This document shows positions 1-64,000 of a stretch of 64,000 bases of DNA, one piece after another (the first letter of the stretch is position 1; every line of letters begins with the position of its first letter). The notes under the pieces are model-generated. The model did no database searches. It saw nothing but the letters and a program-made list of their open reading frames with translations, and had not been told where the DNA came from. The translations under genes and the position numbers were made by a program. This DNA comes from Nonlabens spongiae (GTDB taxonomy: Bacteria > Bacteroidota > Bacteroidia > Flavobacteriales > Flavobacteriaceae), in the NCBI RefSeq assembly GCF_002117125.1, contig NZ_CP019344.1, positions 3,162,501-3,226,500 on the forward strand, in the 5' to 3' direction.

Positions 1-223
1 TATTTCTAATCAATTCCAGTTCACCGATACTAAGAAACAATTTCAGATAGTTAAGAGTTTTAGCTGCCTTAGATTCGCACGTAATCACATTTATGTTCTC
101 ATAGAGGCCTACATCTTTGATTGTACGTGATTGAATAATGGGAGATTCAATCTTGTATTGAAAAATATCATAGAGGATTGTCATAAGGCCTGCATAGCTG
201 CCGTCGTAAGTTATGTAATTCAT
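1..223 (-). CDS. DUF4130/TIGR03915-type DNA metabolism protein, N-terminal part (cut by window edge)
   Basis: The first 74 codons of a leftward gene are present; the rest lies outside the window. It begins MNYITYDGSYAGLMT, the typical opening of the family named probable DNA metabolism protein (TIGR03915, DUF4130), which is usually found beside the radical SAM protein encoded just upstream here. The start ATG (221-223) shares one base with the TGA stop (223-225) of that gene, so the two are probably translationally coupled. Biochemical function is not established for the family; a DNA repair or modification role is inferred from the pairing. Confidence 0.75.
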   Translation of the reverse strand, partial: MNYITYDGSYAGLMTILYDIFQYKIESPIIQSRTIKDVGLYENINVITCESKAAKTLNYLKLFLSIGELELIRN

Positions 224-1482
224 CAGAACAGAGTTAGTTGATAATTGAAGTACTTTGAATACTTTGAATTTGATTCTAAAAGAATGTTTTGTTTTAGTTT
301 AAATGGGTCAATATCATTTGAATAGTGTATTTTGGAATTGCAACTGATGAAATATTTTGCTCGATTTAATGCAATCCCGAACGACTGCAAGTGTTGCCAG
401 TTCAATTGACGATGTCTTCTGCCTTCTACAATTTTATGGACAGATTTTAACCCCACTCCTGGGATCCTTTTCAATAGTTCTTTTGGTGCCTTGTTAATGT
501 CTATAGGAAACTGAGACATATTTCTAAGTGCCCAAGAAAGTTTTGGATCAATGTCCATATCCAGGTTTAAAGAATTTTCATTTACAATTTCGCTCACCTC
601 AAATCCATAAAATCTAATTAGCCAATCTGCTTGATATAATCTATTTTCCCTCATCATAGGAACTTGAGTTCCTAATGATGGTAACCGATCATCATCTGTT
701 ACTGGAACGTAACCTGAATAATAGACACGTTTCATATTGTATTTCTTATAGAAAAAATTTGCAGAGTACATTATATCCCTATCACTTTCGCCAGTTGCTC
801 CAATAATCATTTGTGTACTTTGACCGGCAGGAGCGTATGCAGGAATTCTGCGAGACTTCTCTTTCTCATGTTTGTATTCTTGAATAGCGTTGTTAACTGC
901 CTTCATGGGTTGTATAAAATCCTTATGATTTTTCTCAGGTGCCAAGAGCTTAAGTCCTTCTTTAGTTGGAATTTCTATATTAACTGATAATCTATCTGCA
1001 TATAGTCCAGCCTCGTGCATAAGTTCATCACTAGCCCCTGGTATGGATTTAAGGTGAATATATCCATTGAAATTTTCTTCTAGTCTAAGTTTCTTAGCTA
1101 CACGAATTAATCTTTCCATAGTAGTGTCTGGACTCTTGAAAATTCCTGAGCTAAGAAATAATCCTTCTATATAGTTTCTTCGGTAGAAGTTAATAGTCAG
1201 ATCAACGACTTCTTGAACTGAAAATGCTGCACGCTTTATATCATTTGATCTTCTAGTAACACAGTAGGCACAATCAAAAATGCATACATTAGTTAATAGA
1301 ATCTTTAGAAGAGAGACACAGCGTCCATCTTGCGTATAACTGTGACAGATACCCATTCCATCTGAATTCCCCAGTCCATTATTCTTATTTTTTCGTCTGC
1401 TACCACTACTGCTACAACTCACGTCATACTTTGCAGCATCAGCTAATATTTCTAATTTCTCTTTGACTCTATCAAAATTCAT
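223..1482 (-). CDS. Putative DNA modification/repair radical SAM protein (TIGR03916-like)
   Basis: A 419-aa protein with a CX3CX2C cluster (Cys67, Cys71, Cys74 in NVCIFDCAYC) that should bind the 4Fe-4S cluster of radical SAM enzymes. Near the C-terminus a helix-hairpin-helix DNA-binding motif is visible (LLKRIPGVGLKSVHKIV). This combination defines the family annotated as putative DNA modification/repair radical SAM protein. The gene starts 1 bp after the stop of the DnaE2-like polymerase gene and overlaps its DUF4130 partner by one base, so it belongs to the same leftward damage-response operon. The reaction is unknown. The family assignment is strong; a role in lesion processing is inferred from context. 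Confidence 0.85.
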   Translation of the reverse strand: MNFDRVKEKLEILADAAKYDVSCSSSGSRRKNKNNGLGNSDGMGICHSYTQDGRCVSLLKILLTNVCIFDCAYCVTRRSNDIKRAAFSVQEVVDLTINFYRRNYIEGLFLSSGIFKSPDTTMERLIRVAKKLRLEENFNGYIHLKSIPGASDELMHEAGLYADRLSVNIEIPTKEGLKLLAPEKNHKDFIQPMKAVNNAIQEYKHEKEKSRRIPAYAPAGQSTQMIIGATGESDRDIMYSANFFYKKYNMKRVYYSGYVPVTDDDRLPSLGTQVPMMRENRLYQADWLIRFYGFEVSEIVNENSLNLDMDIDPKLSWALRNMSQFPIDINKAPKELLKRIPGVGLKSVHKIVEGRRHRQLNWQHLQSFGIALNRAKYFISCNSKIHYSNDIDPFKLKQNILLESNSKYSKYFNYQLTLF

Positions 1483-1483
1483 T

Positions 1484-4400
1484 TCAACTATTTTTGTAAA
1501 ATCGGCTTGTTTGTAGGGTGTTATCGGGAAAAGTTATTTTTTTATACCCGTTACCATTTCCCATGCGTTTTTCTTTAAGGCTAATCTGTTTTTCTAAACG
1601 CTGCAAGGTTTGAGGATTTTCTTCAGCGTAACGTGGGTCTTGCATGTAATGACATTTTTCCATTTTGAGAACTTCAATGGAACAGAAGTCAAATTCTTCA
1701 ACAACCTTTCCATAAATTTTATAAACGCTCGGTCCTCTAAAGGTGATTTTTGAGGCTATTTGAGGAAACATGACAGTGTCAAAAAACTCTCCTTTTAAAT
1801 CGAGAAATGTTCCAAATTGCATGCGTTTCCCGTTCTTAGTGTGCGTAGTTTTGATATTTACGGAATAGCCATAAATCAATATATTTTTGCCTACTAGTGT
1901 TACAATATCCTCTCTCGTTAGCTGATTTTTAAGCTGCTCTGACAACAGATTGAAATGAGAGCTAAGTGGAAATCCCAGTACTTCAAATTGCTCGAATGCA
2001 AGCTCTAAATCTGAGCTTTTCAAGCTTGGTATTTTATTTAAGTCAAATGTTTGATGAAAAAGTTTTTTTTGGAGAGTAGGCTTCATCAACTTATCCAATT
2101 TTAAATGTGCTTGCCAAAGAAGTTCGTATCGATCTAGCCCAGTAAACCTGAATGCATTGATTCTAGTCAGTATTGAGATTTGTTCAATCCCTACAAAAAC
2201 TCTATTGAGAAAATTATCTAAATCTTCAAATAGGCCATTTCTTTCACGCTCAGTGACGATCTGGATCATTGTTTTTTTTTCTAATTGTTTGAGATAGCTA
2301 AAACCCAGGTAGATCGTTTTTCCTTTTATAATATTTTTGATGTCACTACTATTAATACAAGGTGGTTCTATGTGCGCGCCACACATCTTGGCTTCGTGAA
2401 CATAAAGCTCTGGCTTATAAAACCCGCCGCCGTTATTTAGAGTGGCTGTCATGTACTCCAGTGGGAAATAACATTTCAAGTAGAGGCTCTGGTAACTTTC
2501 TACGGCGTAGGATGCAGAGTGACCTTTCGCGAAAGCGTAACCGGCAAAACTTTTAATTTGATTCCAGATTTCTTTTGCTTGGTCAGGATCGCGGCCGTGT
2601 TTCTCACAATTCCTGAAATAGTTGCGTTCTACTTGCTTAAACTCTTTACGAGAGCGGTATTTGCCACTCATACCACGTCTCAAGATATCAGCCTCTGCGA
2701 GAGAAAGTTTAGCATAAATATGAGCGACTTTAATAACGTCTTCTTGATACACCATGATGCCATAGGTGTCAGGCATTATCTTATTCATTATGGGATGAGC
2801 CTCTTTGCGTTTCTCTGGAAACCGGGTGCGTAGAATAAATTCCCGCATCATACCGCTCTGAGCCACACCTGGACGGATCACGGAGCTCGCAGCTACTAAA
2901 CCGAGATAGTCATTTGTCGCGAGCTTACTGAGTAGCATGCGCATAGCAGGTGACTCTATGTAAAAGCAACCTATGCATTTTGCCTGCGCGATCATGTTAT
3001 TAATATTAGGATCTTGCATAATTTTTTTTACATCTTTTCTCAAATCCATGACTTCAGCTCCCGGTTGATTATACTTGATTATCTCAAGTGTGTCCCTAAT
3101 CTTTCCCAATCCTCGCTGGGCAAGGATATCAAACTTATGTATACCTGCATCTTCTGCAATATGCATGTCAAACTGGACGGTAGGGTAGCCTTTGGGCGGT
3201 AATGTGGTGGCACTATAATAGTGTATGGGCTTTTCTGTAATGAGAATCCCTCCAGCATGGATGCTTACATAGTTGGGCATATCATGCAATTCAGATCCAT
3301 ATTTGAGCACTAGGTCATGTATCTCATCGCCGGTTTTGCCTTGGGGAGGCATGGATGTGAGTTTATCTATGTCTGATTTAGGAAGTCCAAAAACTTTCCC
3401 TAATTCTCTCACGACCGCCCGAAACTGAAACGTGTTATAGGTCCCGAGCAACGCCACATTTTCAAATTCATCAAAAATAAATCGAGTGATATCTTCGCGA
3501 TCGTCCCATGAAAAATCTATGTCAAAATCTGGGGGGCTGGTACGATAATCGTTGATGAAACGCTCAAAATAAAGATCTAATTCAATAGGGTCAACATCTG
3601 TTATTTCAAGCAAGTAGGCTATGATACTATTTGCCCCACTACCTCTACCTACATAGAAATATCCCTGCTGTCGGGCATATTGACAAATACGCCAGTTGAT
3701 CAAAAAATAACCTACAAACTCCTTTTTGATTACTGTACTGATTTCTTTTTCTACCCGTACCCTTATTTCTTCATTTTCACAGCCGTAACGTTTTTCAATT
3801 CCCTGCTCTACAAGCTCTCTGAGTTTGTGTATATCTGCATCATAATTAAATTTTTCAGTTCTGTGATAAGTTTTTTGATTTGCATTTAAGTTTTTAGATT
3901 CAAAATTGAAGTCTATACTACAACGCCTGAGCAGGTTCTCAGTGTTGGTCAGTATATGTTCATATCCTTCAAAAATTGCTCTGATATGATGTGGCGATCT
4001 CATGATCTCTTCTGGTGAACCTTGCTGCTCTACAGGCAATTGGCTCAGTAGGATGTTGAGATCTATGCAGCGCAGTAGTCTGTGCTTGTTAAAGTCTCTT
4101 TTGTTTCTAAAAGTTACCGTTTCTAGTAATATATGCTTGTCTTTAAGATCATGATAGCTACTGAAGGGCAGTTTTCTTAAGCTTGAATGTGATATTCCTA
4201 TGTATTCGCTTTCGCGAAAGCGAGATAACTTCAGTTTCTCAACTTGTTTCAATGGATATATAAAATACACACTGTCTAGATCAGGTGCATGTTCTGGTAG
4301 ATCAATCTTATTTTCAAGGTGCTTAGAAAGAAACCTGTTTAGATTTAAATAACCTTCATTATTTCTAGCTATACCTACATATAATTGCTGATGTTCATTT

Positions 4401-4594
4401 CTGAAATCAATGCCTATAACAGGTTTTTCACGCTCGTTGTGTAAGAGTCGCACAAAATTGAGAGCGGCACTCGTACTATTAATATCAGTCAAGACAATCG
4501 TATTGAGTTCATGCTGCCTCGCGAGTTCTATGAGATCTTCTTCAGAAAAAGTGCCATAACGCAGAGAAAAATAGGTGTGGTTGTTCAGGTACAT
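1484..4594 (-). CDS. dnaE2: Error-prone DNA polymerase III alpha subunit (DnaE2/ImuC-like)
   Basis: A 1036-aa C-family polymerase, shorter than replicative DnaE. The polymerase active-site segment PPDFDIDFSWDD (DxD aspartates) and the third-acid region KFDILAQRGLGKI are present, and an OB-fold-like segment (IYGYSVNIKTTH onward) follows near the C-terminus. The N-terminal PHP domain is degraded: the usual HxH is replaced in LNNHTYFS, and the TDH motif reads TDI, so PHP proofreading is probably absent. It sits 2 bp after a Y-family polymerase gene, as in DnaE2/ImuB mutasomes. Two copies of the dispersed palindrome lie in the coding sequence (4207-4222 encoding RFRES; 2524-2537 encoding AFAKG in the conserved AGYxFxK motif). 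Translesion synthesis on damaged DNA is the inferred role. Confidence 0.88.
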   Translation of the reverse strand: MYLNNHTYFSLRYGTFSEEDLIELARQHELNTIVLTDINSTSAALNFVRLLHNEREKPVIGIDFRNEHQQLYVGIARNNEGYLNLNRFLSKHLENKIDLPEHAPDLDSVYFIYPLKQVEKLKLSRFRESEYIGISHSSLRKLPFSSYHDLKDKHILLETVTFRNKRDFNKHRLLRCIDLNILLSQLPVEQQGSPEEIMRSPHHIRAIFEGYEHILTNTENLLRRCSIDFNFESKNLNANQKTYHRTEKFNYDADIHKLRELVEQGIEKRYGCENEEIRVRVEKEISTVIKKEFVGYFLINWRICQYARQQGYFYVGRGSGANSIIAYLLEITDVDPIELDLYFERFINDYRTSPPDFDIDFSWDDREDITRFIFDEFENVALLGTYNTFQFRAVVRELGKVFGLPKSDIDKLTSMPPQGKTGDEIHDLVLKYGSELHDMPNYVSIHAGGILITEKPIHYYSATTLPPKGYPTVQFDMHIAEDAGIHKFDILAQRGLGKIRDTLEIIKYNQPGAEVMDLRKDVKKIMQDPNINNMIAQAKCIGCFYIESPAMRMLLSKLATNDYLGLVAASSVIRPGVAQSGMMREFILRTRFPEKRKEAHPIMNKIMPDTYGIMVYQEDVIKVAHIYAKLSLAEADILRRGMSGKYRSRKEFKQVERNYFRNCEKHGRDPDQAKEIWNQIKSFAGYAFAKGHSASYAVESYQSLYLKCYFPLEYMTATLNNGGGFYKPELYVHEAKMCGAHIEPPCINSSDIKNIIKGKTIYLGFSYLKQLEKKTMIQIVTERERNGLFEDLDNFLNRVFVGIEQISILTRINAFRFTGLDRYELLWQAHLKLDKLMKPTLQKKLFHQTFDLNKIPSLKSSDLELAFEQFEVLGFPLSSHFNLLSEQLKNQLTREDIVTLVGKNILIYGYSVNIKTTHTKNGKRMQFGTFLDLKGEFFDTVMFPQIASKITFRGPSVYKIYGKVVEEFDFCSIEVLKMEKCHYMQDPRYAEENPQTLQRLEKQISLKEKRMGNGNGYKKITFPDNTLQTSRFYKNS
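2524..2537. repeat. Dispersed palindrome copy (14-bp form) inside dnaE2
   Basis: CTTTCGCGAAAGCG, core intact, left end trimmed. Read on the minus strand it encodes AFAKG inside the conserved DnaE motif around residues 686-691. Confidence 0.85.
4207..4222. repeat. Dispersed palindrome, full 16-bp copy inside dnaE2
   Basis: CGCTTTCGCGAAAGCG. On the minus strand it encodes RFRES near residue 125 of the polymerase. Confidence 0.9.
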
Positions 4595-4596
4595 AA

Positions 4597-5814
4597 CTAC
4601 TGTTTTCTGTGAGCGAGTACTACGGGTGGTAACCCGTTGAATGGATTGATCATTCTACCTATGGTACGAGCCTCCATGCCAGAGGCCTTAATTACTGTGC
4701 GATCACCGTATTTTTCTCTGATGTTATCTAGTGCGTTGTAGAGATTTATAGCTGTTTCATTATCGTCGAAAAGATTGATTTGATAATGACCGCTTACCAA
4801 ATGTGAGAATCTAATCCCTATGAGCCTTACCAGCAGTCTACGATTATAGAGCCTCTTGAAAAGTTCAAGAATTTTAGGTATCAAAATATGATCTGCACTA
4901 CAAAAAGGAATTCGCAATTGCTTAGAGTACGTATTAAAGTCTGAGTATTTAATTCTAACGGTAATGCAGGCTGTTAACTTGTTTCCCCTACGTAATTGAT
5001 ATGCTAGATTTTCGGTCATGGCTATGAGGATAGATTTCAGCTTACCCACGTCTATAGTGTCTTTGTCAAAGGTGCGTTCAGTACTTATAGACTTACGCTC
5101 ATTAAAAGCTATAACTGGCCTGGGATCGATTCCTTGAGCCCTACGCCAGATTAGGCTACCGTTTTTTCCCAGCACACTGACCATCATATTTTCCTCAAAC
5201 TCTTGGATAGTCCGTATTTTTTTTATTCCCAGATGCCTAAGAGTTTGATAGGTTTTATCACCTACTTGAGGGATTTTTTTAATTGACAATGGTGCCATAA
5301 AGCTTTTTTCTTTACCAAAATCAATCATCTTTTGATTGTTGGGTTTAGCTTCTCCAGTGGCGATTTTAGAAACAATTTTTGTCGCGGATAGTCCAAATGA
5401 TATAGGCAGACCTGTTTCTTTCAAGATCCGCTCACGCATTTCTGTGGCAAATTTGTAGCAGCCATAAAAACGATCCATCCCTGTAAGATCTGCATAGAAT
5501 TCATCGATACTAGATTTTTCAAATAATGGAGTTTCTTCTTTAATGATCTCAGTTACCAGGTCTGAATGTTTTGAGTAGATTCCAGCATTCCCTTTTATAC
5601 AGATGGCTTCAGGGCATAACTGTCTCGCCATCTTCATGGACATACCGCTATGCACTCCGTATTTTCTAGTTTCATAGCTGCAAGCCGCAACCACACCGCG
5701 ATCACTCAGTCCCCCTACTAATAAAGGCTTGTCCTTGAGGCGTGAATCTATTTTGCGCTCAACAGATACATAGAATGTGTCAAGGTCCAAATGGATGATA
5801 CTTCTTTTAAGCAT
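4597..5814 (-). CDS. dinB: Y-family DNA polymerase (DinB/Pol IV type)
   Basis: A 405-aa Y-family polymerase from the ATG at 5814; a TTG four codons upstream is possible but less likely. Catalytic acids are conserved: Asp10 in IIHLDLDTF and Asp104-Glu105 in SSIDEFYAD, with Tyr15 at the steric-gate position. It should therefore be an active polymerase, unlike classical ImuB proteins that lost these residues. A clamp-binding pentapeptide QINLF lies at about residue 345. The gene is followed after 2 bp by the DnaE2-like gene, indicating a two-polymerase translesion module. An apparent intrinsic terminator stands just upstream (5848-5876). Confidence 0.9.
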   Translation of the reverse strand: MLKRSIIHLDLDTFYVSVERKIDSRLKDKPLLVGGLSDRGVVAACSYETRKYGVHSGMSMKMARQLCPEAICIKGNAGIYSKHSDLVTEIIKEETPLFEKSSIDEFYADLTGMDRFYGCYKFATEMRERILKETGLPISFGLSATKIVSKIATGEAKPNNQKMIDFGKEKSFMAPLSIKKIPQVGDKTYQTLRHLGIKKIRTIQEFEENMMVSVLGKNGSLIWRRAQGIDPRPVIAFNERKSISTERTFDKDTIDVGKLKSILIAMTENLAYQLRRGNKLTACITVRIKYSDFNTYSKQLRIPFCSADHILIPKILELFKRLYNRRLLVRLIGIRFSHLVSGHYQINLFDDNETAINLYNALDNIREKYGDRTVIKASGMEARTIGRMINPFNGLPPVVLAHRKQ

Positions 5815-5847
5815 TTGGATTTTCAATTTTTAGGAAATAGGGTGGTC

Positions 5848-5876
5848 AAAAAACCTCACAATCATAGAGTGTGAGG
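5848..5876 (-). terminator. Intrinsic terminator or attenuator inside the mutagenesis operon
   Basis: On the minus strand a perfect 7-bp stem CCTCACA / TGTGAGG with a 9-nt loop (5870-5876 with 5854-5860) is followed by six T residues. It lies between the 97-aa gene and the polymerase genes, with only about 33 bp from the T run to the polymerase ATG. Confidence 0.6.
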
Positions 5877-5931
5877 TCAGTTTTTGCAGAACAACTATTA
5901 ACAGAAGCCCTCGCATTAAATCATAGACTAT

Positions 5932-6225
5932 CTAATCGTCGATATTTCTAATTACTAAATCATAAATGGTTGGCTCTATATGGTCTACAAAGTCCTCTTT
6001 CTCGGAGTCGGTTGCAAAAAGTATTTGATTTTGCGTAATTAACTCATTGAGCGTATGATAGATCCTCTGGACAAGGTCTTCAGTATCTGCAACTTTCTCT
6101 TTCCATGACATTTTAATGTCAAAGCTCGTTAAATTTTGAATCTTGTGCTTCTTCCGTTTTACCATGATTTCTTGGACTCTTAAAGCTAATTGCTCTTTAA
6201 CTTTTTCAATATTCATAGGTTCCAT
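5932..6225 (-). CDS. Conserved-context 97-aa protein of the damage-response operon, function unknown
   Basis: A 97-aa, charged, mostly helical-looking soluble protein with no signal peptide, Cys cluster or recognised motif. A second in-frame ATG (MNIEKVKEQL) lies three codons in. It begins 3 bp after the stop of the SRAP gene, so it is almost certainly co-transcribed with it. Its place, between the regulator-proximal SRAP gene and the two polymerases, is where an accessory mutasome subunit would be expected, but there is no visible ImuA/RecA-like Walker motif and the protein is too short to be ImuA. I do not recognise the family. Confidence 0.7.
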   Translation of the reverse strand: MEPMNIEKVKEQLALRVQEIMVKRKKHKIQNLTSFDIKMSWKEKVADTEDLVQRIYHTLNELITQNQILFATDSEKEDFVDHIEPTIYDLVIRNIDD

Positions 6226-6228
6226 CGT

Positions 6229-7050
6229 TTAGAATAATACAAATTGATCACCTTCTACCAGTCGCTCTGCTTTGATGCTATATATATTATCTTCTTCATA
6301 TTTAACTTGATCATAAAAGGTACGGCCATGTTCTTTGTAAACGCTCTGACCTATAGGTTTCAGTAAAGTAATACCTGTGGCGTCAGGTGATTTAATTTTT
6401 TTTGAAATTGGATAAGCATTGAAATATTTGGGATCAAAAGGCTTCATAATTTGGTTGAGTTTCGATTTTGGTAAATCAGTGTTCAACCATTCTTCTTCTT
6501 GAATTTTTGTTAGGGCTAACGGTGACCTGTGATGACCTATCCTTTGCATTAAGCGGTTTGCAGCTGTTGTGACTATGGCAACCGTATGATGTATTTTACC
6601 TGTAAGTGGATTTTCCCAAGTATCGTAAATTCCAGCAAGTGCAAAGGGTTGTGATTTACCTGTAGGGTACACCAGGAAAGGTTTATTGAGTTTTTCATAC
6701 TTAGACCCTTCAATAAATGCATCCACTATAACCAGACAGCGTTGTGATTTAATTGCTTTTCTGAACATTGGTTTTTGATGTATTTCTTGAGGGCCTATAT
6801 AATGTGGATCATTATCTAAGTTATTTGAGCCTTCAGCACGAGCATTAATTATATACGTTTGCTTATGAGCCCAGGAAGGGGTGAAGCCCAAAGTGAAATT
6901 TTGTATGTGATTAGGGTGTTCACAAGTAATTACTGGGACTTTGTTCCCAGCACTAATATTTACATTTTCAAAAGGCTGATCAATGTAAGATGCATTGAAC
7001 CTTTTCTCTACAATGCGGTGATTTGATAATAAAGTTGCTCTTCCACACAT
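6229..7050 (-). CDS. SOS response-associated peptidase (SRAP/YedK/HMCES family)
   Basis: From the ATG at 7050 the protein is 273 aa and begins MCGRA, placing the catalytic Cys at position 2 after Met removal, as required in SRAP proteins; an upstream in-frame TTG at 7101 is therefore not the start. Other family landmarks are the NARAE segment, RCLVIVDAFIEG carrying the conserved Glu, and HHRSPLAL carrying the active-site His. SRAP proteins form a stable thiazolidine cross-link with abasic sites in single-stranded DNA and shield them. It is the first gene of the leftward operon facing the S24 repressor, with about 50 nt of leader after the candidate -7 box. Confidence 0.92.
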   Translation of the reverse strand: MCGRATLLSNHRIVEKRFNASYIDQPFENVNISAGNKVPVITCEHPNHIQNFTLGFTPSWAHKQTYIINARAEGSNNLDNDPHYIGPQEIHQKPMFRKAIKSQRCLVIVDAFIEGSKYEKLNKPFLVYPTGKSQPFALAGIYDTWENPLTGKIHHTVAIVTTAANRLMQRIGHHRSPLALTKIQEEEWLNTDLPKSKLNQIMKPFDPKYFNAYPISKKIKSPDATGITLLKPIGQSVYKEHGRTFYDQVKYEEDNIYSIKAERLVEGDQFVLF

Positions 7051-7098
7051 AATCTTATAATTTGGAAATATTCCTATATCGGACTTAAATTTAGGATT

Positions 7099-7106
7099 CA
7101 AATATA
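7099..7106 (-). promoter_or_regulatory. Candidate -7 box of the SRAP-polymerase operon
   Basis: TATATTTG on the minus strand matches the Bacteroidetes TAnnTTTG box, about 49 nt before the SRAP ATG. No TTG lies at the usual distance, but operator copies cover the upstream region. Confidence 0.5.
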
Positions 7107-7107
7107 T

Positions 7108-7160
7108 GGAAATAATCCATTAATACGGAAATAATCCAATGTTAAAGTTGGATTATTTCC
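7108..7160. promoter_or_regulatory. Triple operator candidate between the S24 repressor and the mutagenesis operon
   Basis: Three copies of the 12-mer GGAAATAATCCA: direct copies at 7108-7119 and 7127-7138 and an inverted copy at 7149-7160. Each has a GGA-N5-TCC dyad. Copy 3 overlaps the -33 TTG of the repressor promoter, and copies 1 and 2 lie directly upstream of the SRAP operon -7 box. The arrangement fits repression of both directions by the S24 protein. Confidence 0.75.
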
Positions 7161-7177
7161 TAAACTCACTATATTTG
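7148..7177 (+). promoter_or_regulatory. Promoter of the S24 repressor gene
   Basis: TTG at 7148-7150, 19 bp, then TATATTTG at 7170-7177, a full match to the Bacteroidetes sigma consensus TTG/TAnnTTTG. Transcription should begin at or within a few bases of the ATG (7182), so the mRNA may be leaderless. Confidence 0.7.
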
Positions 7178-7181
7178 TGTC

Positions 7182-7955
7182 ATGGCAACAGAATTGACTA
7201 CCGAAGCAAAGCGATTTAAACAGATTAGAGAAGAACTATCAAAAACTCAGACTGAGTTTGCAAAGCTTCTCGATGCTGGAAGTACCACTGCAGATATTGA
7301 GCGTGGTAAAAAAAAGATAACCGGTAAAATTGTCTCTGAGCTTCTGAGACAATTTAATGTCAACCCTCTTTGGTTATATGGAACTAGTTACAACAAATAT
7401 TTAGAAACTGGGCGTTCCACCTCACCGCAAGTAATCACTATGGATACTAGTGATAGAGAAAATATGATCATGGTACCCATTAAAGCCAGTGCGGGATATG
7501 CCAGCAATATACAAGATACAGATTGGTATAATGAACTGCCCACGTTTTCTATCCCATTGCCTCAGTATAAAGAGGGAAGTTATAGGGCGTTTCAAGTAAA
7601 AGGGGATAGTATGTTGCCTGTATTACAGCCAGATGAGTGGGTCATGGGAAAGTCTGTTGAAAGTTTAAGACTAGCCACAGATAACCGAATTCACGTGGTT
7701 GTAACAAATGATAGTATATTAGTTAAGAAAATGCGTAAATCTGACTCGGCAAGATCTGTAAATCTTATTTCACTCAACAGAGAATACCCTGTCATAGAGC
7801 AGCCAGTCGGAGAAATTAAAGAATTATGGGAAGTGAACTCTAAGCTAAGTTTTGACTTAGATGTTCATGAGGGTGAAGAAGTATTAATGTCATTGAAGCA
7901 GGGGCTGGACAGACTACGTGAAGAAATTGCAAGTATCAAAGAAGGAGGCTCATAA
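7182..7955 (+). CDS. XRE-HTH / S24 peptidase transcriptional regulator (LexA/CI-like)
   Basis: A 257-aa protein with an N-terminal helix-turn-helix (about residues 8-65) and a C-terminal S24 self-cleavage domain. The Ala-Gly scissile pair is at 104-105 (KASAGYA), the nucleophile Ser143 is in KGDSM, and the general-base Lys is 182 or 183 in ILVKKM; these spacings resemble LexA and UmuD. RecA-stimulated autocleavage would derepress its targets. It is divergent from the SRAP-polymerase operon across an 80-130 bp region holding three repeated operator-like sites. A strong terminator follows the stop. It is probably the local SOS switch in place of canonical LexA, which I infer from context. Confidence 0.88.
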   Translation: MATELTTEAKRFKQIREELSKTQTEFAKLLDAGSTTADIERGKKKITGKIVSELLRQFNVNPLWLYGTSYNKYLETGRSTSPQVITMDTSDRENMIMVPIKASAGYASNIQDTDWYNELPTFSIPLPQYKEGSYRAFQVKGDSMLPVLQPDEWVMGKSVESLRLATDNRIHVVVTNDSILVKKMRKSDSARSVNLISLNREYPVIEQPVGEIKELWEVNSKLSFDLDVHEGEEVLMSLKQGLDRLREEIASIKEGGS

Positions 7956-7970
7956 AGCCTCCTTCTTTCT
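7940..7970 (+). terminator. Terminator of the S24 repressor gene
   Basis: Perfect 11-bp stem AGAAGGAGGCT / AGCCTCCTTCT (7940-7950, 7956-7966) with a 5-nt loop that contains the TAA-side of the stop codon, followed by a short T-rich run. Confidence 0.8.
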
Positions 7971-7985
7971 AAAATTACTTGATAG

Positions 7986-8153
7986 TTAGTCTGGATCTTC
8001 TTCTGTAGGGTTAGTGTCGTAACCTTCTTCATCTGTACCATCACTAACATCAGATTTCAACTGTTCTACTTCAACTTCTTTTTCCTCTCTACAACTCATT
8101 AAAGCAGGAGAAGCTACAAAAAGCGCGAGAGCTAGGTAAAGTATTCTATTCAT
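7986..8153 (-). CDS. Small acidic SCRE lipoprotein (55 aa)
   Basis: A 55-aa ORF, MNRILYLALALF onward, with a signal peptide and lipobox-like LMSC at residues 18-21, followed by REEKEVEVEQ and an acidic tail. The mature start SCREEKEVE closely resembles the SCRETEKETE and SCRETTEKEVE starts of the lipoproteins at 16176-16406 and 16518-16793, so the three look paralogous. They flank the large adhesin locus on both sides. The mature peptide is about 35 residues, highly acidic, without Cys other than the lipidation site. Function unknown; envelope localisation is inferred. Confidence 0.7.
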   Translation of the reverse strand: MNRILYLALALFVASPALMSCREEKEVEVEQLKSDVSDGTDEEGYDTNPTEEDPD

Positions 8154-8442
8154 GTTATATTGTTTCGAATTAGGTGATCTTATTGTTGAATTCGAAATTT
8201 AACCAAATTAAATTATTGATTATCTTAGCTAGATCTTAAATAACTAAGATCATCTGCATTTAAAATAATTTCTAAATCTAATTTAAGTCTAGTTTTTTTT
8301 GTTTCTCTCCCTGAAAGCAAGATTGAATCAACTTTCCTCTAGGCATAAATTATTTCTGGGCTTTTCTCTGTCTAGATTTCGTTAAAATGTAAGATATTTA
8401 AGATGAACTTCGTAGATTTACTTCCTTGTGATAAAATTGCTT
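8154..8442. other. Intergenic region ahead of the adhesin gene
   Basis: AT-rich, native-looking composition. I see no full TAnnTTTG box for the rightward adhesin gene and no ORF worth calling; a near match (CAAATTAA at 8204-8211, minus strand) may serve the small lipoprotein gene. Confidence 0.4.
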
Positions 8443-11400
8443 ATGTCCATTACTACACCTTTTTTAAGCTTTAGATCAATACGTTATAAAGGATTTCTTT
8501 CTTGGCTCTTTTTTTTGTTGATATACTATTCAGAGTCTTCTACTAATCTTACACTGAACTTGTTTAGTGATTTTAATGAACTCGATAACGTTTCTCCAAG
8601 GCTATTGGAATCATTGCAAACTGACACCGACGGCGATGGGGTGGTTGACTCTGTCGACATCGACGATGACGGCGACGGCATCCTTGACGTTGACGAGGAC
8701 TCGTGCAGCGGCGCGTTGTCGGGAACCGGTAGCCTGAACTACGCCTTTTTTGACCAGCGTCCCTCGGGCAACAGCGTGGACAACATCCCTGCGTCCGGTT
8801 CGGCCCTGGCCACAGGCACGGTATCGAGCTTCAACGTGGCTAACCTCCAGTCATCGATCACCCCAGCCGACGGCAACACCTATTCGATCCGCTACAGCGG
8901 CGTGATCGAGATAGCCTTTGGCGGGAGCTATACCTTCTTCGTGAACAGCGACGACGGCTCGAAGCTGTTTGTCGACGGCACGGAGGTGGTGGACAACGAC
9001 GGCCGCCACCCCCCACGTGAGGAGTCGGGATCGATCACTCTTATGGCGGGTACGTATTCCCTTGAGGTCCTCTATTTTGACGACACCGGTGGTCAGATCC
9101 TCGAGGTGGAGTATTCCAGTTCCTCGATATCGCGGCGCTCCCTTCCCTTCTCGGTATTGGGTACGGGAACGGATTCTACCTGCGACGGTGACGGCGACGG
9201 TCTCGTGGACCGCCTTGACCTGGATTCGGACAATGACGGGATACCGGACAACGTCGAGGCCCAGGCGACTGTGGGCTACGTAGCCCCAAGCGGTCTGGAT
9301 GACGACGGCGATGGTCTTGACAATGCCTACGACGCGACGCCCAACGGGAGCAGTGACGGTTCCGGCAGCCTTGGCCTGACTCCGTTGAACACGGACGGCT
9401 CCGGCGAGGCTGACTACCGCGACCTCGACTCCGACGGCGACGGCCTCTTTGACATAGGGGAGTCCGGCCTGGGCCTTGTGGACGGCAACGCCGACGGGCG
9501 CACGGACGGCGTGGTGGGTGCCAACGGCCTTGACGCCGCCGTGGACACCTCGGACGACTACCTGGATCCCAACGGCATCGTGGACGTTCCCTCCGATGAC
9601 CTAACGGACTCCGACCTTGACGCGCTCTCTGGAGGGGACGTGGACTACAGGGACTCCGTTGACAGCGCGGTGGTCCTGGAGGCGGTGGATGATTCCTTGA
9701 CGGTTCCCCAGGGCGCCGACAGTACCGAGGCAATCAACGTATTGGACAACGATACCATAAACGGTTCTCCGGCGGACATCGCCCTTGTGGACCTGACTCA
9801 GCTTGGCACGGGCGATCCCGGCATCACCCTTGACGTTTCTACGGGAGCCCTGAGCGTGTCCCCCTCGGTCGCGGCCGGGAGCTATGTCCTGAGCTACAGG
9901 ATCTGCCAGTCGGGTTCGGCCACGAACTGCGATGATGCCATCGTATCGGTGACCGTGGAGGAAGACACCGACGGCGATGGGGTGGTTGACTCTGTCGACA
10001 TCGACGATGACGGCGACGGCATCCTTGACGTTGACGAGGACTCGTGCAGCGGCGCGTTGTCGGGAACCGGTAGCCTGAACTACGCCTTTTTTGACCAGCG
10101 TCCCTCGGGCAACAGCGTGGACAACATCCCTGCGTCCGGTTCGGCCCTGGCCACAGGCACGGTATCGAGCTTCAACGTGGCTAACCTCCAGTCATCGATC
10201 ACCCCAGCCGACGGCAACACCTATTCGATCCGCTACAGCGGCGTGATCGAGATAGCCTTTGGCGGGAGCTATACCTTCTTCGTGAACAGCGACGACGGCT
10301 CGAAGCTGTTTGTCGACGGCACGGAGGTGGTGGACAACGACGGCCGCCACCCCCCACGTGAGGAGTCGGGATCGATCACTCTTATGGCGGGTACGTATTC
10401 CCTTGAGGTCCTCTATTTTGACGACACCGGTGGTCAGATCCTCGAGGTGGAGTATTCCAGTTCCTCGATATCGCGGCGCTCCCTTCCCTTCTCGGTATTG
10501 GGTACGGGAACGGATTCTACCTGCGACGGTGACGGCGACGGTCTCGTGGACCGCCTTGACCTGGATTCGGACAATGACGGGATACCGGACAACGTCGAGG
10601 CCCAGGCGACTGTGGGCTACGTAGCCCCAAGCGGTCTGGATGACGACGGCGATGGTCTTGACAATGCCTACGACGCGACGCCCAACGGGAGCAGTGACGG
10701 TTCCGGCAGCCTTGGCCTGACTCCGTTGAACACGGACGGCTCCGGCGAGGCTGACTACCGCGACCTCGACTCCGACGGCGACGGCCTCTTTGACATAGGG
10801 GAGTCCGGCCTGGGCCTTGTGGACGGCAACGCCGACGGGCGCACGGACGGCGTGGTGGGTGCCAACGGCCTTGACGCCGCCGTGGACACCTCGGACGACT
10901 ACCTGGATCCCAACGGCATCGTGGACGTTCCCTCCGATGACCTAACGGACTCCGACCTTGACGCGCTCTCTGGAGGGGACGTGGACTACAGGGACTCCGT
11001 TGACAGCGCGGTGGTCCTGGAGGCGGTGGATGATTCCTTGACGGTTCCCCAGGGCGCCGACAGTACCGAGGCAATCAACGTATTGGACAACGATACCATA
11101 AACGGTTCTCCGGCGGACATCGCCCTTGTGGACCTGACTCAGCTTGGCACGGGCGATCCCGGCATCACCCTTGACGTTTCTACGGGAGCCCTGAGCGTGT
11201 CCCCCTCGGTCGCGGCCGGGAGCTATGTCCTGAGCTACAGGATCTGCCAGTCGGGTTCGGCCACGAACTGCGATGATGCCATCGTATCGGTGACCGTGGA
11301 GGAAGACACCGACGGCGATGGGGTGGTTGACTCTGTCGACATCGACGATGACGGCGACGGCATCCTTGACGTTGACGAGGACTCGTGCAGCGGCGCGTTG

Positions 11401-14244
11401 TCGGGAACCGGTAGCCTGAACTACGCCTTTTTTGACCAGCGTCCCTCGGGCAACAGCGTGGACAACATCCCTGCGTCCGGTTCGGCCCTGGCCACAGGCA
11501 CGGTATCGAGCTTCAACGTGGCTAACCTCCAGTCATCGATCACCCCAGCCGACGGCAACACCTATTCGATCCGCTACAGCGGCGTGATCGAGATAGCCTT
11601 TGGCGGGAGCTATACCTTCTTCGTGAACAGCGACGACGGCTCGAAGCTGTTTGTCGACGGCACGGAGGTGGTGGACAACGACGGCCGCCACCCCCCACGT
11701 GAGGAGTCGGGATCGATCACTCTTATGGCGGGTACGTATTCCCTTGAGGTCCTCTATTTTGACGACACCGGTGGTCAGATCCTCGAGGTGGAGTATTCCA
11801 GTTCCTCGATATCGCGGCGCTCCCTTCCCTTCTCGGTATTGGGTACGGGAACGGATTCTACCTGCGACGGTGACGGCGACGGTCTCGTGGACCGCCTTGA
11901 CCTGGATTCGGACAATGACGGGATACCGGACAACGTCGAGGCCCAGGCGACTGTGGGCTACGTAGCCCCAAGCGGTCTGGATGACGACGGCGATGGTCTT
12001 GACAATGCCTACGACGCGACGCCCAACGGGAGCAGTGACGGTTCCGGCAGCCTTGGCCTGACTCCGTTGAACACGGACGGCTCCGGCGAGGCTGACTACC
12101 GCGACCTCGACTCCGACGGCGACGGCCTCTTTGACATAGGGGAGTCCGGCCTGGGCCTTGTGGACGGCAACGCCGACGGGCGCACGGACGGCGTGGTGGG
12201 TGCCAACGGCCTTGACGCCGCCGTGGACACCTCGGACGACTACCTGGATCCCAACGGCATCGTGGACGTTCCCTCCGATGACCTAACGGACTCCGACCTT
12301 GACGCGCTCTCTGGAGGGGACGTGGACTACAGGGATGTCAATAATGATCAAGATACGGACGGTGATGGTGTAGCAGATCGACTTGACGTAGATGATGATA
12401 ATGACGGTATACTTGATGCCACTGAAGAACAATGTGAATCCTCAACAGCACTTGTTAGCGCAATTAGTGACTCTAATATTCAGAGTGGTCAGGGAGGAGT
12501 TGTGCAAATCAATGATGGAATTGTAAGTGCAAATTCTGGAGTAGCTATGAATAATGTTTCGCATTACTTTGTAATAGATTTGGGCTCTACATTAAGTCCT
12601 GGATCTATCATCAGGTTTGATTGGTGGACAAATAATGGAGCTAATAGACAACATACAATTACTGAAGTTTCCTCATCTTCAGGTTCAGCTTCTGGATCAA
12701 ATCCATTAATTGTAAACTATCCTAATTCAAGCGATCAAAACTTTTACGAATACAGTCTAGCCGGTTTTTCACGGTACATACTGGTTGATATGACAAGAAG
12801 ATCAGCTGGTAGAGTAGAAATATTAGAAGCTACAATAACAAGCATTTGCAATTCAGACTCTGATGGTGATGGTATAGTGAACAGTCTTGACCTGGACTCA
12901 GACAACGACGGCATACCGGACAACATTGAATCACAATCTACAGTGGGGTATATTGCCCCAAGCGGTCTAGATGATGATGGAGATGGTCTTGACAATGCCT
13001 ACGATGCAACTCCTAATGGAAATGCTAATGGTGATGGAAGTATTGGTATAACTCCAGAGAATACGGACGGCACGGACCTTCCTGACTATCTGGATACCGA
13101 CTCCGACAACGATGGTCTTTTTGACATAGACGAGAGCGGAGACGGTCTGACGGATTCAAATGGCGATGGCCGCACGGACGGAGTAGTAGGCAACAACGGT
13201 CTTGAAGATACCGTGGATGATCCTGTGGCCGGTGATGGCTATGACGATCCAAGCGGTAAGTATGACGACACCCAGACGGACAACTTCACCGATACCGATG
13301 GAGATGTTCTTGCGGGAGGTGACGTGGACTATAGGGATGTTCTTGACTTTGATGTGGACATGCCTACACAGACCGTACTGGAGAACAATGCGTTCACTTC
13401 CGTGGCTCCCACCCTGACCAACTCACCCGGCGGCACGATTACCTATAGCCTGGGTGGTGTTGACGCAGCGGACTTCACGATCGACCCTGTAACGGGAGTA
13501 GTGAGCATGGTGGCGCGGGACTTCGAGAACCCGGTTGATGACAATACCAACAACTTCTACAACCTCACGATCATTGCGACCTCGAGCGTGGGCCCGGTTG
13601 CCACGGATGACTTCACGGTAATCGTTAACAACGAATGCGAGGATATAGACGTGGTACAGAACAAGTTGAGGGCAACGGATCCGATAGGCGTTGCCTCCAG
13701 CAGTGACAACGCGGTGCTACAGGTCGAGGTTACCGATGCCAGTGGAGCTCCGAGATCAGGCGTTCAGGTGAGCATAAGCCTCGAGAGCGGCAGCGCGAGC
13801 TTCGTGACGGCCAGCACGGGAACCACAGATGCCAGTGGATTGTTCAGTGCGACGGTATCGAGCACGGTCGTGGGCACGCCTACCTTCTCCGCGAGGTATG
13901 CCGCTACCACCGGAGCACCAGATACCGATGTGGAACTGGGCAACCCGACACCGGTGAGGTTCCTATCCAGCATCGACGACAGGGAAGCCTGTGGAGAGGT
14001 AGGAATAGCCGTGAGCATGCCACACCCATCATCGGTACTTGAGGTATTCAGTGAGGACAAGGGAGTGCTCATACCTAGCGTGGCCCTGTTGAGCTGTTCG
14101 GATACCAGTACGATCCCTAATCCAGCGACTTCACTGCTTGTCTACAACACAAACGCGAGTCCTTCTTTAGGTGTAGGTTTTGTGTTCTTCGATGGTGCAG
14201 AGTGGAGGAGTATCTGTCTGGAACGTGATCAGTTGAGGCAGTAG
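8443..14244 (+). CDS. Giant repeat-built surface adhesin-like protein (PA14, TSP3, Ig-like, cadherin-like, tail-fibre-like module)
   Basis: About 1933 aa from the ATG at 8443 (an upstream GTG at 8428 is possible). After a hydrophobic export segment (about residues 22-33) come two full 447-aa units and one partial unit (about residues 61-507, 508-954, 955-1298). Each starts with Asp-rich calcium-binding DxDxDG repeats, continues with a PA14-like domain ([12 protein letters not shown]), more thrombospondin-3-like repeats, and, in the full units, an Ig-like domain ([11 protein letters not shown]). A non-repeated stretch follows with a different beta domain and TSP3 repeats, then a cadherin-like domain, an invasin-like domain and a C-terminal module ([25 protein letters not shown]). 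Codon use in the repeats is far more GC-rich than in neighbouring genes. I see no type IX C-terminal sorting signal. A calcium-stiffened surface adhesin is the inferred role. Confidence 0.8.
8623..9963. repeat. Long in-frame tandem repeat, unit 1 (1341 bp)
   Basis: First of two full 1341-bp units, beginning GACACCGACGGCGATGG. I find no difference from unit 2 in the stretches compared. Length is 447 codons exactly. Confidence 0.9.
9964..11304. repeat. Long in-frame tandem repeat, unit 2 (1341 bp)
   Basis: Second full unit, abutting unit 1 and unit 3 without spacer. Confidence 0.9.
11305..12335. repeat. Long in-frame tandem repeat, partial unit 3 (1031 bp)
   Basis: Matches the first 1031 bp of the unit, then diverges abruptly after CTACAGGGA into AT-rich sequence. 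The Ig-like part of the unit is missing. Confidence 0.9.
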
Positions 14245-14261
14245 ATTTCAAATTTCGGTCT

Positions 14262-14277
14262 CGCTTTCGCGGAAGCG
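14262..14277. repeat. Dispersed palindrome, one-mismatch copy between the adhesin and its neighbour
   Basis: CGCTTTCGCGGAAGCG, differing from the palindrome by one base, 17 bp after the adhesin stop. Confidence 0.75.
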
Positions 14278-14303
14278 GGACCCAACAAAACATAGAACCG
14301 GGC

Positions 14304-15317
14304 ATGGACCCAAAACGAATCTTGAGAATGGATTACCAAAACAAAAGAAACCCAAATAGTTCCAAAACCGGCAACCAGTCGTCATTTGGACTCATGTTGT
14401 CCCTTTTGCTGCTACCGCTCTCGCTCATGGCGCAGTTCAGCGTCGACAGCTACGGCGACCAGGGCGTGAACGAGAACGTTGCCTACACCAGCCCGGCGGC
14501 AAGCATCACGGGCACACCGGTGGGCACGGTTACCTACAGCCTTTCCGGTCCTGATGCGTCCCTATTCACGATCAACTCCTCAAACGGAGTGGTGAGCATG
14601 GTGGAGCGCGACTACGAGTCGCCCCTGGATACTGATGGGAACAACCTCTACAGCGTGACGGTGGTGGGTACGGACTCTGACACCAACACGTCGGAGCGCG
14701 AGCTGGACGTGGTGGTCTTTAACGACTGCAGTGCGAGCGACACCCCACAGATGTTCAAGCTGTCCGCTCCGGACTCGCTTGGGGATACGATGGGCGACAC
14801 GGCAACGCTGCGCATAAGCCTGATAGGAAGTGGCGGCGTCCCACAGGATGGAGTCGCGGTGATGTTTGTGAAGACCAGTGGGCCTGCCAGCATCACGAGT
14901 CCGAGCGGCACGACCAATGCCTCGGGTATCTACGAGAGTACGGTAACCTCGGCAAGTGCGGGCGTATCGGAGTTCACGGCCATGTACGACACTACAGGGA
15001 ACGGTACGCCAGATACGACGGTGACCCTGGGATCGCCCACCGCGATACAGTTCACGACCGATGTGTCCAGCTTCAATACGGGTGGCCACGTTGGAATAGG
15101 TACGGAGACTCCAGACAGTTCAACGGTGCTTGAAGTTGCCGGTACGGATAAAGGGGTATTGATCCCCAGGGTGGCGCTTACCGGTACGGCGGATACGGCC
15201 ACGATAACCAATCCCGCGGTATCACTGTTGGTATACAACACGGCAGCCGTTGGTGGCCTGGAGGTCGGTTTCGTGTTCTGGGATGGTAGCGAGTGGAAGA
15301 GCGTCTGTGCGCGATAG
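14304..15317 (+). CDS. Secreted cadherin-like / invasin-like protein sharing the adhesin C-terminal module
   Basis: A 337-aa protein with a signal peptide ending near LMAQ (an ATG at 14328 could also be the start). A cadherin-like domain follows (VNENVAYTSP to ERELDVVV), then an invasin Big_1-like domain (GVPQDGVAVMFVKTSG, TTNASGIYESTV), and a C-terminal module VGIGTETPDSSTVLEV, DKGVLIPRVALTG, SLLVYNT, GFVFWDGSEW. The last three parts are clear paralogues of the end of the giant protein upstream, so the gene looks like a shortened relative lacking the TSP3/PA14 repeats. The body is GC-rich while the first ~90 bp is AT-rich. The C-terminal module resembles that of Bacteroidetes phage-tail-fibre-like proteins, from memory. 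Confidence 0.72.
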   Translation: MDPKRILRMDYQNKRNPNSSKTGNQSSFGLMLSLLLLPLSLMAQFSVDSYGDQGVNENVAYTSPAASITGTPVGTVTYSLSGPDASLFTINSSNGVVSMVERDYESPLDTDGNNLYSVTVVGTDSDTNTSERELDVVVFNDCSASDTPQMFKLSAPDSLGDTMGDTATLRISLIGSGGVPQDGVAVMFVKTSGPASITSPSGTTNASGIYESTVTSASAGVSEFTAMYDTTGNGTPDTTVTLGSPTAIQFTTDVSSFNTGGHVGIGTETPDSSTVLEVAGTDKGVLIPRVALTGTADTATITNPAVSLLVYNTAAVGGLEVGFVFWDGSEWKSVCAR

Positions 15318-15428
15318 GAGATCAAAGACCTAGAATTGAGCAACGTAAGAACGTTGGTAAACTATAATCAATTAAACCATAAGTGGTCGCTCCTGAAAGG
15401 GAAGGATCGTAAAAGATAGAAGCAAGAG

Positions 15429-16076
15429 ATGAGAAAAAACAGGTTGATATTAGCGATGGCATCCTTATGCATGGCAGTAGGCCTTGCAGATACCGGGCTG
15501 GATAGGGGCAGGCCCGATCTGGAGCAGTCCCGTTTTGAGGCCGTGGATGCGGTGGGAGATATGCTGGGCGATGGTGGCCAGGTGGGACTTACCCTAAGGG
15601 ATACTGAAGGCCAGCTTATGCCGGGAGTATCGGTACGCCTGACGGTGGAGAGTGGGGAGGCAACCCTTGCAACGGTGAATGGAAAGACCGATGGATCGGG
15701 AAGGTTTGAGAGCTTTCTCTTCAGCAGGGTACAGACCGTGGCCGTGGTACGTGCGGAAGTGGATACGGACGGAGATGGAGTGGTGGACCGAGCGCTCGCG
15801 CAAAGATCCACGGTTGCATTTATAGACAGCCTTGCGCTCAATACGGGCGTGGGCATCAACATCGATACCCCTGACGATAGTGCGGTACTCCACGTGAACT
15901 CCAGCAACAGGGGCGTGATGATCCCAAGGGTGGCACTACAGGGCTGTTCAGATCGCGTGACGATCCTGGATCCCGCAACTTCCCTGCTGGTATTCAACAC
16001 AAATGCCTCCGACTCACTCAAGGTAGGCTACGCCTACTTCAATGGTACGGACTGGGTGAACTTCTTGTTTGACTGA
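15429..16076 (+). CDS. Short secreted protein with invasin-like domain and the same C-terminal module
   Basis: A 215-aa protein with an N-terminal hydrophobic signal (MRKNRLILAMASLCMAV). It has an invasin-like domain (GQLMPGVSVRLTVESG, KTDGSGRFESF), one DTDGDGVVD calcium loop, and the C-terminal module GVGINIDTPDDSAVLHV, NRGVMIPRVALQG, SLLVFNT, GYAYFNGTDW. It is the third consecutive gene with this ending, each shorter than the one before. GC-rich like its neighbour. A strong terminator follows 25 bp after the stop, so the three genes may form one transcription unit. Function unknown; a surface role is inferred from export signal and domains. Confidence 0.7.
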   Translation: MRKNRLILAMASLCMAVGLADTGLDRGRPDLEQSRFEAVDAVGDMLGDGGQVGLTLRDTEGQLMPGVSVRLTVESGEATLATVNGKTDGSGRFESFLFSRVQTVAVVRAEVDTDGDGVVDRALAQRSTVAFIDSLALNTGVGINIDTPDDSAVLHVNSSNRGVMIPRVALQGCSDRVTILDPATSLLVFNTNASDSLKVGYAYFNGTDWVNFLFD

Positions 16077-16100
16077 GTCCTGAAACTGACTACATAGATA

Positions 16101-16129
16101 AAAAGCGATCCAGTTGGATCGCTTTTTTT
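16101..16129 (+). terminator. Terminator of the adhesin gene cluster
   Basis: Perfect 11-bp stem AAAAGCGATCC / GGATCGCTTTT with loop AGTT, followed by more T residues. Confidence 0.9.
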
Positions 16130-16132
16130 ATC

Positions 16133-16157
16133 AAAAAGAGCCGCTTTAAAGCGGCTC
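16133..16157 (-). terminator. Terminator of the 76-aa lipoprotein gene
   Basis: Self-complementary GAGCCGCTTTAAAGCGGCTC followed on the minus strand by TTTTT; it faces the previous terminator. Confidence 0.85.
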
Positions 16158-16175
16158 TCAATTGAATTCAGGTGC

Positions 16176-16406
16176 TTAGTTATCATCACCTATTTCATCT
16201 ATTTCTTCATCTATTTCCTCGTTGACCTCTTCATCAACTGCTTTACCTGCTCTTTCAAGGATTCCTTCGGTTTCCTCAGCAGCTTCTTCTGTTTCAATTT
16301 CAACCTCTTTGATAACGGTTTCAGTTTCTTTTTCAGTCTCACGACAAGATGTAAATCCAGCGGCTGATAAAAAGATTGCAAAAAATGTGTAAAATACTTG
16401 TTTCAT
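16176..16406 (-). CDS. Small acidic SCRE lipoprotein (76 aa)
   Basis: A 76-aa protein with signal peptide and a lipidation site in GFTSC (Cys21), followed by RETEKETETVIKEVEIE and a Glu/Asp-rich tail that should be helical. It is a sister of the next gene (SCRETTEKEVE) and of the 55-aa lipoprotein at 7986-8153. Preceded by a good promoter (TAGATTTG, TTG at 23 bp) and followed by its own terminator, so it is expressed on its own. Strongly negative mature chain with no recognisable domain. Function unknown; periplasmic or outer-membrane tethered. Confidence 0.8.
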   Translation of the reverse strand: MKQVFYTFFAIFLSAAGFTSCRETEKETETVIKEVEIETEEAAEETEGILERAGKAVDEEVNEEIDEEIDEIGDDN

Positions 16407-16425
16407 GTCAATTGATTTGTGTGAT

Positions 16426-16459
16426 CAAATCTAGATATTCTCCCATACCAGTTGCTCAA
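16426..16459 (-). promoter_or_regulatory. Promoter of the 76-aa lipoprotein gene
   Basis: Minus strand: TTG (16459-16457), 23 bp, TAGATTTG (16433-16426), 19 bp before the ATG. Confidence 0.6.
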
Positions 16460-16469
16460 AATATTTCAT

Positions 16470-16491
16470 AAAAAAAGCCGCTCAGAGCGGC
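16470..16491 (-). terminator. Terminator of the 91-aa lipoprotein gene
   Basis: Stem GCCGCT / AGCGGC (16477-16491) followed on the minus strand by seven T residues. Confidence 0.85.
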
Positions 16492-16517
16492 ATTTCTTAA
16501 ATTTAGAATGGTAATGA

Positions 16518-16793
16518 CTACATGTCGTCGTCCATTCCATCAGTTTCTTCTTCTACTTCATTTTCTATGTCCTCAGCACCTTCTTCAAGGTCATTTTCTA
16601 TTTCTTCAGCTCCTTGTTCCATGGCATCACCCATTTCTTCCATCTCATTTTCCATATCTTCTCCTACTTCCTCCATGTCGTTTTCCATCTCGTTCATTTC
16701 AGTCTCGACTTCTTTTTCTGTAGTCTCACGACAAGATGTGAATACGGCAGTTGCAGAAAATAAAAGGGCTAGTGTTAGTACTACTTTTTTCAT
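16518..16793 (-). CDS. Small acidic SCRE lipoprotein (91 aa) with heptad-like EM/DME repeats
   Basis: A 91-aa protein with signal peptide and lipidation Cys21 in FTSC, then RETTEKEVETEMNEMEND and a run of alternating Met/Glu/Asp segments that would form a highly acidic helix or coiled coil. It is a paralogue of the 76-aa gene next to it. It has its own promoter (TAGTTTTG box 16825-16818) and terminator. The composition, almost only E, D, M, A, G and V after the Cys, is unusual. No function recognised. Confidence 0.8.
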   Translation of the reverse strand: MKKVVLTLALLFSATAVFTSCRETTEKEVETEMNEMENDMEEVGEDMENEMEEMGDAMEQGAEEIENDLEEGAEDIENEVEEETDGMDDDM

Positions 16794-16817
16794 AATAAAG
16801 ATTGTTGTTTAATTCAC

Positions 16818-16851
16818 CAAAACTATAAAGATTTCAGCAAAATCTTACCAA
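16818..16851 (-). promoter_or_regulatory. Promoter of the 91-aa lipoprotein gene
   Basis: Minus strand: TTG (16851-16849), 23 bp, TAGTTTTG (16825-16818), 24 bp before the ATG. Confidence 0.55.
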
Positions 16852-16872
16852 GAAATTGCAAATTTAGTTTAT

Positions 16873-16887
16873 GCTTTCGCGAAAGCG
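16873..16887. repeat. Dispersed palindrome, intergenic 15-bp copy
   Basis: GCTTTCGCGAAAGCG, about 28 bp before the DUF2461 start. Confidence 0.9.
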
Positions 16888-16915
16888 ATATAGATTTAAG
16901 CAAAATATTTAAAGA

Positions 16916-17575
16916 ATGAGCTTCTATAAGCTATATAATTTTTTGCGGGATCTCAATAATAACAATAATAAGGAATGGATGGATCAACATAGGCAACGCT
17001 ATCATGAAGTCCGTGACTGGTACATCGACTGGTTGAATGAACTCGACAAGGCACTTGCAGAAATTGATCCGGATTACACACCTACAGAAGGCCGTAAAGC
17101 AATCAACAGGATTAATAACAACTTACTTTATCATCCTAACAAGCCTATTTATAAAGATCACTTTGGCGCAGGTTTGGATTTGGGTGAAAATGGTAAACAA
17201 GGAGATTTTTATATTCACTTAGGGCTGGAGGAGTCTTTCCTTGCTGGAGGTTTTTATCATCCTAAAAAGCAGATTTTGAACTCTATCAGGGATGCGATCG
17301 ACTATGATGGAGAACGATACAAAGCAATAATCAATAGAGAGTCATTTAACGGGAAATTTGAAATCATCGACGATGGCGACTCGTTGAAAACAGCTCCCAA
17401 AGGCTTTTCTCAAGATCACAGACACATCGATTTACTTAGACAGAAAACTTTTGCAGTGCGACATGATGTGACACAAAAAGAGGTGACTACTGGGGATTTT
17501 CTTGAAAAATGTATTGATATCTACAAGGAAATGAAGCCTTTCAGAGATTATTTGAATAGGACTGTAACGGTCTAA
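16916..17575 (+). CDS. DUF2461 domain protein (TIGR02453 family)
   Basis: A 219-aa soluble protein. It shows the DUF2461 pattern: an N-terminal FLRDLNNNNNKEWMDQHR segment, RINNNLLYHPNKPIYKDHF in the middle, and a GGFYHPKKQIL strand. No signal peptide. The family is widespread in Bacteroidetes and has no assigned reaction. The gene stands alone, convergent with the carboxypeptidase-regulatory-like gene, with 5 bp between the stops. A palindrome copy lies in its leader region. Confidence 0.88.
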   Translation: MSFYKLYNFLRDLNNNNNKEWMDQHRQRYHEVRDWYIDWLNELDKALAEIDPDYTPTEGRKAINRINNNLLYHPNKPIYKDHFGAGLDLGENGKQGDFYIHLGLEESFLAGGFYHPKKQILNSIRDAIDYDGERYKAIINRESFNGKFEIIDDGDSLKTAPKGFSQDHRHIDLLRQKTFAVRHDVTQKEVTTGDFLEKCIDIYKEMKPFRDYLNRTVTV

Positions 17576-17580
17576 GAAAA

Positions 17581-18549
17581 TTATTTCTTTTCATAAACCC
17601 TAAGCTCAGCGCCCATTCCGTAATTGTTATGACCAGACCTGACGAGTTTACTTAAAGCGTTGTAATCAAAGTCAAAAAGCTGCCACTTTTTATTGTTGAG
17701 GAAAATTCTCCTAACCCAAGTTTTCTTGCCATCGATTTCATCAGTAAAGGGTAGAAGTGGCCGGTAGGTTGTGGAAACTTTAGTGTATCCCGTTCTGGTC
17801 TTGATCTCTCTGTACTTTTTTGCGTTTATTAGATCGCCACTGGGTTTAGCATAACCTAAAACCTGAATAGAAGCAAAGACTCCAGAACTGGGGACTACGA
17901 TTTTTAAATCTGTAAGATCCAGTTCATAGATTTTCTCACTTTCCTCAGTTATTAGGAACGTTTTGCTAGGGTACAACGACTCAAATGATGGGCTGCCATC
18001 TTGCTCTACATCATAGAACTGAACCCTGAAAATACTGGAAAATTTGCGCATTTTGTTTTTGGAACGCTGACTTTTCTCTAAAAGAATAGGTATGTAGAGC
18101 TTGCTAATCATGGTAGGTTGCCCCTCATGACGTTCAATCTTTGTTGCAATCTCACTTTCCACAGTAGGTAACCAGCAATCTTCATACTCTTCGTGAACTA
18201 TAGGTTTAATTTTTTCTATATCATAGTCTCCTAATAGCTCTGCACTTACCACAACTGTTTCCAACTTACTTGCTGCAGGAACCAAATTAACAACATCTAA
18301 AAGATCGGGAATTGGAATGGTGAGCGTTTCATAACCAATGCTAGAAACAAACAAAGTGTCTACCCGAGGATATAATTTTTTACTGAATCTAAATATACCA
18401 TTGGCGTCTGCAAAAGTTCCCATTCCATCTCCAAAACTTACAGTTGCAAACGGAACCGGTTTCTTGCTGTAGGTGTCTTGTACCTGAATATCTTGTGACG
18501 TGCCTATAGTTACTGAAAGTAATAGGCTAAGAAGAAATAATGTTCTCAT
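17581..18549 (-). CDS. Exported protein with N-terminal carboxypeptidase-regulatory-like (CarboxypepD_reg) domain
   Basis: A 322-aa protein with a signal peptide (MRTLFLLSLLLSVTIGTSQ). Residues about 20-95 form a beta-sandwich of the CarboxypepD_reg type (KPVPFATVSFGDGMGTFADANGIF, SIGYETLTIPI). The C-terminal two thirds has no recognised domain. Proteins of this build are common in the flavobacterial envelope. Its start overlaps the end of waaA by 23 bp on the same strand, which suggests co-transcription with lipopolysaccharide core synthesis, but no direct functional link can be read from the sequence. Confidence 0.78.
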   Translation of the reverse strand: MRTLFLLSLLLSVTIGTSQDIQVQDTYSKKPVPFATVSFGDGMGTFADANGIFRFSKKLYPRVDTLFVSSIGYETLTIPIPDLLDVVNLVPAASKLETVVVSAELLGDYDIEKIKPIVHEEYEDCWLPTVESEIATKIERHEGQPTMISKLYIPILLEKSQRSKNKMRKFSSIFRVQFYDVEQDGSPSFESLYPSKTFLITEESEKIYELDLTDLKIVVPSSGVFASIQVLGYAKPSGDLINAKKYREIKTRTGYTKVSTTYRPLLPFTDEIDGKKTWVRRIFLNNKKWQLFDFDYNALSKLVRSGHNNYGMGAELRVYEKK

Positions 18550-19792
18550 TGATTCCTTTTAGGTATTTGATGATTTGCCTGGTCGCGCCCGTATTGCTGT
18601 TTATCCAGTGACCAGAAATCATGCCTGTTTTTTCTCTGAAGCGATCATCTGAAAGTAGCTTATCAGTAATTTCAGAAAACTCATCTTTATTTTTTACTGA
18701 AAATAAACCTCCCAAATCTTCAAGTTTTGCAGCTTCTGGATATTTCTCATAGTTTTTCCCGATGATTACAGGTATTCCAAAGGTTGCGGCTTCTAAAATA
18801 TTGTGTAATCCAGTAGTTCCCATACCACCGCCCACATAGGCAATGTCTGCATAGCTATAGGCTTTGGTTAGTAAACCTATGGTGTTAATTATTAGAATGT
18901 TGCTTGTGAATGAGTTGTTAGGAGACTCCTGATTAATTTCACTCCATAAGTGCACGTCTCGATTCAATGATTTTTTAAGCGTATTGATTTTTTGTTCATG
19001 TACCTCGTGAGGTGCAATAATCACCTTAAGGTTTTCCTGATCTTTTTTCTGAAGAATGTAGTTCTTAATGACCGCAATATCTTCAGGCCAACTGCTGCCT
19101 ACGACCAGACACTTTGAGTCGACCGTAAAAGCTTCCAACAATTCAACTCTGTTATCTCTCTCTATGAGTTGACTGGCGCGGTCAAATCGAGTATCACCGC
19201 TTACGCTGGCATTAGAGAATCCTAGATTTTTCAAGTTGTGCAGCGAGCTCTCATTCTGCAGGAAGAAATGATCAAATGCTTTCAGCGATTTCAACATCCA
19301 GCGACCATACCATTTATGAAAAGTCATACTCTCTCTAAAGACTCCGCTCACTAAGATAGTCCTGCAATCACGTTTTTTTAGTCCGTTCAGGTAATTAGGC
19401 CAGAACTCATATTTGACCATTATCGCGATAGATGGTTCAACGATATCGAGAAATTTACGAGAATTGTCAAAAGTGTCTATGGGTAAATAACACACCACGT
19501 CAGCAAGCGTTGTATCCTTTTTATTTTCATAGCCAGAAGGCGAGAAGAATGTAAGTACAACTTGATAGTCTTGTTGATTCAGTTGCTCAAGAACAGGAAC
19601 GACCTGTTCATATTCTCCTAGACTCGCAACATGTACCCAAATTTTTGGAATCGTACTCTTTATATTTTGATCTAGAATATCCCAGGTTCGCTCACGACCT
19701 TGAGCGCCTAGTTTTACTTTTTTATTGAAAAATCCAGCGACGGGTAAACATGCTTTTACCACGGTGGATAATGTATCGTATAATGTTTTCAA
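18527..19792 (-). CDS. waaA: 3-deoxy-D-manno-octulosonic acid (KDO) transferase
   Basis: A 421-aa GT-B glycosyltransferase (GT30) that adds KDO to lipid A at the inner membrane. The N-terminal half has LYDTL...GFFNKKVKLGAQGR, HVASLGEYEQVVP with the catalytic Glu of the ASLGE motif, and KYEFWPNYL; the C-terminal half has SSWPEDIAV, IIAPHEVHE and the GGGMGTTGLHNILEAA nucleotide-sugar loop. No ATG fits; the start appears to be TTG at 19792, because an in-frame TAA lies six codons further upstream. Divergent from the sugar aminotransferase gene. Confidence 0.95.
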   Translation of the reverse strand: MKTLYDTLSTVVKACLPVAGFFNKKVKLGAQGRERTWDILDQNIKSTIPKIWVHVASLGEYEQVVPVLEQLNQQDYQVVLTFFSPSGYENKKDTTLADVVCYLPIDTFDNSRKFLDIVEPSIAIMVKYEFWPNYLNGLKKRDCRTILVSGVFRESMTFHKWYGRWMLKSLKAFDHFFLQNESSLHNLKNLGFSNASVSGDTRFDRASQLIERDNRVELLEAFTVDSKCLVVGSSWPEDIAVIKNYILQKKDQENLKVIIAPHEVHEQKINTLKKSLNRDVHLWSEINQESPNNSFTSNILIINTIGLLTKAYSYADIAYVGGGMGTTGLHNILEAATFGIPVIIGKNYEKYPEAAKLEDLGGLFSVKNKDEFSEITDKLLSDDRFREKTGMISGHWINSNTGATRQIIKYLKGINENIISS

Positions 19793-19901
19793 ATGCAGTG
19801 TTTCTACTTACAGACTTATGCTCAAGGTAGCATATTCTAGTACTTTTATTCCTTATTTTTACCATAAAACAGGCTTATCGCCTCATTTATTCAATAAAAG
19901 G

Positions 19902-21035
19902 ATGCGCAAGATACAAATGGTAGACCTACAAGGTCAGTTTGAAGAAATAAAGGATCAGGTTAATGACGGTCTGCAAAAGGTGATTGAGTCGGCTGCTTTT
20001 ATTAATGGCCCAGAAGTACATGCTTTTCAGAAGGAGCTTGAGGAGTATCTTGGCGTCAAACACGTCATCCCATGCGCAAATGGGACAGATGCCCTTCAAA
20101 TCGCGATGATGGGATTGGGCTTAAAACCCGGTGACGAAGTCATCACTGCCGATTTTACGTTTGCCGCAACGGTTGAAGTTATTGCGCTTCTTGGGCTCAC
20201 GCCCGTTTTAGTTGATGTAAACCCATACAATTTCAACATAGATATTGATGCCGTGGAAAGAGCCATTACGCCCAAAACAAAGGCTATTGTTCCCGTTCAT
20301 TTATTTGGTCAAACCGCAGCTATGGATGAAATCATGGCGCTTGCGAGAAAGCATGATCTCTACGTAATTGAAGATAACGCTCAGGGAATAGGTTCTAATT
20401 ATTTACACTCTAATGGAACGAAATCTAAAACGGGTACCATCGGTAACGTTGGAACGACATCATTTTTTCCATCAAAGAATCTAGGCTGTTACGGTGATGG
20501 TGGAGCAATTTTTACAAACGATGACGATCTAGCGCATATCATAAGAGGAATCGTGAACCATGGTATGTATGAGCGCTACCATCACGATGTGGTAGGTGTA
20601 AACTCCAGGCTGGATTCCATGCAAGCTACAGTTTTGAGAGCAAAATTACCTCATCTCGATACATATAATAATGCACGTAGAGCTGCCGCAAGAAAATACA
20701 CGCAGGCATTTGCTGCAGAAGAAAAGATCATCACACCACTGGTTTGTGATAACTGCGATTGCCACGTGTTTCATCAGTACACCTTGGTTCTTAAAGATGT
20801 GGATCGCGACGGGTTGGTCAAGCACTTACAAAGTAAGGATATTCCTTGCGGAGTCTATTATCCCATCCCTTTACACAAGCAAAAAGCCTATCAAGACGAT
20901 CGCTACAACGAGGCTGATTTCCCTGTGACGAACCAGCTTGTCAAGGAATGCATATCACTTCCCATGCACACAGAGCTTGATGATGAGCAGATAGCTTATA
21001 TCACAGACGCGGTGAAGGAATTTATTCATAGGTAA
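19902..21035 (+). CDS. DegT/DnrJ/EryC1 family PLP-dependent sugar aminotransferase
   Basis: 377 aa from the ATG at 19902 (MRKIQMVDLQGQ, the usual family start); the frame is open further upstream but overlaps waaA and is not typical. Fold-type I aminotransferase: Lys192 in FFPSKNLGCYGDGG is the PLP Schiff-base lysine, with GTDAL at 61-65 and EDNAQGIGS at 157-165. It resembles WbpE/WlbC-like enzymes that make diamino or 3-acetamido sugars for surface polysaccharide, but the exact substrate cannot be told. Being beside waaA, it likely serves envelope glycan synthesis. Confidence 0.9.
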   Translation: MRKIQMVDLQGQFEEIKDQVNDGLQKVIESAAFINGPEVHAFQKELEEYLGVKHVIPCANGTDALQIAMMGLGLKPGDEVITADFTFAATVEVIALLGLTPVLVDVNPYNFNIDIDAVERAITPKTKAIVPVHLFGQTAAMDEIMALARKHDLYVIEDNAQGIGSNYLHSNGTKSKTGTIGNVGTTSFFPSKNLGCYGDGGAIFTNDDDLAHIIRGIVNHGMYERYHHDVVGVNSRLDSMQATVLRAKLPHLDTYNNARRAAARKYTQAFAAEEKIITPLVCDNCDCHVFHQYTLVLKDVDRDGLVKHLQSKDIPCGVYYPIPLHKQKAYQDDRYNEADFPVTNQLVKECISLPMHTELDDEQIAYITDAVKEFIHR

Positions 21036-21065
21036 CTTTGGCAATGTAGTTGCTGTTTCAAAAAA

Positions 21066-22163
21066 GTGAGGTGTAAAAAAGTTTTCGTTGTTCTATTTAT
21101 TCTCGCTTTCGCGAAAGCGTTACAAGCACAGTCCACTCGTCCACAATGTTATTTAGTGAACGCAAAGAGCGGGCTCAAACTCAGGGCAGAAGCCAGCCTC
21201 GAGGGACGCTTGATTGAAACCTTGCCCTATGGGGCTCAAGTCATAATCATTCCTGCTGAAAAAGGGGTTAGAGGCTCCGTTCTGGATAACGGATCACGAG
21301 TCGAAGGAAGCTGGGTAAAAGTCAAAACCTTATTTCACGATTACAATGCGTCATCAGGAAATGAGGGGTTTGTGTTTGATTATTATCTCTCTAAGCATCT
21401 AGACGATTTGCCTGCTGAAAGTCTGCATAATTTTACAGACATTTACTCTTTTGAGGAGCAAACTGAGCTGGATATTCCTAGTGTTAATGCACGTGATGAA
21501 TTGTACAAGCTAGGAACAAATTGCAATGTAAGGTATGAATACAATCCAGCTGCAAAAAGAGCCTTGGCAGACATCATCCAGTTCAAGACAGTTGATTACT
21601 CTGATTACAAAGAAAGGGTTTTACTAAATCCCTATAAACTGGATCAATCATTTGTTCCAAAGAGATTTCCCGTAAAAGATTCTATGGCTGCTCGTGAAGG
21701 ATTTACGCAATATTACCTCCCTATAAATAAAGGTCGTGACAGTGTTTTAGTTAAAGATGATACGGGCGAGTGGGGCTCAGTCACTGAGTATCTAGGTTAC
21801 ATCAAAGAGTTAGACGCATATTTCGCGACGGGATTTGCCGAGGATCAAGAAATCATAAAAATTGATCAGAAAACGGGCGAGCGCTCACTTTTTGCAAATG
21901 GTAATTTCAGCATTTCTCCTGAAGGTACTTTTTTAGTAAGTGCCTACAGCGAGATATTTGACCAGCTCACTGCGTTTAGAGTAAGCTTTTTAGATGATAA
22001 GAAGAAGGGTTTTGAAATTAAATTTACCAGCTGGTTTCCAGTGGGAGCGTTGGAATGGATTAGCGAGCGAGAGTTCTTGATGCCTGTTCTTCCCATGGAT
22101 AGGCGGAATGAAAATCCTGATCAATCGGAACCTATTTATCTACTCGGTCAGATTAAAATTTGA
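21066..22163 (+). CDS. Exported SH3-like domain protein
   Basis: A 365-aa protein from a GTG start, 30 bp after the aminotransferase gene. Residues about 28-110 look like a bacterial SH3 domain (NAKSGLKLRAEASLEG, EGSWVKVK). The rest is beta-rich without a recognised domain. The signal peptide is odd: its hydrophobic core reads FILAFAKALQAQS because a full palindrome copy (21104-21119) encodes AFAKA there, putting a lysine in the h-region. SH3b domains often bind peptidoglycan peptides, so a periplasmic role is possible. Confidence 0.7.
   Translation: MRCKKVFVVLFILAFAKALQAQSTRPQCYLVNAKSGLKLRAEASLEGRLIETLPYGAQVIIIPAEKGVRGSVLDNGSRVEGSWVKVKTLFHDYNASSGNEGFVFDYYLSKHLDDLPAESLHNFTDIYSFEEQTELDIPSVNARDELYKLGTNCNVRYEYNPAAKRALADIIQFKTVDYSDYKERVLLNPYKLDQSFVPKRFPVKDSMAAREGFTQYYLPINKGRDSVLVKDDTGEWGSVTEYLGYIKELDAYFATGFAEDQEIIKIDQKTGERSLFANGNFSISPEGTFLVSAYSEIFDQLTAFRVSFLDDKKKGFEIKFTSWFPVGALEWISEREFLMPVLPMDRRNENPDQSEPIYLLGQIKI
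21104..21119. repeat. Dispersed palindrome, full copy inside a signal peptide
   Basis: CGCTTTCGCGAAAGCG encoding AFAKA in codons 14-18 of the SH3-like protein. Confidence 0.92.
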
Positions 22164-22229
22164 GCAACTCAAAATTTATTCAAGCCAGAGTCCATACTTT
22201 GAACTATCTTTTCAATCAAATTTTTTCTC

Positions 22230-23513
22230 ATGAGATCGTTTCTTTTATCATTTTTTGCGCTGTTCACATTTCTAAATTCAGTAGCTCAGGAACAAATCGT
22301 TTATATCCATGCGGGTCATTTATTAGATACTGAAAAAGGAGAGTGGCTGGAAGAAGTTACGATAAGTGTACAAAATGGATTAATCGTAGATGTCGAGAAA
22401 GGCTATATCAAGGCTCCACGATTTGCAGAAGTCTACGACTTAAAGGATCAATGGGTGATGCCTGGGTTTACTGATATGCATGTGCACATGGAAACCGAGT
22501 ATAATCCACACGCTTATGTTCAAAAGTACGTAGATGACCCAGCCGATGTGGCCTATGATTCCGTAAAATATGCAGAAATCACATTATTATCTGGATTTAC
22601 GACTGTCCGGGATTTGGGAGGTAGTGGTATCAATATTTCCTTGCGTGATGCGATCAACAAAGGTAAAATTCCTGGCCCACGCATTTTTACCGCAGGGAAA
22701 TCCATTGCCACTACAGGAGGTCACGCAGATCCCACTAATGGAAGCAATCAAAAACTCATGGGCGATCCAGGTCCCAGAGAAGGCGTTGCAAACAGCCCTG
22801 ATGAAGCTCGTGCTGCCGTAAGACACCGCTACAAAAATGGAGCAGACTGTATAAAAATTACCGCAACCGGCGGTGTGTTGAGCGTTGCTAAAAATGGGAG
22901 TAATCCTCAATTTACAATAGAGGAAATTCAAGCAATCACAGAAACCGCAGCAGACTATGGTTTTCATGTGGCAGCCCACGCTCATGGTGATGAGGGAATG
23001 AGAAGAGCAGTCTTGGGAGGAGTAAAAACCATTGAGCATGGAACTTATATGAGCGAGGAAACCATGGATTTAATGAAGGAAAATAACTGTTACCTCGTTC
23101 CAACGATCACTGCTAGTAAAGAAGTAGCCGAAAAAGCCGAAGTAGATGGTTTTTATCCGGAACTCGTGGTGCCTAAGGCTAAAGCAGTAGGTCCACAGAT
23201 TCAAGGTACATTTGCCAGAGCCTATAAAAGAGGTGTTCCTATCGTTTTTGGAACAGATGCTGGGGTTTTTGCTCATGGCAAGAATGCTAAGGAATTTGGC
23301 TATATGACCGAAGCTGGAATGCCAGCCATGGAAGCATTACAAAGCGCCACGATAATTCCCGCGTTAATATTGCAATTAGAAGATAAAATAGGTCAAGTCA
23401 AAAAAGGATTCTATGCAGATATCATTGCAGTATCTCAAAATCCCGAGAAAAATATAGCAACGTTAGAGGCTGTAGAGTTTGTGATGAAAGATGGTAAAGT
23501 ATACAAGAAGTAA
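22230..23513 (+). CDS. Exported metal-dependent amidohydrolase (Xaa-Pro dipeptidase/imidazolonepropionase-like)
   Basis: A 427-aa amidohydrolase-superfamily enzyme with a signal peptide (MRSFLLSFFALFTFLNSVAQ). Metal-binding motifs are HxH at 84-86 (TDMHVHM), a Lys in GADCIKITATGGV that could be carboxylated, HAHGDEGM, IEHGTYM and the catalytic Asp in FGTDAGVFAHG. Related secreted enzymes act on dipeptides or other cyclic amides; the substrate here is unknown. The stop abuts the stop of the convergent DUF3095 gene with no space between them, so there is no terminator in between. Confidence 0.88.
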   Translation: MRSFLLSFFALFTFLNSVAQEQIVYIHAGHLLDTEKGEWLEEVTISVQNGLIVDVEKGYIKAPRFAEVYDLKDQWVMPGFTDMHVHMETEYNPHAYVQKYVDDPADVAYDSVKYAEITLLSGFTTVRDLGGSGINISLRDAINKGKIPGPRIFTAGKSIATTGGHADPTNGSNQKLMGDPGPREGVANSPDEARAAVRHRYKNGADCIKITATGGVLSVAKNGSNPQFTIEEIQAITETAADYGFHVAAHAHGDEGMRRAVLGGVKTIEHGTYMSEETMDLMKENNCYLVPTITASKEVAEKAEVDGFYPELVVPKAKAVGPQIQGTFARAYKRGVPIVFGTDAGVFAHGKNAKEFGYMTEAGMPAMEALQSATIIPALILQLEDKIGQVKKGFYADIIAVSQNPEKNIATLEAVEFVMKDGKVYKK

Positions 23514-24686
23514 TCAGGCTACTGCGGGACTGTCTGAGTATTTTTTCTTGTAAATTATTGCTGCACTCGTATAGCCACCTTCGGTACCATCTACAAAATG
23601 AATATGATTATCTCCTCGATCTTGAACGTAACAGCTCATGACTGAAGCATAAGTGGCGTGAAGCCCATATTTAATTTTACCTTCTTTCTCTAAAAGATCA
23701 AGGTAATTTGTAAGCATCTCGATTTGACTAGCGCCTCCTTCCATGACCGTATTGAGCGAACCGTCTATCATGATTGTGTCTGATAGCTGACTTACTTTGT
23801 TAAGATAAGCCCTACCTTCTGCAAAGAATTTAAAATAAAACTTACCGAAATAGGTGATCAAAAAGTGCTTGAGTAGGTAGCTCATTTTATTTTTTCCTAT
23901 TCTCGCCACCATTTCTTCCCTGATCTTAGCCAGTGTTGCATTCAATTTCAGTTTTGTGGTTGAGATGGGTTGTCGCTGATTGAATGTTCCAAAAGTCAGA
24001 TCGATCATGTCCAGAATATCGGCATAGATTTGTGAGTGAAGACTTTCATCCTCACAACTTACAATTAAGCAAACCACTTTATTTTTATCCTTTTTAGGCG
24101 ATATTTTATCCCATCTGCATTCCATACCCTCTAAATCAATTATTGATGAAGTCACCTCATTTGATTTGGTAGGATTGTAATTATGCTTGATTAAATATTC
24201 AGCATGTTGAAGACCATTACCTAAAATTAAAGGGATAATCAGATACTTGTTGATTCTCACCTTGGCAATTTTGATTTCGTATCCAGATTTATAGATATCG
24301 CTCACTAAAACAAAACCCGTGCGTAAGGTGAGTTGTAGGTTTTTTTCAACGTGGTGACTGAAGGATACAAGAGCCTCCTTAACTTGAGATTCCCTTTCAG
24401 CAGGTATTAAAAAAATAGCACCGTCTCCTCCAAAAAAATAAGGAATCTCAAAAGCCTTTAACTCAGCTTTCAGTGTATTCATTACTGTAACTACACTGCC
24501 TGTGGCTGCAAGATTTACCTTCTGGTGATTTCCAGAATTAACGGCCTTTGTACTATCTAGCACATCTGTCACGACTACCACCCAGTTCTCAGGTACTTTT
24601 AAAAATGCACTTGAATTCCTTATCAGTTTATGAATAGGAGTATGCTGTACCTTAAGGTTGCTATAAAATGTGAGGTTAGAAGCCAT
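23514..24686 (-). CDS. DUF3095 protein, cyclase-like
   Basis: A 390-aa cytoplasmic protein of the DUF3095 family. Two segments recall class III nucleotide cyclase/GGDEF folds: VVVVTDVLDSTKAV (metal-binding Asp position) and PYFFGGDGAIFLIP. The C-terminal half (LTFGTFNQRQPIS, GSLNTVMEGG) is typical for the family. Whether it makes a cyclic nucleotide is not known. It stands alone, convergent with the amidohydrolase gene. Confidence 0.8.
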   Translation of the reverse strand: MASNLTFYSNLKVQHTPIHKLIRNSSAFLKVPENWVVVVTDVLDSTKAVNSGNHQKVNLAATGSVVTVMNTLKAELKAFEIPYFFGGDGAIFLIPAERESQVKEALVSFSHHVEKNLQLTLRTGFVLVSDIYKSGYEIKIAKVRINKYLIIPLILGNGLQHAEYLIKHNYNPTKSNEVTSSIIDLEGMECRWDKISPKKDKNKVVCLIVSCEDESLHSQIYADILDMIDLTFGTFNQRQPISTTKLKLNATLAKIREEMVARIGKNKMSYLLKHFLITYFGKFYFKFFAEGRAYLNKVSQLSDTIMIDGSLNTVMEGGASQIEMLTNYLDLLEKEGKIKYGLHATYASVMSCYVQDRGDNHIHFVDGTEGGYTSAAIIYKKKYSDSPAVA

Positions 24687-24813
24687 TACCCTTAAAATAT
24701 GGTAAAAGTATCATGGTACCATTCTATGAAATCTCAATTAACAGAAGATTAATCGGGCTTGAGATCTATGAATTTATTGATTTTAAAATGGTCGCAACTA
24801 GTTTGGGTTTTTT

Positions 24814-24828
24814 GCTTTCGCGAAAGCG
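24814..24828. repeat. Dispersed palindrome, intergenic 15-bp copy
   Basis: GCTTTCGCGAAAGCG in the space between DUF3095 and rpsT. Confidence 0.9.
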
Positions 24829-24898
24829 GAACATATCAAATACTAAATGAACGCTGTTAGATTACCGATCAGAAATGGTGTGAGAGTAAATTCCGAGA

Positions 24899-24930
24899 AT
24901 AAAAAAAGCCTTTCCGAGGAGAAAGGCTTT
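24899..24930 (-). terminator. Terminator of rpsT
   Basis: Stem AAAGCCTTTC / GAAAGGCTTT (10 bp) with a 6-nt loop and a T run on the minus strand. Confidence 0.9.
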
Positions 24931-24950
24931 GAATTTTAATGTGAATCTAT

Positions 24951-25205
24951 TTAAGCTAAAGCATTCACGTGCTTTGCGAGCTTTGACTTCAGGTTTGATG
25001 CTTTGTTATCGTGAATAACATTAGTTTTCGCAAGCTTGTCAATCATTGAAGAAACTTCTACTAAAAGCTTTTCAGCAGCAGACTTGTCTTCAGTCTCTTT
25101 CAATTTCTTAATCGCATTACGAGTAGTTTTGTGCTGGTGCTTATTTCTAAGTCTAGCAGTCTCGTTTCTACGTATTCTTTTTAAAGCACTTTTGTGATTT
25201 GCCAT
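24951..25205 (-). CDS. rpsT: 30S ribosomal protein S20
   Basis: An 84-aa, Lys/Arg-rich helical protein starting [21 protein letters not shown], a clear bS20. It binds 16S rRNA in the small subunit. It lies 35 bp downstream of tRNA-Glu on the same strand and is followed by a strong terminator, so proS, tRNA-Glu and rpsT could be read as one leftward unit. Confidence 0.97.
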
Positions 25206-25240
25206 ATCTAAAAATCTGGTTTTAAAAACCTAAAATATTG

Positions 25241-25312
25241 TAGCCCGTAGGGGAATCGAACCCCTCTTACCAGGATGAAAACCTGGCGTCCTAGCCGATA
25301 GACGAACGGGCC
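25241..25312 (-). tRNA. tRNA-Glu (anticodon TTC)
   Basis: A 72-nt cloverleaf on the minus strand. The acceptor stem is GGCCCGT paired with ACGGGCT (first pair G-U), the anticodon arm CCAGG-TTTTCAT-CCTGG has anticodon TTC, and the T arm GGGGTTCGATTCCCC is intact. The discriminator base is A and CCA is not encoded. Confidence 0.95.
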
Positions 25313-25386
25313 AAGATGTTTTGCCTTTCAAAGCGGTTGCAAAAATACAAGCATTTTTGAAACTGCCAACTATTTTTTTAAAAAAA

Positions 25387-26865
25387 TCAATAAGCTTTTG
25401 CAAATAAAACTCTCTGGTTTGATTCAGAGCCAGTTAGAATGCAATTTCCTTTTTCTTTTTTTACGTTCAGTGGTATACATCTGATAGTAGCCTTTGTGAG
25501 CTCTTTAATTCTATTCTCAGTTTCAGGTGTTCCATCCCAGTGTGCTGATATGAAGCCGCCCTTATTTTTGAGTACATTCTTGAATTCGTCAAAGGAGTCA
25601 ACCTCAGTGATGTGTTCATCTCTAAAATTGCGAGCTTTTTCAAACAGCGCCATCTGAATTTCTTTCAACAGGTCGGGAATCAAGTTTGAGATTTCATCCA
25701 TGCTTACTACCTCCTTAGTTAAAGTGTCTCGTCTTGCTAGCTCTACGGTATTATTTGCTATATCACGAGCTCCGATGGCAATTCTTAATGGAACACCTTG
25801 CAACTCGTGTTGGGCAAATTTTGCTCCAGGTCTCAAGGTGTCACGATCGTCATACCTTACACTGACCCCACGATTTCTAAGGGATTTTTCTATTTCCTGG
25901 ACTTTAACACTTACTTCCTCTAGCTGATCTAGTCCTTTGTAAATCGGGACGATGACAACCTGTATTGGTGCTAGATTAGGAGGGAGGACAAGCCCGCGAT
26001 CATCACTGTGAGTCATTATTAGTGCTCCCATGAGTCGGGTTGATACTCCCCATGAAGTAGCCCATACGTATTCTTGTTTTCCTTCTTTAGTAGTATACTT
26101 TACATCAAAAGCTTCAGCGAAGTTCTGACCCAAAAAATGACTGGTGCCTGCTTGTAGGGCCTTGCCATCTTGCATAAGTGCTTCGATACAGTATGTTTCT
26201 ACCGCGCCCGCAAATCGCTCGCTCTCTGACTTTACACCTTGAATAACTGGAATTGCCATAAAGTTTTCGGCAAAATCTGCATAAACTTCATTCATTTGGA
26301 CGGCTTCTTGAATAGCTTCCTGTTCGGTGGCGTGTGCCGTATGTCCTTCTTGCCATAAAAACTCTGCGGTTCTCAAGAATAGACGGGTTCTCATTTCCCA
26401 TCGCACCACATTTGCCCATTGATTAACTAAAATTGGAAGATCTCGATAAGATTGAATCCAACCCTTATAAGTGTTCCAAATAATGGCTTCACTGGTAGGT
26501 CTAACGACAAGTTCTTCCTCAAGTTTGGCCTCTGGGTCTACTCTTAGTTTGCCAGCATTATCTGGATCATTTTGCAATCTGTAATGGGTGACGACAGCAC
26601 ACTCCTTGGCAAAGCCTTCAGCATTTTTTTCTTCAGCTTCAAAAAGGCTTTTAGGAACAAATAAAGGGAAGTAGGCGTTTTGGTGACCTGTTTCTTTGAA
26701 CATTCGGTCTAGTTCAGCTTGCATTTTTTCCCAAATGGCATAACCATAAGGTTTTATAACCATGCAGCCTCTCACAGCGCTGTTTTCAGCAAGATCTGCT
26801 TGTACAACAAGTTCATTGTACCATTTTGAATAGTCGTCCTTTCTACTGGTTAAGTGTTTTGCCAT
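25387..26865 (-). CDS. proS: Prolyl-tRNA synthetase, archaeal/eukaryotic type
   Basis: 492 aa from the ATG at 26865 (a GTG four codons upstream is possible). A class II synthetase: motif 2 region [34 protein letters not shown], and motif 3 region [15 protein letters not shown]. The anticodon-binding domain follows ([10 protein letters not shown]) and the C-terminal zinc-binding-type domain typical of this ProS subgroup ends the protein. It lacks the editing insertion of bacterial-type ProS, as usual in Bacteroidetes. Confidence 0.96.
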
Positions 26866-26968
26866 GGGCTTTGGCACAAATGTTGTGCTTAATTTAGAGT
26901 TCTGTTAAATGCTTTATTAGCACGGCAAAACTACTTATTTTTATACAAAGCACTTGAAAATACACGTC

Positions 26969-28072
26969 ATGAATAACTCAAATATCCACTTAAGCAAATT
27001 CAATTTAGTATACCTAGTTATACTCTCATTATTGGTGGCATCTTGTGGATCGTATCAATCCACGAGTTACGATGATGGTATATATGGATCTGAGCCAGTA
27101 AATGATACTAACAATCAAACGAACTATGATCAAAGTGCTTCTAGAATTTCAAATAGCGCTGGATATTACGAATCCCTTTTTGCAGAGGGAGCTGAATCCT
27201 ACGGAAACAACTTTGGTCAAGACAGTATTTTCACTGATGTAGAATCTTACTCAGGTACAAGTTATGTAGAGTCTGAACCTGAATATACTGACTCTTATGG
27301 TGGAGGAACCGCTGCTTGGGGCGAAAATCCATCAAGAATTAATATAAATTATTATAATAACGGTTTTGGTTGGGGACCTGGCTGGGGTTGGGCTAATGCT
27401 GGAGGTGGTTATAGTTGGGGTTGGCGTCCCGGAATCGGTTGGGGGACTCGTTTAGGAGCGCCTTATGGATTAGGCTGGGGAGGCTGGGGTGCTGCCTGGA
27501 GTCTCGGAAGTGTCGGCTGGTATAATTGGGGCTGGGGTCCTGGTTGGGCAGGATATGGATGGAATGCTGGCTTTGGCTGGAATTATGGCTGGGGTTGGAA
27601 TAACGGTTGGGGCTGGAATAATTTTGGCTATCATCCCTATTATAGAAATAATCTAGCTTTCAATAATGGATATAGGGTAACTCGTTCTAATAGACTTGGT
27701 GTATCTCGTAGTTCAGCACTTTCATCTAGAAGATATTCATCATTATCAAGATCACGAGCCGCTACAAGAGCTAGTGAAGCTCGGAATACTAGAAGATCAA
27801 ATTCTGTAAGGAGCAGGTCTTATAACAGCAGAAGGTCTACCATTAATAACAGAAGTTCAAATTCAAGAGTTCGTTCAAGTTATCCACGCTCATCAAGAAG
27901 ATCTAGCGGTGTACGCAGTTCTTCAAGTAGATCTCGTAGTAGTGGAGTACGCTCTTCCAGCAGTAGAAGTTCAAGGAGTAGTGGAGTACGTTCAAGTTCG
28001 AGCAGGAGTAGTAGAAGTTCCGGGACAAGATCTTCAAGTAGAAGTAGTCGATCGTCTGGTCGAAGAGGTTAA
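26969..28072 (+). CDS. Lipoprotein with Gly/Trp-rich middle and Ser/Arg-rich tail
   Basis: 367 aa from the ATG at 26969. Signal peptide with lipobox LLVASC near residues 24-29. Three zones follow: a polar Ser/Tyr/Asp zone, a low-complexity zone of GWGWG, GWNNG and similar units (about 27361-27640), and a strongly basic tail of RSSGVRSSSSRS-type repeats to the stop (about 27675-28069). The tail is extremely rich in Ser and Arg. The gene is 12 bp upstream of a FadL-like porin gene and is likely co-transcribed. No function is recognised; the aromatic Gly/Trp zone and positive tail suggest a surface-exposed, glycan- or polyanion-binding component. Confidence 0.72.
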   Translation: MNNSNIHLSKFNLVYLVILSLLVASCGSYQSTSYDDGIYGSEPVNDTNNQTNYDQSASRISNSAGYYESLFAEGAESYGNNFGQDSIFTDVESYSGTSYVESEPEYTDSYGGGTAAWGENPSRININYYNNGFGWGPGWGWANAGGGYSWGWRPGIGWGTRLGAPYGLGWGGWGAAWSLGSVGWYNWGWGPGWAGYGWNAGFGWNYGWGWNNGWGWNNFGYHPYYRNNLAFNNGYRVTRSNRLGVSRSSALSSRRYSSLSRSRAATRASEARNTRRSNSVRSRSYNSRRSTINNRSSNSRVRSSYPRSSRRSSGVRSSSSRSRSSGVRSSSSRSSRSSGVRSSSSRSSRSSGTRSSSRSSRSSGRRG

Positions 28073-28084
28073 TCAATAAATTAT

Positions 28085-29593
28085 ATGAAAAAGATAATTT
28101 TAGGCTGCACATTTATTTGCTGCAGCCTTTTTCTTAACGCGCAATCTGTTTCAGAAGGATTGCTTTATGGGATGGATCAAATGGATGGTACAGCCCGCTA
28201 TCGTAGTTTAGGTGGTGCCTTTGGGGCACTGGGAGGTGATCTTACTGCAATGGGAGTAAACCCAGCAGGTTCAACCGTATTTGCTAATAATTATGGTGCG
28301 TTTTCCTTAGCATTTGATTATAATAAAAATGACGCTCTATACGCAGGCTCTCTAGCAACTAATAATAATCTGGATTTAAGCCTGAATCAGGCGGGTTTTG
28401 TTTTTGTTTTTGAAAACCCGAGTGCACCGGTCAATAAATTTTCTATTGGGTTCAATTATGATTCTACCAGAAATTTTGATAACGAGGTTCTTGTACGAGG
28501 TAATACGCAGAACTCGGTATCCGGTTACTTTCTTGAAAATGCAAATGGTTTCCCACTTGAAGACCTCGCTTTAATAAGAGGTGATTTTGTCGACGATCGA
28601 TTTATTGCTTTGGGAGAAACTGCAGGTTTTGGATTTCCCGCACAAGTTGGTTTTCTAGGATTAAATTCTGAAGTCATTGAAGCTGTAGATCCTAATGATT
28701 TGGGAAGTGTAGACTATCTCTCTAATACAGGAACCGGAACATTTGCTCAAGATTTTAGAGTTGCAGATAGTGGTTATCGTGGAAAATTCACCGTTAATGG
28801 AGGTCTAGAGTTAGACAATTGGTTAAGTCTAGGTATGAATCTTAATTTTCATTTCCTAGATAGAGAGCGTTTAACGAGAGTCTTTGAATCTAATAATAAC
28901 GCTGATGCTTTAATATCTGAGGTAACATATGTGGATTCAGTCGTTAGTGAAGGAGCAGGGTTTTCTTTAAATTTAGGGGTTTTTGCAAAAATGACTCAAG
29001 GGCTTAGGTTAGGAGCTGCTTATGAGTCTCCTACTTGGTTCACCATTGAAGATAGTCAGTCTTTGCGAATCTCGACTTTTGGGGCAGGTCAGGAGGTTGT
29101 TGTCGACCCTAGAGTTTTAACATTATACCCTGCGTACAACCTAAGGACTCCTGGAAGTTGGATGGGTTCTGTCGCTTATGTTTTTGGCAAAAAGGGCTTG
29201 TTGAGTGCCGATGTTCAATCAAAAAATTACGGGAATATGATGTTTGAAGATGACGGAAACTTTCTTTTCTTGAGTAACAATAATTTTATTGACCAAAACC
29301 TTCAAAACGCTTTGACCTACAGAGTAGGTGGTGAGTACCGTATAAAAAACTGGTCTTTGAGAGGTGGTTTTGTTAAATCAGAATCTCCTTATGAGAACAA
29401 GCAGATTATGGGAGATATGACTGGCTACAGTGCCGGATTGGGCTATTCTTGGGGTAGGTTTATTCTTGATGCGGCCTGGGCGACTCAGGAGCGCGATTAT
29501 GCTGAGCGCTTTTTAGATTCTGATTTTACGGAAAATGCGATGATCACTAACAGATTCACTAATGTGATATTTACTTTAGGATTTAATTTTTAG
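28085..29593 (+). CDS. Outer-membrane transport protein, OMPP1/FadL/TodX-like
   Basis: A 502-aa beta-barrel precursor with a signal peptide (MKKIILGCTFICCSLFLNAQS). The N-terminal RYRSLGGAFGALGGDLTAMGVNPAG is the hallmark of Bacteroidetes FadL-like proteins, followed by alternating aromatic beta strands; the last residues FTLGFNF form an outer-membrane insertion signal. These barrels pass hydrophobic compounds through the outer membrane; the substrate is not evident. It follows the Gly/Trp lipoprotein gene by 12 bp and ends at a good terminator. Confidence 0.88.
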   Translation: MKKIILGCTFICCSLFLNAQSVSEGLLYGMDQMDGTARYRSLGGAFGALGGDLTAMGVNPAGSTVFANNYGAFSLAFDYNKNDALYAGSLATNNNLDLSLNQAGFVFVFENPSAPVNKFSIGFNYDSTRNFDNEVLVRGNTQNSVSGYFLENANGFPLEDLALIRGDFVDDRFIALGETAGFGFPAQVGFLGLNSEVIEAVDPNDLGSVDYLSNTGTGTFAQDFRVADSGYRGKFTVNGGLELDNWLSLGMNLNFHFLDRERLTRVFESNNNADALISEVTYVDSVVSEGAGFSLNLGVFAKMTQGLRLGAAYESPTWFTIEDSQSLRISTFGAGQEVVVDPRVLTLYPAYNLRTPGSWMGSVAYVFGKKGLLSADVQSKNYGNMMFEDDGNFLFLSNNNFIDQNLQNALTYRVGGEYRIKNWSLRGGFVKSESPYENKQIMGDMTGYSAGLGYSWGRFILDAAWATQERDYAERFLDSDFTENAMITNRFTNVIFTLGFNF

Positions 29594-29616
29594 CACGTAA
29601 CTTATTTGATGTATTC

Positions 29617-29632
29617 CGCTTTCGCGAAAGCG
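29617..29632. repeat. Dispersed palindrome, intergenic full copy
   Basis: CGCTTTCGCGAAAGCG, 24 bp after the porin stop and before the terminator hairpin. Confidence 0.92.
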
Positions 29633-29650
29633 TTAATAACTTTTGCATCT

Positions 29651-29682
29651 AACCGCTCTTAATGCCAAGGGCGGTTTTCTTT
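29651..29682 (+). terminator. Terminator of the FadL-like porin gene
   Basis: Stem AACCGCTCTT / AAGGGCGGTT with one G-T pair, 6-nt loop and T-rich tail. Confidence 0.8.
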
Positions 29683-29697
29683 TCTAGAAAATTCACT

Positions 29698-31047
29698 TTA
29701 CTTCTTCTTGCGCCGGTTGAAATTCTTATCGCCTCTGGTTTTGGGTTTCTTATATTTTTTAGCGATTTCTCTACGGTAACTTCCTCCCTGGTTGGTTTTT
29801 TGGTTCTTAGCCTTTTTCTCATGAAAAGCCGCTCCTCGTTCTTCCTCAACCTTTTTATGTGGATTGTTGCTCTCCCGTTTAGCGGGTTTTTCCTCAGGAA
29901 TGAGATCATGGTTGATCTCGACCGCATCAGGAAAATCTAGTATAGGTATTTTGAACTCCATCAAAGATTCGATGGCCGTTTTGTATTCCTCTTCTTTACT
30001 GGTAAAAAGTAAGATGGCCTTACCTTTTTTATCGGCGCGACCGGTTCTTCCTATTCTGTGAATATAGTTCTCAGGATAACTCGGTGTGTTTACGTTGATC
30101 ACATGGGTTATATTTTCCAGATCTAGGCCGCGAGCCATCACATCGGTACTGATGATGATTCTGGAACGACCCTCATTAAAGGATTCAATGGAGCGCAATC
30201 GATAATTTTGTGTTTTATTGGAGTGGATCACCACGGTTTCTTTTTGCAGATCGCTGGGAAGTGCTTCAAACAGTCGATCTACATTGCGTTTACTGTCTAC
30301 AAAAACCAGAACTTTTTTAAACTCCTCTTTATCTTCCACTAAATGAGCAATCAGATTTGCTTTAGTATAGAAATTTGAGACTGAATAAGAAACCTGTTCT
30401 ATATTCTCAAGCCGCTCTCCAGAAACCGCAACTGATATTTGTTGAGGATCCTTAAAATACGATTTAATGAAAGCTTCAATCTGATCCGTCATCGTTGCAG
30501 AGATCATGATATTCTGCCTCTTTCTAGGAAGGTGGTCAAAAATATTATTCAGCTGAAACCGGAATCCCAGATCCAGCATAACGTCCACCTCATCAATCAC
30601 AACTTTTTTACACTTCTTCATGCTCACCGATTGATGGACGATGAGGTCATAAAGTCTTCCAGGTGTAGCAACTAGAACATCCACACCTTCAGCAACTGCT
30701 TTTTTCTGCGTATTGATATTAGTGCCTCCGTAAATTCCTAGGGTTTTTACATTGAGATATTTTGCGTAAGCGTTTACATTATCAACTACCTGAACTACAA
30801 GTTCCCGAGTAGGGACCAGCACGAGAATTCTGGGATCAGTAGGTTCTGAATAGGCAAGTCCTTGCAGTAAGGGCAACATGTAACCTAGCGTTTTACCGGT
30901 ACCCGTTTGTGCAATTCCCATCATATCGCGACCAGAAGAAATAGCTGGATAAGCTTTCTCTTGAATAGGAGTAAGTTGTTCAAAACCTAGCTCCTCAATG
31001 GCATCGGATAATTGAATCTTGAGCTGGAGGGAAGAGAATTCTTTCAT
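29698..31047 (-). CDS. DEAD-box-family RNA helicase with DEVD motif II
   Basis: A 449-aa helicase. Q motif around Gln29 (LTPIQ), Walker A AQTGTGKT at 46-53, PTREL, TPGRL, motif II DEVD at 152-155 instead of DEAD, SAT at 183-185, ARGLDL and HRIGRTGR. A basic, Lys/Arg-rich tail of about 80 residues probably binds RNA. ATP-dependent RNA unwinding in ribosome assembly or mRNA turnover is the usual job of such proteins. The DEVD variant recurs in Bacteroidetes relatives, from memory. Divergent from the small acidic gene at 31147. Confidence 0.93.
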   Translation of the reverse strand: MKEFSSLQLKIQLSDAIEELGFEQLTPIQEKAYPAISSGRDMMGIAQTGTGKTLGYMLPLLQGLAYSEPTDPRILVLVPTRELVVQVVDNVNAYAKYLNVKTLGIYGGTNINTQKKAVAEGVDVLVATPGRLYDLIVHQSVSMKKCKKVVIDEVDVMLDLGFRFQLNNIFDHLPRKRQNIMISATMTDQIEAFIKSYFKDPQQISVAVSGERLENIEQVSYSVSNFYTKANLIAHLVEDKEEFKKVLVFVDSKRNVDRLFEALPSDLQKETVVIHSNKTQNYRLRSIESFNEGRSRIIISTDVMARGLDLENITHVINVNTPSYPENYIHRIGRTGRADKKGKAILLFTSKEEEYKTAIESLMEFKIPILDFPDAVEINHDLIPEEKPAKRESNNPHKKVEEERGAAFHEKKAKNQKTNQGGSYRREIAKKYKKPKTRGDKNFNRRKKK

Positions 31048-31146
31048 GATTTGAATATTGCCGCAAAGATACGCGCATCAGAGTTGGGCGACTTCAAAAG
31101 AATATTGCCAAGTATTTCACTTAAATTGCCACAAAAAATTAGGTTT

Positions 31147-31374
31147 ATGTCACTGCCACGTTTTTTAATGGGCGATAATGTCCACTATCCAGAAGATATC
31201 TTTGTCATCCATACAGAATATCCACGATTCATCATCAATTTAAAAGATGACAATATCGAGTTTCTGGAAGATCTAGAAGATGAAGATGCCGAAAATCTAG
31301 AAGAGGAAACCACAAACCTTATCGAAGAGGCCAGCCGATTCTATGACGAGCAAATGAAACTCTACGAGGAATAA
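31147..31374 (+). CDS. Conserved flavobacterial small acidic protein
   Basis: 75 aa from the ATG at 31147 (MSLPRFLMGDNVHYPEDIF). The frame is open further upstream, but family members as I remember them start at this Met. It has an N-terminal basic/aromatic part and a very acidic helical C-terminus (NLEEETTNLIEEASRFYDEQM). No domain name known. Its TAA stop shares one base with the ATG of the PAP2 gene, so translation is probably coupled. Confidence 0.75.
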   Translation: MSLPRFLMGDNVHYPEDIFVIHTEYPRFIINLKDDNIEFLEDLEDEDAENLEEETTNLIEEASRFYDEQMKLYEE

Positions 31375-31952
31375 TGGAGGAGTTGATTCAGTGGGACTGG
31401 AGCGCTACCCTTTATCTCAATGACTGGGGAAATGACCTGATCGATTCCTTCTTCAATTTCATCACACACAAGCTCTCTGCTCTGCCGCTGTACTTCATCC
31501 TATTGTTTGCACTTTACAGGAAACTGGACCGGCGATCTTTTATAATTTCCTTGTTTGCAGTGGCGCTGCTAATCACTCTAAGCGATCAAGTAGCCAATTT
31601 TTTTAAGGATAATGTGGAGCGACTAAGGCCATTCCGCGAGCCAGATTTCATGAACCAAATCTCAAAAGTGGGTCGCAGTGCAGGTACTTACGGCTTTTAC
31701 AGCGGTCATGCCAGCAACGCCGTGGCTCTGGCGGCATTTATTACTTTGATTCTCTGGCGGCATTATAAAAAACTGGTCGGCTTTACAATTATCTGGGCGC
31801 TACTTGTGGCGTACAGCCGCGTTTATCTAGGCGTTCACTATCTGGGCGATGTGTTGATGGGTGTGTTTATGGGAACTTTCTGGGGTGTTGTTGTGTATTA
31901 TGTTTTCGCTTTCGCGAAAGCGAGATTCAGAAAACAACCTTCTTCTCCTTAA
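31374..31952 (+). CDS. PAP2-family membrane phosphatase
   Basis: A 192-aa integral membrane protein with about five hydrophobic helices. Acid phosphatase signature: KDNVERLRP (KX6RP), YGFYSGHAS (SGH) and SRVYLGVHYLGDV (SRX5HX3D). Such enzymes dephosphorylate lipid phosphates such as undecaprenyl pyrophosphate or phosphatidylglycerophosphate. A full palindrome copy near the 3' end encodes FAFAKARF at the end of the last helix. Coupled to the upstream small gene by a TAATG overlap. Confidence 0.9.
   Translation: MEELIQWDWSATLYLNDWGNDLIDSFFNFITHKLSALPLYFILLFALYRKLDRRSFIISLFAVALLITLSDQVANFFKDNVERLRPFREPDFMNQISKVGRSAGTYGFYSGHASNAVALAAFITLILWRHYKKLVGFTIIWALLVAYSRVYLGVHYLGDVLMGVFMGTFWGVVVYYVFAFAKARFRKQPSSP
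31907..31922. repeat. Dispersed palindrome, full copy inside the PAP2 gene
   Basis: CGCTTTCGCGAAAGCG encoding AFAKA near the C-terminus. Confidence 0.92.
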
Positions 31953-31985
31953 TCGAGCATTTAGTCGATCATATAAATAAAGATT

Positions 31986-33005
31986 TCATCCTTGAATATC
32001 TAAGAGTTGCTGAGCAGCCTCAAAGGGAGTCAGCTTTTTGAGGATTACCTGCTTCTCGATTTCGATCATTTTTGAGATAACTGCGGCATTGCTATAAAAT
32101 CGAGATTTTAAAGTGTCTTCAATGGTTTGATGCAGCCAGTATAATTCCTGCTGTTCCCTGCGTTTATCAAAACTTCCGTTGTTGTGTGAGTGTTGTTTGA
32201 AGTTTATGATTACGTTGAGAATATTGACCACACCTTTATCGTTGAGCCCACTGCACTTAAGAACTTGTGTAGTATAGCCGTGATCTTTTGCTGGCATGAG
32301 GTGTAACGCGTTTTTAAACTCTCTTACCGCATGTTTTGCGGCCGTGGCATTTTCTCCGTCGGCTTTGTTGATGGCGATCATATCTGCCATTTCCATGATA
32401 CCGCGCTTGATGCCCTGAAGGTCATCGCCAGCACCGGCAAGCTTGAGCAATAGAAAAAAATCGGTCATGCTGTGAACTGCGGTCTCACTTTGACCTACAC
32501 CTACAGTCTCCACAATGATAAAATCATAACCAGCTGCTTCGCATAAAATGATAGCTTCTCTGGTTTTGCGTGCAACACCGCCTAATGTCTTTCCCGCAGG
32601 GCTGGGACGTATGTAGGCTCGATCGCTGCGTACCAGTTCTTCCATGCGGGTTTTGTCTCCCAAAATACTCCCTTTAGATCTATTGCTCGACGGGTCTATC
32701 GCAAGTACTGCCAGTTTTTTTCCTTGCTCGACGATTTTTTTACCCAGCGTTTCTATGAAAGTAGATTTTCCGACTCCAGGAACTCCTGTAATCCCTAACC
32801 TGAAGGATTTTCCCGAGTGGGGTAGAGCCTGTTGAAGTATCGCTTTCGCGAAAGCGGAATCCTTCACCGCCTGACTCTCCACCATAGTTATGGCTTGACT
32901 TAGGGCACTCAACGAGCCAGCACGCAATTGCTGAAACAGTTGATCGGCATCAAGTTCTTTTTTATAACGTTTACTGAAAGGATTGATATGCGGATTTGCC
33001 GCCAT
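31986..33005 (-). CDS. meaB: Methylmalonyl-CoA mutase-associated GTPase MeaB
   Basis: A 339-aa G3E-type GTPase. Walker A GVPGVGKS at 74-81, DPSSNRSKGSILGDKTRM (switch region), IVETVGVGQSE and NKADG for guanine specificity. MeaB protects and reloads adenosylcobalamin-dependent methylmalonyl-CoA mutase; the mutase itself is not in the window, but a cobalamin adenosyltransferase is (39507-40082). A palindrome copy (32841-32856) encodes SAFAKA at residues 50-55, ahead of the G domain. Confidence 0.95.
   Translation of the reverse strand: MAANPHINPFSKRYKKELDADQLFQQLRAGSLSALSQAITMVESQAVKDSAFAKAILQQALPHSGKSFRLGITGVPGVGKSTFIETLGKKIVEQGKKLAVLAIDPSSNRSKGSILGDKTRMEELVRSDRAYIRPSPAGKTLGGVARKTREAIILCEAAGYDFIIVETVGVGQSETAVHSMTDFFLLLKLAGAGDDLQGIKRGIMEMADMIAINKADGENATAAKHAVREFKNALHLMPAKDHGYTTQVLKCSGLNDKGVVNILNVIINFKQHSHNNGSFDKRREQQELYWLHQTIEDTLKSRFYSNAAVISKMIEIEKQVILKKLTPFEAAQQLLDIQG
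32841..32856. repeat. Dispersed palindrome, full copy inside meaB
   Basis: CGCTTTCGCGAAAGCG; AFAKA on the minus strand. Confidence 0.92.
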
Positions 33006-33028
33006 TGCACATAGTTCAGTCTACGAAG

Positions 33029-33877
33029 TTAGTTGTTTTCTTTTTGAATGCGTTCCCAATTCAGTTCATCGCGTAGGTAAAGATTTTTAAGCGGCTGTAT
33101 TGCCCAAAGAAGTTCTTGTGGCGACGCGGTTCCATAATCCTCTATGGTTTTGACTAGCTTTCCTGCCTGATAGAATCTGAGGGTAATGGTCTGCTGGTCA
33201 GTGCCTCCATCTTCATACCTGTCTTGATATTTGAGTATGGGTTGCTGCTCAAATTTTGAGAACACATAATCGACCAGTGGAAAAGAAGCCTGTGAGACGT
33301 ATTTACCTTTGAGAGGCGTGTAGGCTTTCCCTTCAAAATTGATGTCACCTTTCTGAGAGATTGAAATGGAAAAGTTGGGACAAGTACCGAAACATCTAGA
33401 GGCGTCTAATTCTATACGGTCAAAATTTTCATAATTTTCAATGATTTGACGCTCATACCTTGTGGAATCGCCGCGTTTAACTAAGATAACAGAATCATCA
33501 TTTTGTACGTCGAGAACTCCTTTCAGATAATATTTTTTTGTAATGGGGTTGTAAATCTCTAGTGAATCTCCACTTAAACGATAATCAGTTAAATGTCCAT
33601 AGTATTTTAAACTTCTTCCACCACTACTATCGCTTACCACCTCTTGAAATCCTGTGTAGTTGTCATAACGATCATTGATGATTTGGAAACCGTTATATCT
33701 AAACGCTTGTGGCATTTGAGGGATCATTTCGGAATTGTCTTGTCTGGTATTGACATTTTTTACATCAGCGCCATGTTTTTCCAACCATTTACCTTGGAGG
33801 TCGATCGTTTGATCTGTTGAGGTCGATGCGCAACTCGCACACAAAATAACGATCGCAAGTATCTGTAAATACTTCAT
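33029..33877 (-). CDS. DUF6438 lipoprotein
   Basis: A 282-aa protein with a lipoprotein signal (MKYLQILAIVILCASCAS, Cys16). The C-terminal half matches DUF6438: ELDASRCFGTCPNFSISI, with the RCFGTCP cysteines, then beta strands ending at the QPLKNLYL helix. The N-terminal part is a lipocalin-like small beta domain (DLQGKWLEK). Found widely in Bacteroidetes envelopes; no function assigned. It lies 23 bp upstream of meaB on the same strand. Confidence 0.8.
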   Translation of the reverse strand: MKYLQILAIVILCASCASTSTDQTIDLQGKWLEKHGADVKNVNTRQDNSEMIPQMPQAFRYNGFQIINDRYDNYTGFQEVVSDSSGGRSLKYYGHLTDYRLSGDSLEIYNPITKKYYLKGVLDVQNDDSVILVKRGDSTRYERQIIENYENFDRIELDASRCFGTCPNFSISISQKGDINFEGKAYTPLKGKYVSQASFPLVDYVFSKFEQQPILKYQDRYEDGGTDQQTITLRFYQAGKLVKTIEDYGTASPQELLWAIQPLKNLYLRDELNWERIQKENN

Positions 33878-33971
33878 CTTTTCAATTTTTTGAAGTATAA
33901 AGAGTTTTACAGCTATAGCAAAATTGATTCTGTTAGTAGTACGTTAAATCCTACAATCTAAATCTGAAGAG

Positions 33972-34385
33972 TTATCTCTGAATAGCTTCGCCAATTTTGA
34001 TTCCAAGAAAAGCCATAGGTATATAAGCGAGAACCAAATCTGCCACGGTAAACCAAAGCGGTCCAGGAATCATATAGTTCACCATAATGCCTCCCAGTAA
34101 AAAAAACGCGCCTACGATCCACGCAAATAGATTTTTACTTGTGGCTGCGATAAGGTAGGCCACCGTTGCACCTACCAATGTTCCCAAAGCGTGGGCAAGA
34201 AAAGGGAAAATAAAATGCTCGTCGCCCAGTGTTGCGCTGATTTCAGCATAAGCTTCCATATCTTGAGGGTTGACGCCATCGGGTAGGGGAATCAGCATCG
34301 GTCCTATGGTGACTAAACTCATATTTACCGCGCTACCGGCGAGCCAACCCACCACGAGCGCAGCAATGTTCCTAAAAATTTTCAT
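33972..34385 (-). CDS. Small four-helix integral membrane protein
   Basis: A 137-aa protein with about four hydrophobic segments (near residues 7-30, 58-80, 86-107 and 112-130). Gly-rich helices (VVGWLAGSAVNMS, GTLVGATVAYL) suggest tight packing. Conserved hypothetical in flavobacteria as far as I remember; no function assigned. It has no close partner: the neighbour DUF3140 gene lies 46 bp upstream on the same strand. Confidence 0.7.
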   Translation of the reverse strand: MKIFRNIAALVVGWLAGSAVNMSLVTIGPMLIPLPDGVNPQDMEAYAEISATLGDEHFIFPFLAHALGTLVGATVAYLIAATSKNLFAWIVGAFFLLGGIMVNYMIPGPLWFTVADLVLAYIPMAFLGIKIGEAIQR

Positions 34386-34431
34386 GGTTCATTAATTGAA
34401 CCGAAAAGGTAAGCTTTTTTCAAGAATGAAA

Positions 34432-34776
34432 TCAGCAATCCATCTCCTTGCAGGGGTCATGCCCCCAATTCTTGAGACTGTATCTCCAGTCACTTTCTTT
34501 GATATCGCTATCGGGTTTCTGGGCTTTATGGCGGTTCACGTAGCCTACAACTTTTTGCATGTGGTCGTAATTCGTATCTGTAAGTTCGTCCTTCTTTTTG
34601 CGTTTGATCTTGATGATCTTTTTGGCGCTTTTGCGGCCTTTTGATTCGCCATCGCCGCTGTCCACACCTACTTCCTTTAACTTATCAGTCTCTAGCCAGT
34701 CTTCAATCTCGCTGGGAGTCATGTTTACCGCATCATAAAATTCATCGTAGATCTCATCTTTTGAATTGTCGATCAT
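34432..34776 (-). CDS. DUF3140 protein
   Basis: A 114-aa soluble protein. It shows the DUF3140 pattern: FYDAVNMTPSEIEDWLET, a basic linker RKSAKKIIKIKRKKKDELTD, and YDHMQKVVGYVNRHKAQKP ending in RYSLKNWGHDP. The family is thought to bind DNA or act as a stress-related small protein, but nothing firm is known. Confidence 0.88.
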   Translation of the reverse strand: MIDNSKDEIYDEFYDAVNMTPSEIEDWLETDKLKEVGVDSGDGESKGRKSAKKIIKIKRKKKDELTDTNYDHMQKVVGYVNRHKAQKPDSDIKESDWRYSLKNWGHDPCKEMDC

Positions 34777-34931
34777 CTTTTTGTTTTCAAGATAGGCTAT
34801 GACGCAAAACGCTGAGGTTATGGAGATGTTAAGTGGGAAATTTTTAGAAATAAGAGATTAGAAAAAAGATGAAAGAGGCCAAAGTGTTGTCATTCCGAAA
34901 GCGAGGGTAGGGGCTATCTAGAATTCCATGA

Positions 34932-35465
34932 TTAACCAATGCCATTGATATGTAAATTAAAATATTCTCCGGTATCAATATTTACTTCCATTTGCCAGTA
35001 GCACCAACCTCCATCAGATACTTCTATAAAATAGTCCTTCCAGCTTAACTCGTGCTCAGTACCAGTTTCATTATCAACAACTATTATTGGCTTTGTTTCG
35101 CCAAGCAAGTCACAGAATGCATTAATAAAAATTACTCGTTGACCTTTATGATCAGTGTAAGGGATATATTGAAAATAAAAATAGCTTTCGATATTTGTGC
35201 GAGCTGTCTCGTTGAGACGATTAAACTTTCCATCTACTATAGCTTTTTGAATGGTTTTCCTAACTGATTTTATACCTTCTTTATTAGGCTTCCAAGTTAA
35301 ATACCCTGATTCACTATTGAGATAGCTATTGAAATCTGAATCTAGCCAGATAGTTTCATGACTTGTTAGAAACGTCTCTTCAGAACCTTGAATAACTCCT
35401 TTTTCGTTTTGATTGCCACAGCTTAAAATGGTAAACAAGATCAGGAAGAGAAAAAGTCTGCGCAT
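34932..35465 (-). CDS. Lipoprotein of unknown function
   Basis: 177 aa from the ATG at 35465 (an upstream in-frame start at 35495 would give an atypical signal). Lipobox FTILSC with Cys16. The mature part is acidic with aromatic beta strands (YFYFQYIPYTD, WCYWQMEVNIDTG). No domain recognised. A split palindrome copy lies just downstream, between this gene and secA. Confidence 0.65.
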   Translation of the reverse strand: MRRLFLFLILFTILSCGNQNEKGVIQGSEETFLTSHETIWLDSDFNSYLNSESGYLTWKPNKEGIKSVRKTIQKAIVDGKFNRLNETARTNIESYFYFQYIPYTDHKGQRVIFINAFCDLLGETKPIIVVDNETGTEHELSWKDYFIEVSDGGWCYWQMEVNIDTGEYFNLHINGIG

Positions 35466-35528
35466 CCCTAAAAATAAAAATTCCAGCCCAGACATCTGCT
35501 GAACTGGAATATTTTAAAATTTTGACCT

Positions 35529-35568
35529 CGCTTTCGCGCGGTCGCTGAGCGGAGTCGAAGTGAAAGCG
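35529..35568. repeat. Dispersed palindrome split by a second repeat
   Basis: Left arm CGCTTTCGCG (35529-35538) and right end AAAGCG (35563-35568) are separated by 24 bp containing GGTCGCTGAGCGGAGTCGAA, which resembles another repeat known to me from Bacteroidetes genomes. Confidence 0.65.
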
Positions 35569-35570
35569 AA

Positions 35571-38500
35571 CTATTTATCCAAAACCCATTCTCCCTTCTG
35601 TATCAGTGGAATGGCTTGTTTGTACTTAGTAGTCTTGGTCTCGCCAGTCATCACGTTTTTAATAGTGACCTTATCGTTACGGCCTATTTTAGGCTGATCG
35701 CGAGTGATGGTTTCAGTAACCGCTGGACGTTGCTGTTGCTGGCGGCTGGCTCCTGCACCAACTGCTCTGGCTTGAGCGGCCTGCTCATCGCTGTTGAGAA
35801 CTTCCTCTTTTTGAGTGCTGGTTTTTTCTGCTTTGCGCTGTCTTGCCTCACTGATTGCATTAGCATCGCGAGTAGGTAAATCACCTTTAAACATAAAGCC
35901 AATGACATCTTTATTCACCTTATCGATCATTTCTTTAAAAAGCTCAAACGCCTCAAATTTGTAGATCAATAAAGGATCCTTTTGCTCGTGAACCGCAAGT
36001 TGCACACTTTGTTTCAACTCGTCCATCTTACGCAAGTGCGTTTTCCACGCATCGTCTATAATGGCAAGTGTGATGTTCTTTTCAAAATCAGTCACTAGAG
36101 TGCGACCTTCTGACTCATATGCATCTTTAAGGTCGGTAGCAACATTTAGTGTTTTGACACCATCAGTAAATGGAACGGCGATACGCTCAAACTTGCGTTC
36201 ATCGTTTTCAACGACATTTTTGATTACTGGGAAAACTTCCTCAGCGGTGCGCTCCATCTTCTCTTTATAATGCTGGTAAGCAGCTTTATACAGCGTATCT
36301 GTAATTTGCTTGTCACTTTGCTTGCCAAACTCCTCCTCAGTCACTGGACTGCTCATGGAGAAGTAGCGTATGATTTCAAACTCAAAGTTTTTATAATCGG
36401 CAGCTTGTTTGTTACTTTCTGTAATGACTTCAGCAATGTCGTAGATCATGTTTGCAATATCTACTGCAAGACGGTCTCCAAATAACGCATTGTAACGACG
36501 CTTGTAAATCACTTCACGCTGCGCGTTCATCACATCATCATATTCCAGCAGTCGCTTACGCACACCAAAAGCATTTTCTTCCACTTTTTTCTGTGCACGC
36601 TCGATGGATTTTGAAATCATGCTGTGCTGGATCACTTCGCCTTCTTTCATTCCCAGGCGGTCCATGGTTTTTGCCATGCGCTCAGATCCAAACAATCGCA
36701 TCAAGTTATCCTCAAGAGATACATAGAATTGCGAACTTCCTGGATCTCCCTGACGACCGGAACGACCTCTTAACTGACGGTCTACACGACGGGAATCGTG
36801 ACGCTCCGTACCGATGATGGCAAGACCACCTGCAGCTTTCACTTCGTCACTTAATTTAATATCTGTACCACGACCAGCCATGTTTGTGGCAATGGTGATC
36901 TGGCTTGGATTACCAGCTTCAGCGACGATTTCTGCCTCGCGCTTGTGTTGTTTTGCGTTCAATACGTTATGCTCAATTCCAGCTCTCTGTAGTGTACGAC
37001 TCAACAACTCAGAAATATCAACCGATGTCGTACCAATCAATACTGGTCTTCCCTGCTCGCGCAGCTTAGTGACTTCTTGTATTACCGCTCCGTATTTCTC
37101 ACGCTTGGTTTTATAAACTTTATCCTGACGATCGTCACGAGCGATAGGTTTATTAGTAGGTATTTCTACCACGTCCAGCTTGTAGATTTCCCAGAACTCA
37201 CCAGCCTCAGTCACCGCTGTACCCGTCATACCCGCAAGCTTCTTATACATACGGAAGTAATTCTGAAGGGTAATCGTTGCAAAAGTCTGCGTAGCGTCTT
37301 GAATCTTAACGTTCTCCTTAGCCTCGATCGCCTGGTGTAAACCATCGCTGTAACGACGGCCTTCCATGATACGACCCGTCTGCTCATCTACGATCATTAC
37401 TTGTTCTTCCTTGACGATACCTTTTGGGGTACGTTTATCATGAGCCATCACCACATACTCAGTATCCTTCTCAAATAAGGTATAGGCTTTAAGCAGTTGG
37501 TTGAGGGTATGAATACGCTCTGACTTTATAGAGAACTCTCTAAAAAGTTCCTCTTTTTTCTCAGCTTCTTCTTCCTTAGAAAGACCCGCCGACTCGATGC
37601 GGCCTATTTCCAAACCTACTTCAGGCATCACGAAAAATTCTGGATCATCCTTCCCAGAAAGAAATTCAATTCCTTTATCAGTCAGTTCTACCTGATTGTT
37701 CTTTTCATCAATCACAAAATACAATCCCGCGTCTACCTTAGGCATTTCACGGTTGTTGTCTTGCATGTAGAAATTCTCCGTCTTTTGAAGCAAGGTCTTG
37801 ATACCTTCTTCACTCAAGAACTTGATCAACGCCTTGTTCTTAGGAAGACCACGATACACTTGAAGGAGCAATCTTCCTCCTTCTTTGGTATCTCCCTCGC
37901 TTATTAACTTTTTAGCTTGTGCTAAAACTTGAGTCAGTTCCTTGCGCTGAACACCTACTATATTTTCCACTGGTTGCTTGAGCGTGTCAAACTCTTGACG
38001 GTCACCTTCTGGAACTGGTCCAGAAATGATCAGTGGGGTACGAGCATCATCAATTAAAACCGAATCGGTTTCATCAATAATCGCGTAATTGTGTTTGCGT
38101 TGAACAAGATCTTTGGTGGCGTGAGCCATATTATCACGCAAATAGTCAAAACCAAATTCATTATTGGTTCCATAAGTAATATCGGCTAGATAAGCTTTGC
38201 GACGTGCTTCACTATTTGGTTTATGATAATCGATACAGTCTATTGAGAGTCCGTGAAATTCAAACAGCGGTCCTATCCATGCGCTATCCCTTTTAGCAAG
38301 ATAGTCGTTTACGGTAACTACGTGAACTCCATTTCCAGTCAATGCATTTAAGTAAACAGGCAGTGTCGCCACGAGCGTTTTACCTTCACCAGTTTGCATC
38401 TCGGCAATTTTGCCTTGGTGCAATGCCGTACCACCTATTAACTGAACATCATAGTGTATCATGTCCCAAGTGATGGGTTTACCAGCGGCATCCCATGAAT

Positions 38501-38972
38501 TAGACCAGATGGCATCGTCACCATCCAAGCTTACATAATCTTTTTCGGCTGAGAGCTCACGATCTCGCGGAGTCGCAGTAACGCGCAGTTCTGTGTTGTG
38601 GAAGAATCTTTTTGCGGTTTCTTTTACGACTGCAAATGCCTCAGGTAGGATCTCGTCCAGTACCTTTTCTGCTTGCTCGTATGCTGTATCTTCCAGAGCG
38701 TCGATCTGGTTGTAGATTTCTTCACGCTGGTCTATGTCTTCCTCTTTGTCTGCCTGTTCTTTTAAGTCGGAGATGTTTTTGAGGGTTTCCGCTTTCGCGA
38801 AAGCGATCTTATCTTTAAACTCTACTGTCTTATTACGCAACTCGTCTATAGAAAGCTTCTCCATTTGAGGCTCCACGGCAAGAACCTGATCAACGAAAGG
38901 GCGTAACTCCTTAACGTCCTTCTGGGATTTATCCCCTACAAAAATTTTTAAAACGGAATCTAATAGTCCCAT
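35571..38972 (-). CDS. secA: Preprotein translocase ATPase SecA
   Basis: A 1133-aa SecA, longer than the E. coli protein because of insertions typical of Bacteroidetes. Walker A EMQTGEGKTLVA, DETDSVLIDDARTPLIISG (motif II and the preprotein-binding domain border), TNMAGRGTDIKL and RQLRGRSGRQGDPGSSQF are all present. The C-terminus lacks the zinc-binding CXCX8CH tail and ends KYKQAIPLIQKGEWVLDK. It drives Sec-dependent export at the inner membrane. A palindrome copy (38790-38805) encodes KIAFAKAET in the N-terminal helical part. A -7 box TATATTTG lies 23-30 bp upstream. Confidence 0.98.
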   Translation of the reverse strand: MGLLDSVLKIFVGDKSQKDVKELRPFVDQVLAVEPQMEKLSIDELRNKTVEFKDKIAFAKAETLKNISDLKEQADKEEDIDQREEIYNQIDALEDTAYEQAEKVLDEILPEAFAVVKETAKRFFHNTELRVTATPRDRELSAEKDYVSLDGDDAIWSNSWDAAGKPITWDMIHYDVQLIGGTALHQGKIAEMQTGEGKTLVATLPVYLNALTGNGVHVVTVNDYLAKRDSAWIGPLFEFHGLSIDCIDYHKPNSEARRKAYLADITYGTNNEFGFDYLRDNMAHATKDLVQRKHNYAIIDETDSVLIDDARTPLIISGPVPEGDRQEFDTLKQPVENIVGVQRKELTQVLAQAKKLISEGDTKEGGRLLLQVYRGLPKNKALIKFLSEEGIKTLLQKTENFYMQDNNREMPKVDAGLYFVIDEKNNQVELTDKGIEFLSGKDDPEFFVMPEVGLEIGRIESAGLSKEEEAEKKEELFREFSIKSERIHTLNQLLKAYTLFEKDTEYVVMAHDKRTPKGIVKEEQVMIVDEQTGRIMEGRRYSDGLHQAIEAKENVKIQDATQTFATITLQNYFRMYKKLAGMTGTAVTEAGEFWEIYKLDVVEIPTNKPIARDDRQDKVYKTKREKYGAVIQEVTKLREQGRPVLIGTTSVDISELLSRTLQRAGIEHNVLNAKQHKREAEIVAEAGNPSQITIATNMAGRGTDIKLSDEVKAAGGLAIIGTERHDSRRVDRQLRGRSGRQGDPGSSQFYVSLEDNLMRLFGSERMAKTMDRLGMKEGEVIQHSMISKSIERAQKKVEENAFGVRKRLLEYDDVMNAQREVIYKRRYNALFGDRLAVDIANMIYDIAEVITESNKQAADYKNFEFEIIRYFSMSSPVTEEEFGKQSDKQITDTLYKAAYQHYKEKMERTAEEVFPVIKNVVENDERKFERIAVPFTDGVKTLNVATDLKDAYESEGRTLVTDFEKNITLAIIDDAWKTHLRKMDELKQSVQLAVHEQKDPLLIYKFEAFELFKEMIDKVNKDVIGFMFKGDLPTRDANAISEARQRKAEKTSTQKEEVLNSDEQAAQARAVGAGASRQQQQRPAVTETITRDQPKIGRNDKVTIKNVMTGETKTTKYKQAIPLIQKGEWVLDK
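38790..38805. repeat. Dispersed palindrome, full copy inside secA
   Basis: CGCTTTCGCGAAAGCG; AFAKA on the minus strand. Confidence 0.92.
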
Positions 38973-38994
38973 ATAATATGTGGTTTGAAGCCTT

Positions 38995-39002
38995 CAAATA
39001 TA
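38995..39002 (-). promoter_or_regulatory. -7 box of secA
   Basis: TATATTTG on the minus strand, 23 bp before the ATG; no TTG at ideal distance. The box sits in the loop of a short inverted repeat AGCCTT / AAGGCT. Confidence 0.5.
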
Positions 39003-39090
39003 AAGGCTGTAAATATCAATGTTTAACGCTGCGCAAAAGTACATGAATCATGCCGACTCACGGAATCTATAACAACTGACAAATGCGCAT

Positions 39091-39117
39091 AAAAAAAGCC
39101 TCTCAAGGAGACTTTTT
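39091..39117 (-). terminator. Terminator of the DUF2795 gene
   Basis: Minus-strand stem AAGTCTC / GAGGCTT with one G-T pair, followed by seven T residues. Confidence 0.65.
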
Positions 39118-39138
39118 GTTTATGATCACGATGGATCG

Positions 39139-39360
39139 TTAGTACTCGTCCTCGTTCCAGAGGTAATCATCATCAGTAGGATAATCTGGCCAGATTTCTT
39201 GAATTGATTCATACAAATCACCCTCGTCCTCGATGGCTTGTAGATTTTCTACAACCTCAAGAGGAGCTCCAGTACGAATGGCATAATCAATCAGCTCATC
39301 TTTTTCTGCTGGCCACGGTGCGTCGCTTAAGTACGATGCTAACTCCAGGGTCCAATACAT
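39139..39360 (-). CDS. DUF2795 small acidic protein
   Basis: A 73-aa protein with the DUF2795 pattern ASYLSDAPWPAEKDELIDYA, TGAPLEVVENLQAI and a YESIQEIWPDYPTDDD ending. Universal in flavobacteria; no function assigned. It has its own well-spaced promoter and a terminator, so it is a monocistronic gene, probably well expressed. Confidence 0.92.
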   Translation of the reverse strand: MYWTLELASYLSDAPWPAEKDELIDYAIRTGAPLEVVENLQAIEDEGDLYESIQEIWPDYPTDDDYLWNEDEY

Positions 39361-39384
39361 AGTATAACTCGTTTAGAATTTTTG

Positions 39385-39414
39385 CAAAAATAATCTTATG
39401 ATGTTACTGTGCAA
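39385..39414 (-). promoter_or_regulatory. Promoter of the DUF2795 gene
   Basis: Minus strand: TTG (39414-39412), 19 bp, TATTTTTG (39392-39385), 24 bp before the ATG; ideal spacing. Confidence 0.7.
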
Positions 39415-39506
39415 GTGAATTTAATTTTTTTGTCAAAAATAAATTTATGAGTCTCAACTTATTGTAATACAACTGACTACACGGACCTGTTAATGGGTGA
39501 ATAAGC

Positions 39507-40082
39507 CTAATTCTCCTTACTTGGTATCCATTTGATCTCCTCTGCACCTAGATTATGTGACATTTTACGCCCGAGCATAAAGAGGTAATCAGACAATCTA
39601 TTTAGATATTTTAAAACCATCTCATCTATGGAGGTATGTTCATTTAATTCTGATGCGAGTCGTTCTGCACGCCTGCAAACCGTCCGGGTAATGTGACAAA
39701 ATGACACAGATTGATGACCTCCTGGAAGTATGAAGTGGGTCATTTGAGGCAAGTCAGCTTCCATTTTATCCATTTCTTGCTCGAGATAGGTAATGTCCTC
39801 TTCTTTGATGCGCGGAATATTAAGTCTCTGTTTCCCGTTTTTGAGCATTTCCTTTTCTGGAGGAGTAGCGAGAATAGCTCCTATGGTAAAAAGTCGATCT
39901 TGGATAGAGATAATAGTTGACTTTACGTGTGCATCCACAGGTTGATCTCTCAATAAGCCCATCCAGCTATTGAGTTCATCTACGGTTCCGTAGCTGTCTA
40001 TGCGTAAGTTATGCTTTGGTACGCGAGTGCCACCATATAGAGCGGTGGTTCCCTTATCTCCAGTTTTTGTGTATATCTTCAT
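39507..40082 (-). CDS. Cob(I)yrinic acid a,c-diamide adenosyltransferase, PduO type
   Basis: A 191-aa ATP:cob(I)alamin adenosyltransferase. N-terminal KIYTKTGDKGTTALYGGTRVPK binds ATP; DSYGTVDELNSWMG and the C-terminal RTVCRRAERLASEL with YLNRLSDYLFMLGR complete the PduO signature. It makes adenosylcobalamin, the cofactor used by methylmalonyl-CoA mutase, which fits the presence of meaB 6.5 kb away. Confidence 0.95.
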   Translation of the reverse strand: MKIYTKTGDKGTTALYGGTRVPKHNLRIDSYGTVDELNSWMGLLRDQPVDAHVKSTIISIQDRLFTIGAILATPPEKEMLKNGKQRLNIPRIKEEDITYLEQEMDKMEADLPQMTHFILPGGHQSVSFCHITRTVCRRAERLASELNEHTSIDEMVLKYLNRLSDYLFMLGRKMSHNLGAEEIKWIPSKEN

Positions 40083-40190
40083 GTTGCGTTTTGATCCAAA
40101 GATAGGGGATGAGCCTTTTATTTGAGGAGGATGGCATCATCTCAAAATTGTAATGCTTAAGACTAGTGATGCTTTGAATTCAGTTAATAT

Positions 40191-40355
40191 TTATAATTTT
40201 ACTTGCTGAGGGTATTGACGTTTCGATAGTTTGTGGATAATTCTTTTACGATAACCTCGCCTGCGAATTCTACGCTTATCAGTATTACGCTTGTTGAGCC
40301 CGATAAAGAACAACACCCCTACAAATAGTGCTGCCAAGGAAAACCATAACCCCAT
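40191..40355 (-). CDS. Small single-pass membrane protein with basic tail (54 aa)
   Basis: A 54-aa ORF from ATG 40355 to TAA 40191. Residues 3-20 form one hydrophobic helix (LWFSLAALFVGVLFFIGL). The next 34 residues carry about 15 Lys/Arg (NKRNTDKRRIRRRGYRKR). N-out or N-in with the tail in the cytoplasm would follow the positive-inside rule. It fills most of an otherwise empty 405-bp gap between the adenosyltransferase and YceI genes. No family recognised; the length and composition resemble small membrane-bound nucleic-acid or ribosome-interacting proteins, which is only a guess. Confidence 0.55.
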   Translation of the reverse strand: MGLWFSLAALFVGVLFFIGLNKRNTDKRRIRRRGYRKRIIHKLSKRQYPQQVKL

Positions 40356-40435
40356 ATCTACATTTTGTCAATAGTTCGATTTAATTTCTGTGTCAATATA
40401 CTATTTTACTAAAAGTAATGTCGTCAGGGTAAATC

Positions 40436-40468
40436 AAAAAACGAGTCGTATCCCTACAACTCGTTTTT
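40436..40468 (-). terminator. Terminator of the YceI gene
   Basis: Perfect 10-bp stem AAAAACGAGT / ACTCGTTTTT with a 12-nt loop and further T residues on the minus strand. Confidence 0.85.
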
Positions 40469-40487
40469 GAAAAAAGTATGGGAAAGT

Positions 40488-41006
40488 TTAAAACTTCAAA
40501 TCTACTTCCACATCAAAATTATCGTGAATCAGATTATCGCCCAGGCTTTTAAAAAAGCTTTTTGAGCCATATTTTACATTGTATTTGCTGCGATCAATGG
40601 TAAGCGTTGTGGTTGCACCATTCTCACTCACTTCTAAAGGAAAGCTTACGGGATGCTTAATTCCCTTAACCGTAAGATCTGCTGATACTTGATAGTGCTG
40701 GCCTTGAGATTGAACATCAGTTATTTTTAAATGAGCGATGGGATGTTGCTCAACGCTAAAGAAATCATCACTTTTTAAATGCCCCTCAAGCTTTGCCTGC
40801 ATATCACCAGTAAGGTCAGTTACCGCTATGGTATTCATGTCAATTTCAAATTTACCTCCCACTAATTGATCATTATCAAATTGAAGCTCGCCATTTCTTA
40901 GGTGAATAGTTCCTTCATGAGATCCACCTATCTTTCTTCCTGTCCATTTACTGATGCTGGAAGTAGGGTCAATTGATTTTGAGAAGTTACTTTTTAAAGA
41001 TTCCAT
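40488..41006 (-). CDS. YceI-family protein, cytoplasmic form
   Basis: A 172-aa lipocalin-like YceI protein: SISKWTGRKIGGSHEGTIHLR, GGKFEIDMNTIAVTDL, LEGHLKSDDFFSVEQHP and VKGIKHPVSFPLEV. It has no signal peptide, unlike periplasmic YceI. YceI proteins bind isoprenoid lipids. A MarR-family gene lies 50 bp upstream on the same strand; an operator-like sequence in that gap recurs upstream of marR. Confidence 0.92.
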   Translation of the reverse strand: MESLKSNFSKSIDPTSSISKWTGRKIGGSHEGTIHLRNGELQFDNDQLVGGKFEIDMNTIAVTDLTGDMQAKLEGHLKSDDFFSVEQHPIAHLKITDVQSQGQHYQVSADLTVKGIKHPVSFPLEVSENGATTTLTIDRSKYNVKYGSKSFFKSLGDNLIHDNFDVEVDLKF

Positions 41007-41026
41007 AATTTAATTGTTTAAACGTT

Positions 41027-41040
41027 AATTGTGTATACAA
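41027..41040. promoter_or_regulatory. Candidate MarR operator upstream of the YceI gene
   Basis: AATTGTGTATACAA, a TTGT-N4-ACAA dyad, differing in two central bases from AATTGTGGGTACAA at 41493-41506 upstream of marR. Confidence 0.5.
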
Positions 41041-41056
41041 GTAATTGTAAATTTTT

Positions 41057-41476
41057 TTAGATTTTATTTAAAAGTTCAATTAGCAAATTCAGATCCTCAT
41101 CTGATGTTTCTTTGAGGATATCAGCCTCAGACGCTTCCACTTTTTTATCGATTTTTGAAAGTAGATCTAATCCATCTTGGGTGATCGTAAGCTCGATCTG
41201 TCGTCTATCAGTAGGACATTGAATTCTCTTTACCAAATCCTTAGTTACCAACTTGTCAATAACCCTGGTAGTATTAGAATTGTTGTGGATCATGTCCTTA
41301 CTTACATCCTGAAGGCTTGCTGCTTCTCCTTTTCTGCCTCGTAAAATACGGAGTACATTAAACTGCTGTATAGTTAATTTTTCTTGTTTCAAGGTCATTG
41401 AAACGGCTTCTGTAAACTCAGTACCTTTCTTTACTACGGTTGTGATTAATTTTCTATTAAGTGATGCTCGATCCAT
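41057..41476 (-). CDS. MarR-family transcriptional regulator
   Basis: 139 aa from the ATG at 41476 (the frame is open upstream, but MDRASLNRKL fits the family start). Winged helix: LTIQQFNVLRILRG, SLQDVSKDMIHNNSNTTRVIDKLVTKDLV, and the wing RIQCPTDRRQIELTIT. It probably controls itself and the YceI gene 50 bp downstream. Its -7 box (TAAGTTTG) overlaps the candidate operator at 41493-41506, which fits autorepression. The inducer is unknown. Confidence 0.9.
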   Translation of the reverse strand: MDRASLNRKLITTVVKKGTEFTEAVSMTLKQEKLTIQQFNVLRILRGRKGEAASLQDVSKDMIHNNSNTTRVIDKLVTKDLVKRIQCPTDRRQIELTITQDGLDLLSKIDKKVEASEADILKETSDEDLNLLIELLNKI

Positions 41477-41492
41477 TAAAAACAATAACAAT

Positions 41493-41506
41493 AATTGTGG
41501 GTACAA
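41493..41506. promoter_or_regulatory. Candidate MarR operator upstream of marR
   Basis: AATTGTGGGTACAA, overlapping the marR -7 box; near copy of the site at 41027-41040. Confidence 0.5.
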
Positions 41507-41537
41507 ACTTATTTGTTTTTCGATTAATGATCTACAA
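41504..41537 (-). promoter_or_regulatory. Promoter of marR
   Basis: Minus strand: TTG (41537-41535), 23 bp, TAAGTTTG (41511-41504), 28 bp before the ATG. Confidence 0.5.
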
Positions 41538-41595
41538 CAGACTGTTAAACTTAGAAACACTAATATTGTAATTCAAATCCCTTTGAAATTGAGTT

Positions 41596-42195
41596 ATGAA
41601 AAAATTGATTTTTATTTTTGTGATATTATGCACTTCTCTGACTTACGCTCAAAATAATAATGCTTTTGGATTAAGAGCAGGTTTGGGCTATGGTTCTACA
41701 GGAGATCTATCTACTGATCTTGAAAATATTGAAGATCCAGATGGTAACGTGGGTTATCAATTTGGGTTCTTTGCAAAATTTGATTTAGGTCCCGTATACC
41801 TTAGACCAGAATTGCTTTATTCTCGACTTTTCTCAGATTATAGTGAAGGTAGATTTGATCTGGAACAGATCAACGCGCCCGTGTTAATAGGAGTAAATGT
41901 GGTAGGCCCATTGAACCTTTTTGCGGGTCCATCGTTAAATTATACCCTAGATACAGAATTTGAAGAAAATGTAAGGGCTGGGAATAGATTTGATTTTGAG
42001 GATATTGAAGATCGATTTACCGTGGGGGTGCAATTTGGTGCTAGTGTTTATTTCAATAACCTAGAAGTAGGTTTACGTTATGATAGAGCCTTGAATGAGA
42101 ATGAAGCTAGATTTGTTGGGAACAATGGACTCGGTGAGAGGCGTATCGATTCTAGAACAGAACAATTTATTCTAGCACTCAGTTTACAACTTTAA
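41596..42195 (+). CDS. Outer-membrane beta-barrel (porin-family) protein
   Basis: A 199-aa protein with a signal peptide (MKKLIFIFVILCTSLTYAQ). It is made of about eight amphipathic beta strands with a terminal phenylalanine-type insertion signal (EQFILALSLQL). Typical of the Bacteroidetes outer-membrane beta-barrel family (OMP_b-brl). Substrate or partner unknown. Divergent from marR, so the two genes share a 119-bp control region. Confidence 0.85.
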   Translation: MKKLIFIFVILCTSLTYAQNNNAFGLRAGLGYGSTGDLSTDLENIEDPDGNVGYQFGFFAKFDLGPVYLRPELLYSRLFSDYSEGRFDLEQINAPVLIGVNVVGPLNLFAGPSLNYTLDTEFEENVRAGNRFDFEDIEDRFTVGVQFGASVYFNNLEVGLRYDRALNENEARFVGNNGLGERRIDSRTEQFILALSLQL

Positions 42196-42218
42196 GAATT
42201 ACTTTCTACGAGATGTTT

Positions 42219-42243
42219 AGGCAGGTTGTTTCCTGCCTTTTTT
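42219..42243 (+). terminator. Terminator of the beta-barrel gene
   Basis: Stem AGGCAGG / CCTGCCT with loop TTGTTT and a T run; it runs into the stop codon of the convergent gene. Confidence 0.85.
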
Positions 42244-43909
42244 ATTGCATGAAATTTCCTTTTCGGACAGATTTTAAATCCAAAGCATTAACAGCATTCC
42301 CTTCTAAACCTATTACATTTTTAGAAACAAACCGTATGCTTTCATCATAATAAAGTGGTACAACTGGTGCCTGATCAATTAGTATGCTGTCCATTTTACG
42401 GTAGAGTTGTTTGCGCTGCTCAGGATCAGCGACCCGCTGGCTATTTAAATATAAACTATCAAAAGTCTTATTTTCAAAAAAGGTGTAGTTACTACCACTT
42501 GGAGTGTGATTTTCTGAATAAAAAAGAGCGAGATAATTCTCTGCATCAGGGTAGTCTGCGATCCAGCTACTTCTGAAGGATTCTAATTTTCCGGTCTTGC
42601 GCATCTGCCTTAATGTAGATGGTGGGAGTACTTCGACTTCCACAATCAATCCTATTTTCTGCAGTTCCTGCTGTATGAATTCGCAAATATCGAGATAATT
42701 CGCACCGGTGCTGATCTTAACAGTAACTTGATCGACGTTGTTCTCAGCTTTATAGGCGTCCACTAGAGACTGGGCTTCCTTTTGATCGTAAATAAAACCT
42801 GATGCATTGCCTCCGGCAGGTAATCCCAATGGAATAAATCCAGAAGTCGCCGGTCGACCTATATTATTTTTCAAATAACGGATCATCTTATGACGATCAA
42901 ATCCCAAGTTGATCGCTCGTCTTATTCTTATATCTTGAAGAGGCCCTTCGTTTTTCAGGTTCAGTCCGAGATATTCCGTATTCAGGAAAGGTTGTTTTAC
43001 AAGATTGACTTGTGATTTATACTTTGGTTTGAGCGTTCCATTACTCATTAGCAATTCATCCTTGTAACTAGGGTCTAGTGCGTTGATAAAATCAAGATTA
43101 CCTTGAACAAATTCCAGAAACTCACTTTGTTTGTCTGGCTTAAATGTAATGGCAACGGCTTCTAGATAAGGAAGATGGTTCCCCTCAGAATCTTCCTCGT
43201 GATAATGAGGATTTTTACGGAGTACCATTTTTACATTTTCTTCCCAGCGTTTCAGGTAAAATGGCCCTGTACCGATGGGATTGCTTCTGAATGCGTGCTC
43301 TTTATCTTCGACAACCTCTTTAGGTATGACTGAACAGTATTTCATGGTCAATATTCCTAAAAAGGCTGGATTAGGTTGTTTCAGTTTAATTTGAAGCGTG
43401 TGTTCATCTATGGCTGTCATCTCTTCAACTGCTGCCATGGTCCAGGCTCCGGGCGAAGCAACTTCTGGATCGGTTAATCTGGAGAGTGAATATTTGAAGT
43501 CCTCAGCATTTACGGTCCGCATATTTGACCTTCCATAATTTCCATCAAGAATTCCATCATCACGAGGTTCTACAAATAAGAGCTCGGTATTATGAAAATG
43601 AATATTTCGCTTTAAGCGAAAAGTATAAAGCGTACCGTCTTCACTGATGTCCCAAGACCCTGCGAGATCCGGAACCACGTTGAGATCTTTATCTAATCGC
43701 ACCAATCCATTATAAAGCTGGTTGCAGACCCAAATGTTGCGCTGATCCTTTGCAAAAGCGGGATCCAGAGTCGTCACATTGGCATGCTCATTATATCTGA
43801 AAACGGTAGCAGGATCTATAGCTTCTGAGTCTGACTGACAGCTTTCTAAACCCAAAAAAAGCGTACAAAGCAGTAAGAGTAAAATCGCCAGATTTCCCTT
43901 TTTATTCAT
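42242..43909 (-). CDS. Peptide ABC transporter substrate-binding lipoprotein (SBP family 5)
   Basis: A 555-aa lipoprotein (signal ending GLESC, Cys24). SBP_bac_5 features: ANVTTLDPAFAKDQRNIWV, QLYNGLVRLD, LAGSWDISEDGTLYTFRLKRN, PIGTGPFYLKRW, and SWIADYPDAENYLALFYSEN near the C-terminus. It binds oligopeptides or nickel-type ligands for an ABC importer whose permeases are not in the window. Its start overlaps the Gfo/Idh/MocA gene by 8 bp. Confidence 0.93.
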   Translation of the reverse strand: MNKKGNLAILLLLLCTLFLGLESCQSDSEAIDPATVFRYNEHANVTTLDPAFAKDQRNIWVCNQLYNGLVRLDKDLNVVPDLAGSWDISEDGTLYTFRLKRNIHFHNTELLFVEPRDDGILDGNYGRSNMRTVNAEDFKYSLSRLTDPEVASPGAWTMAAVEEMTAIDEHTLQIKLKQPNPAFLGILTMKYCSVIPKEVVEDKEHAFRSNPIGTGPFYLKRWEENVKMVLRKNPHYHEEDSEGNHLPYLEAVAITFKPDKQSEFLEFVQGNLDFINALDPSYKDELLMSNGTLKPKYKSQVNLVKQPFLNTEYLGLNLKNEGPLQDIRIRRAINLGFDRHKMIRYLKNNIGRPATSGFIPLGLPAGGNASGFIYDQKEAQSLVDAYKAENNVDQVTVKISTGANYLDICEFIQQELQKIGLIVEVEVLPPSTLRQMRKTGKLESFRSSWIADYPDAENYLALFYSENHTPSGSNYTFFENKTFDSLYLNSQRVADPEQRKQLYRKMDSILIDQAPVVPLYYDESIRFVSKNVIGLEGNAVNALDLKSVRKGNFMQ

Positions 43910-44864
43910 AAAACAAACCTATTTGATTTCGCACCTCGTCCAGTTGAGCATGTAGCGCTAAACTATCATCCCAACTCACTTTATCACTCTGTACTTTTCC
44001 TTGATGGATACAATCTCTAACTTCTTCAATCTCATGATAGTAACCCTCGCCCTGGTGAGGTACGTTCATTTCTTGAGCTTCACCGTGATTATCTGTTAAA
44101 GTAAGACGGGAGCAATGATGAAATGGTTCATGCATCTTGAGGATTCCATCTGTACCTTGAATAATGGCCTCAACGGTTGCTTTATGCTCAAAGCTACTGT
44201 AGAGCGTTCCACTGGCGTCACCATATTTGTAAATCATGTTGACTCTGCGGTCAACTCCGTTTACTATTTCTGCTTTAGCAAATATTTGATCAGGTTTCCC
44301 TAAAAGCAAATTGCATAGATACATGGGATACAGACCTATGTCTAGTAAAGAGCCGCCTCCTAAGTTCTTTTGTGTCAATCTTCCTTCACTTTGAGGATTT
44401 ACATAGAAACCGAAATCTGCTTTCACATGTTTTACTTTTCCTATCGCACCTTTATTGATTAATTCAAGCGCTTTTTTCACGCCGGGAATAAATCGGGTCC
44501 AGAGCCCCTCCATCAAGAATAGATTTTTCTCGCGAGCCAGACTGATCATTTCTTGAACTTGCTTACTGTTCATGCCCATGGGTTTTTCACAGATCACCGC
44601 TTTCCCAGCCTCTAAACATTGTATGGTAAGTGAGTGATGAAATACATGTGGTGTAGCAATATAGATCACATCCACCTCCTCATTTTTCATGCAATCCTCA
44701 TAACTATCGTGGTGGTGTTTTACGTTGTACGCTTTCGCGAAAGCGGAACTTTTATCCAGCGATCTCGACCCTACTGCTCTCAACTCCACACCATCAACCA
44801 TGGCAAGGTCGTGCGCAAATTTGTGTGCTATTTTACCTAATCCTATTATACCAAATCGTACCAT
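43902..44864 (-). CDS. Gfo/Idh/MocA-family oxidoreductase
   Basis: 320 aa from the ATG at 44864 (MVRFGIIGLGKIAHKF); an upstream in-frame start at 44921 would add 19 residues before the Rossmann fold and is less likely. NAD(P)-binding GxGxxA at the N-terminus, CEKPMGMN (EKP catalytic motif) and DFGFYVNPQS in the C-terminal domain. A sugar or inositol dehydrogenase is likely. A palindrome copy (44730-44745) encodes SSAFAKAYN, where related enzymes often have a similar AFAKE segment. Confidence 0.92.
   Translation of the reverse strand: MVRFGIIGLGKIAHKFAHDLAMVDGVELRAVGSRSLDKSSAFAKAYNVKHHHDSYEDCMKNEEVDVIYIATPHVFHHSLTIQCLEAGKAVICEKPMGMNSKQVQEMISLAREKNLFLMEGLWTRFIPGVKKALELINKGAIGKVKHVKADFGFYVNPQSEGRLTQKNLGGGSLLDIGLYPMYLCNLLLGKPDQIFAKAEIVNGVDRRVNMIYKYGDASGTLYSSFEHKATVEAIIQGTDGILKMHEPFHHCSRLTLTDNHGEAQEMNVPHQGEGYYHEIEEVRDCIHQGKVQSDKVSWDDSLALHAQLDEVRNQIGLFYE
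44730..44745. repeat. Dispersed palindrome, full copy inside the Gfo/Idh/MocA gene
   Basis: CGCTTTCGCGAAAGCG; AFAKA on the minus strand. Confidence 0.92.
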
Positions 44865-45051
44865 CAATTTTTTAAAAAAATTAAAGGTACTGGAATTGAG
44901 TTGTTGTTTCAGGAAATGCATGGTCGAATGTAAGTTTTAAAGAGCTCGTGACAATTCAGTAATAGAAATCCACAACTCAGTAGATTGTAGTTTACGCGGT
45001 TAGAGTCGCGCTGCATATTTGTATCAACAAAAACAAACAAAACTTTATATC

Positions 45052-45462
45052 ATGAAAACTTTATTTACAACTATTATCGCTCTTATCATCGCAACACTAA
45101 CTTTTGCTCAAGATGGCAATACCATAACCGTTCAAGTCCTTAATGCAACGAGTGATGAGGGAACTATCGAGTACGGCATCTATGACCAAGACACCTTTAT
45201 GAAAGCGGCTCCAGTATTCTCAGCCTCTGTCGAAATTAAAGACGGTAAGGCAGTCGCCGTTTTTGAGAACGTACCAGAAGGAGATTATGCAATTATGGCT
45301 TTACACGATTTAAACGGCAATGGTAGAATAGACTTTGAGACTAACGGTATGCCCAAAGAAGCTTATGGAATGAGCAACAATCCCATGAGTTACGGTCCTC
45401 CTACCTGGGCAGATGCTAAAATTACGATAGATAAAGATCAAGAAATTTCTATCAGATTGTAA
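45052..45462 (+). CDS. DUF2141 exported protein
   Basis: 136 aa from the ATG at 45052, with signal peptide MKTLFTTIIALIIATLTFAQ. DUF2141 pattern: ITVQVLNATSDEGTIEYGIYD, VPEGDYAIMALHDLNGNGRID and MPKEAYGMSNNP. A small beta-sandwich periplasmic protein found widely in Bacteroidetes and Proteobacteria; no known function. An imperfect promoter-like CATATTTG lies about 31 bp before the start. A terminator follows. Confidence 0.9.
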   Translation: MKTLFTTIIALIIATLTFAQDGNTITVQVLNATSDEGTIEYGIYDQDTFMKAAPVFSASVEIKDGKAVAVFENVPEGDYAIMALHDLNGNGRIDFETNGMPKEAYGMSNNPMSYGPPTWADAKITIDKDQEISIRL

Positions 45463-45486
45463 CTGGATAGAGGTATTTAGATTCAT

Positions 45487-45516
45487 AACCGTCAGGGAAA
45501 ACTTGGCGGTTTTTTG
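45487..45516 (+). terminator. Terminator of the DUF2141 gene
   Basis: Imperfect stem AACCGTCA / TTGGCGGTT followed by T residues. Confidence 0.6.
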
Positions 45517-45575
45517 TGTGTTAATTATATATCAAGTGCATACCCACAAGTAGATGACCGCTTTACTTTAGTGCC

Positions 45576-46484
45576 ATGAAGATATTACTGACAGGAGCAA
45601 CAGGATTAGTGGGGTCTAAACTCGTTGAGTTACTCATAAGTGAAGGGCATGAGCTTCATTATCTTACTACAAGAGAAAGTGCCATAGAAAACGAATTAAA
45701 ATACAAGGGTTTTTTATGGAATGTTCAAGAAATGACCATCGATCACAAATGCCTGAAAGGTGTCGATACGATCATTCACTTAGCTGGCGAGACTGTTTTC
45801 CAGCGCTGGACGGAGGATGCAAAAAAACGTATCATGGATAGCCGTGTGGACAGTACACAACTTTTGCTCAACCTTCTACAAGAAAACGAGCATCAAGTGG
45901 AACAGGTGATTACTGCCAGTGCCATAGGTATCTATCCTGATCAGCAAGATGGAGCAGCCATGCGCGAGAACGAGGTGCCTCCCACGGCAGATAATTATCT
46001 TGCCGATGTCTGTATAGCATGGGAGAGTATGGGAATGCAGTTTGCAGAGATGGGACTGCGACACGCCATAGTACGTATAGGTATCGTTTTGGCAAAAGAC
46101 GGTGGAGCTCTGGAGCAAATGGCTAAGCCAGTTAAACTATATGCCGGAGCAGGCTTTGGCAATGGTAAAATGTGGCAAAGCTGGATTGCGATTGATGATT
46201 TGGCTGGTATTTTCAAACATATTGCTGAAGAAGAACTTGAAGGTGTTTTTAATGGAGTGGCACCGCATCCTGTACGCAATAGGCCCATGATTGAATCAAT
46301 AGGTAAAAAACTGGACAAACCTGTTGTTTTACCTAATGTGCCCAAATTTGTGATGAAGCTTATGCTTGGTGAGATGGCAGCAATAGTATTGAGTAGCCAG
46401 CATGTGAGTAGTACAAAAATTGAAGAAACTGGATTTGTTTTTGAACTTCCCAATTTGGAACAGGCTCTTGAGAGGTATCTCTAA
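45576..46484 (+). CDS. TIGR01777-family NAD-dependent epimerase-like protein
   Basis: A 302-aa short-chain dehydrogenase fold protein: LLTGATGLVGSKL (GxxGxxG), IIHLAGETVFQRWTEDAKKRI, a SAIGIYP segment with the Tyr of the active site, and the C-terminal DUF1731-like part (GVAPHPVRNRPMIESIGK, EETGFVFELPNLEQAL). Relatives include YfcH and SulA-like plant proteins; the substrate is unknown. Monocistronic. Confidence 0.93.
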   Translation: MKILLTGATGLVGSKLVELLISEGHELHYLTTRESAIENELKYKGFLWNVQEMTIDHKCLKGVDTIIHLAGETVFQRWTEDAKKRIMDSRVDSTQLLLNLLQENEHQVEQVITASAIGIYPDQQDGAAMRENEVPPTADNYLADVCIAWESMGMQFAEMGLRHAIVRIGIVLAKDGGALEQMAKPVKLYAGAGFGNGKMWQSWIAIDDLAGIFKHIAEEELEGVFNGVAPHPVRNRPMIESIGKKLDKPVVLPNVPKFVMKLMLGEMAAIVLSSQHVSSTKIEETGFVFELPNLEQALERYL

Positions 46485-46619
46485 TTTAAAGAGGAGATAA
46501 CCTTTTAATTAGATCTCAAAATTATCTATATTTAAATATTGACTTACCATAGATGATTATTGCATACCCTAAATCAGATAAAACCTCCTTCAGCCCTCAG
46601 CAACTTGAAGTTCGTATAA

Positions 46620-46958
46620 ATGGCCAAAGAAAAGGCGCCTTACAAAGAGGTAGAAATCAAATTTCCAGAAAATAAAACCATTACACTAAAATCGGGTATG
46701 CTGTGCAAGTTAGAAATTAAAGGCATGGCTGGAAATCGTTATGAGGTAGAGGGAAACTGGTATTTCAGAAATAGTAGCTTTTTAACCTCAGCGCTAGTTG
46801 TGATTTATATAATCACCATGAATTTAATCCTGATGAGGTTTGACTCTCAGGGTATCTGGAAATATGTGATAACAATTATTATCAGCCTGTTGTTTTTTGT
46901 GAGTATTTTCAATTTTTTTTCAAAGCTGTGCAAATTCGAGTTGGTTGAAATGAATTGA
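46620..46958 (+). CDS. Small two-helix membrane protein, function unknown
   Basis: A 112-aa protein. The N-terminal half is soluble and charged (EVEIKFPENKTITLKSGML). Two hydrophobic helices follow (about residues 57-75 and 82-103). No signal peptide and no domain recognised. It stands alone between the TIGR01777 gene and an AraC-type regulator. Confidence 0.6.
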   Translation: MAKEKAPYKEVEIKFPENKTITLKSGMLCKLEIKGMAGNRYEVEGNWYFRNSSFLTSALVVIYIITMNLILMRFDSQGIWKYVITIIISLLFFVSIFNFFSKLCKFELVEMN

Positions 46959-47315
46959 GCCACCATAATGGCTAGACTTCTATTATTTTTTCCCATCTAA
47001 TATATATCTGACTCCACACCCTTCACGAGCTATGCTGCTTTGCCTTCTAGAGTTTTTCTATTGATTGTTCTGTTTCCGTCTTTTGAAGAGCTTTTTCTTT
47101 AAATGCAGACGATTTTATTTAAATATAGCGTAATTCAATTAGTTAGTGGAGAGCCTCTATATTTCTTGCCTCATGGTTGTCATCGCCTCAGCACCATGAA
47201 TAATGTAGGAAATTTCATAAATTATAAATCCGCTATTATATTTGCTTACAGTATTCTCAAAAAATAAGCGAGAATAACACAAATACATCACCATTTGTAT
47301 TAATTGACTGAAAAT
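46959..47315. other. Intergenic region upstream of the AraC-type gene
   Basis: AT-rich, 357 bp. It contains a TATATTTG -7 box at 47237-47244 and a short inverted repeat ACAAAT / ATTTGT at 47279-47298 just before the start codon. An unconvincing 54-codon frame (47103-47267) is not called. Confidence 0.4.
47237..47244 (+). promoter_or_regulatory. -7 box of the AraC-type regulator gene
   Basis: TATATTTG, full match to TAnnTTTG, 71 bp before the ATG; no TTG at the ideal distance. Confidence 0.45.
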
Positions 47316-48362
47316 ATGGGAGCGAGATTTGTCAAAAATTCTAACGTCCAAATCCTAACTGTAAAATCCCTGCCGGTGAGGGAAGTCCTCAAAAATATTG
47401 CTGAACAACTAGGCGGGACTGTTCAAGAAGACTGTGAGATTTTTTCTTATACCATTCCAAATGAGTATGGCTCAGGAAACATCATGGGAGCAAATTTTCC
47501 TCAGGGTCTCGGCTGGATACAGTATATGTGTAAGTTCAAAAGAGATACCACTATAAACTTTACCGTAGATGAGATTCACCCTCTCAAAATGATCTACAAC
47601 TTAGGTGACTCTGTACTGCATACCTTTGCTGATAGTGAAGAAAAACACGACATGCAACGGTATGAAAATCTAATTGTAGCGAGCAGTAATTTCAATGGTC
47701 ATGTCCTCAAATTCCAGGCAAATCAACAAATCAAGCTCAACAGCGTTGAGATAAGTCGCAGTCTTTTCAATAAGTACTGGTCTTGTAATTTAAGTGACCT
47801 AGATTCTAAATTATTGAAGGCAATTCTAGATATTGAAGCAAGTGAAGAGCACTTGATGAAAGGACCCTATAGCTTGAGAGTCGCGCAAGTTTTTAGAACT
47901 ATTGAAAGTTTTGACTACGGCAGTTTTATAAAAAAAATGTTCCTAGCGTCTAAAAGTTTTGAGATCGTCGCACAACAATTACTTGACTTTTCAACGGAGA
48001 GCTCGGGCCTCTCTAGCGAAGAAACAGAGTCTCTTGAGACGCTGAGGGAGATTGAGCATTTATTGGAAAACAATCTAAGCAGTTATGTGACAGTAAAAGC
48101 ACTGGCTCAAAAACTCAACATCACAGAAAACAAACTGCAAAAAATTTTTAAGGACAATACGGGCTCTACAGGAAACGAGTACATCAAAAACAAGCGCATG
48201 GGAGCGATAACAGATCTTGTTGAAAATAGTGACCTTTCCATTTCAGAAATTGCTAAACTGGTGGGCATAGACAGTACGAGTTATCTAAGCAAAATTTTTA
48301 AGGAGCAATACGGTATAAGTCCCAAAGAATACCGAGATCAGATGAAAAAGGCCAGAGCTTAA
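47316..48362 (+). CDS. AraC-family transcriptional regulator
   Basis: 348 aa from the ATG at 47316. The C-terminal ~100 residues form a double HTH of the AraC/XylS type (VTVKALAQKLNITENKLQKIFK and SISEIAKLVGIDSTSYLSKIFKEQYGISPKEYR). The N-terminal 240 residues lack a known ligand domain. Targets are not evident from the neighbourhood. A palindrome copy lies 27 bp after the stop. Confidence 0.9.
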   Translation: MGARFVKNSNVQILTVKSLPVREVLKNIAEQLGGTVQEDCEIFSYTIPNEYGSGNIMGANFPQGLGWIQYMCKFKRDTTINFTVDEIHPLKMIYNLGDSVLHTFADSEEKHDMQRYENLIVASSNFNGHVLKFQANQQIKLNSVEISRSLFNKYWSCNLSDLDSKLLKAILDIEASEEHLMKGPYSLRVAQVFRTIESFDYGSFIKKMFLASKSFEIVAQQLLDFSTESSGLSSEETESLETLREIEHLLENNLSSYVTVKALAQKLNITENKLQKIFKDNTGSTGNEYIKNKRMGAITDLVENSDLSISEIAKLVGIDSTSYLSKIFKEQYGISPKEYRDQMKKARA

Positions 48363-48388
48363 CTTTCAGGTGATGATGGATTGAATCT

Positions 48389-48404
48389 CGCTTTCGCGAA
48401 AGCG
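48389..48404. repeat. Dispersed palindrome, intergenic full copy
   Basis: CGCTTTCGCGAAAGCG between the convergent AraC and CDP-alcohol phosphatidyltransferase genes. Confidence 0.92.
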
Positions 48405-48441
48405 AACTACAAAAAAATCATCCCGTCATAGAGTCTTAATT

Positions 48442-49044
48442 CTACCCATTCAAAAGATCATTCTTTTTAAAGTCGATCCCTTTTCTAATCAGGAATGCGT
48501 GGTAAGAACTAGGTATATCATGAGTACATTTAGGTAAAATCAAAGTGATCAAAATACGATCTATGTGAGAGATAAGTCCCATGAAAATGGCCAGCTGGAA
48601 AGGGAAACCGGCATAATTAAAGCCTATTGATGATGTAATAGCTATTAGCAAGGAAATTCCCCACAACTTAGATAAGAAGGCATGAGTACAGGTTTCTCTT
48701 TTAAACTTGATAAAACTGATGAGGTAACATACAATTTCCATCGCGAGGATTGCATAAATAGGAATAGCATTTTCTGCTATCAATTTAGGGTATAAAAACC
48801 ATGTCGCAAACCCTATCGATAGCCAAAAAACCATATCTACTTGACTATCCATTCTCCTTAATCGAGCTGAGCTGATATTTTGTTTACGAGCAATTATACC
48901 GTCCAAAATATCTGAGACCAGCCCCATATACATCAGGCTGAGAATGATTTGAGTGTGATACTCCACTTTGTAATAGGCTAGGGCTAAAATCACAGGAGCG
49001 CATAACAGTCTGAATAAGATAAGTAGTTGAGGTACTCGTAGCAT
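48442..49044 (-). CDS. CDP-alcohol phosphatidyltransferase-family membrane protein
   Basis: 200 aa from the ATG at 49044 (MLRVPQLLILFRLL); an earlier ATG at 49071 would overlap the preceding gene remnant. About six helices. The signature reads SDILDGIIARKQ...LRRMDSQVD: the DG, AR and the last two Asp are kept, but the Gly that precedes the third Asp is replaced. Such enzymes transfer a phosphoalcohol from CDP-linked lipid precursors. The altered signature leaves the substrate and even activity uncertain. Confidence 0.82.
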   Translation of the reverse strand: MLRVPQLLILFRLLCAPVILALAYYKVEYHTQIILSLMYMGLVSDILDGIIARKQNISSARLRRMDSQVDMVFWLSIGFATWFLYPKLIAENAIPIYAILAMEIVCYLISFIKFKRETCTHAFLSKLWGISLLIAITSSIGFNYAGFPFQLAIFMGLISHIDRILITLILPKCTHDIPSSYHAFLIRKGIDFKKNDLLNG

Positions 49045-49054
49045 GATTTTTAAT

Positions 49055-49684
49055 TTAGAAATTAGTTCCATAGGATATGGTCAGGCTCAAGGCTTGATTT
49101 CCTATAGTGCTTATAAACGGCTTGAAAAGATTGTACGGCGTGTAGAGATAGTTGATTTCTACTCCTATAAAATTGTATTAGAGAAGACGGGTTTTAAAAC
49201 CTATACCTGCTTTAAAAAATGGAGTCGCCGTACCGTAGTAATGATCATTTGAATCATCACAATTATCTGCGCTTTCTTTTTTACGGTCTGTTTCAAGAAC
49301 ACTCAACCCAGTTCCCGCCCGCAGTTCAAAAAGACTGTTTGGACTCAAGATATAAACGCGATTGAGAGTAGCGCCAAAGTTTAAACTTAATGAATTGATT
49401 CTACCGCTTATTACTCCTTCTTCTCCGTCAATTAAAACTGTCTTGCGAGATTGTGGGATGAAAAACATCAACTGTGGATCTAGTCTGAATTTATCCGTAA
49501 GTTCTATCCCACCGATCAGGCCGAAGCTAGGACTAGGGTCGATAGTCTCTGCAAACTTTCCTAAGGGTATGTACAGCCCAGTTTCTAATCTTAGGTTGGG
49601 ACCTAGTTTTGTGATTTCTGGAATGGTATGCTGACCAGAAACTAAATACCCGAGAAATAGCGTGAATAAAGTTGTGATTCTCAT
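49055..49684 (-). pseudogene. Beta-barrel outer-membrane protein gene interrupted by an in-frame TAA
   Basis: The open part (49178-49684) encodes 168 aa with signal peptide MRITTLFTLFLGYLVSGQ and barrel strands, ending FKTRLL at a TAA (49178-49180). The same frame stays open for 40 more codons to a TAA at 49055-49057 and encodes convincing barrel strands (IGVEINYLYTPYNLF, ALSLTISYGTNF). The natural protein would thus be about 209 aa with a proper C-terminal strand. Without it the barrel should not assemble. It overlaps the preceding lipoprotein gene by 4 bp, so the pair was probably an operon. Confidence 0.7.
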
Positions 49685-50286
49685 CGGGTAAGTTTTAAGT
49701 CATAGGTAGAACCTATACGATTATAACCTAGGGTAGAAGAATAGTCTCTCCACCCACTAAAAAGAATTATGAGAAATCCACCACCGACAATTTCTGCGTC
49801 TTCCACAAAAAGCTGATTGTCTATGGTCAAACCTATTCTAACTTTACTGTGCTCCAGGCTACCTAGAATATATGGAAGTTCAAAAACATGAACTTCATGT
49901 TTCTTGAAATGAAAAGTACCGTTCTTTTTAAGCTTTCCTGCGATGGATTTAGTGAAGAGAATACTATCGTTCTCTATCAGTGAACAGTTTATTGATTTCT
50001 CATCTATATCAAAAATTTTGAAGCTATATCGTGCCGTGCTATCAATCTGAACATTCTTAAAGTTGAATGCAGAATGGAGTCTTTGGTAGGGTTTCTCGTT
50101 TTTTGAAAATATGACGATGCTGTCCTTATAATACCTACGATTAGGTATGATCTCATATATTCCCTCGAGTTTTTTCAGGTCATTCTGTTCCAGTTTTTGA
50201 TGGTATTTTTTATTACGCTTGCGCGAGTAGCTTGCACAGCTATTCAATAAAAAAAGAAGGCTTGCGAGTATTAAAAGTTGTTTCAT
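49681..50286 (-). CDS. Lipoprotein of unknown function
   Basis: 201 aa from the ATG at 50286 (MKQLLILASLLFLLNSCAS, Cys17 lipidation site). The mature start is basic (YSRKRNKKYHQKL), then beta-rich with segments such as YEIIPNRRYYKDSIVIF and HFKKHEVHVFELPYILG. No domain recognised. ATGA overlap with the interrupted beta-barrel gene downstream suggests the two worked together. Confidence 0.65.
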   Translation of the reverse strand: MKQLLILASLLFLLNSCASYSRKRNKKYHQKLEQNDLKKLEGIYEIIPNRRYYKDSIVIFSKNEKPYQRLHSAFNFKNVQIDSTARYSFKIFDIDEKSINCSLIENDSILFTKSIAGKLKKNGTFHFKKHEVHVFELPYILGSLEHSKVRIGLTIDNQLFVEDAEIVGGGFLIILFSGWRDYSSTLGYNRIGSTYDLKLTR

Positions 50287-50382
50287 GTTATTCTGATTTG
50301 ACACCTCAAAGAAATCACGAAAAACACAAATTAAATACTTGAATTACGCTGAAAATTAAATAGTTTTTGCGAAATTCACAAA

Positions 50383-51345
50383 ATGAATAATATCTTATTT
50401 GCTAAAATTGCTCAGCGACTACCACAAAATCAATCGTTGAATGAGACCATTGCAAATACTCTAAATGTCAGTTATGATGCTGCCCACCGTCGAACTAGCG
50501 GTAAAAGCAAACTTTCACTGGAGGAGGCGGTAAGGTTGGCGGAGGCTTTTAATCTTTCTCTGGATGAACTCAAGAATTGTGGTCAGGAGCTTGTTGCCGT
50601 TCAGAAGACAGCGATGATCACCACGGCAAAGGATTTGGAGCATTATTTCCAGCAGTCAGCTGAATCTGTGAAGAAACTCGCACAACAGAAAGATTGCAGG
50701 TTGTATTACTCGGCTAAGGATATTCCCATTTTCTATTTGCTGGATGGGCGGGAGCTGACCCGATTTAAAATTTATGTATGGCTGAAATTGCTGGCAAACG
50801 ATTGGGACGCGGTCCATTTTGAGAATTTCAATCTGCCCCTCGACACTTTCAAGGCCGCTGTAAAACTGGGAGAAGTGTATCGAGATATTCCTAAAACGGA
50901 AATCTGGGGCACGACTACCTTTAACAGTACCCTCAAACAAATCCATTTTTATTTTGAGGCAGGCCAGCTGAATTCTGAAACAGCGTTGGCCATTTGTGGC
51001 GAACTTTCAGAATTACTCGATCAACTTAAATCAAACGCTCGAGCAGACAATAAAGACTTTTCTATTTACCACAACGAACTTCTATTAATGAACAATACGG
51101 TCTTTATAGAAAGTGCAAATCGTAACGCGTTCTACGTCCCATTCACTTTCCTATCCTACTTCCTAGCCACCGATGAGTTGACTTGCCGTCAAGCACAAAT
51201 ATCTATTAACAAGCAGCTTTCCAAATCTGTGTCATTGAATACTGCTGGTGACAGGGTGAGAAATCAGTTTTTTGACAAAATAAAAAAGCGCATCCTGGCA
51301 CTGGAGAGTTTGATCAGAGCTCAAGATACGCTTGATTTTGAGTGA
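50383..51345 (+). CDS. Helix-turn-helix regulator with uncharacterised C-terminal domain
   Basis: A 320-aa protein. The first ~65 residues form an XRE-like HTH (SLNETIANTLNVSYDAAHRRTSGKSKLSLEEAVRLAEAFNLSLDELKN). The remaining 250 residues are helical and hydrophilic, with no domain I recognise. Similar HTH proteins are frequent in flavobacteria and of unknown role. Convergent with the large ABC permease-peptidase gene. Confidence 0.75.
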   Translation: MNNILFAKIAQRLPQNQSLNETIANTLNVSYDAAHRRTSGKSKLSLEEAVRLAEAFNLSLDELKNCGQELVAVQKTAMITTAKDLEHYFQQSAESVKKLAQQKDCRLYYSAKDIPIFYLLDGRELTRFKIYVWLKLLANDWDAVHFENFNLPLDTFKAAVKLGEVYRDIPKTEIWGTTTFNSTLKQIHFYFEAGQLNSETALAICGELSELLDQLKSNARADNKDFSIYHNELLLMNNTVFIESANRNAFYVPFTFLSYFLATDELTCRQAQISINKQLSKSVSLNTAGDRVRNQFFDKIKKRILALESLIRAQDTLDFE

Positions 51346-51387
51346 GAAGTTGATAAACTAATTCTTGCTTATAAAATTAAGAACGGT

Positions 51388-54300
51388 TTATTCTTTAGCT
51401 TGAACTATTTCTTCTTCTTCTTTTAGCTTTACATTTTTCCGATTATCGTTAGACTTTCGGTCGATAAGTTTATTATAAGGATCTACACCGGCTTCAACTG
51501 GTTCTTCATCAACTATAATCCTAAAATTATTTTCTATATCTGATATTTTAAACTTGCGCAAACTGAGCACCTTATTTTCTCCCGTCTCCTCATCTTCTTT
51601 TCCAAAAACCCCCACTTCGATATAATCAGCTAGAGGTAATGAGACTAACGTATCTTTTTTCTGCACCAGCAACAGGCTATCCCCAGCTTCTCCGGCGTAG
51701 CGTTTTTTGCCCTTACTATCCGTTCGGTACTTACGTACAATAGCTTCAAGAGAGACGGAATACTTTCCATCGTCGATTTTTTGATAGGTTGCATTCTCAA
51801 CGCTATTATCGTAAAGCGTGATCGTTTCAAACATATCTTTTATTAGATATTGAAGCGAGTCTGGAGTTGCCGCTCTCAGATCCTCAACAAATTCTATTGA
51901 AGTTGGATAAGGTGCCCCTTTGAACTGATATTTCTCCGCAAACCGTTTCGCAACGCCATTAAAAACATTCTCACCTATGTAATCACTCATTGCATATAAA
52001 ACAACAGAGCCTTTTCTGTAATGTATGTAAGGCTGATTCTCATTGTACATGAGTGGATTCTCTTTGATACGTTCATTACTGCGACCAGAAAGATATTGAT
52101 CAAGAGCATCTTTTAAAAAGACACGCATCTGGTTTTTTCCATATACTTTTTCAAGAACCTTGAGAGAACTGTACTCAGACATGCTTTCAGAAAGCAACGT
52201 AGCCCCCTTTGCATTTGCTCCTATAACTTGATGCGCCCACCACTGGTGTGCCAATTCGTGTGCGGTGATGGCGAGTGAATAGTCTACAGCTTCATCATCC
52301 TCATCGTCGACATCAGCTATGAATCCAACTCCCTCGCTAAAGGGGATCGTATTTGCAAATGCCTGGGCGAAACTTCCAAAATCCTTAGGGAACTCAATAA
52401 TGCGAGCCTGCCTGTGCTGGTAGGGGGTATAATTAGTTCCATAATAATCCAGTCCCTCCCTTAAACCTATCATCATGCGATCCAGATTATAGGTGTGGTC
52501 GGGATGGTGGTAGATCTCTAGGTTAACCCCATTATGCACTTCTTTCTTCACATCGTAGCGGCCACTCATGAAAGAGTAAAAATTGAGCATCTTACTGTCC
52601 ATTTTATAGTGGAAATATTTACGGCCGTCTTCTTCCCATTCTCTGATAAGGTATCCCGGCGCGATAGCGATCTGGTCCAGGCTGGTACTCATGGTAGCCT
52701 CAAAGTCTATCCAGTCACTGGAGCCGCCTATGTAATTATCATCCCGTACACCCACTGCCAGTGGGCTCGGCATTCGATCCTTTTGGGGTAGGTCATACTT
52801 GTCTCGTAGTTTAGGGTCTCTAATTTCAAAAGCATCACTGTAACCTATAGATGGGAAAATAGAATTGTTTAAGAATGTCCCATTTTGATTTACTGGAGAG
52901 TTGTTATCCAGAAATTTATTAGGCTTGTTGTGCATGTCAAATTCAAAAATGAGGGTGTCGCCGGGCATCATAGCTTGCTCAAAAGCATACATGCGATAAT
53001 CGTAGTCCTCATTTTCATAAACCACCTCACTATCTCGATCCATCGTAATCTCGATAGGGTAATTGTTAAGGTTTACATGCAACGTATCTATCGCAACATC
53101 AGTCAGGTTGACCATCGTGTAGGTCGCGCCAGCTTTAAAATTACGCTCATCTGTGAAAAGATCCATATAGGTTTTTACAGCGACTATGCGCGGTTGAGGC
53201 GCATCGGCAAATCGTCCCAGCTCACGTTCTGCATTTACACGTAGTTCCTCGCGTTCCTTGCCGGTAAGGCGCTCATTATCTACATTGTTGATCTTCCAGA
53301 TGAATCCACCTAGAGAAAGGAACAGTACCAGACAAGTGCCAGCTGTAATGAGTGGGGTTGGTGTTGTTCTCGCTTTCGCGAAAGCGAAACGTTCCATAAC
53401 ACCTTTCCCCATTCCTCGACGATAAAAAGCCAGTGCGATACAAAGCAACACGATACCGAAGAGGATCCAATAAACCCTATAGGTGTAATAAGCTGTGAGC
53501 GCAGCACCGTATCCATCAAAGTCTGAGGCACTGGGCTCGATAATGGAGTTAAAATCATAGATCGCTTGGGTCACGCCTATAGCACCAGTCAGTAAAGGGA
53601 CGGCGATACCTATGATTAGTAGCACGGCCAGTCCTAGCCATTTATTCTTGATTAGAGTATGAATTAACAGTGCCATAAAGATCCACGGTACGTATTTCCA
53701 AGTGTTGACAAGGTATCCCTGAAAGAGGTAAAGATCAATCTGGTAATCGTAAAAAGAGCTGATGGTCTGGAATCCGATCCCACAACAGATAAGCAGTGTT
53801 TGCATCACAGCAACCATGATAATTAACGCGAACAATTTTGAGATGAGAAACACCCAGTTTTTGGTAGGCGTAACGTCTACAATTTGATGGATGTGAGCGG
53901 CTCGAGCTCGATCCATCAGAAAGCCGGAATATAAAAAAATGAGTAGGTAGGTAAACAAGAGTATGTAAACGGAACCCTGCGCACTCATCATAACCCAGGT
54001 TTTAGGTAAGATAGCAGTACCGAAAATTAATCCCGAGTTAAACATGATTACCAGCGTCAACACCATAGACAAAAAGCCAATGATGATGAATGGCCATCCC
54101 AGAATTATATAGCGTACATCACTTTTAGTTAGGGTCCATAGAGCACTGAGCTGTCCTCGTAAGGAAAAATCTGTTTTAACCTTAGGTAGCACCACGCTCT
54201 GTATCCCACTGAAGTTCTCTTTGAATAGGCTTTTTGATTTTTTCTTCTTGAATAGGCTTATTGCGTTTTGAGCGAAATTGAAACGCCATATGACTAACGC

Positions 54301-55074
54301 AAGAATAAGGATTGAGATCGTGCCCCAAACCACGCGATTCCATAATACCATACCGCTGAACGGCAGCATGCGCTCATTTTGTTCTGCTGGTGTCCAGTAC
54401 TCAATACTCTCTGAAATTGCGATGTTACCTAAGGGGTCTGCTAGAGATAGCCAGAAAGGATCATCTACCTGATCTGCATAAGAGGTCGTCACCAGTTGAA
54501 TAATGATCAAAGTAAGCACCGTCATAAAGCCGATATTCATGTTGCGTGTAAATACGGTTATCGCAAACACGATCGCACTGTAAAAAATCAGATTGGGAAC
54601 CGTGATTAGTACAAAGGGCTGTAAGTAATTCCACAACTTGAATGGACCAAAAAGTTCCGGGTTGTGGCCTGGTAGGTACCCACCTATGAGTAAACCCAAA
54701 ATGAGCGCTAGAATCATTAAAATGTTTACGCTGAGTCCAGCGGTAAATTTGGCTAGCAGGTACTCAGTTTTTTTAATTGGGTATGAGTAAAGGACATTGT
54801 GCATGTTGTTTTTAAAATCCCTATGAATAGTTGATCCAGTAAAAGTTGGTATCATGAGATAGCAAAACAACGCAAGCTGTGCTATACGTCCAGAAATGGT
54901 ATAGGCGCTATTGAGGTAAGAATTACTAGTGACGGTTACGTTATTGCTGTCAAAAACGCCTGCGGCTACTGCCATAACCAATCCCCCAAGTAAAAAGAAA
55001 ATACTTAAAAAAACGTAGAAAATGGGTTTCTTGAGCCAAGTCTTGAACTCATGAGAAAATATAGTTGTGAACAT
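51388..55074 (-). CDS. ABC permease fused to an M1-family metallopeptidase
   Basis: A 1228-aa fusion. Residues about 1-600 contain two ABC-2-type permease blocks, each with about six helices (for example VLYSYPIKKTEYLLAKFTAGL and VDVTPTKNWVFLISKLFAL). The C-terminal half is an M1 aminopeptidase-like domain with HELAHQWW at 939-946 and the third zinc ligand Glu963 in LLSESMSEY. The gene lies 3 bp downstream of the ABC ATPase gene, so ATPase and permease make one complex with the peptidase in the periplasm. A palindrome copy (53371-53386) encodes RFAFAKART in the linker after the last helix of the membrane part. Substrate unknown. Confidence 0.92.
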   Translation of the reverse strand: MFTTIFSHEFKTWLKKPIFYVFLSIFFLLGGLVMAVAAGVFDSNNVTVTSNSYLNSAYTISGRIAQLALFCYLMIPTFTGSTIHRDFKNNMHNVLYSYPIKKTEYLLAKFTAGLSVNILMILALILGLLIGGYLPGHNPELFGPFKLWNYLQPFVLITVPNLIFYSAIVFAITVFTRNMNIGFMTVLTLIIIQLVTTSYADQVDDPFWLSLADPLGNIAISESIEYWTPAEQNERMLPFSGMVLWNRVVWGTISILILALVIWRFNFAQNAISLFKKKKSKSLFKENFSGIQSVVLPKVKTDFSLRGQLSALWTLTKSDVRYIILGWPFIIIGFLSMVLTLVIMFNSGLIFGTAILPKTWVMMSAQGSVYILLFTYLLIFLYSGFLMDRARAAHIHQIVDVTPTKNWVFLISKLFALIIMVAVMQTLLICCGIGFQTISSFYDYQIDLYLFQGYLVNTWKYVPWIFMALLIHTLIKNKWLGLAVLLIIGIAVPLLTGAIGVTQAIYDFNSIIEPSASDFDGYGAALTAYYTYRVYWILFGIVLLCIALAFYRRGMGKGVMERFAFAKARTTPTPLITAGTCLVLFLSLGGFIWKINNVDNERLTGKEREELRVNAERELGRFADAPQPRIVAVKTYMDLFTDERNFKAGATYTMVNLTDVAIDTLHVNLNNYPIEITMDRDSEVVYENEDYDYRMYAFEQAMMPGDTLIFEFDMHNKPNKFLDNNSPVNQNGTFLNNSIFPSIGYSDAFEIRDPKLRDKYDLPQKDRMPSPLAVGVRDDNYIGGSSDWIDFEATMSTSLDQIAIAPGYLIREWEEDGRKYFHYKMDSKMLNFYSFMSGRYDVKKEVHNGVNLEIYHHPDHTYNLDRMMIGLREGLDYYGTNYTPYQHRQARIIEFPKDFGSFAQAFANTIPFSEGVGFIADVDDEDDEAVDYSLAITAHELAHQWWAHQVIGANAKGATLLSESMSEYSSLKVLEKVYGKNQMRVFLKDALDQYLSGRSNERIKENPLMYNENQPYIHYRKGSVVLYAMSDYIGENVFNGVAKRFAEKYQFKGAPYPTSIEFVEDLRAATPDSLQYLIKDMFETITLYDNSVENATYQKIDDGKYSVSLEAIVRKYRTDSKGKKRYAGEAGDSLLLVQKKDTLVSLPLADYIEVGVFGKEDEETGENKVLSLRKFKISDIENNFRIIVDEEPVEAGVDPYNKLIDRKSNDNRKNVKLKEEEEIVQAKE
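53371..53386. repeat. Dispersed palindrome, full copy inside the ABC-M1 gene
   Basis: CGCTTTCGCGAAAGCG; AFAKA on the minus strand, in a linker. Confidence 0.92.
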
Positions 55075-55077
55075 GTA

Positions 55078-55977
55078 TTAGGCGATTTGTAGGTTTTCTA
55101 CTGGCTCATTTCGGTTAAGCGTGGTAAAGTAAACGTCCTCAAGCGTTGCAGGCGTAGGTTGAAAGCCTGAGCCGGGAATCTCATCTCCATAAACGCGCAC
55201 GATGAGGTTGTTATCCTCATTATAGCTGGAGGAAATCACATCGTATTGGGACTGAATGTCCTCGGCTTGCTCGCGACTAACGGTTATAGACCATACCTTG
55301 TTCTCTAGGATCTTGACCATTTGTTTTGGGGTACTCTGCGATAGAATCTTACCACCATTTAAGATCGCCATGTCTGTACAAAGTTCCTTTACATCGTCTA
55401 CGATGTGGGTGGAGAAAATCACGATATGGTTAGTCCCTATTTCCCTGAGAACGTTGAGAAAACGGTGGCGTTCTGCGGGATCAAGACCAGCGGTAGGTTC
55501 ATCCACGATGATCAGTTTAGGGTTGTTCAAGAGTAATTGAGCAATGCCAAATCGTTGTTTCATCCCTCCAGAATAACCGGCTACGTGTTTGTTGCGCACC
55601 TCGCTCAAATTTGTCACTTCAAGTGCCTTGTCCACGATGGCATTACGGTCAGATTTTTTGCTGATCCCTTTGAGGCTGGCAAAATAATGCAAGAGGTCGT
55701 GTGCACTCATTTTAGGATATACCCCAAACTCTTGCGGTAAATATCCCAAGGTCTTACGGAATTCAATCTTATCATTAAGCACATCGATATCGTTGAAATG
55801 AATGCTCCCTGAATCTGGAGCTTGTAAGGTGGCAATGGTTCTCATAAGTGAGGATTTTCCGGCACCGTTAGGTCCTAGCAGTCCAAACATTCCTGCTTTT
55901 ATATCAATGGTAACATCGTCCAAGGCTTTTACACCGTTAGGGTAGGTCTTGGACACGTTGTTGAGGCTTAAGATCAT
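55078..55977 (-). CDS. ABC transporter ATP-binding protein
   Basis: A 299-aa ABC ATPase: Walker A GPNGAGKS at 35-42, Q-loop GYLPQEFGVYP, signature YSGGMKQR, Walker B LIIVDEPTAGLD and switch His in FSTHIVDD. A 70-residue C-terminal extension follows the NBD. Partner of the permease-M1 fusion encoded 3 bp downstream. Confidence 0.95.
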   Translation of the reverse strand: MILSLNNVSKTYPNGVKALDDVTIDIKAGMFGLLGPNGAGKSSLMRTIATLQAPDSGSIHFNDIDVLNDKIEFRKTLGYLPQEFGVYPKMSAHDLLHYFASLKGISKKSDRNAIVDKALEVTNLSEVRNKHVAGYSGGMKQRFGIAQLLLNNPKLIIVDEPTAGLDPAERHRFLNVLREIGTNHIVIFSTHIVDDVKELCTDMAILNGGKILSQSTPKQMVKILENKVWSITVSREQAEDIQSQYDVISSSYNEDNNLIVRVYGDEIPGSGFQPTPATLEDVYFTTLNRNEPVENLQIA

Positions 55978-56065
55978 GATTGTATTGTATTTTGAGTGTT
56001 AGTGATTAATAAGACTGAAATGTTACAGATTCTTATAGATTTGTGAAATAGGTTAATTTACCATC

Positions 56066-57778
56066 GTGCTCGTTGTCCTTTTTTATTTTCTTACTTGCAT
56101 TCTTTTGTCTTACGGACATGGGCTTTTGTGGAAGCGATTACTCCAAGTGCAGCGCATTGAATTTACCTTGATTTGTTTCTTGGGTTTGTTTGGGATTCAA
56201 GTGGTTTCCACGGTCTGGAGTTTTTTCTATGACTTGTCCCTGGTGTGGAGTATTTTTCTAATTCTCACAGCGCTTTCTGGTTATACTATCAGACTTGTAA
56301 ATGGCTCGAGTGAAACATTTTTCTTAAGTCAATACTTAGCTTTCTCAAAAACCATCTTTTCTACCATTCCAATAGTGATATTCGCTTTGGTAGGTTTGAG
56401 TATTGCCTATGTGAGTTCTGGAGCTCCTTATTTTATAGATAATGACAGTTACTATATTCAGACGATAAAGTGGCTGGATGAGTACGGTCTGGTGAAAGGC
56501 TTATCTAATTTACATCCCTTTCTATCTCAGCAAAGCGGGTTTCACATTCTGCAATCTGCGCTTAATTTTGATTACTTCTATAGCAGGTTTAACGATCTGT
56601 CGGGAGTTTACTTACTGTTGGGATTTCTTTGGAGTTTGAGCGGTTCTAGAGATTGGAATCCGTCTGAAGTATATCGCAAAAGTTTTGCGGTGCTTTTCGG
56701 TTTGGGATATTTGTTTGCCTCTGCGCCTAGTCCAGATCTGCCAGTTTTTGTGCTGACTTACATCGTGATTTATTATTTCTTGAGATTGTACGATAAGTAT
56801 GATCGTCACCTATGGTCCTTGCTGACGTGTCTCATTCTCCAAGTGATTTTATTCAAGGTAATCGCTGCGTTGTTGATTTTATTACCTGTGATACTCATCG
56901 CAAGATCTAAATTTTGGAAAAGCAAATCGGTTGTAGTAGCGATTTCCTTAGGATTACTTTTTGCGATTTTTTACATCGCAAAATCCTATGTAGTTTCCGG
57001 TCTACCTCTGTATCCGCTTACTGCGTGGTCACCACTAGAACCTGATTGGCAATGGCCGCAAGAATTGGCAGACTTGTACACAAAACTTACCGAGAGCCAG
57101 AGCTATGGTGTCTATTATAAAAACTTATCAGATCTAAGCTTCTGGGGTAAATTTCAATTATGGGTCAATCATGCAGGAATGGAAGGTTGGTTCAACAAAC
57201 TGACGCTTTTCTGCTTGATTTTACAGGTTCTCGCTCTATTTCTGCCACGCATTCCTGGAAAAATAAAATGGATACTTAGCATTTGTCTATTGCAAAGTGC
57301 GATTCTATTTTTAACGGCGCCACAATTCCGGTTTTTTGCTGGAATTTTAATTCCGAGTACGTTGCTCGGTATTATTCATTGTGTAAAGCCCCATAGATGG
57401 GTAGTAGTTTCAACAGTTTCTACAGCGATTATCGCTGGATTTGTATTTGCGGTTTTAGGTACTCTGAGAAACCCATTTACGGATAATGCATTGATGAGAA
57501 ATGATACAGTAGAAACTAGCCACTTTGTTTCTCCCTTACCAAATGCTCGTAAAGAAGTGGATGGAGTGTTACGCTTTCGCGATCCCGATAGCTATCGGGA
57601 CGGACTAAAACACCACCATGCAGAAAATGAAGATTTTATCTTTGCCACCTACGACCTCCCGTTACCAGCCGCTCAAACAGAACTCCTAGACTGGATCGAA
57701 AATGAATATAATATCAAGGTCGTTCAAAGATCAGAGGATTTGAAAGATGGTTTTAAGGTTATTTATATAAATAGGTAA
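56066..57778 (+). CDS. Large polytopic membrane protein, LIC_10190-like
   Basis: A 570-aa integral membrane protein from a GTG start, with about 12 hydrophobic helices and a soluble C-terminal tail of about 90 residues. Segments such as APYFIDNDSYYIQTIKWLDEYG, GLSNLHPFLSQQSGFHILQSA and SGLPLYPLTAW resemble the LIC_10190 membrane family, GT-C-like glycosyltransferase-type proteins, from memory. Role in glycan assembly is inferred only from fold type. A hybrid repeat (57572-57600) has entered the tail and encodes RFRDPDSYRDG. Confidence 0.65.
   Translation: MLVVLFYFLTCILLSYGHGLLWKRLLQVQRIEFTLICFLGLFGIQVVSTVWSFFYDLSLVWSIFLILTALSGYTIRLVNGSSETFFLSQYLAFSKTIFSTIPIVIFALVGLSIAYVSSGAPYFIDNDSYYIQTIKWLDEYGLVKGLSNLHPFLSQQSGFHILQSALNFDYFYSRFNDLSGVYLLLGFLWSLSGSRDWNPSEVYRKSFAVLFGLGYLFASAPSPDLPVFVLTYIVIYYFLRLYDKYDRHLWSLLTCLILQVILFKVIAALLILLPVILIARSKFWKSKSVVVAISLGLLFAIFYIAKSYVVSGLPLYPLTAWSPLEPDWQWPQELADLYTKLTESQSYGVYYKNLSDLSFWGKFQLWVNHAGMEGWFNKLTLFCLILQVLALFLPRIPGKIKWILSICLLQSAILFLTAPQFRFFAGILIPSTLLGIIHCVKPHRWVVVSTVSTAIIAGFVFAVLGTLRNPFTDNALMRNDTVETSHFVSPLPNARKEVDGVLRFRDPDSYRDGLKHHHAENEDFIFATYDLPLPAAQTELLDWIENEYNIKVVQRSEDLKDGFKVIYINR
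57572..57600. repeat. Hybrid repeat: half palindrome joined to a second palindrome
   Basis: CGCTTTCGCG (57572-57581) is followed at once by the perfect 18-bp palindrome TCCCGATAGCTATCGGGA (57583-57600), in frame within the coding sequence. Confidence 0.75.
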
Positions 57779-57828
57779 CTAAATGTTGCTGTCGATTGGG
57801 TTTTCCTCATCTTCAAATCCCATTCGGG

Positions 57829-57882
57829 CTTTGAGAGCCTCAGCCCTCGAGAATTGGCTGGTGAGTCCTGAGGTTCTCAAAG
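57829..57882. repeat. Intergenic long imperfect palindrome (REP-like)
   Basis: Arms CTTTGAGAGCCTCAG and CTGAGGTTCTCAAAG (15 bp, one G-T pair) around a 24-nt centre that holds a further CAGCC / GGCTG pairing. It lies between convergent genes; no clean T run follows on either strand. Confidence 0.6.
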
Positions 57883-57901
57883 GGCGGGTCTAAATAATCT
57901 A

Positions 57902-58327
57902 TCACAGATCATCGACATACTCAAAACCCTGCTCGCCTTTGCGTAGTTGCACTTTGTCAAAAAATTGATGGATGTTCTTTTTATCGGCTTTGACTTTCAC
58001 AAAATAATTGTCTTTATAAACGCTGTATTCTTGAGCGCGACCCTTGTAAATGGTGAGTTTGTAGAATGGAATGGGCAATGCATAGGTTTCCAAAAGAGAA
58101 CGGAATCGCACGATGATTCCCTTTTCTCTAATCTCAATGTTGCAGGTGTTCGCATTTATGTCCAGAACCATCAAATTGTGGATATGAATGCTGGAGGCGG
58201 TAATGTACAGTTTAGGCGATCCAGAACCCTTGAGTTTCCAGCGCTCCCGTAAAGTCAACTGATTGCCTACGAGCTCTTTGATCTCACGATCAATTTTACG
58301 GTCGTTATAGGAAACATTGTAAAGCAT
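57902..58327 (-). CDS. Conserved flavobacterial hypothetical protein (141 aa)
   Basis: A 141-aa soluble protein with no signal peptide. It contains alternating beta strands that suggest a PH-like or beta-sandwich fold (KLYITASSIHIHNLMVLDIN, GIIVRFRSLLETYALPI). I remember close homologues across Flavobacteriaceae, all without function. Convergent with the LIC_10190-like gene. Confidence 0.75.
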   Translation of the reverse strand: MLYNVSYNDRKIDREIKELVGNQLTLRERWKLKGSGSPKLYITASSIHIHNLMVLDINANTCNIEIREKGIIVRFRSLLETYALPIPFYKLTIYKGRAQEYSVYKDNYFVKVKADKKNIHQFFDKVQLRKGEQGFEYVDDL

Positions 58328-58519
58328 ACCCTAAAATTAATGTTTAAGTAGGTTTGTTGCTCATTTACTTTCATAAGGTGGGGTTAATATATTCAAATGC
58401 AGAATTGTGAACAAAGAGATTCTATGTTTCAACTTCCCAGCTCCAAAACGTAGAATTTAAGTTGCCAGTTTTCCTAATCTACTATTCTGAATTCGTATTC
58501 TGAATTCTTAATTGGTAAC

Positions 58520-58527
58520 TATCTTTG
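58520..58527 (+). promoter_or_regulatory. -7 box of argS
   Basis: TATCTTTG, full TAnnTTTG match, 18 bp before the ATG. Confidence 0.6.
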
Positions 58528-58545
58528 CCGATTAAATTTTTAGTC

Positions 58546-60330
58546 ATGGAATTGTTGCAGCAACTGGAGAAAGAAACGATCAAAGCCGTAAAAAAAATCT
58601 ATGATGTGGAGCTTCCAAATGTGGAGATTTCGCAAACCAGAAAAGATCAAAATGGCGATTACACGATCATGGTTTTTCCCATGCTGCGTCATATCAAGGG
58701 CAATCCAGCGGCAATAGGTCAAGCGATAGGAGAGGAGATTCAAAACACAACAAATTTGCTATCTAGCATTGAAGTGATAAAAGGTTTTCTCAATGTAACG
58801 ATCAGTCATCAAACGATTCTCAGTGATTTCGACACTATTCTGGATGATGCATCTTATGGTTTCAAGGCTGTAGACGCTGATCAGGCTGGAGTAATGGTGG
58901 AATACAGTTCGCCGAACACTAACAAACCCCTTCACCTAGGTCATGTACGTAACAATCTCCTAGGCTATAGTGTCGCTCAAATTATTGAAGCTACTGGTCG
59001 CGAGGTCAATAAAACGCAGATCATCAACGATCGTGGAATTCATATTTGCAAATCCATGGTGGCTTGGCAGAAATTTGGCGAAGGTGCCTCTCCAGAGTCT
59101 GCGGGTAAAAAGGGCGATAAGTTGGTAGGTGACTATTACGTAAAGTTCGATCAAGAGTACAAGAAACAAATCAACGAGTTAGTTCAAAATGGAACCGAGA
59201 AAAGCGTAGCGGAAAAACAAGCTCCGATTTTTGTTGAAGCTCAAGAAACACTCAGAAAATGGGAGCAAAACGACCCAGAAACCGTTGGGCTCTGGAAAAA
59301 AATGAATGGATGGGTGTACGAAGGCTTTGATGTGACTTATAAAAACCTAGGAGTCGATTTTGACAGTCTTTATTATGAAAGCGACACGTATTTGCTTGGT
59401 AAACACATCATTGCTGATGGGCTAGACAGAGGTGTTTTTGAGAAAGATCCTGATGGCTCGGTTTGGATAGATCTTACTGATGAAGGACTTGATCGCAAGC
59501 TTGTTTTACGTAGCGATGGGACTGCAGTTTACATGACTCAAGACATTGGGACAGCAATACAACGAGTGAAGGATCACCACATTGATTCTATGGTTTATAC
59601 TGTAGGGAATGAACAAGATTATCACTTTAAAGTATTGTTTCTGATTCTCAAGAAACTGGGCTACGAATGGGCAGAAAACCTATACCACCTAAGTTATGGT
59701 ATGGTTGAGTTGCCTTCTGGAAAAATGAAATCCCGAGAAGGAACTGTGGTAGATGCAGATGATTTGATGGAAGAAATGACCGAGACCGCTAAAAAGATTG
59801 CGCAAGAGCAAGGTAAGTTAGATGGTCTCGATGATGATGAGAAAGAACGACTTTACAAAATGATTGGATTGGGTGCTTTGAAGTACTTTATGCTTAAAGT
59901 AGACCCCAAGAAGAACATGATGTTCAACCCAGAAGAATCGGTCGATTTTCAAGGGAATACTGGGCCGTTTATTCAATACACCCACGCGAGGATCAAATCC
60001 ATTCTCAAAAAATCTGGTTTTGATGATGGGAGTCTAAACGCCAGCACAGAAATTGAAATTACTGATAAGGATACATCTGTGATCAAGCAACTTCAAGCTT
60101 TTCCAGAAGTGGTTCAAAATGCCGCCGATAAATACAGTCCGGCGCTGATTGCCAATTACGTTTACGACCTCGTGAAAGAATTCAACAGTTTCTACCAGAA
60201 TGTTCCTAAGATTGTAGAAGAAGAAAACTCAGATTTGAAAAAATTCAGGTTGCTCCTTTGCTACAAAACGGCTGAAGTGGTGAAATCGGCTTGTGGCCTG
60301 CTGGGTATTGAGGTGCCGGAGCAGATGTAG
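58546..60330 (+). CDS. argS: Arginyl-tRNA synthetase
   Basis: 594 aa from the ATG at 58546; an in-frame TTG upstream overlaps the -7 box and is not the start. Class I synthetase: N-terminal Add1 domain, SSPNTNKPLHLGHVRNN with the HIGH-type motif HLGH, the ArgRS segment YVVGNEQDYHF-like TVGNEQDYHFKVLF, KMKSREGT replacing KMSKS, and the helical anticodon-binding domain with LLCYKTAEVVKSACGLLGI at the end. Charges tRNA-Arg in the cytoplasm. Confidence 0.97.
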   Translation: MELLQQLEKETIKAVKKIYDVELPNVEISQTRKDQNGDYTIMVFPMLRHIKGNPAAIGQAIGEEIQNTTNLLSSIEVIKGFLNVTISHQTILSDFDTILDDASYGFKAVDADQAGVMVEYSSPNTNKPLHLGHVRNNLLGYSVAQIIEATGREVNKTQIINDRGIHICKSMVAWQKFGEGASPESAGKKGDKLVGDYYVKFDQEYKKQINELVQNGTEKSVAEKQAPIFVEAQETLRKWEQNDPETVGLWKKMNGWVYEGFDVTYKNLGVDFDSLYYESDTYLLGKHIIADGLDRGVFEKDPDGSVWIDLTDEGLDRKLVLRSDGTAVYMTQDIGTAIQRVKDHHIDSMVYTVGNEQDYHFKVLFLILKKLGYEWAENLYHLSYGMVELPSGKMKSREGTVVDADDLMEEMTETAKKIAQEQGKLDGLDDDEKERLYKMIGLGALKYFMLKVDPKKNMMFNPEESVDFQGNTGPFIQYTHARIKSILKKSGFDDGSLNASTEIEITDKDTSVIKQLQAFPEVVQNAADKYSPALIANYVYDLVKEFNSFYQNVPKIVEEENSDLKKFRLLLCYKTAEVVKSACGLLGIEVPEQM

Positions 60331-60332
60331 AA

Positions 60333-60636
60333 TTATTTTCTGGTAATTGATATTTTTGGATTCTGCTTTGTATGTAAAACAGCGAGTATTATTATTTTGT
60401 TTTCAAATTTTTTATGCTGATAGTAAATAGCATAGGGAAATCTTTCGGTTAATCGCAACCTGACCTTTCTGTAACGTTTTTGAAAAAGCAACGGATTTTC
60501 AGAAATCAGATCCATCTGGAGGTTGATTTCTTGTAAAAAATCCAATTTTTAGAGCTTCATTGATTTTTCCATACCAATCCAACGCTTCCTGAATATCTTC
60601 AAAAGCTTCTGGAAGTAATTTAACTTTTAGCCTCAA
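60333..60636 (-). pseudogene. RelE/ParE-type toxin gene with a frameshift at a poly-A/T tract
   Basis: The 5' part starts at a TTG (60636) overlapping the antitoxin stop and encodes LRLKVKLLPEAFEDIQEALD, then runs out of frame at a TGA (60499-60501). The 3' part, one frame over, encodes the rest of a ParE-like toxin (LQEINLQMDLISENPLLF, RLTERFPYAIYY, ILAVLHTKQNP). The switch falls at the six-T run (A6 at 60535-60540 on the plus strand). Removing one T restores a single frame (KIGFLQEINL). As given, no complete toxin can be made unless slippage occurs. Confidence 0.78.
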
Positions 60637-60860
60637 GCAAATTTAGTTTTCACCTCTTCCCAATCTAATAGTTGCGTCGATCCGCCATTCAATTTTGACA
60701 AACGTTCATCCAAAATAGCTTTATGTTCTACGCTTACGGAAAAAGTTTGATAAACTGCAGAGTGTTCGCTTAAGATATTTTCAATTTTGCCTAAAACTTT
60801 TTCATCCTTTATAGACTTGAGTTGATTGATTAATCGCGTTCTCCGTTCTTCTAGATTCAT
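60633..60860 (-). CDS. Antitoxin of a ParE-type module (addiction-module component-like)
   Basis: A 75-aa protein with a helical N-terminus (LEERRTRLINQLKSIKDEKVLGKIENIL) and a C-terminal segment LDERLSKLNGGSTQLLDWEEVKTKF, the pattern of addiction-module antitoxins that wrap around ParE/RelE toxins. It overlaps the toxin start by 3 bp. With the toxin frameshifted it is an orphan antitoxin or part of a phase-variable pair. Confidence 0.75.
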   Translation of the reverse strand: MNLEERRTRLINQLKSIKDEKVLGKIENILSEHSAVYQTFSVSVEHKAILDERLSKLNGGSTQLLDWEEVKTKFA

Positions 60861-60869
60861 GTCATCAAT

Positions 60870-61418
60870 TTACAAATTTTCTTGCTCACCCAGATGAATC
60901 ATCGCAAAAACTGCGTAGTTGATCATGTCTTGATAATTGGCATCAAGGCCTTCAGAAACTAATGTTTTACCATCGTTATCTTCAATTTGCTTCACACGCA
61001 GCAGCTTTTGAAGAATTAGGTCGGTAAGCGAACTCACGCGCATTTCTCTCCAGGCCTCGCCATAATCATGATTTTTGTCGAGCATGAGTTGCTTGGTATT
61101 GGCAACTTCGAGATCATAATGATCTAGGGCAACTTCAAGATTCATGTCAGGTTGATCTACAACACCATGCTGCAATTGGATCAAAGCCATGATGCTGTAA
61201 TTGATAATTCCTATGAACTCACTTTCTTGTCCTTCATCCACTCGAGTTTCTGACAGCGTTTGTAAACTACGTATACGTTGCGCCTTTATAAAGATTTGAT
61301 CAGTAAGTGATGGTAGTCTCAAAATGCGCCAGGCACTTCCGTAATCTTTCATTTTTTTGAAAAATAGCTCACGACAGCGAGCGATCACAGCGTCATATTG
61401 CTCTACGGTATTGGACAT
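60870..61418 (-). CDS. DUF1599 protein
   Basis: A 182-aa cytoplasmic protein with two similar halves: KKMKDYGSAWRILRLPSLTDQIFIK and DKNHDYGEAWREMRVSSLTDLILQK, each followed by a helix ending in an INY(S/A) segment. Duplicated DUF1599 architecture, standard in Bacteroidetes; function unknown. Divergent from folP across 50 bp, an arrangement I recall as conserved in the group. Confidence 0.92.
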   Translation of the reverse strand: MSNTVEQYDAVIARCRELFFKKMKDYGSAWRILRLPSLTDQIFIKAQRIRSLQTLSETRVDEGQESEFIGIINYSIMALIQLQHGVVDQPDMNLEVALDHYDLEVANTKQLMLDKNHDYGEAWREMRVSSLTDLILQKLLRVKQIEDNDGKTLVSEGLDANYQDMINYAVFAMIHLGEQENL

Positions 61419-61426
61419 GTGCGGTC

Positions 61427-61434
61427 TAATTTTG
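61427..61434 (+). promoter_or_regulatory. -7 box of folP
   Basis: TAATTTTG, TAnnTTTG match, 34 bp before the ATG. Confidence 0.45.
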
Positions 61435-61468
61435 CGTAAATTTCGGTTTTCTTGATCAAATACACCGC

Positions 61469-62302
61469 ATGATGAGCTCGCTTAATATTAACGGTAAACT
61501 TCTGGATCTGCAAATCCCTGTCGTGATGGGAATTATTAATTGTACCCCAGACTCCTTTTATGATGGAGGAGCAACCTTGACGGTGGACCATGCTTTGCGT
61601 CAAACAGAAAAAATGATCCATGAAGGAGCAAAAATTATTGATGTAGGCGGTTATAGCAGTAGACCCGACGGGCAGGATATTTCGGTAGAGGAAGAAAAAA
61701 GTCGCGTTCTTCCCGTTATTGAAGCCATTGCAAAACGGTTTGAAGTAGGGCTGAGTTGTGATAGCTTTCGCGAAAGCGTAATAACACAAGCCCTATCCCA
61801 CGGTGCAAACATCGTGAATGACATAAGCGCTGGTAAACTGGACGAGGAGATGCTGGAAACGGTGGGAAGCGCTCAAGTACCTTATATCATGATGCACATG
61901 AGGGGAACGCCTCAGACCATGAAATCTTTGACCAATTATGAAAATCTCATCACCGATATCAATCTGTACTTCTCTAAACGTATCGCGGCCGCTCGGTCTC
62001 ATGGAATCAATGATATTGTGATCGATGCTGGTTTTGGGTTTGCAAAAACGGTAGAACAAAATTATGAATTACTCAAAAAAATGAATCTGCTTAAAGCTCA
62101 TGACGTTCCCATTCTCGCAGGCTTGTCCAGAAAATCCATGATATATAAGACGCTTGGGATTGAGGCAAAAGATGCGCTGAATGGAACCACCGCGCTTCAT
62201 ATGGTGGCACTTCAAAAGGGTGCTTCTATATTAAGAGTTCATGATGTGAAAGAAGCGGTGGAGACCATTCAGCTTTTTCAGGCTCTTCAAAAATATGCCT
62301 AA
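61469..62302 (+). CDS. folP: Dihydropteroate synthase
   Basis: A 277-aa TIM-barrel enzyme that joins p-aminobenzoate to dihydropterin pyrophosphate in folate synthesis. Signatures: GIINCTPDSFYDGG, IDVGGYSSRPDG, VNDISAG, MHMRGTPQTM, DAGFGFAK and AGLSRKSMI. It is followed by cdaA after 76 bp. A palindrome copy (61764-61778) encodes SFRESV right after CD in the LSCDSF strand. Confidence 0.96.
   Translation: MMSSLNINGKLLDLQIPVVMGIINCTPDSFYDGGATLTVDHALRQTEKMIHEGAKIIDVGGYSSRPDGQDISVEEEKSRVLPVIEAIAKRFEVGLSCDSFRESVITQALSHGANIVNDISAGKLDEEMLETVGSAQVPYIMMHMRGTPQTMKSLTNYENLITDINLYFSKRIAAARSHGINDIVIDAGFGFAKTVEQNYELLKKMNLLKAHDVPILAGLSRKSMIYKTLGIEAKDALNGTTALHMVALQKGASILRVHDVKEAVETIQLFQALQKYA
61764..61778. 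repeat. Dispersed palindrome, 15-bp copy inside folP
   Basis: GCTTTCGCGAAAGCG encoding SFRES. Confidence 0.9.
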
Positions 62303-62341
62303 ATGCCAATGTAGTGGCCAGTATTTCTTAGAAATACGGCA

Positions 62342-62368
62342 TTGTTTTTAAGTTTATTTTTAGATTTG
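62342..62368 (+). promoter_or_regulatory. Promoter of cdaA
   Basis: TTG (62342-62344), 16 bp, TAGATTTG (62361-62368), 10 bp before the ATG; spacing slightly short. Confidence 0.5.
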
Positions 62369-62378
62369 AATTTACCCT

Positions 62379-63155
62379 ATGGAGCTTCCCTCGTTTAGAA
62401 TTTATGATCTGATTGATATTGTACTGTTTGCGGTGCTGATCTACTATTTATATCGATTGGTAAAGGGAACTGCGGCAATCAATATCTTTATAGGGATCGT
62501 GATCATCTATTTGTTTTATGAGGTGACACTTTTCCTTGAAATGGAAATGCTTTCTAAAGCTTTGGGAACTTTTACGGGAGCTGGAGTATTTGCCCTAATC
62601 GTAGTTTTTCAACAAGAGATACGCCGATTTCTCCTCATGCTGGGATCCACTAATTTTACGTCTCGCAGAAAGCTGCTTAACCAACTCAAGTTTTTTAAAA
62701 ACGAAAGTGAAACGGACGACAAAGTAGTAGACGAAATAGTCAAAGCCTGCAAAAAAATGAGCGCCACTAAAACGGGTGCTCTTATAGGAATCAAACGTGA
62801 TAATTCGCTGGATTTTGTAAAAAGTACGGGAGATGCGATGGATATTAAAGTCAATGCTCCCATCATTCAGAGTATTTTTTATAAAAACAGTACACTGCAC
62901 GACGGTGCTCTGATCATAGAAGGAGATAGGATTACTGCCACAAGAGTGATTTTACCGGTCTCAGAAAATCGTGAAATTCCCCAGCGTTTTGGGTTGCGCC
63001 ACAGGGCAGCTGTAGGTCTTACAGAACGCAGCGGCGCCATTGCCGTGATCGTGAGTGAGGAAACCGGACAGATATCTCTGGTTCACGACGGTGCTTTTGA
63101 AGGCTACACAGACACTGAACAACTTGCTACCAAAATCAAAAAACTGCTGGAATAA
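62379..63155 (+). CDS. cdaA: Diadenylate cyclase CdaA
   Basis: A 258-aa membrane-bound diadenylate cyclase. Three N-terminal helices (about residues 10-80), then the DAC domain with DGA at 175-177 and RHR at 207-209. It makes c-di-AMP from two ATP. The TAA stop overlaps the ATG of the next gene by one base. Pairing with folP upstream is conserved in Bacteroidetes, as far as I recall. Confidence 0.95.
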   Translation: MELPSFRIYDLIDIVLFAVLIYYLYRLVKGTAAINIFIGIVIIYLFYEVTLFLEMEMLSKALGTFTGAGVFALIVVFQQEIRRFLLMLGSTNFTSRRKLLNQLKFFKNESETDDKVVDEIVKACKKMSATKTGALIGIKRDNSLDFVKSTGDAMDIKVNAPIIQSIFYKNSTLHDGALIIEGDRITATRVILPVSENREIPQRFGLRHRAAVGLTERSGAIAVIVSEETGQISLVHDGAFEGYTDTEQLATKIKKLLE

Positions 63156-64000
63156 TGGAAAGGGAATGCAAGAATTGTGGTCAAGTCCTGTATGCTCAGC
63201 ATGATTTTTGTTTTCGTTGTGGTGCAAAATGGATTGAGAAGCGCATCACTATGAAGAATGTCGCACACGACTTCAGCGATATGTATCTGGGACTCGACAC
63301 TAAGTTTGTCCATACCTTTTTTGACCTTTTCCGTAAACCCGAAATGGTAATTAATGGATATATCCATGGTCGCCGTACCTATTATATGGACGCCATCCGA
63401 TATACTTTGCTGGCAATTTTTGTTTCAGGTATCAATGTTTTTGTGATGAAAAATTCGGGTGCGCTGGATAGTTTGATGAATGATCTTTATTCTGGTGAGA
63501 TTTATAGAGAGATTTATTCAGAAAAGCAATTGGAATTTCAAAAAAGTTTCCAAAGCAAATTTATGGACTATCAGGGATTCTTTATTCTGTTGACAATTCC
63601 GTTATTGGCTCTTGCTGCACGGATCACTTTTTGGGGAAAGAAATACTATAATTATACGGAGCAGGTGGTGTTCTATTTGTACACCTATGCCCACATGACC
63701 ATTGCAACAACACCCATTACCATTTTTTTACTGTATGTCAACGTGGAATTATTTCTTTGGTGGAGCACATTGGTATTCCCTGCGCAACTCTTATTTAACG
63801 CCCTTTGCTATAAGCGATGTTTTAATCTAAGTTTAGGCGCGACAGTCCTGAAAACACTTGTGGGTCTAATGGTTTTTACAATTCTACTAGTTTTAATTGC
63901 TCTAATAACTTTACTTGTGATTGCGCTGGTAACGATTATAGCGATAAAGTATTTTAACGTAGATCCAGAGGTGGTCAAACAAAGTTTTGGTGCAGGCTAA
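63155..64000 (+). CDS. DUF3667 membrane protein with N-terminal zinc ribbon
   Basis: A 281-aa protein ending exactly at the window edge with TAA (63998-64000). CxxCG...CxxCG zinc ribbon at the start (CKNCGQVLYAQHDFCFRCG), then DUF3667 (FHT-like HTFFDLFRKPEMVINGYIHGRRTYYMDA) and four to five helices. Coupled to cdaA by a TAATG overlap, which makes a c-di-AMP-related role possible but unproven. Confidence 0.88.
   Translation: MERECKNCGQVLYAQHDFCFRCGAKWIEKRITMKNVAHDFSDMYLGLDTKFVHTFFDLFRKPEMVINGYIHGRRTYYMDAIRYTLLAIFVSGINVFVMKNSGALDSLMNDLYSGEIYREIYSEKQLEFQKSFQSKFMDYQGFFILLTIPLLALAARITFWGKKYYNYTEQVVFYLYTYAHMTIATTPITIFLLYVNVELFLWWSTLVFPAQLLFNALCYKRCFNLSLGATVLKTLVGLMVFTILLVLIALITLLVIALVTIIAIKYFNVDPEVVKQSFGAG

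Follow-up and report, generated by a model that had tools for sequence, protein, structure and literature searches.

Periscope Proteins are described as carrying tandem repeats longer than 50 residues with an identity of at least 80% (PMC8201768), made of independently folding domains whose number differs among strains, and their length is proposed to change through recombination between identical stretches of DNA (PMC8201768, PMC9704523). In their described layout, a functional domain, typically at the N-terminal tip, is carried on a stalk formed by the repeat. Another related system, MpAFP (MpIBP) of Marinomonas primoryensis, contains about 120 identical copies of a 104-residue Ig-like repeat (PMC8092209, PMC4083281).

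The Nonlabens spongiae gene studied here (gene 1) resembles those of Periscope Proteins in encoding a protein of surface type whose long in-frame repeats are highly identical, in this case 447-residue units with 100% identity. However, its PA14 domain lies within the repeat, only 60 codons precede the array, and a stalk-plus-tip layout was not found. Like MpAFP, the protein of gene 1 is a large adhesin that combines identical tandem repeats with a PA14 domain containing adjacent aspartates. The PA14 domain of MpAFP lies outside its identical repeats, which are Ig-like. Gene 1 also agrees with PA14 lectins in family and fold (PF07691, Foldseek) and in the adjacent aspartates. The array is best read as recombination-driven module turnover, Periscope-like except that the repeat itself contains the binding domain. 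The repeat probably represents an entire extracellular module of a surface adhesin built from modules. Its in-frame amplification and the continued identity of its copies would be due to intragenic homologous recombination.

The features of the locus, numbered within the window (the whole 64-kb stretch of DNA that was analysed), are the following.

7986-8153, minus strand: small lipoprotein-like gene to the left of the inserted set, from sequence reading
8443-14244, plus strand: gene 1, adhesin-like open frame of 1933 aa from ATG (alternative GTG at 8428, 1938 aa; database protein P0002, 1933 aa)
8443-8622, plus strand: N-terminal 60 codons, AT-rich (GC 0.311), with a hydrophobic signal-like stretch, a putative signal peptide by eye
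8623-9963, plus strand: repeat copy 1, 447 codons (GC 0.624, GC3 0.774)
8851-9144, plus strand: PA14 domain of copy 1, unit residues 77-174, with an Asp-Asp pair at unit residues 110-111
9654-9963, plus strand: Ig-like portion of copy 1, which copy 3 lacks (strands at 357-446 in the predicted model)
9964-11304, plus strand: repeat copy 2, identical by exact-repeat search
11305-12335, plus strand: third repeat copy, identical but incomplete (1031 bases), stopping at DYRD with a divergent module next
12336-12860, plus strand: first part of the divergent fourth module, without PA14 (GC 0.377)
12861-16137, plus strand: tract of 3277 bases duplicated at a second locus 1.28 Mb away, 98.4% identical, ungapped
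14304-15317, plus strand: gene 2, 337 aa, cadherin-like, Big_1-like, with a C-terminal module (PF26696, database annotation of the same protein)
15429-16076, plus strand: gene 3, 215 aa, Big_1-like, with a C-terminal module resembling those of genes 1 and 2
16105-16129, plus strand: GC hairpin and T run 3' of gene 3, close to where the duplicated tract ends on the right, read from the sequence and missing from the sites that a scan listed
16176-16406, minus strand: small lipoprotein-like gene to the right of the inserted set, from sequence reading

An exact-repeat search of the 64-kb window located a single unbroken tandem match at 8623-12335, consisting of two full 1341-bp units and a further 1031 bp, or ~2.77 exact copies. 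At an offset of 1341, the identical run extended without a break over 2372 bases (8623-10994 versus 9964-12335), and at an offset of 2682 over 1031 bases (8623-9653). The earlier note had described perfect 1341-bp in-frame units here, and this was borne out: the copies contained 0 mismatches and 0 indels, and the period equals 447 codons. The self-comparison of the window that it proposed gave one tandem array with no substitutions between units. No other exact direct repeats of at least 40 bases were detected in the 64-kb window, direct repeats being those searched. A whole-genome search for the unit returned the same three copies at 100% identity, on a contig of 3,379,276 bases. Chance as the source of this identity is ruled out by its length.

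The reading frame was uninterrupted over 8428-14244 from the GTG, with the ATG at 8443 as the preferred start. The label of a "giant" adhesin gene suits the genus, in which open frames reach 9873 aa, better than gene 1 itself, a protein of modest size. By eye, the array edges coincided with module edges, as the copies begin at a TSP3 motif and copy 3 halts at DYRD. No fourfold codons differed along the array (0/450, 95% upper bound 0.66%), compared with 12/529 between the window locus and the second locus (18/549 including the first 147 bases). This comparison supports the previously suggested very recent duplication or ongoing conversion; the earlier interpretation as a whole is supported in part. 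A single duplication is insufficient because the Ig-like part is missing from copy 3, which counts against our preferred explanation.

Each unit comprises, in order, TSP3-type motifs, a PA14 domain, further TSP3 motifs and an Ig-like part. The PA14-like domain previously assigned to every unit was confirmed by Pfam, with PF07691 matching three stretches of gene 1 (169.8 bits). The adjacent aspartates Asp110-Asp111 of the unit, within SDDGS, match the aspartate pair of PA14 lectins, with a role in calcium binding predicted from the sequence. The TSP3 repeats proposed earlier were present as motifs, with 8 DxDxDG per unit, but the PF18884 score of 18.7 was under the gathering score of 25. The structure prediction suggested in the same note yielded a model of one unit (mean pLDDT 85.1, pTM 0.59) with a PA14-lectin fold and Ig-like strands at 357-446; this model is the sole basis for the Ig-like domain. 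A Foldseek search with the model retrieved the PA14 lectins 6x8a, 6m8m and 5j6y (E 4e-9 to 7e-9; TM-score by target 0.63-0.66). As modelled, the PA14 domain of the unit is nearest in fold to calcium-dependent lectins, and the 447-residue module probably binds sugar. NCBIfam produced just two weak matches to gene 1, far under cut-off, and no RTX repeat family was among the Pfam matches listed for its protein. Type 9 secretion tails (PF18962 or PF13585) were absent from all three adhesin loci among the genome matches listed (53 and 13). No transport or anchoring signal was identified for the adhesin, which also counts against the preferred explanation.

Gene 1 is the first member of a three-gene set. 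The junction holding this set was empty in the congeners whose region was read (16 of 22). In the PDB, a profile of gene 2 matched Ig domains of intimin (about 1e-6), and PHROGs returned no match for genes 2 and 3. The duplicated tract takes in the last part of gene 1, and the genome contains a third, more diverged adhesin set. Mismatches to the second locus clustered at 12900-13007, with 13/52 lying in the first 147 bases of the 3277-base tract (p = 4e-7). For a possible mosaic origin of this cluster, no donor module was identified, several candidate segments there being out of register. The earlier note had overlooked the grouping of the genes as a set of three, the two other adhesin loci, the vacant junction in relatives and the GC mosaic described below.

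Exact tandem runs of at least two full copies were present in 5/95 regions, namely the window, three of the ten congeners examined (G004, G007 and G018, all with exact in-frame arrays) and L117. Such runs were absent in 7/10 congeners and 78/79 loci of named records, in a material where drafts hide them. The period was divisible by 3 and the run lay within an open frame in 12/12 runs listed (at most four per region). Among 120 homologous proteins listed, two, the window one included, carried an exact repeat of at least 200 residues. A TSP3-X-TSP3 frame with different X domains was recognized by eye at the second locus and in other genera. A 1161-base module common to G009 and G015 was 99.58% identical within G009 (11 full copies) and 97.22% within G015 (10 copies), versus 83.45% between them, and evolves in concert. 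A sibling gene of the same sort encodes 3053 versus 9873 aa in two near species, with shared parts ~97% identical, although the shorter form could be a collapsed assembly. For gene 1, copy-number evidence comes from one genome of the species, with no polymorphism visible in it.

In the mechanism that we propose, unequal crossing-over and gene conversion inside the gene would keep the modules identical. The TSP3-coding DNA common to the modules may provide partners for recombination among the copies of one gene as well as from locus to locus. The protein is predicted to display three PA14 carbohydrate-binding domains, probably in series. A change in copy number would thus alter the count of binding sites as well as length.

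The repeats were also GC-rich. Fourfold GC was 0.75 in the unit versus 0.09-0.52 in 23 homologous segments (23 looked at of 40 usable, from 19 loci, among the matches listed GTDB-wide). A pairing of the unit's TSP3b segment with module 4 was left out of the comparisons, since it was out of frame with 14 identical residues. With the amino acid held constant and third positions compared, synonymous GC was higher in exact repeats than in homologous single-copy codons of the same gene in 20/23 giant ORFs (3762 versus 1293 codons); 14 reached p < 0.01 and one was significantly opposite, while three further giant ORFs had too few codon pairs. Repeats between tandem paralogous genes lay outside this comparison: the repeated parts showed no GC excess in G010 (0.277 versus 0.294 and 0.280) and were little GC-richer in G011 (0.295 versus 0.264 and 0.261). 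A scaling of the GC excess with genome GC was unsupported across 17 genomes (rho = 0.26, p = 0.31); within seven Nonlabens, rho was 0.64 (p = 0.12). Repeat GC exceeded genome GC in 11/20 ORFs. The scaling analysis covered 20/26 ORFs, as five named-record loci had no genome sample and that of G122 was a 785-base contig. Each genome was represented by a single 20-kb stretch, a rough reference with values of 0.478 versus 0.380 from other window genes in G000 and 0.347 versus 0.464 from another stretch in G009.

Intragenic repeats of Flavobacteriaceae giant adhesins may be natural records of GC-biased gene conversion, a reading that we offer tentatively. Copies converting one another would climb in synonymous GC, and single-copy cousins in the gene would fall to the mutational level. 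Lassalle 2015 (PMC4450053) reported higher bacterial GC where recombination is more frequent and argued for GC-biased conversion; that work, comparing inside one genome, set gene families that show recombination between related strains or species against families that do not, whereas the present comparison sets copies within one gene against single-copy relatives in that gene. A 2019 review (PMC6429543) called the prokaryote case not very convincing, citing Bobay and Ochman 2017. In a polarised comparison, the apparently single-copy module had 22 GC-to-AT and 6 AT-to-GC changes versus 7 and 8 in the multi-copy module (Fisher p = 0.046); third positions alone gave 12 and 5 versus 6 and 4. Unpolarised third-position differences leaned only weakly, with the G009 module G/C-rich at 68 sites and the G015 module at 48; between G009 and G001, the counts were 18 and 12 in the module and 51 and 42 in the single-copy flank, again a weak lean. 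The GC excess fits GC-biased conversion but the direct tests disagree, so that import or preferential amplification keep their place as alternatives.

A foreign GC-rich module could have been imported into an AT-rich adhesin gene and amplified once, very recently, without biased conversion, so that recency would account for both identity and GC richness; this is conceivable though short of probable. Such an origin accords with the sharp GC edges in 400-base windows near 8623 (0.28 to 0.60) and near 12336 (0.66 to 0.48 to 0.40), with GC-rich diverged copies in G009, and with the homologous module of the near species G001, which is GC-rich (0.53-0.66) though apparently single copy. However, no GC-rich relative was found, as none of the 23 segments among the matches listed exceeded a fourfold GC of 0.516, compared with 0.75 in the unit. 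Furthermore, the same genome contains the nearest relative of all, which is AT-rich, and recurrence of the pattern in many species would need many separate imports.

It is rather unlikely that GC-rich modules simply recombine more readily and become arrays, so that GC causes repetition and not the reverse. This would yield the same correlation between GC and repeats, and AT-to-GC variants were not commoner than GC-to-AT ones, as expected without bias, in the arrays of G015 (mean 4.9 of 10 copies at 18 sites versus 5.5 at 37 sites, p = 0.50) and G009 (mean 5 of 11 copies at 4 sites versus 8 at 5 sites). The polarised comparison speaks against it, since the single-copy module lost GC and the multi-copy one did not.

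Selection on synonymous sites, through translation or mRNA structure, might keep the repeats identical and GC-rich and would suit an excess at third positions with constant amino acid, but it is improbable: the compared codons are in one gene, so expression is equal, and where residues differ from the nearest relative, first and second positions are also GC-richer (0.582 versus 0.438). Assembler duplication of a single module is very unlikely, even though the copies match letter for letter and assembly errors are known to arise from tandem repeats (PMC6868369), because the copies sit in a 3.38-Mb contig of a genome with 2 contigs and 99.98% completeness, similar in-frame arrays are present in other species whose genomes are single contigs (G007, G004), and the array stops at module edges, one of its copies being partial.

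Papers on GC-rich, concertedly evolving bacterial adhesin repeats were not found among those judged by title and the start of the abstract, which leaves their absence unproven. Arrays that place identical modules next to diverged single-copy relatives within one gene take away several confounders, namely expression, location and amino acid, so that the question of whether conversion drives bacterial DNA towards GC becomes directly testable. If these arrays record biased conversion, they would offer a within-gene, within-genome test of a process disputed in bacteria. An adhesin with its binding domain in the repeat unit would, if size-variable, shift its valency, beyond its reach, at each recombination event.

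Direct comparison of the window confirmed the perfect tandem repeat reported in an earlier note: at offset 1341, positions 8623–10994 match 9964–12335 without interruption over 2372 bases, and at offset 2682 a further stretch of 1031 bases is identical. No further exact direct repeats of at least 40 bases were found within the 64-kb window. The 1341-bp unit is in frame, as had been claimed, with the adhesin frame open from the ATG at 8443 (or GTG at 8428) to 14244. A DNA search of the whole genome (3,393,235 bases, 2 contigs, 99.98% complete) returned the three copies, all at 100%; the two remaining matches were 70–71% identical over ~357 bases. The repeat is real and illustrates well a behaviour of a kind already known, on which a binding domain within the repeat is a variant. 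Two 185-aa antisense frames lie on the minus strand (9176–9733 and 10517–11074), identical because they are spaced one repeat length apart; in our judgement, they are by-products of the GC-rich repeat, not genes.

According to Pfam, each copy carries one PA14 domain, as the note had proposed. The proposed TSP3 repeats were reflected in eight DxDxDG motifs per unit, while the Pfam TSP3 model stayed below cut-off, and the Ig-like part was represented by predicted strands. Structure prediction for a single unit, from a 30-sequence alignment (mean pLDDT 85.1, pTM 0.59), places strands at ~87–165 (PA14 part) and 357–446 (Ig-like part). Foldseek ranked PA14 domains top (E 2e-9 to 7e-9, rmsd 3 to 5 Å), with 6qdi first, followed by 6x8a, a sugar-bound lectin of Marinomonas primoryensis, 6m8m and 5j6y; the PDB sequence search gave 6qdi (1e-20) and 6m8m (6.5e-7). 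In PA14 lectins of this sort, as described in PMC8092209, calcium is held by adjacent aspartates, which the unit also has at residues 110–111. We infer that the PA14 domain of the unit binds sugar.

The adhesin belongs to a three-gene set flanked by small lipoprotein-like genes:

7986–8153, small lipoprotein-like gene
8443–14244, plus strand, adhesin (gene 1)
14304–15317, gene 2 (337 aa)
15429–16076, gene 3 (215 aa)
16176–16406, small lipoprotein-like gene
16518–16793, small lipoprotein-like gene

Genes 2 and 3 are similar to the adhesin's C-terminal region, with cadherin-like, Big_1 and C-terminal module content. The C-terminal module, PF26696 by database annotation, is common to all three genes. 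Gene 3 had matches in 23 of 23 genus genomes, and the congener matches listed fell nearly all within the stretch of this module. Among the 120 homologous proteins listed, PF26696-annotated adhesins occurred on eight contigs besides that of the window, and a gene 2 homologue was found for six of the eight (contigs equated by their length), which suggests that the adhesin and gene 2 travel as a pair. Gene 2 homologues with the module also bear tail-fibre, collagen or C1q domains. In the predicted gene 2 structure, residues 291–337 have block pLDDT values of 79–94. Type 9 secretion tails are common in the genome (50 of 53 PF18962 and 12 of 13 PF13585 matches over cut-off), and a genome-wide search for them found none at the three adhesin loci. 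Our guess is that the shared C-terminal module may be an anchor; its role is perhaps in sorting or assembly.

The 3' part of the set is duplicated. Window positions 12861–16137, covering the adhesin end and the two genes, match locus 2 (~1891.9–1895.1 kb, opposite strand, ~1.28 Mb off) at 98.4% identity over 3277 gapless bases; the right edge, read from the sequence, lies just past a hairpin behind gene 3. At locus 2 the adhesin frame spans 3711 aa; another set, the third and more diverged, is found at ~966–970 kb. The 52 differences between window and locus 2 (31 synonymous, 13 in residue-changing codons, 8 outside genes) form a pattern as would be expected for two working copies. Thirteen of the 52 fall within the first 147 bases of the tract. 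None of the 450 fourfold codons compared within the array differed (95% upper bound 0.66%). Between window and locus 2, 18 of 549 did, or 12 of 529 once the first 147 bases were excluded. Either the array therefore postdates the duplication of the locus or its copies are kept identical, in agreement with the recent duplication or gene conversion suggested earlier.

The distance between the SRAP and DUF2461 genes is at most 2.8 kb in all 21 congeners (of 22) in which both neighbours were found, against 9.8 kb in the window. The region was read for 16 of the 22 congeners: here the S24 gene lies 64–1921 bases from DUF2461, and neither genes 2 and 3 nor the adhesin's first 65 codons had a match between the two. 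Longer gaps in congeners mostly hold small lipoprotein-like genes, whose number differs among congeners at this junction; congener G018 adds other small genes. Since such genes flank the set on both sides in the window, it was most simply inserted between them. Directly upstream (1484–7955) lie DnaE-type polymerase, Y-family polymerase, SRAP and S24/LexA-like genes, a group that we take to be of the SOS mutagenesis type; SRAP and S24 keep their position in the 16 congeners read.

The search for comparable arrays spanned 95 regions: 79 loci from named records, 13 regions from 10 congeners, the window itself and both other loci of its genome. Exact tandem runs of at least two full copies occurred in five (the window, congeners G004, G007 and G018, and L117), and in 12 of 12 listed runs (at most four per region) the period was divisible by three and the run lay inside an open frame. 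At 5195 bases, a dispersed repeat in congener G009 was the longest exact one. A 1161-base module common to G009 and G015 averaged 99.58% identity within G009 (11 full copies) and 97.22% within G015 (10 copies), versus 83.45% between them, a pattern of concerted evolution. The related adhesin frames of the near species G001 (3053 aa, L035) and G009 (9873 aa, L026 and L027) share three long stretches at 96.6–97.8% and differ mainly in module arrays: in G001 the module occurs once and incompletely, in G009 as 11 full and several partial copies. The G001 assembly may be collapsed. An exact repeat of at least 200 residues was present in 2 of the 120 listed proteins, window adhesin included; drafts and metagenome contigs are poor at showing such arrays.

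The copied modules are GC-rich. The unit has GC 0.624 and GC3 0.774, compared with a mean GC3 of 0.381 (sd 0.056, maximum 0.518) in 31 other hand-picked window ORFs. GC3 is 0.283 in the N-terminal codons of the adhesin, 0.440 at the start of the divergent module after copy 3, 0.573–0.707 in the genes within the 98.4%-identical tract, 0.291 in the rest of the adhesin at locus 2 and 0.234–0.299 at the third locus. The closest relative of the unit is the locus 2 module with PA14 (260 residues identical of 444 aligned); between these two, a third-position G/C in the unit faced A/T at 136 sites, and the opposite held at 23 (p = 1e-20). Fourfold GC of the unit was 0.75; the maximum was 0.516 among 23 homologous segments, some without PA14, taken of 40 usable from 19 loci of other genera.

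Fourfold GC climbed with repeat redundancy in seven of seven giant ORFs of six congeners (rho 0.90, 0.90, 0.88, 0.78, 0.52, 0.47 and 0.30, the last not significant). An eighth ORF, that of G001, nearly without repeats, showed no trend, yet its homologous module is GC-rich. A comparison at constant amino acid showed codons in exact repeats to be GC-richer than those in single copy for 23 of 26 ORFs (Nonlabens 9 of 9, others 14 of 17; z > 3 in 19, < −3 in 1), drawn from ORFs of at least 900 aa in 106 regions with at least 600 repeated and 900 single bases; ORFs of one genus are not independent, nor are the two of G015 or the two of G018. The 20 other-genus stretches, from 17 of 167 matching genomes, were chosen for long frames or close-set matches, not at random, and in 6 of the 17 genomes no ORF passed the filter. 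Between homologous codons of the same ORF, repeats were GC-richer in 20 of 23 ORFs (pooled 3762 vs. 1293 codons; p < 0.01 in 14), with one significantly opposite (G040, 2023 aa) and three more left out for too few pairs. Outside Flavobacteriaceae this comparison comprised two ORFs, L097 positive and L065 null. An extreme case was the 8565-aa frame of G088 (L169 and L170), with fourfold GC of 0.512 in repeats, 0.081 in single-copy sequence and 0.128 in the genome sample.

Gene conversion favouring G/C would account for the excess, and its link to repeats across the tested ORFs is consistent with this. So is the sole polarised comparison, in which an apparently single-copy module had 22 GC losses vs. 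6 gains and the multi-copy module 7 vs. 8 (Fisher's test, p = 0.046). However, AT-to-GC variants were no commoner among copies in G015 or G009, the excess showed no significant relation to genome GC and was absent from the tandem paralogous genes of G010, and the apparently single G001 module is GC-rich all the same. Biased conversion in bacteria is itself disputed, with Lassalle 2015 (PMC4450053) in favour and a 2019 review (PMC6429543) against. Besides GC-biased conversion, import of GC-rich modules is a possible source, as is easier amplification of modules that are already GC-rich. The surprise is that copied modules carry a GC signature, both here and in most of the relatives tested.
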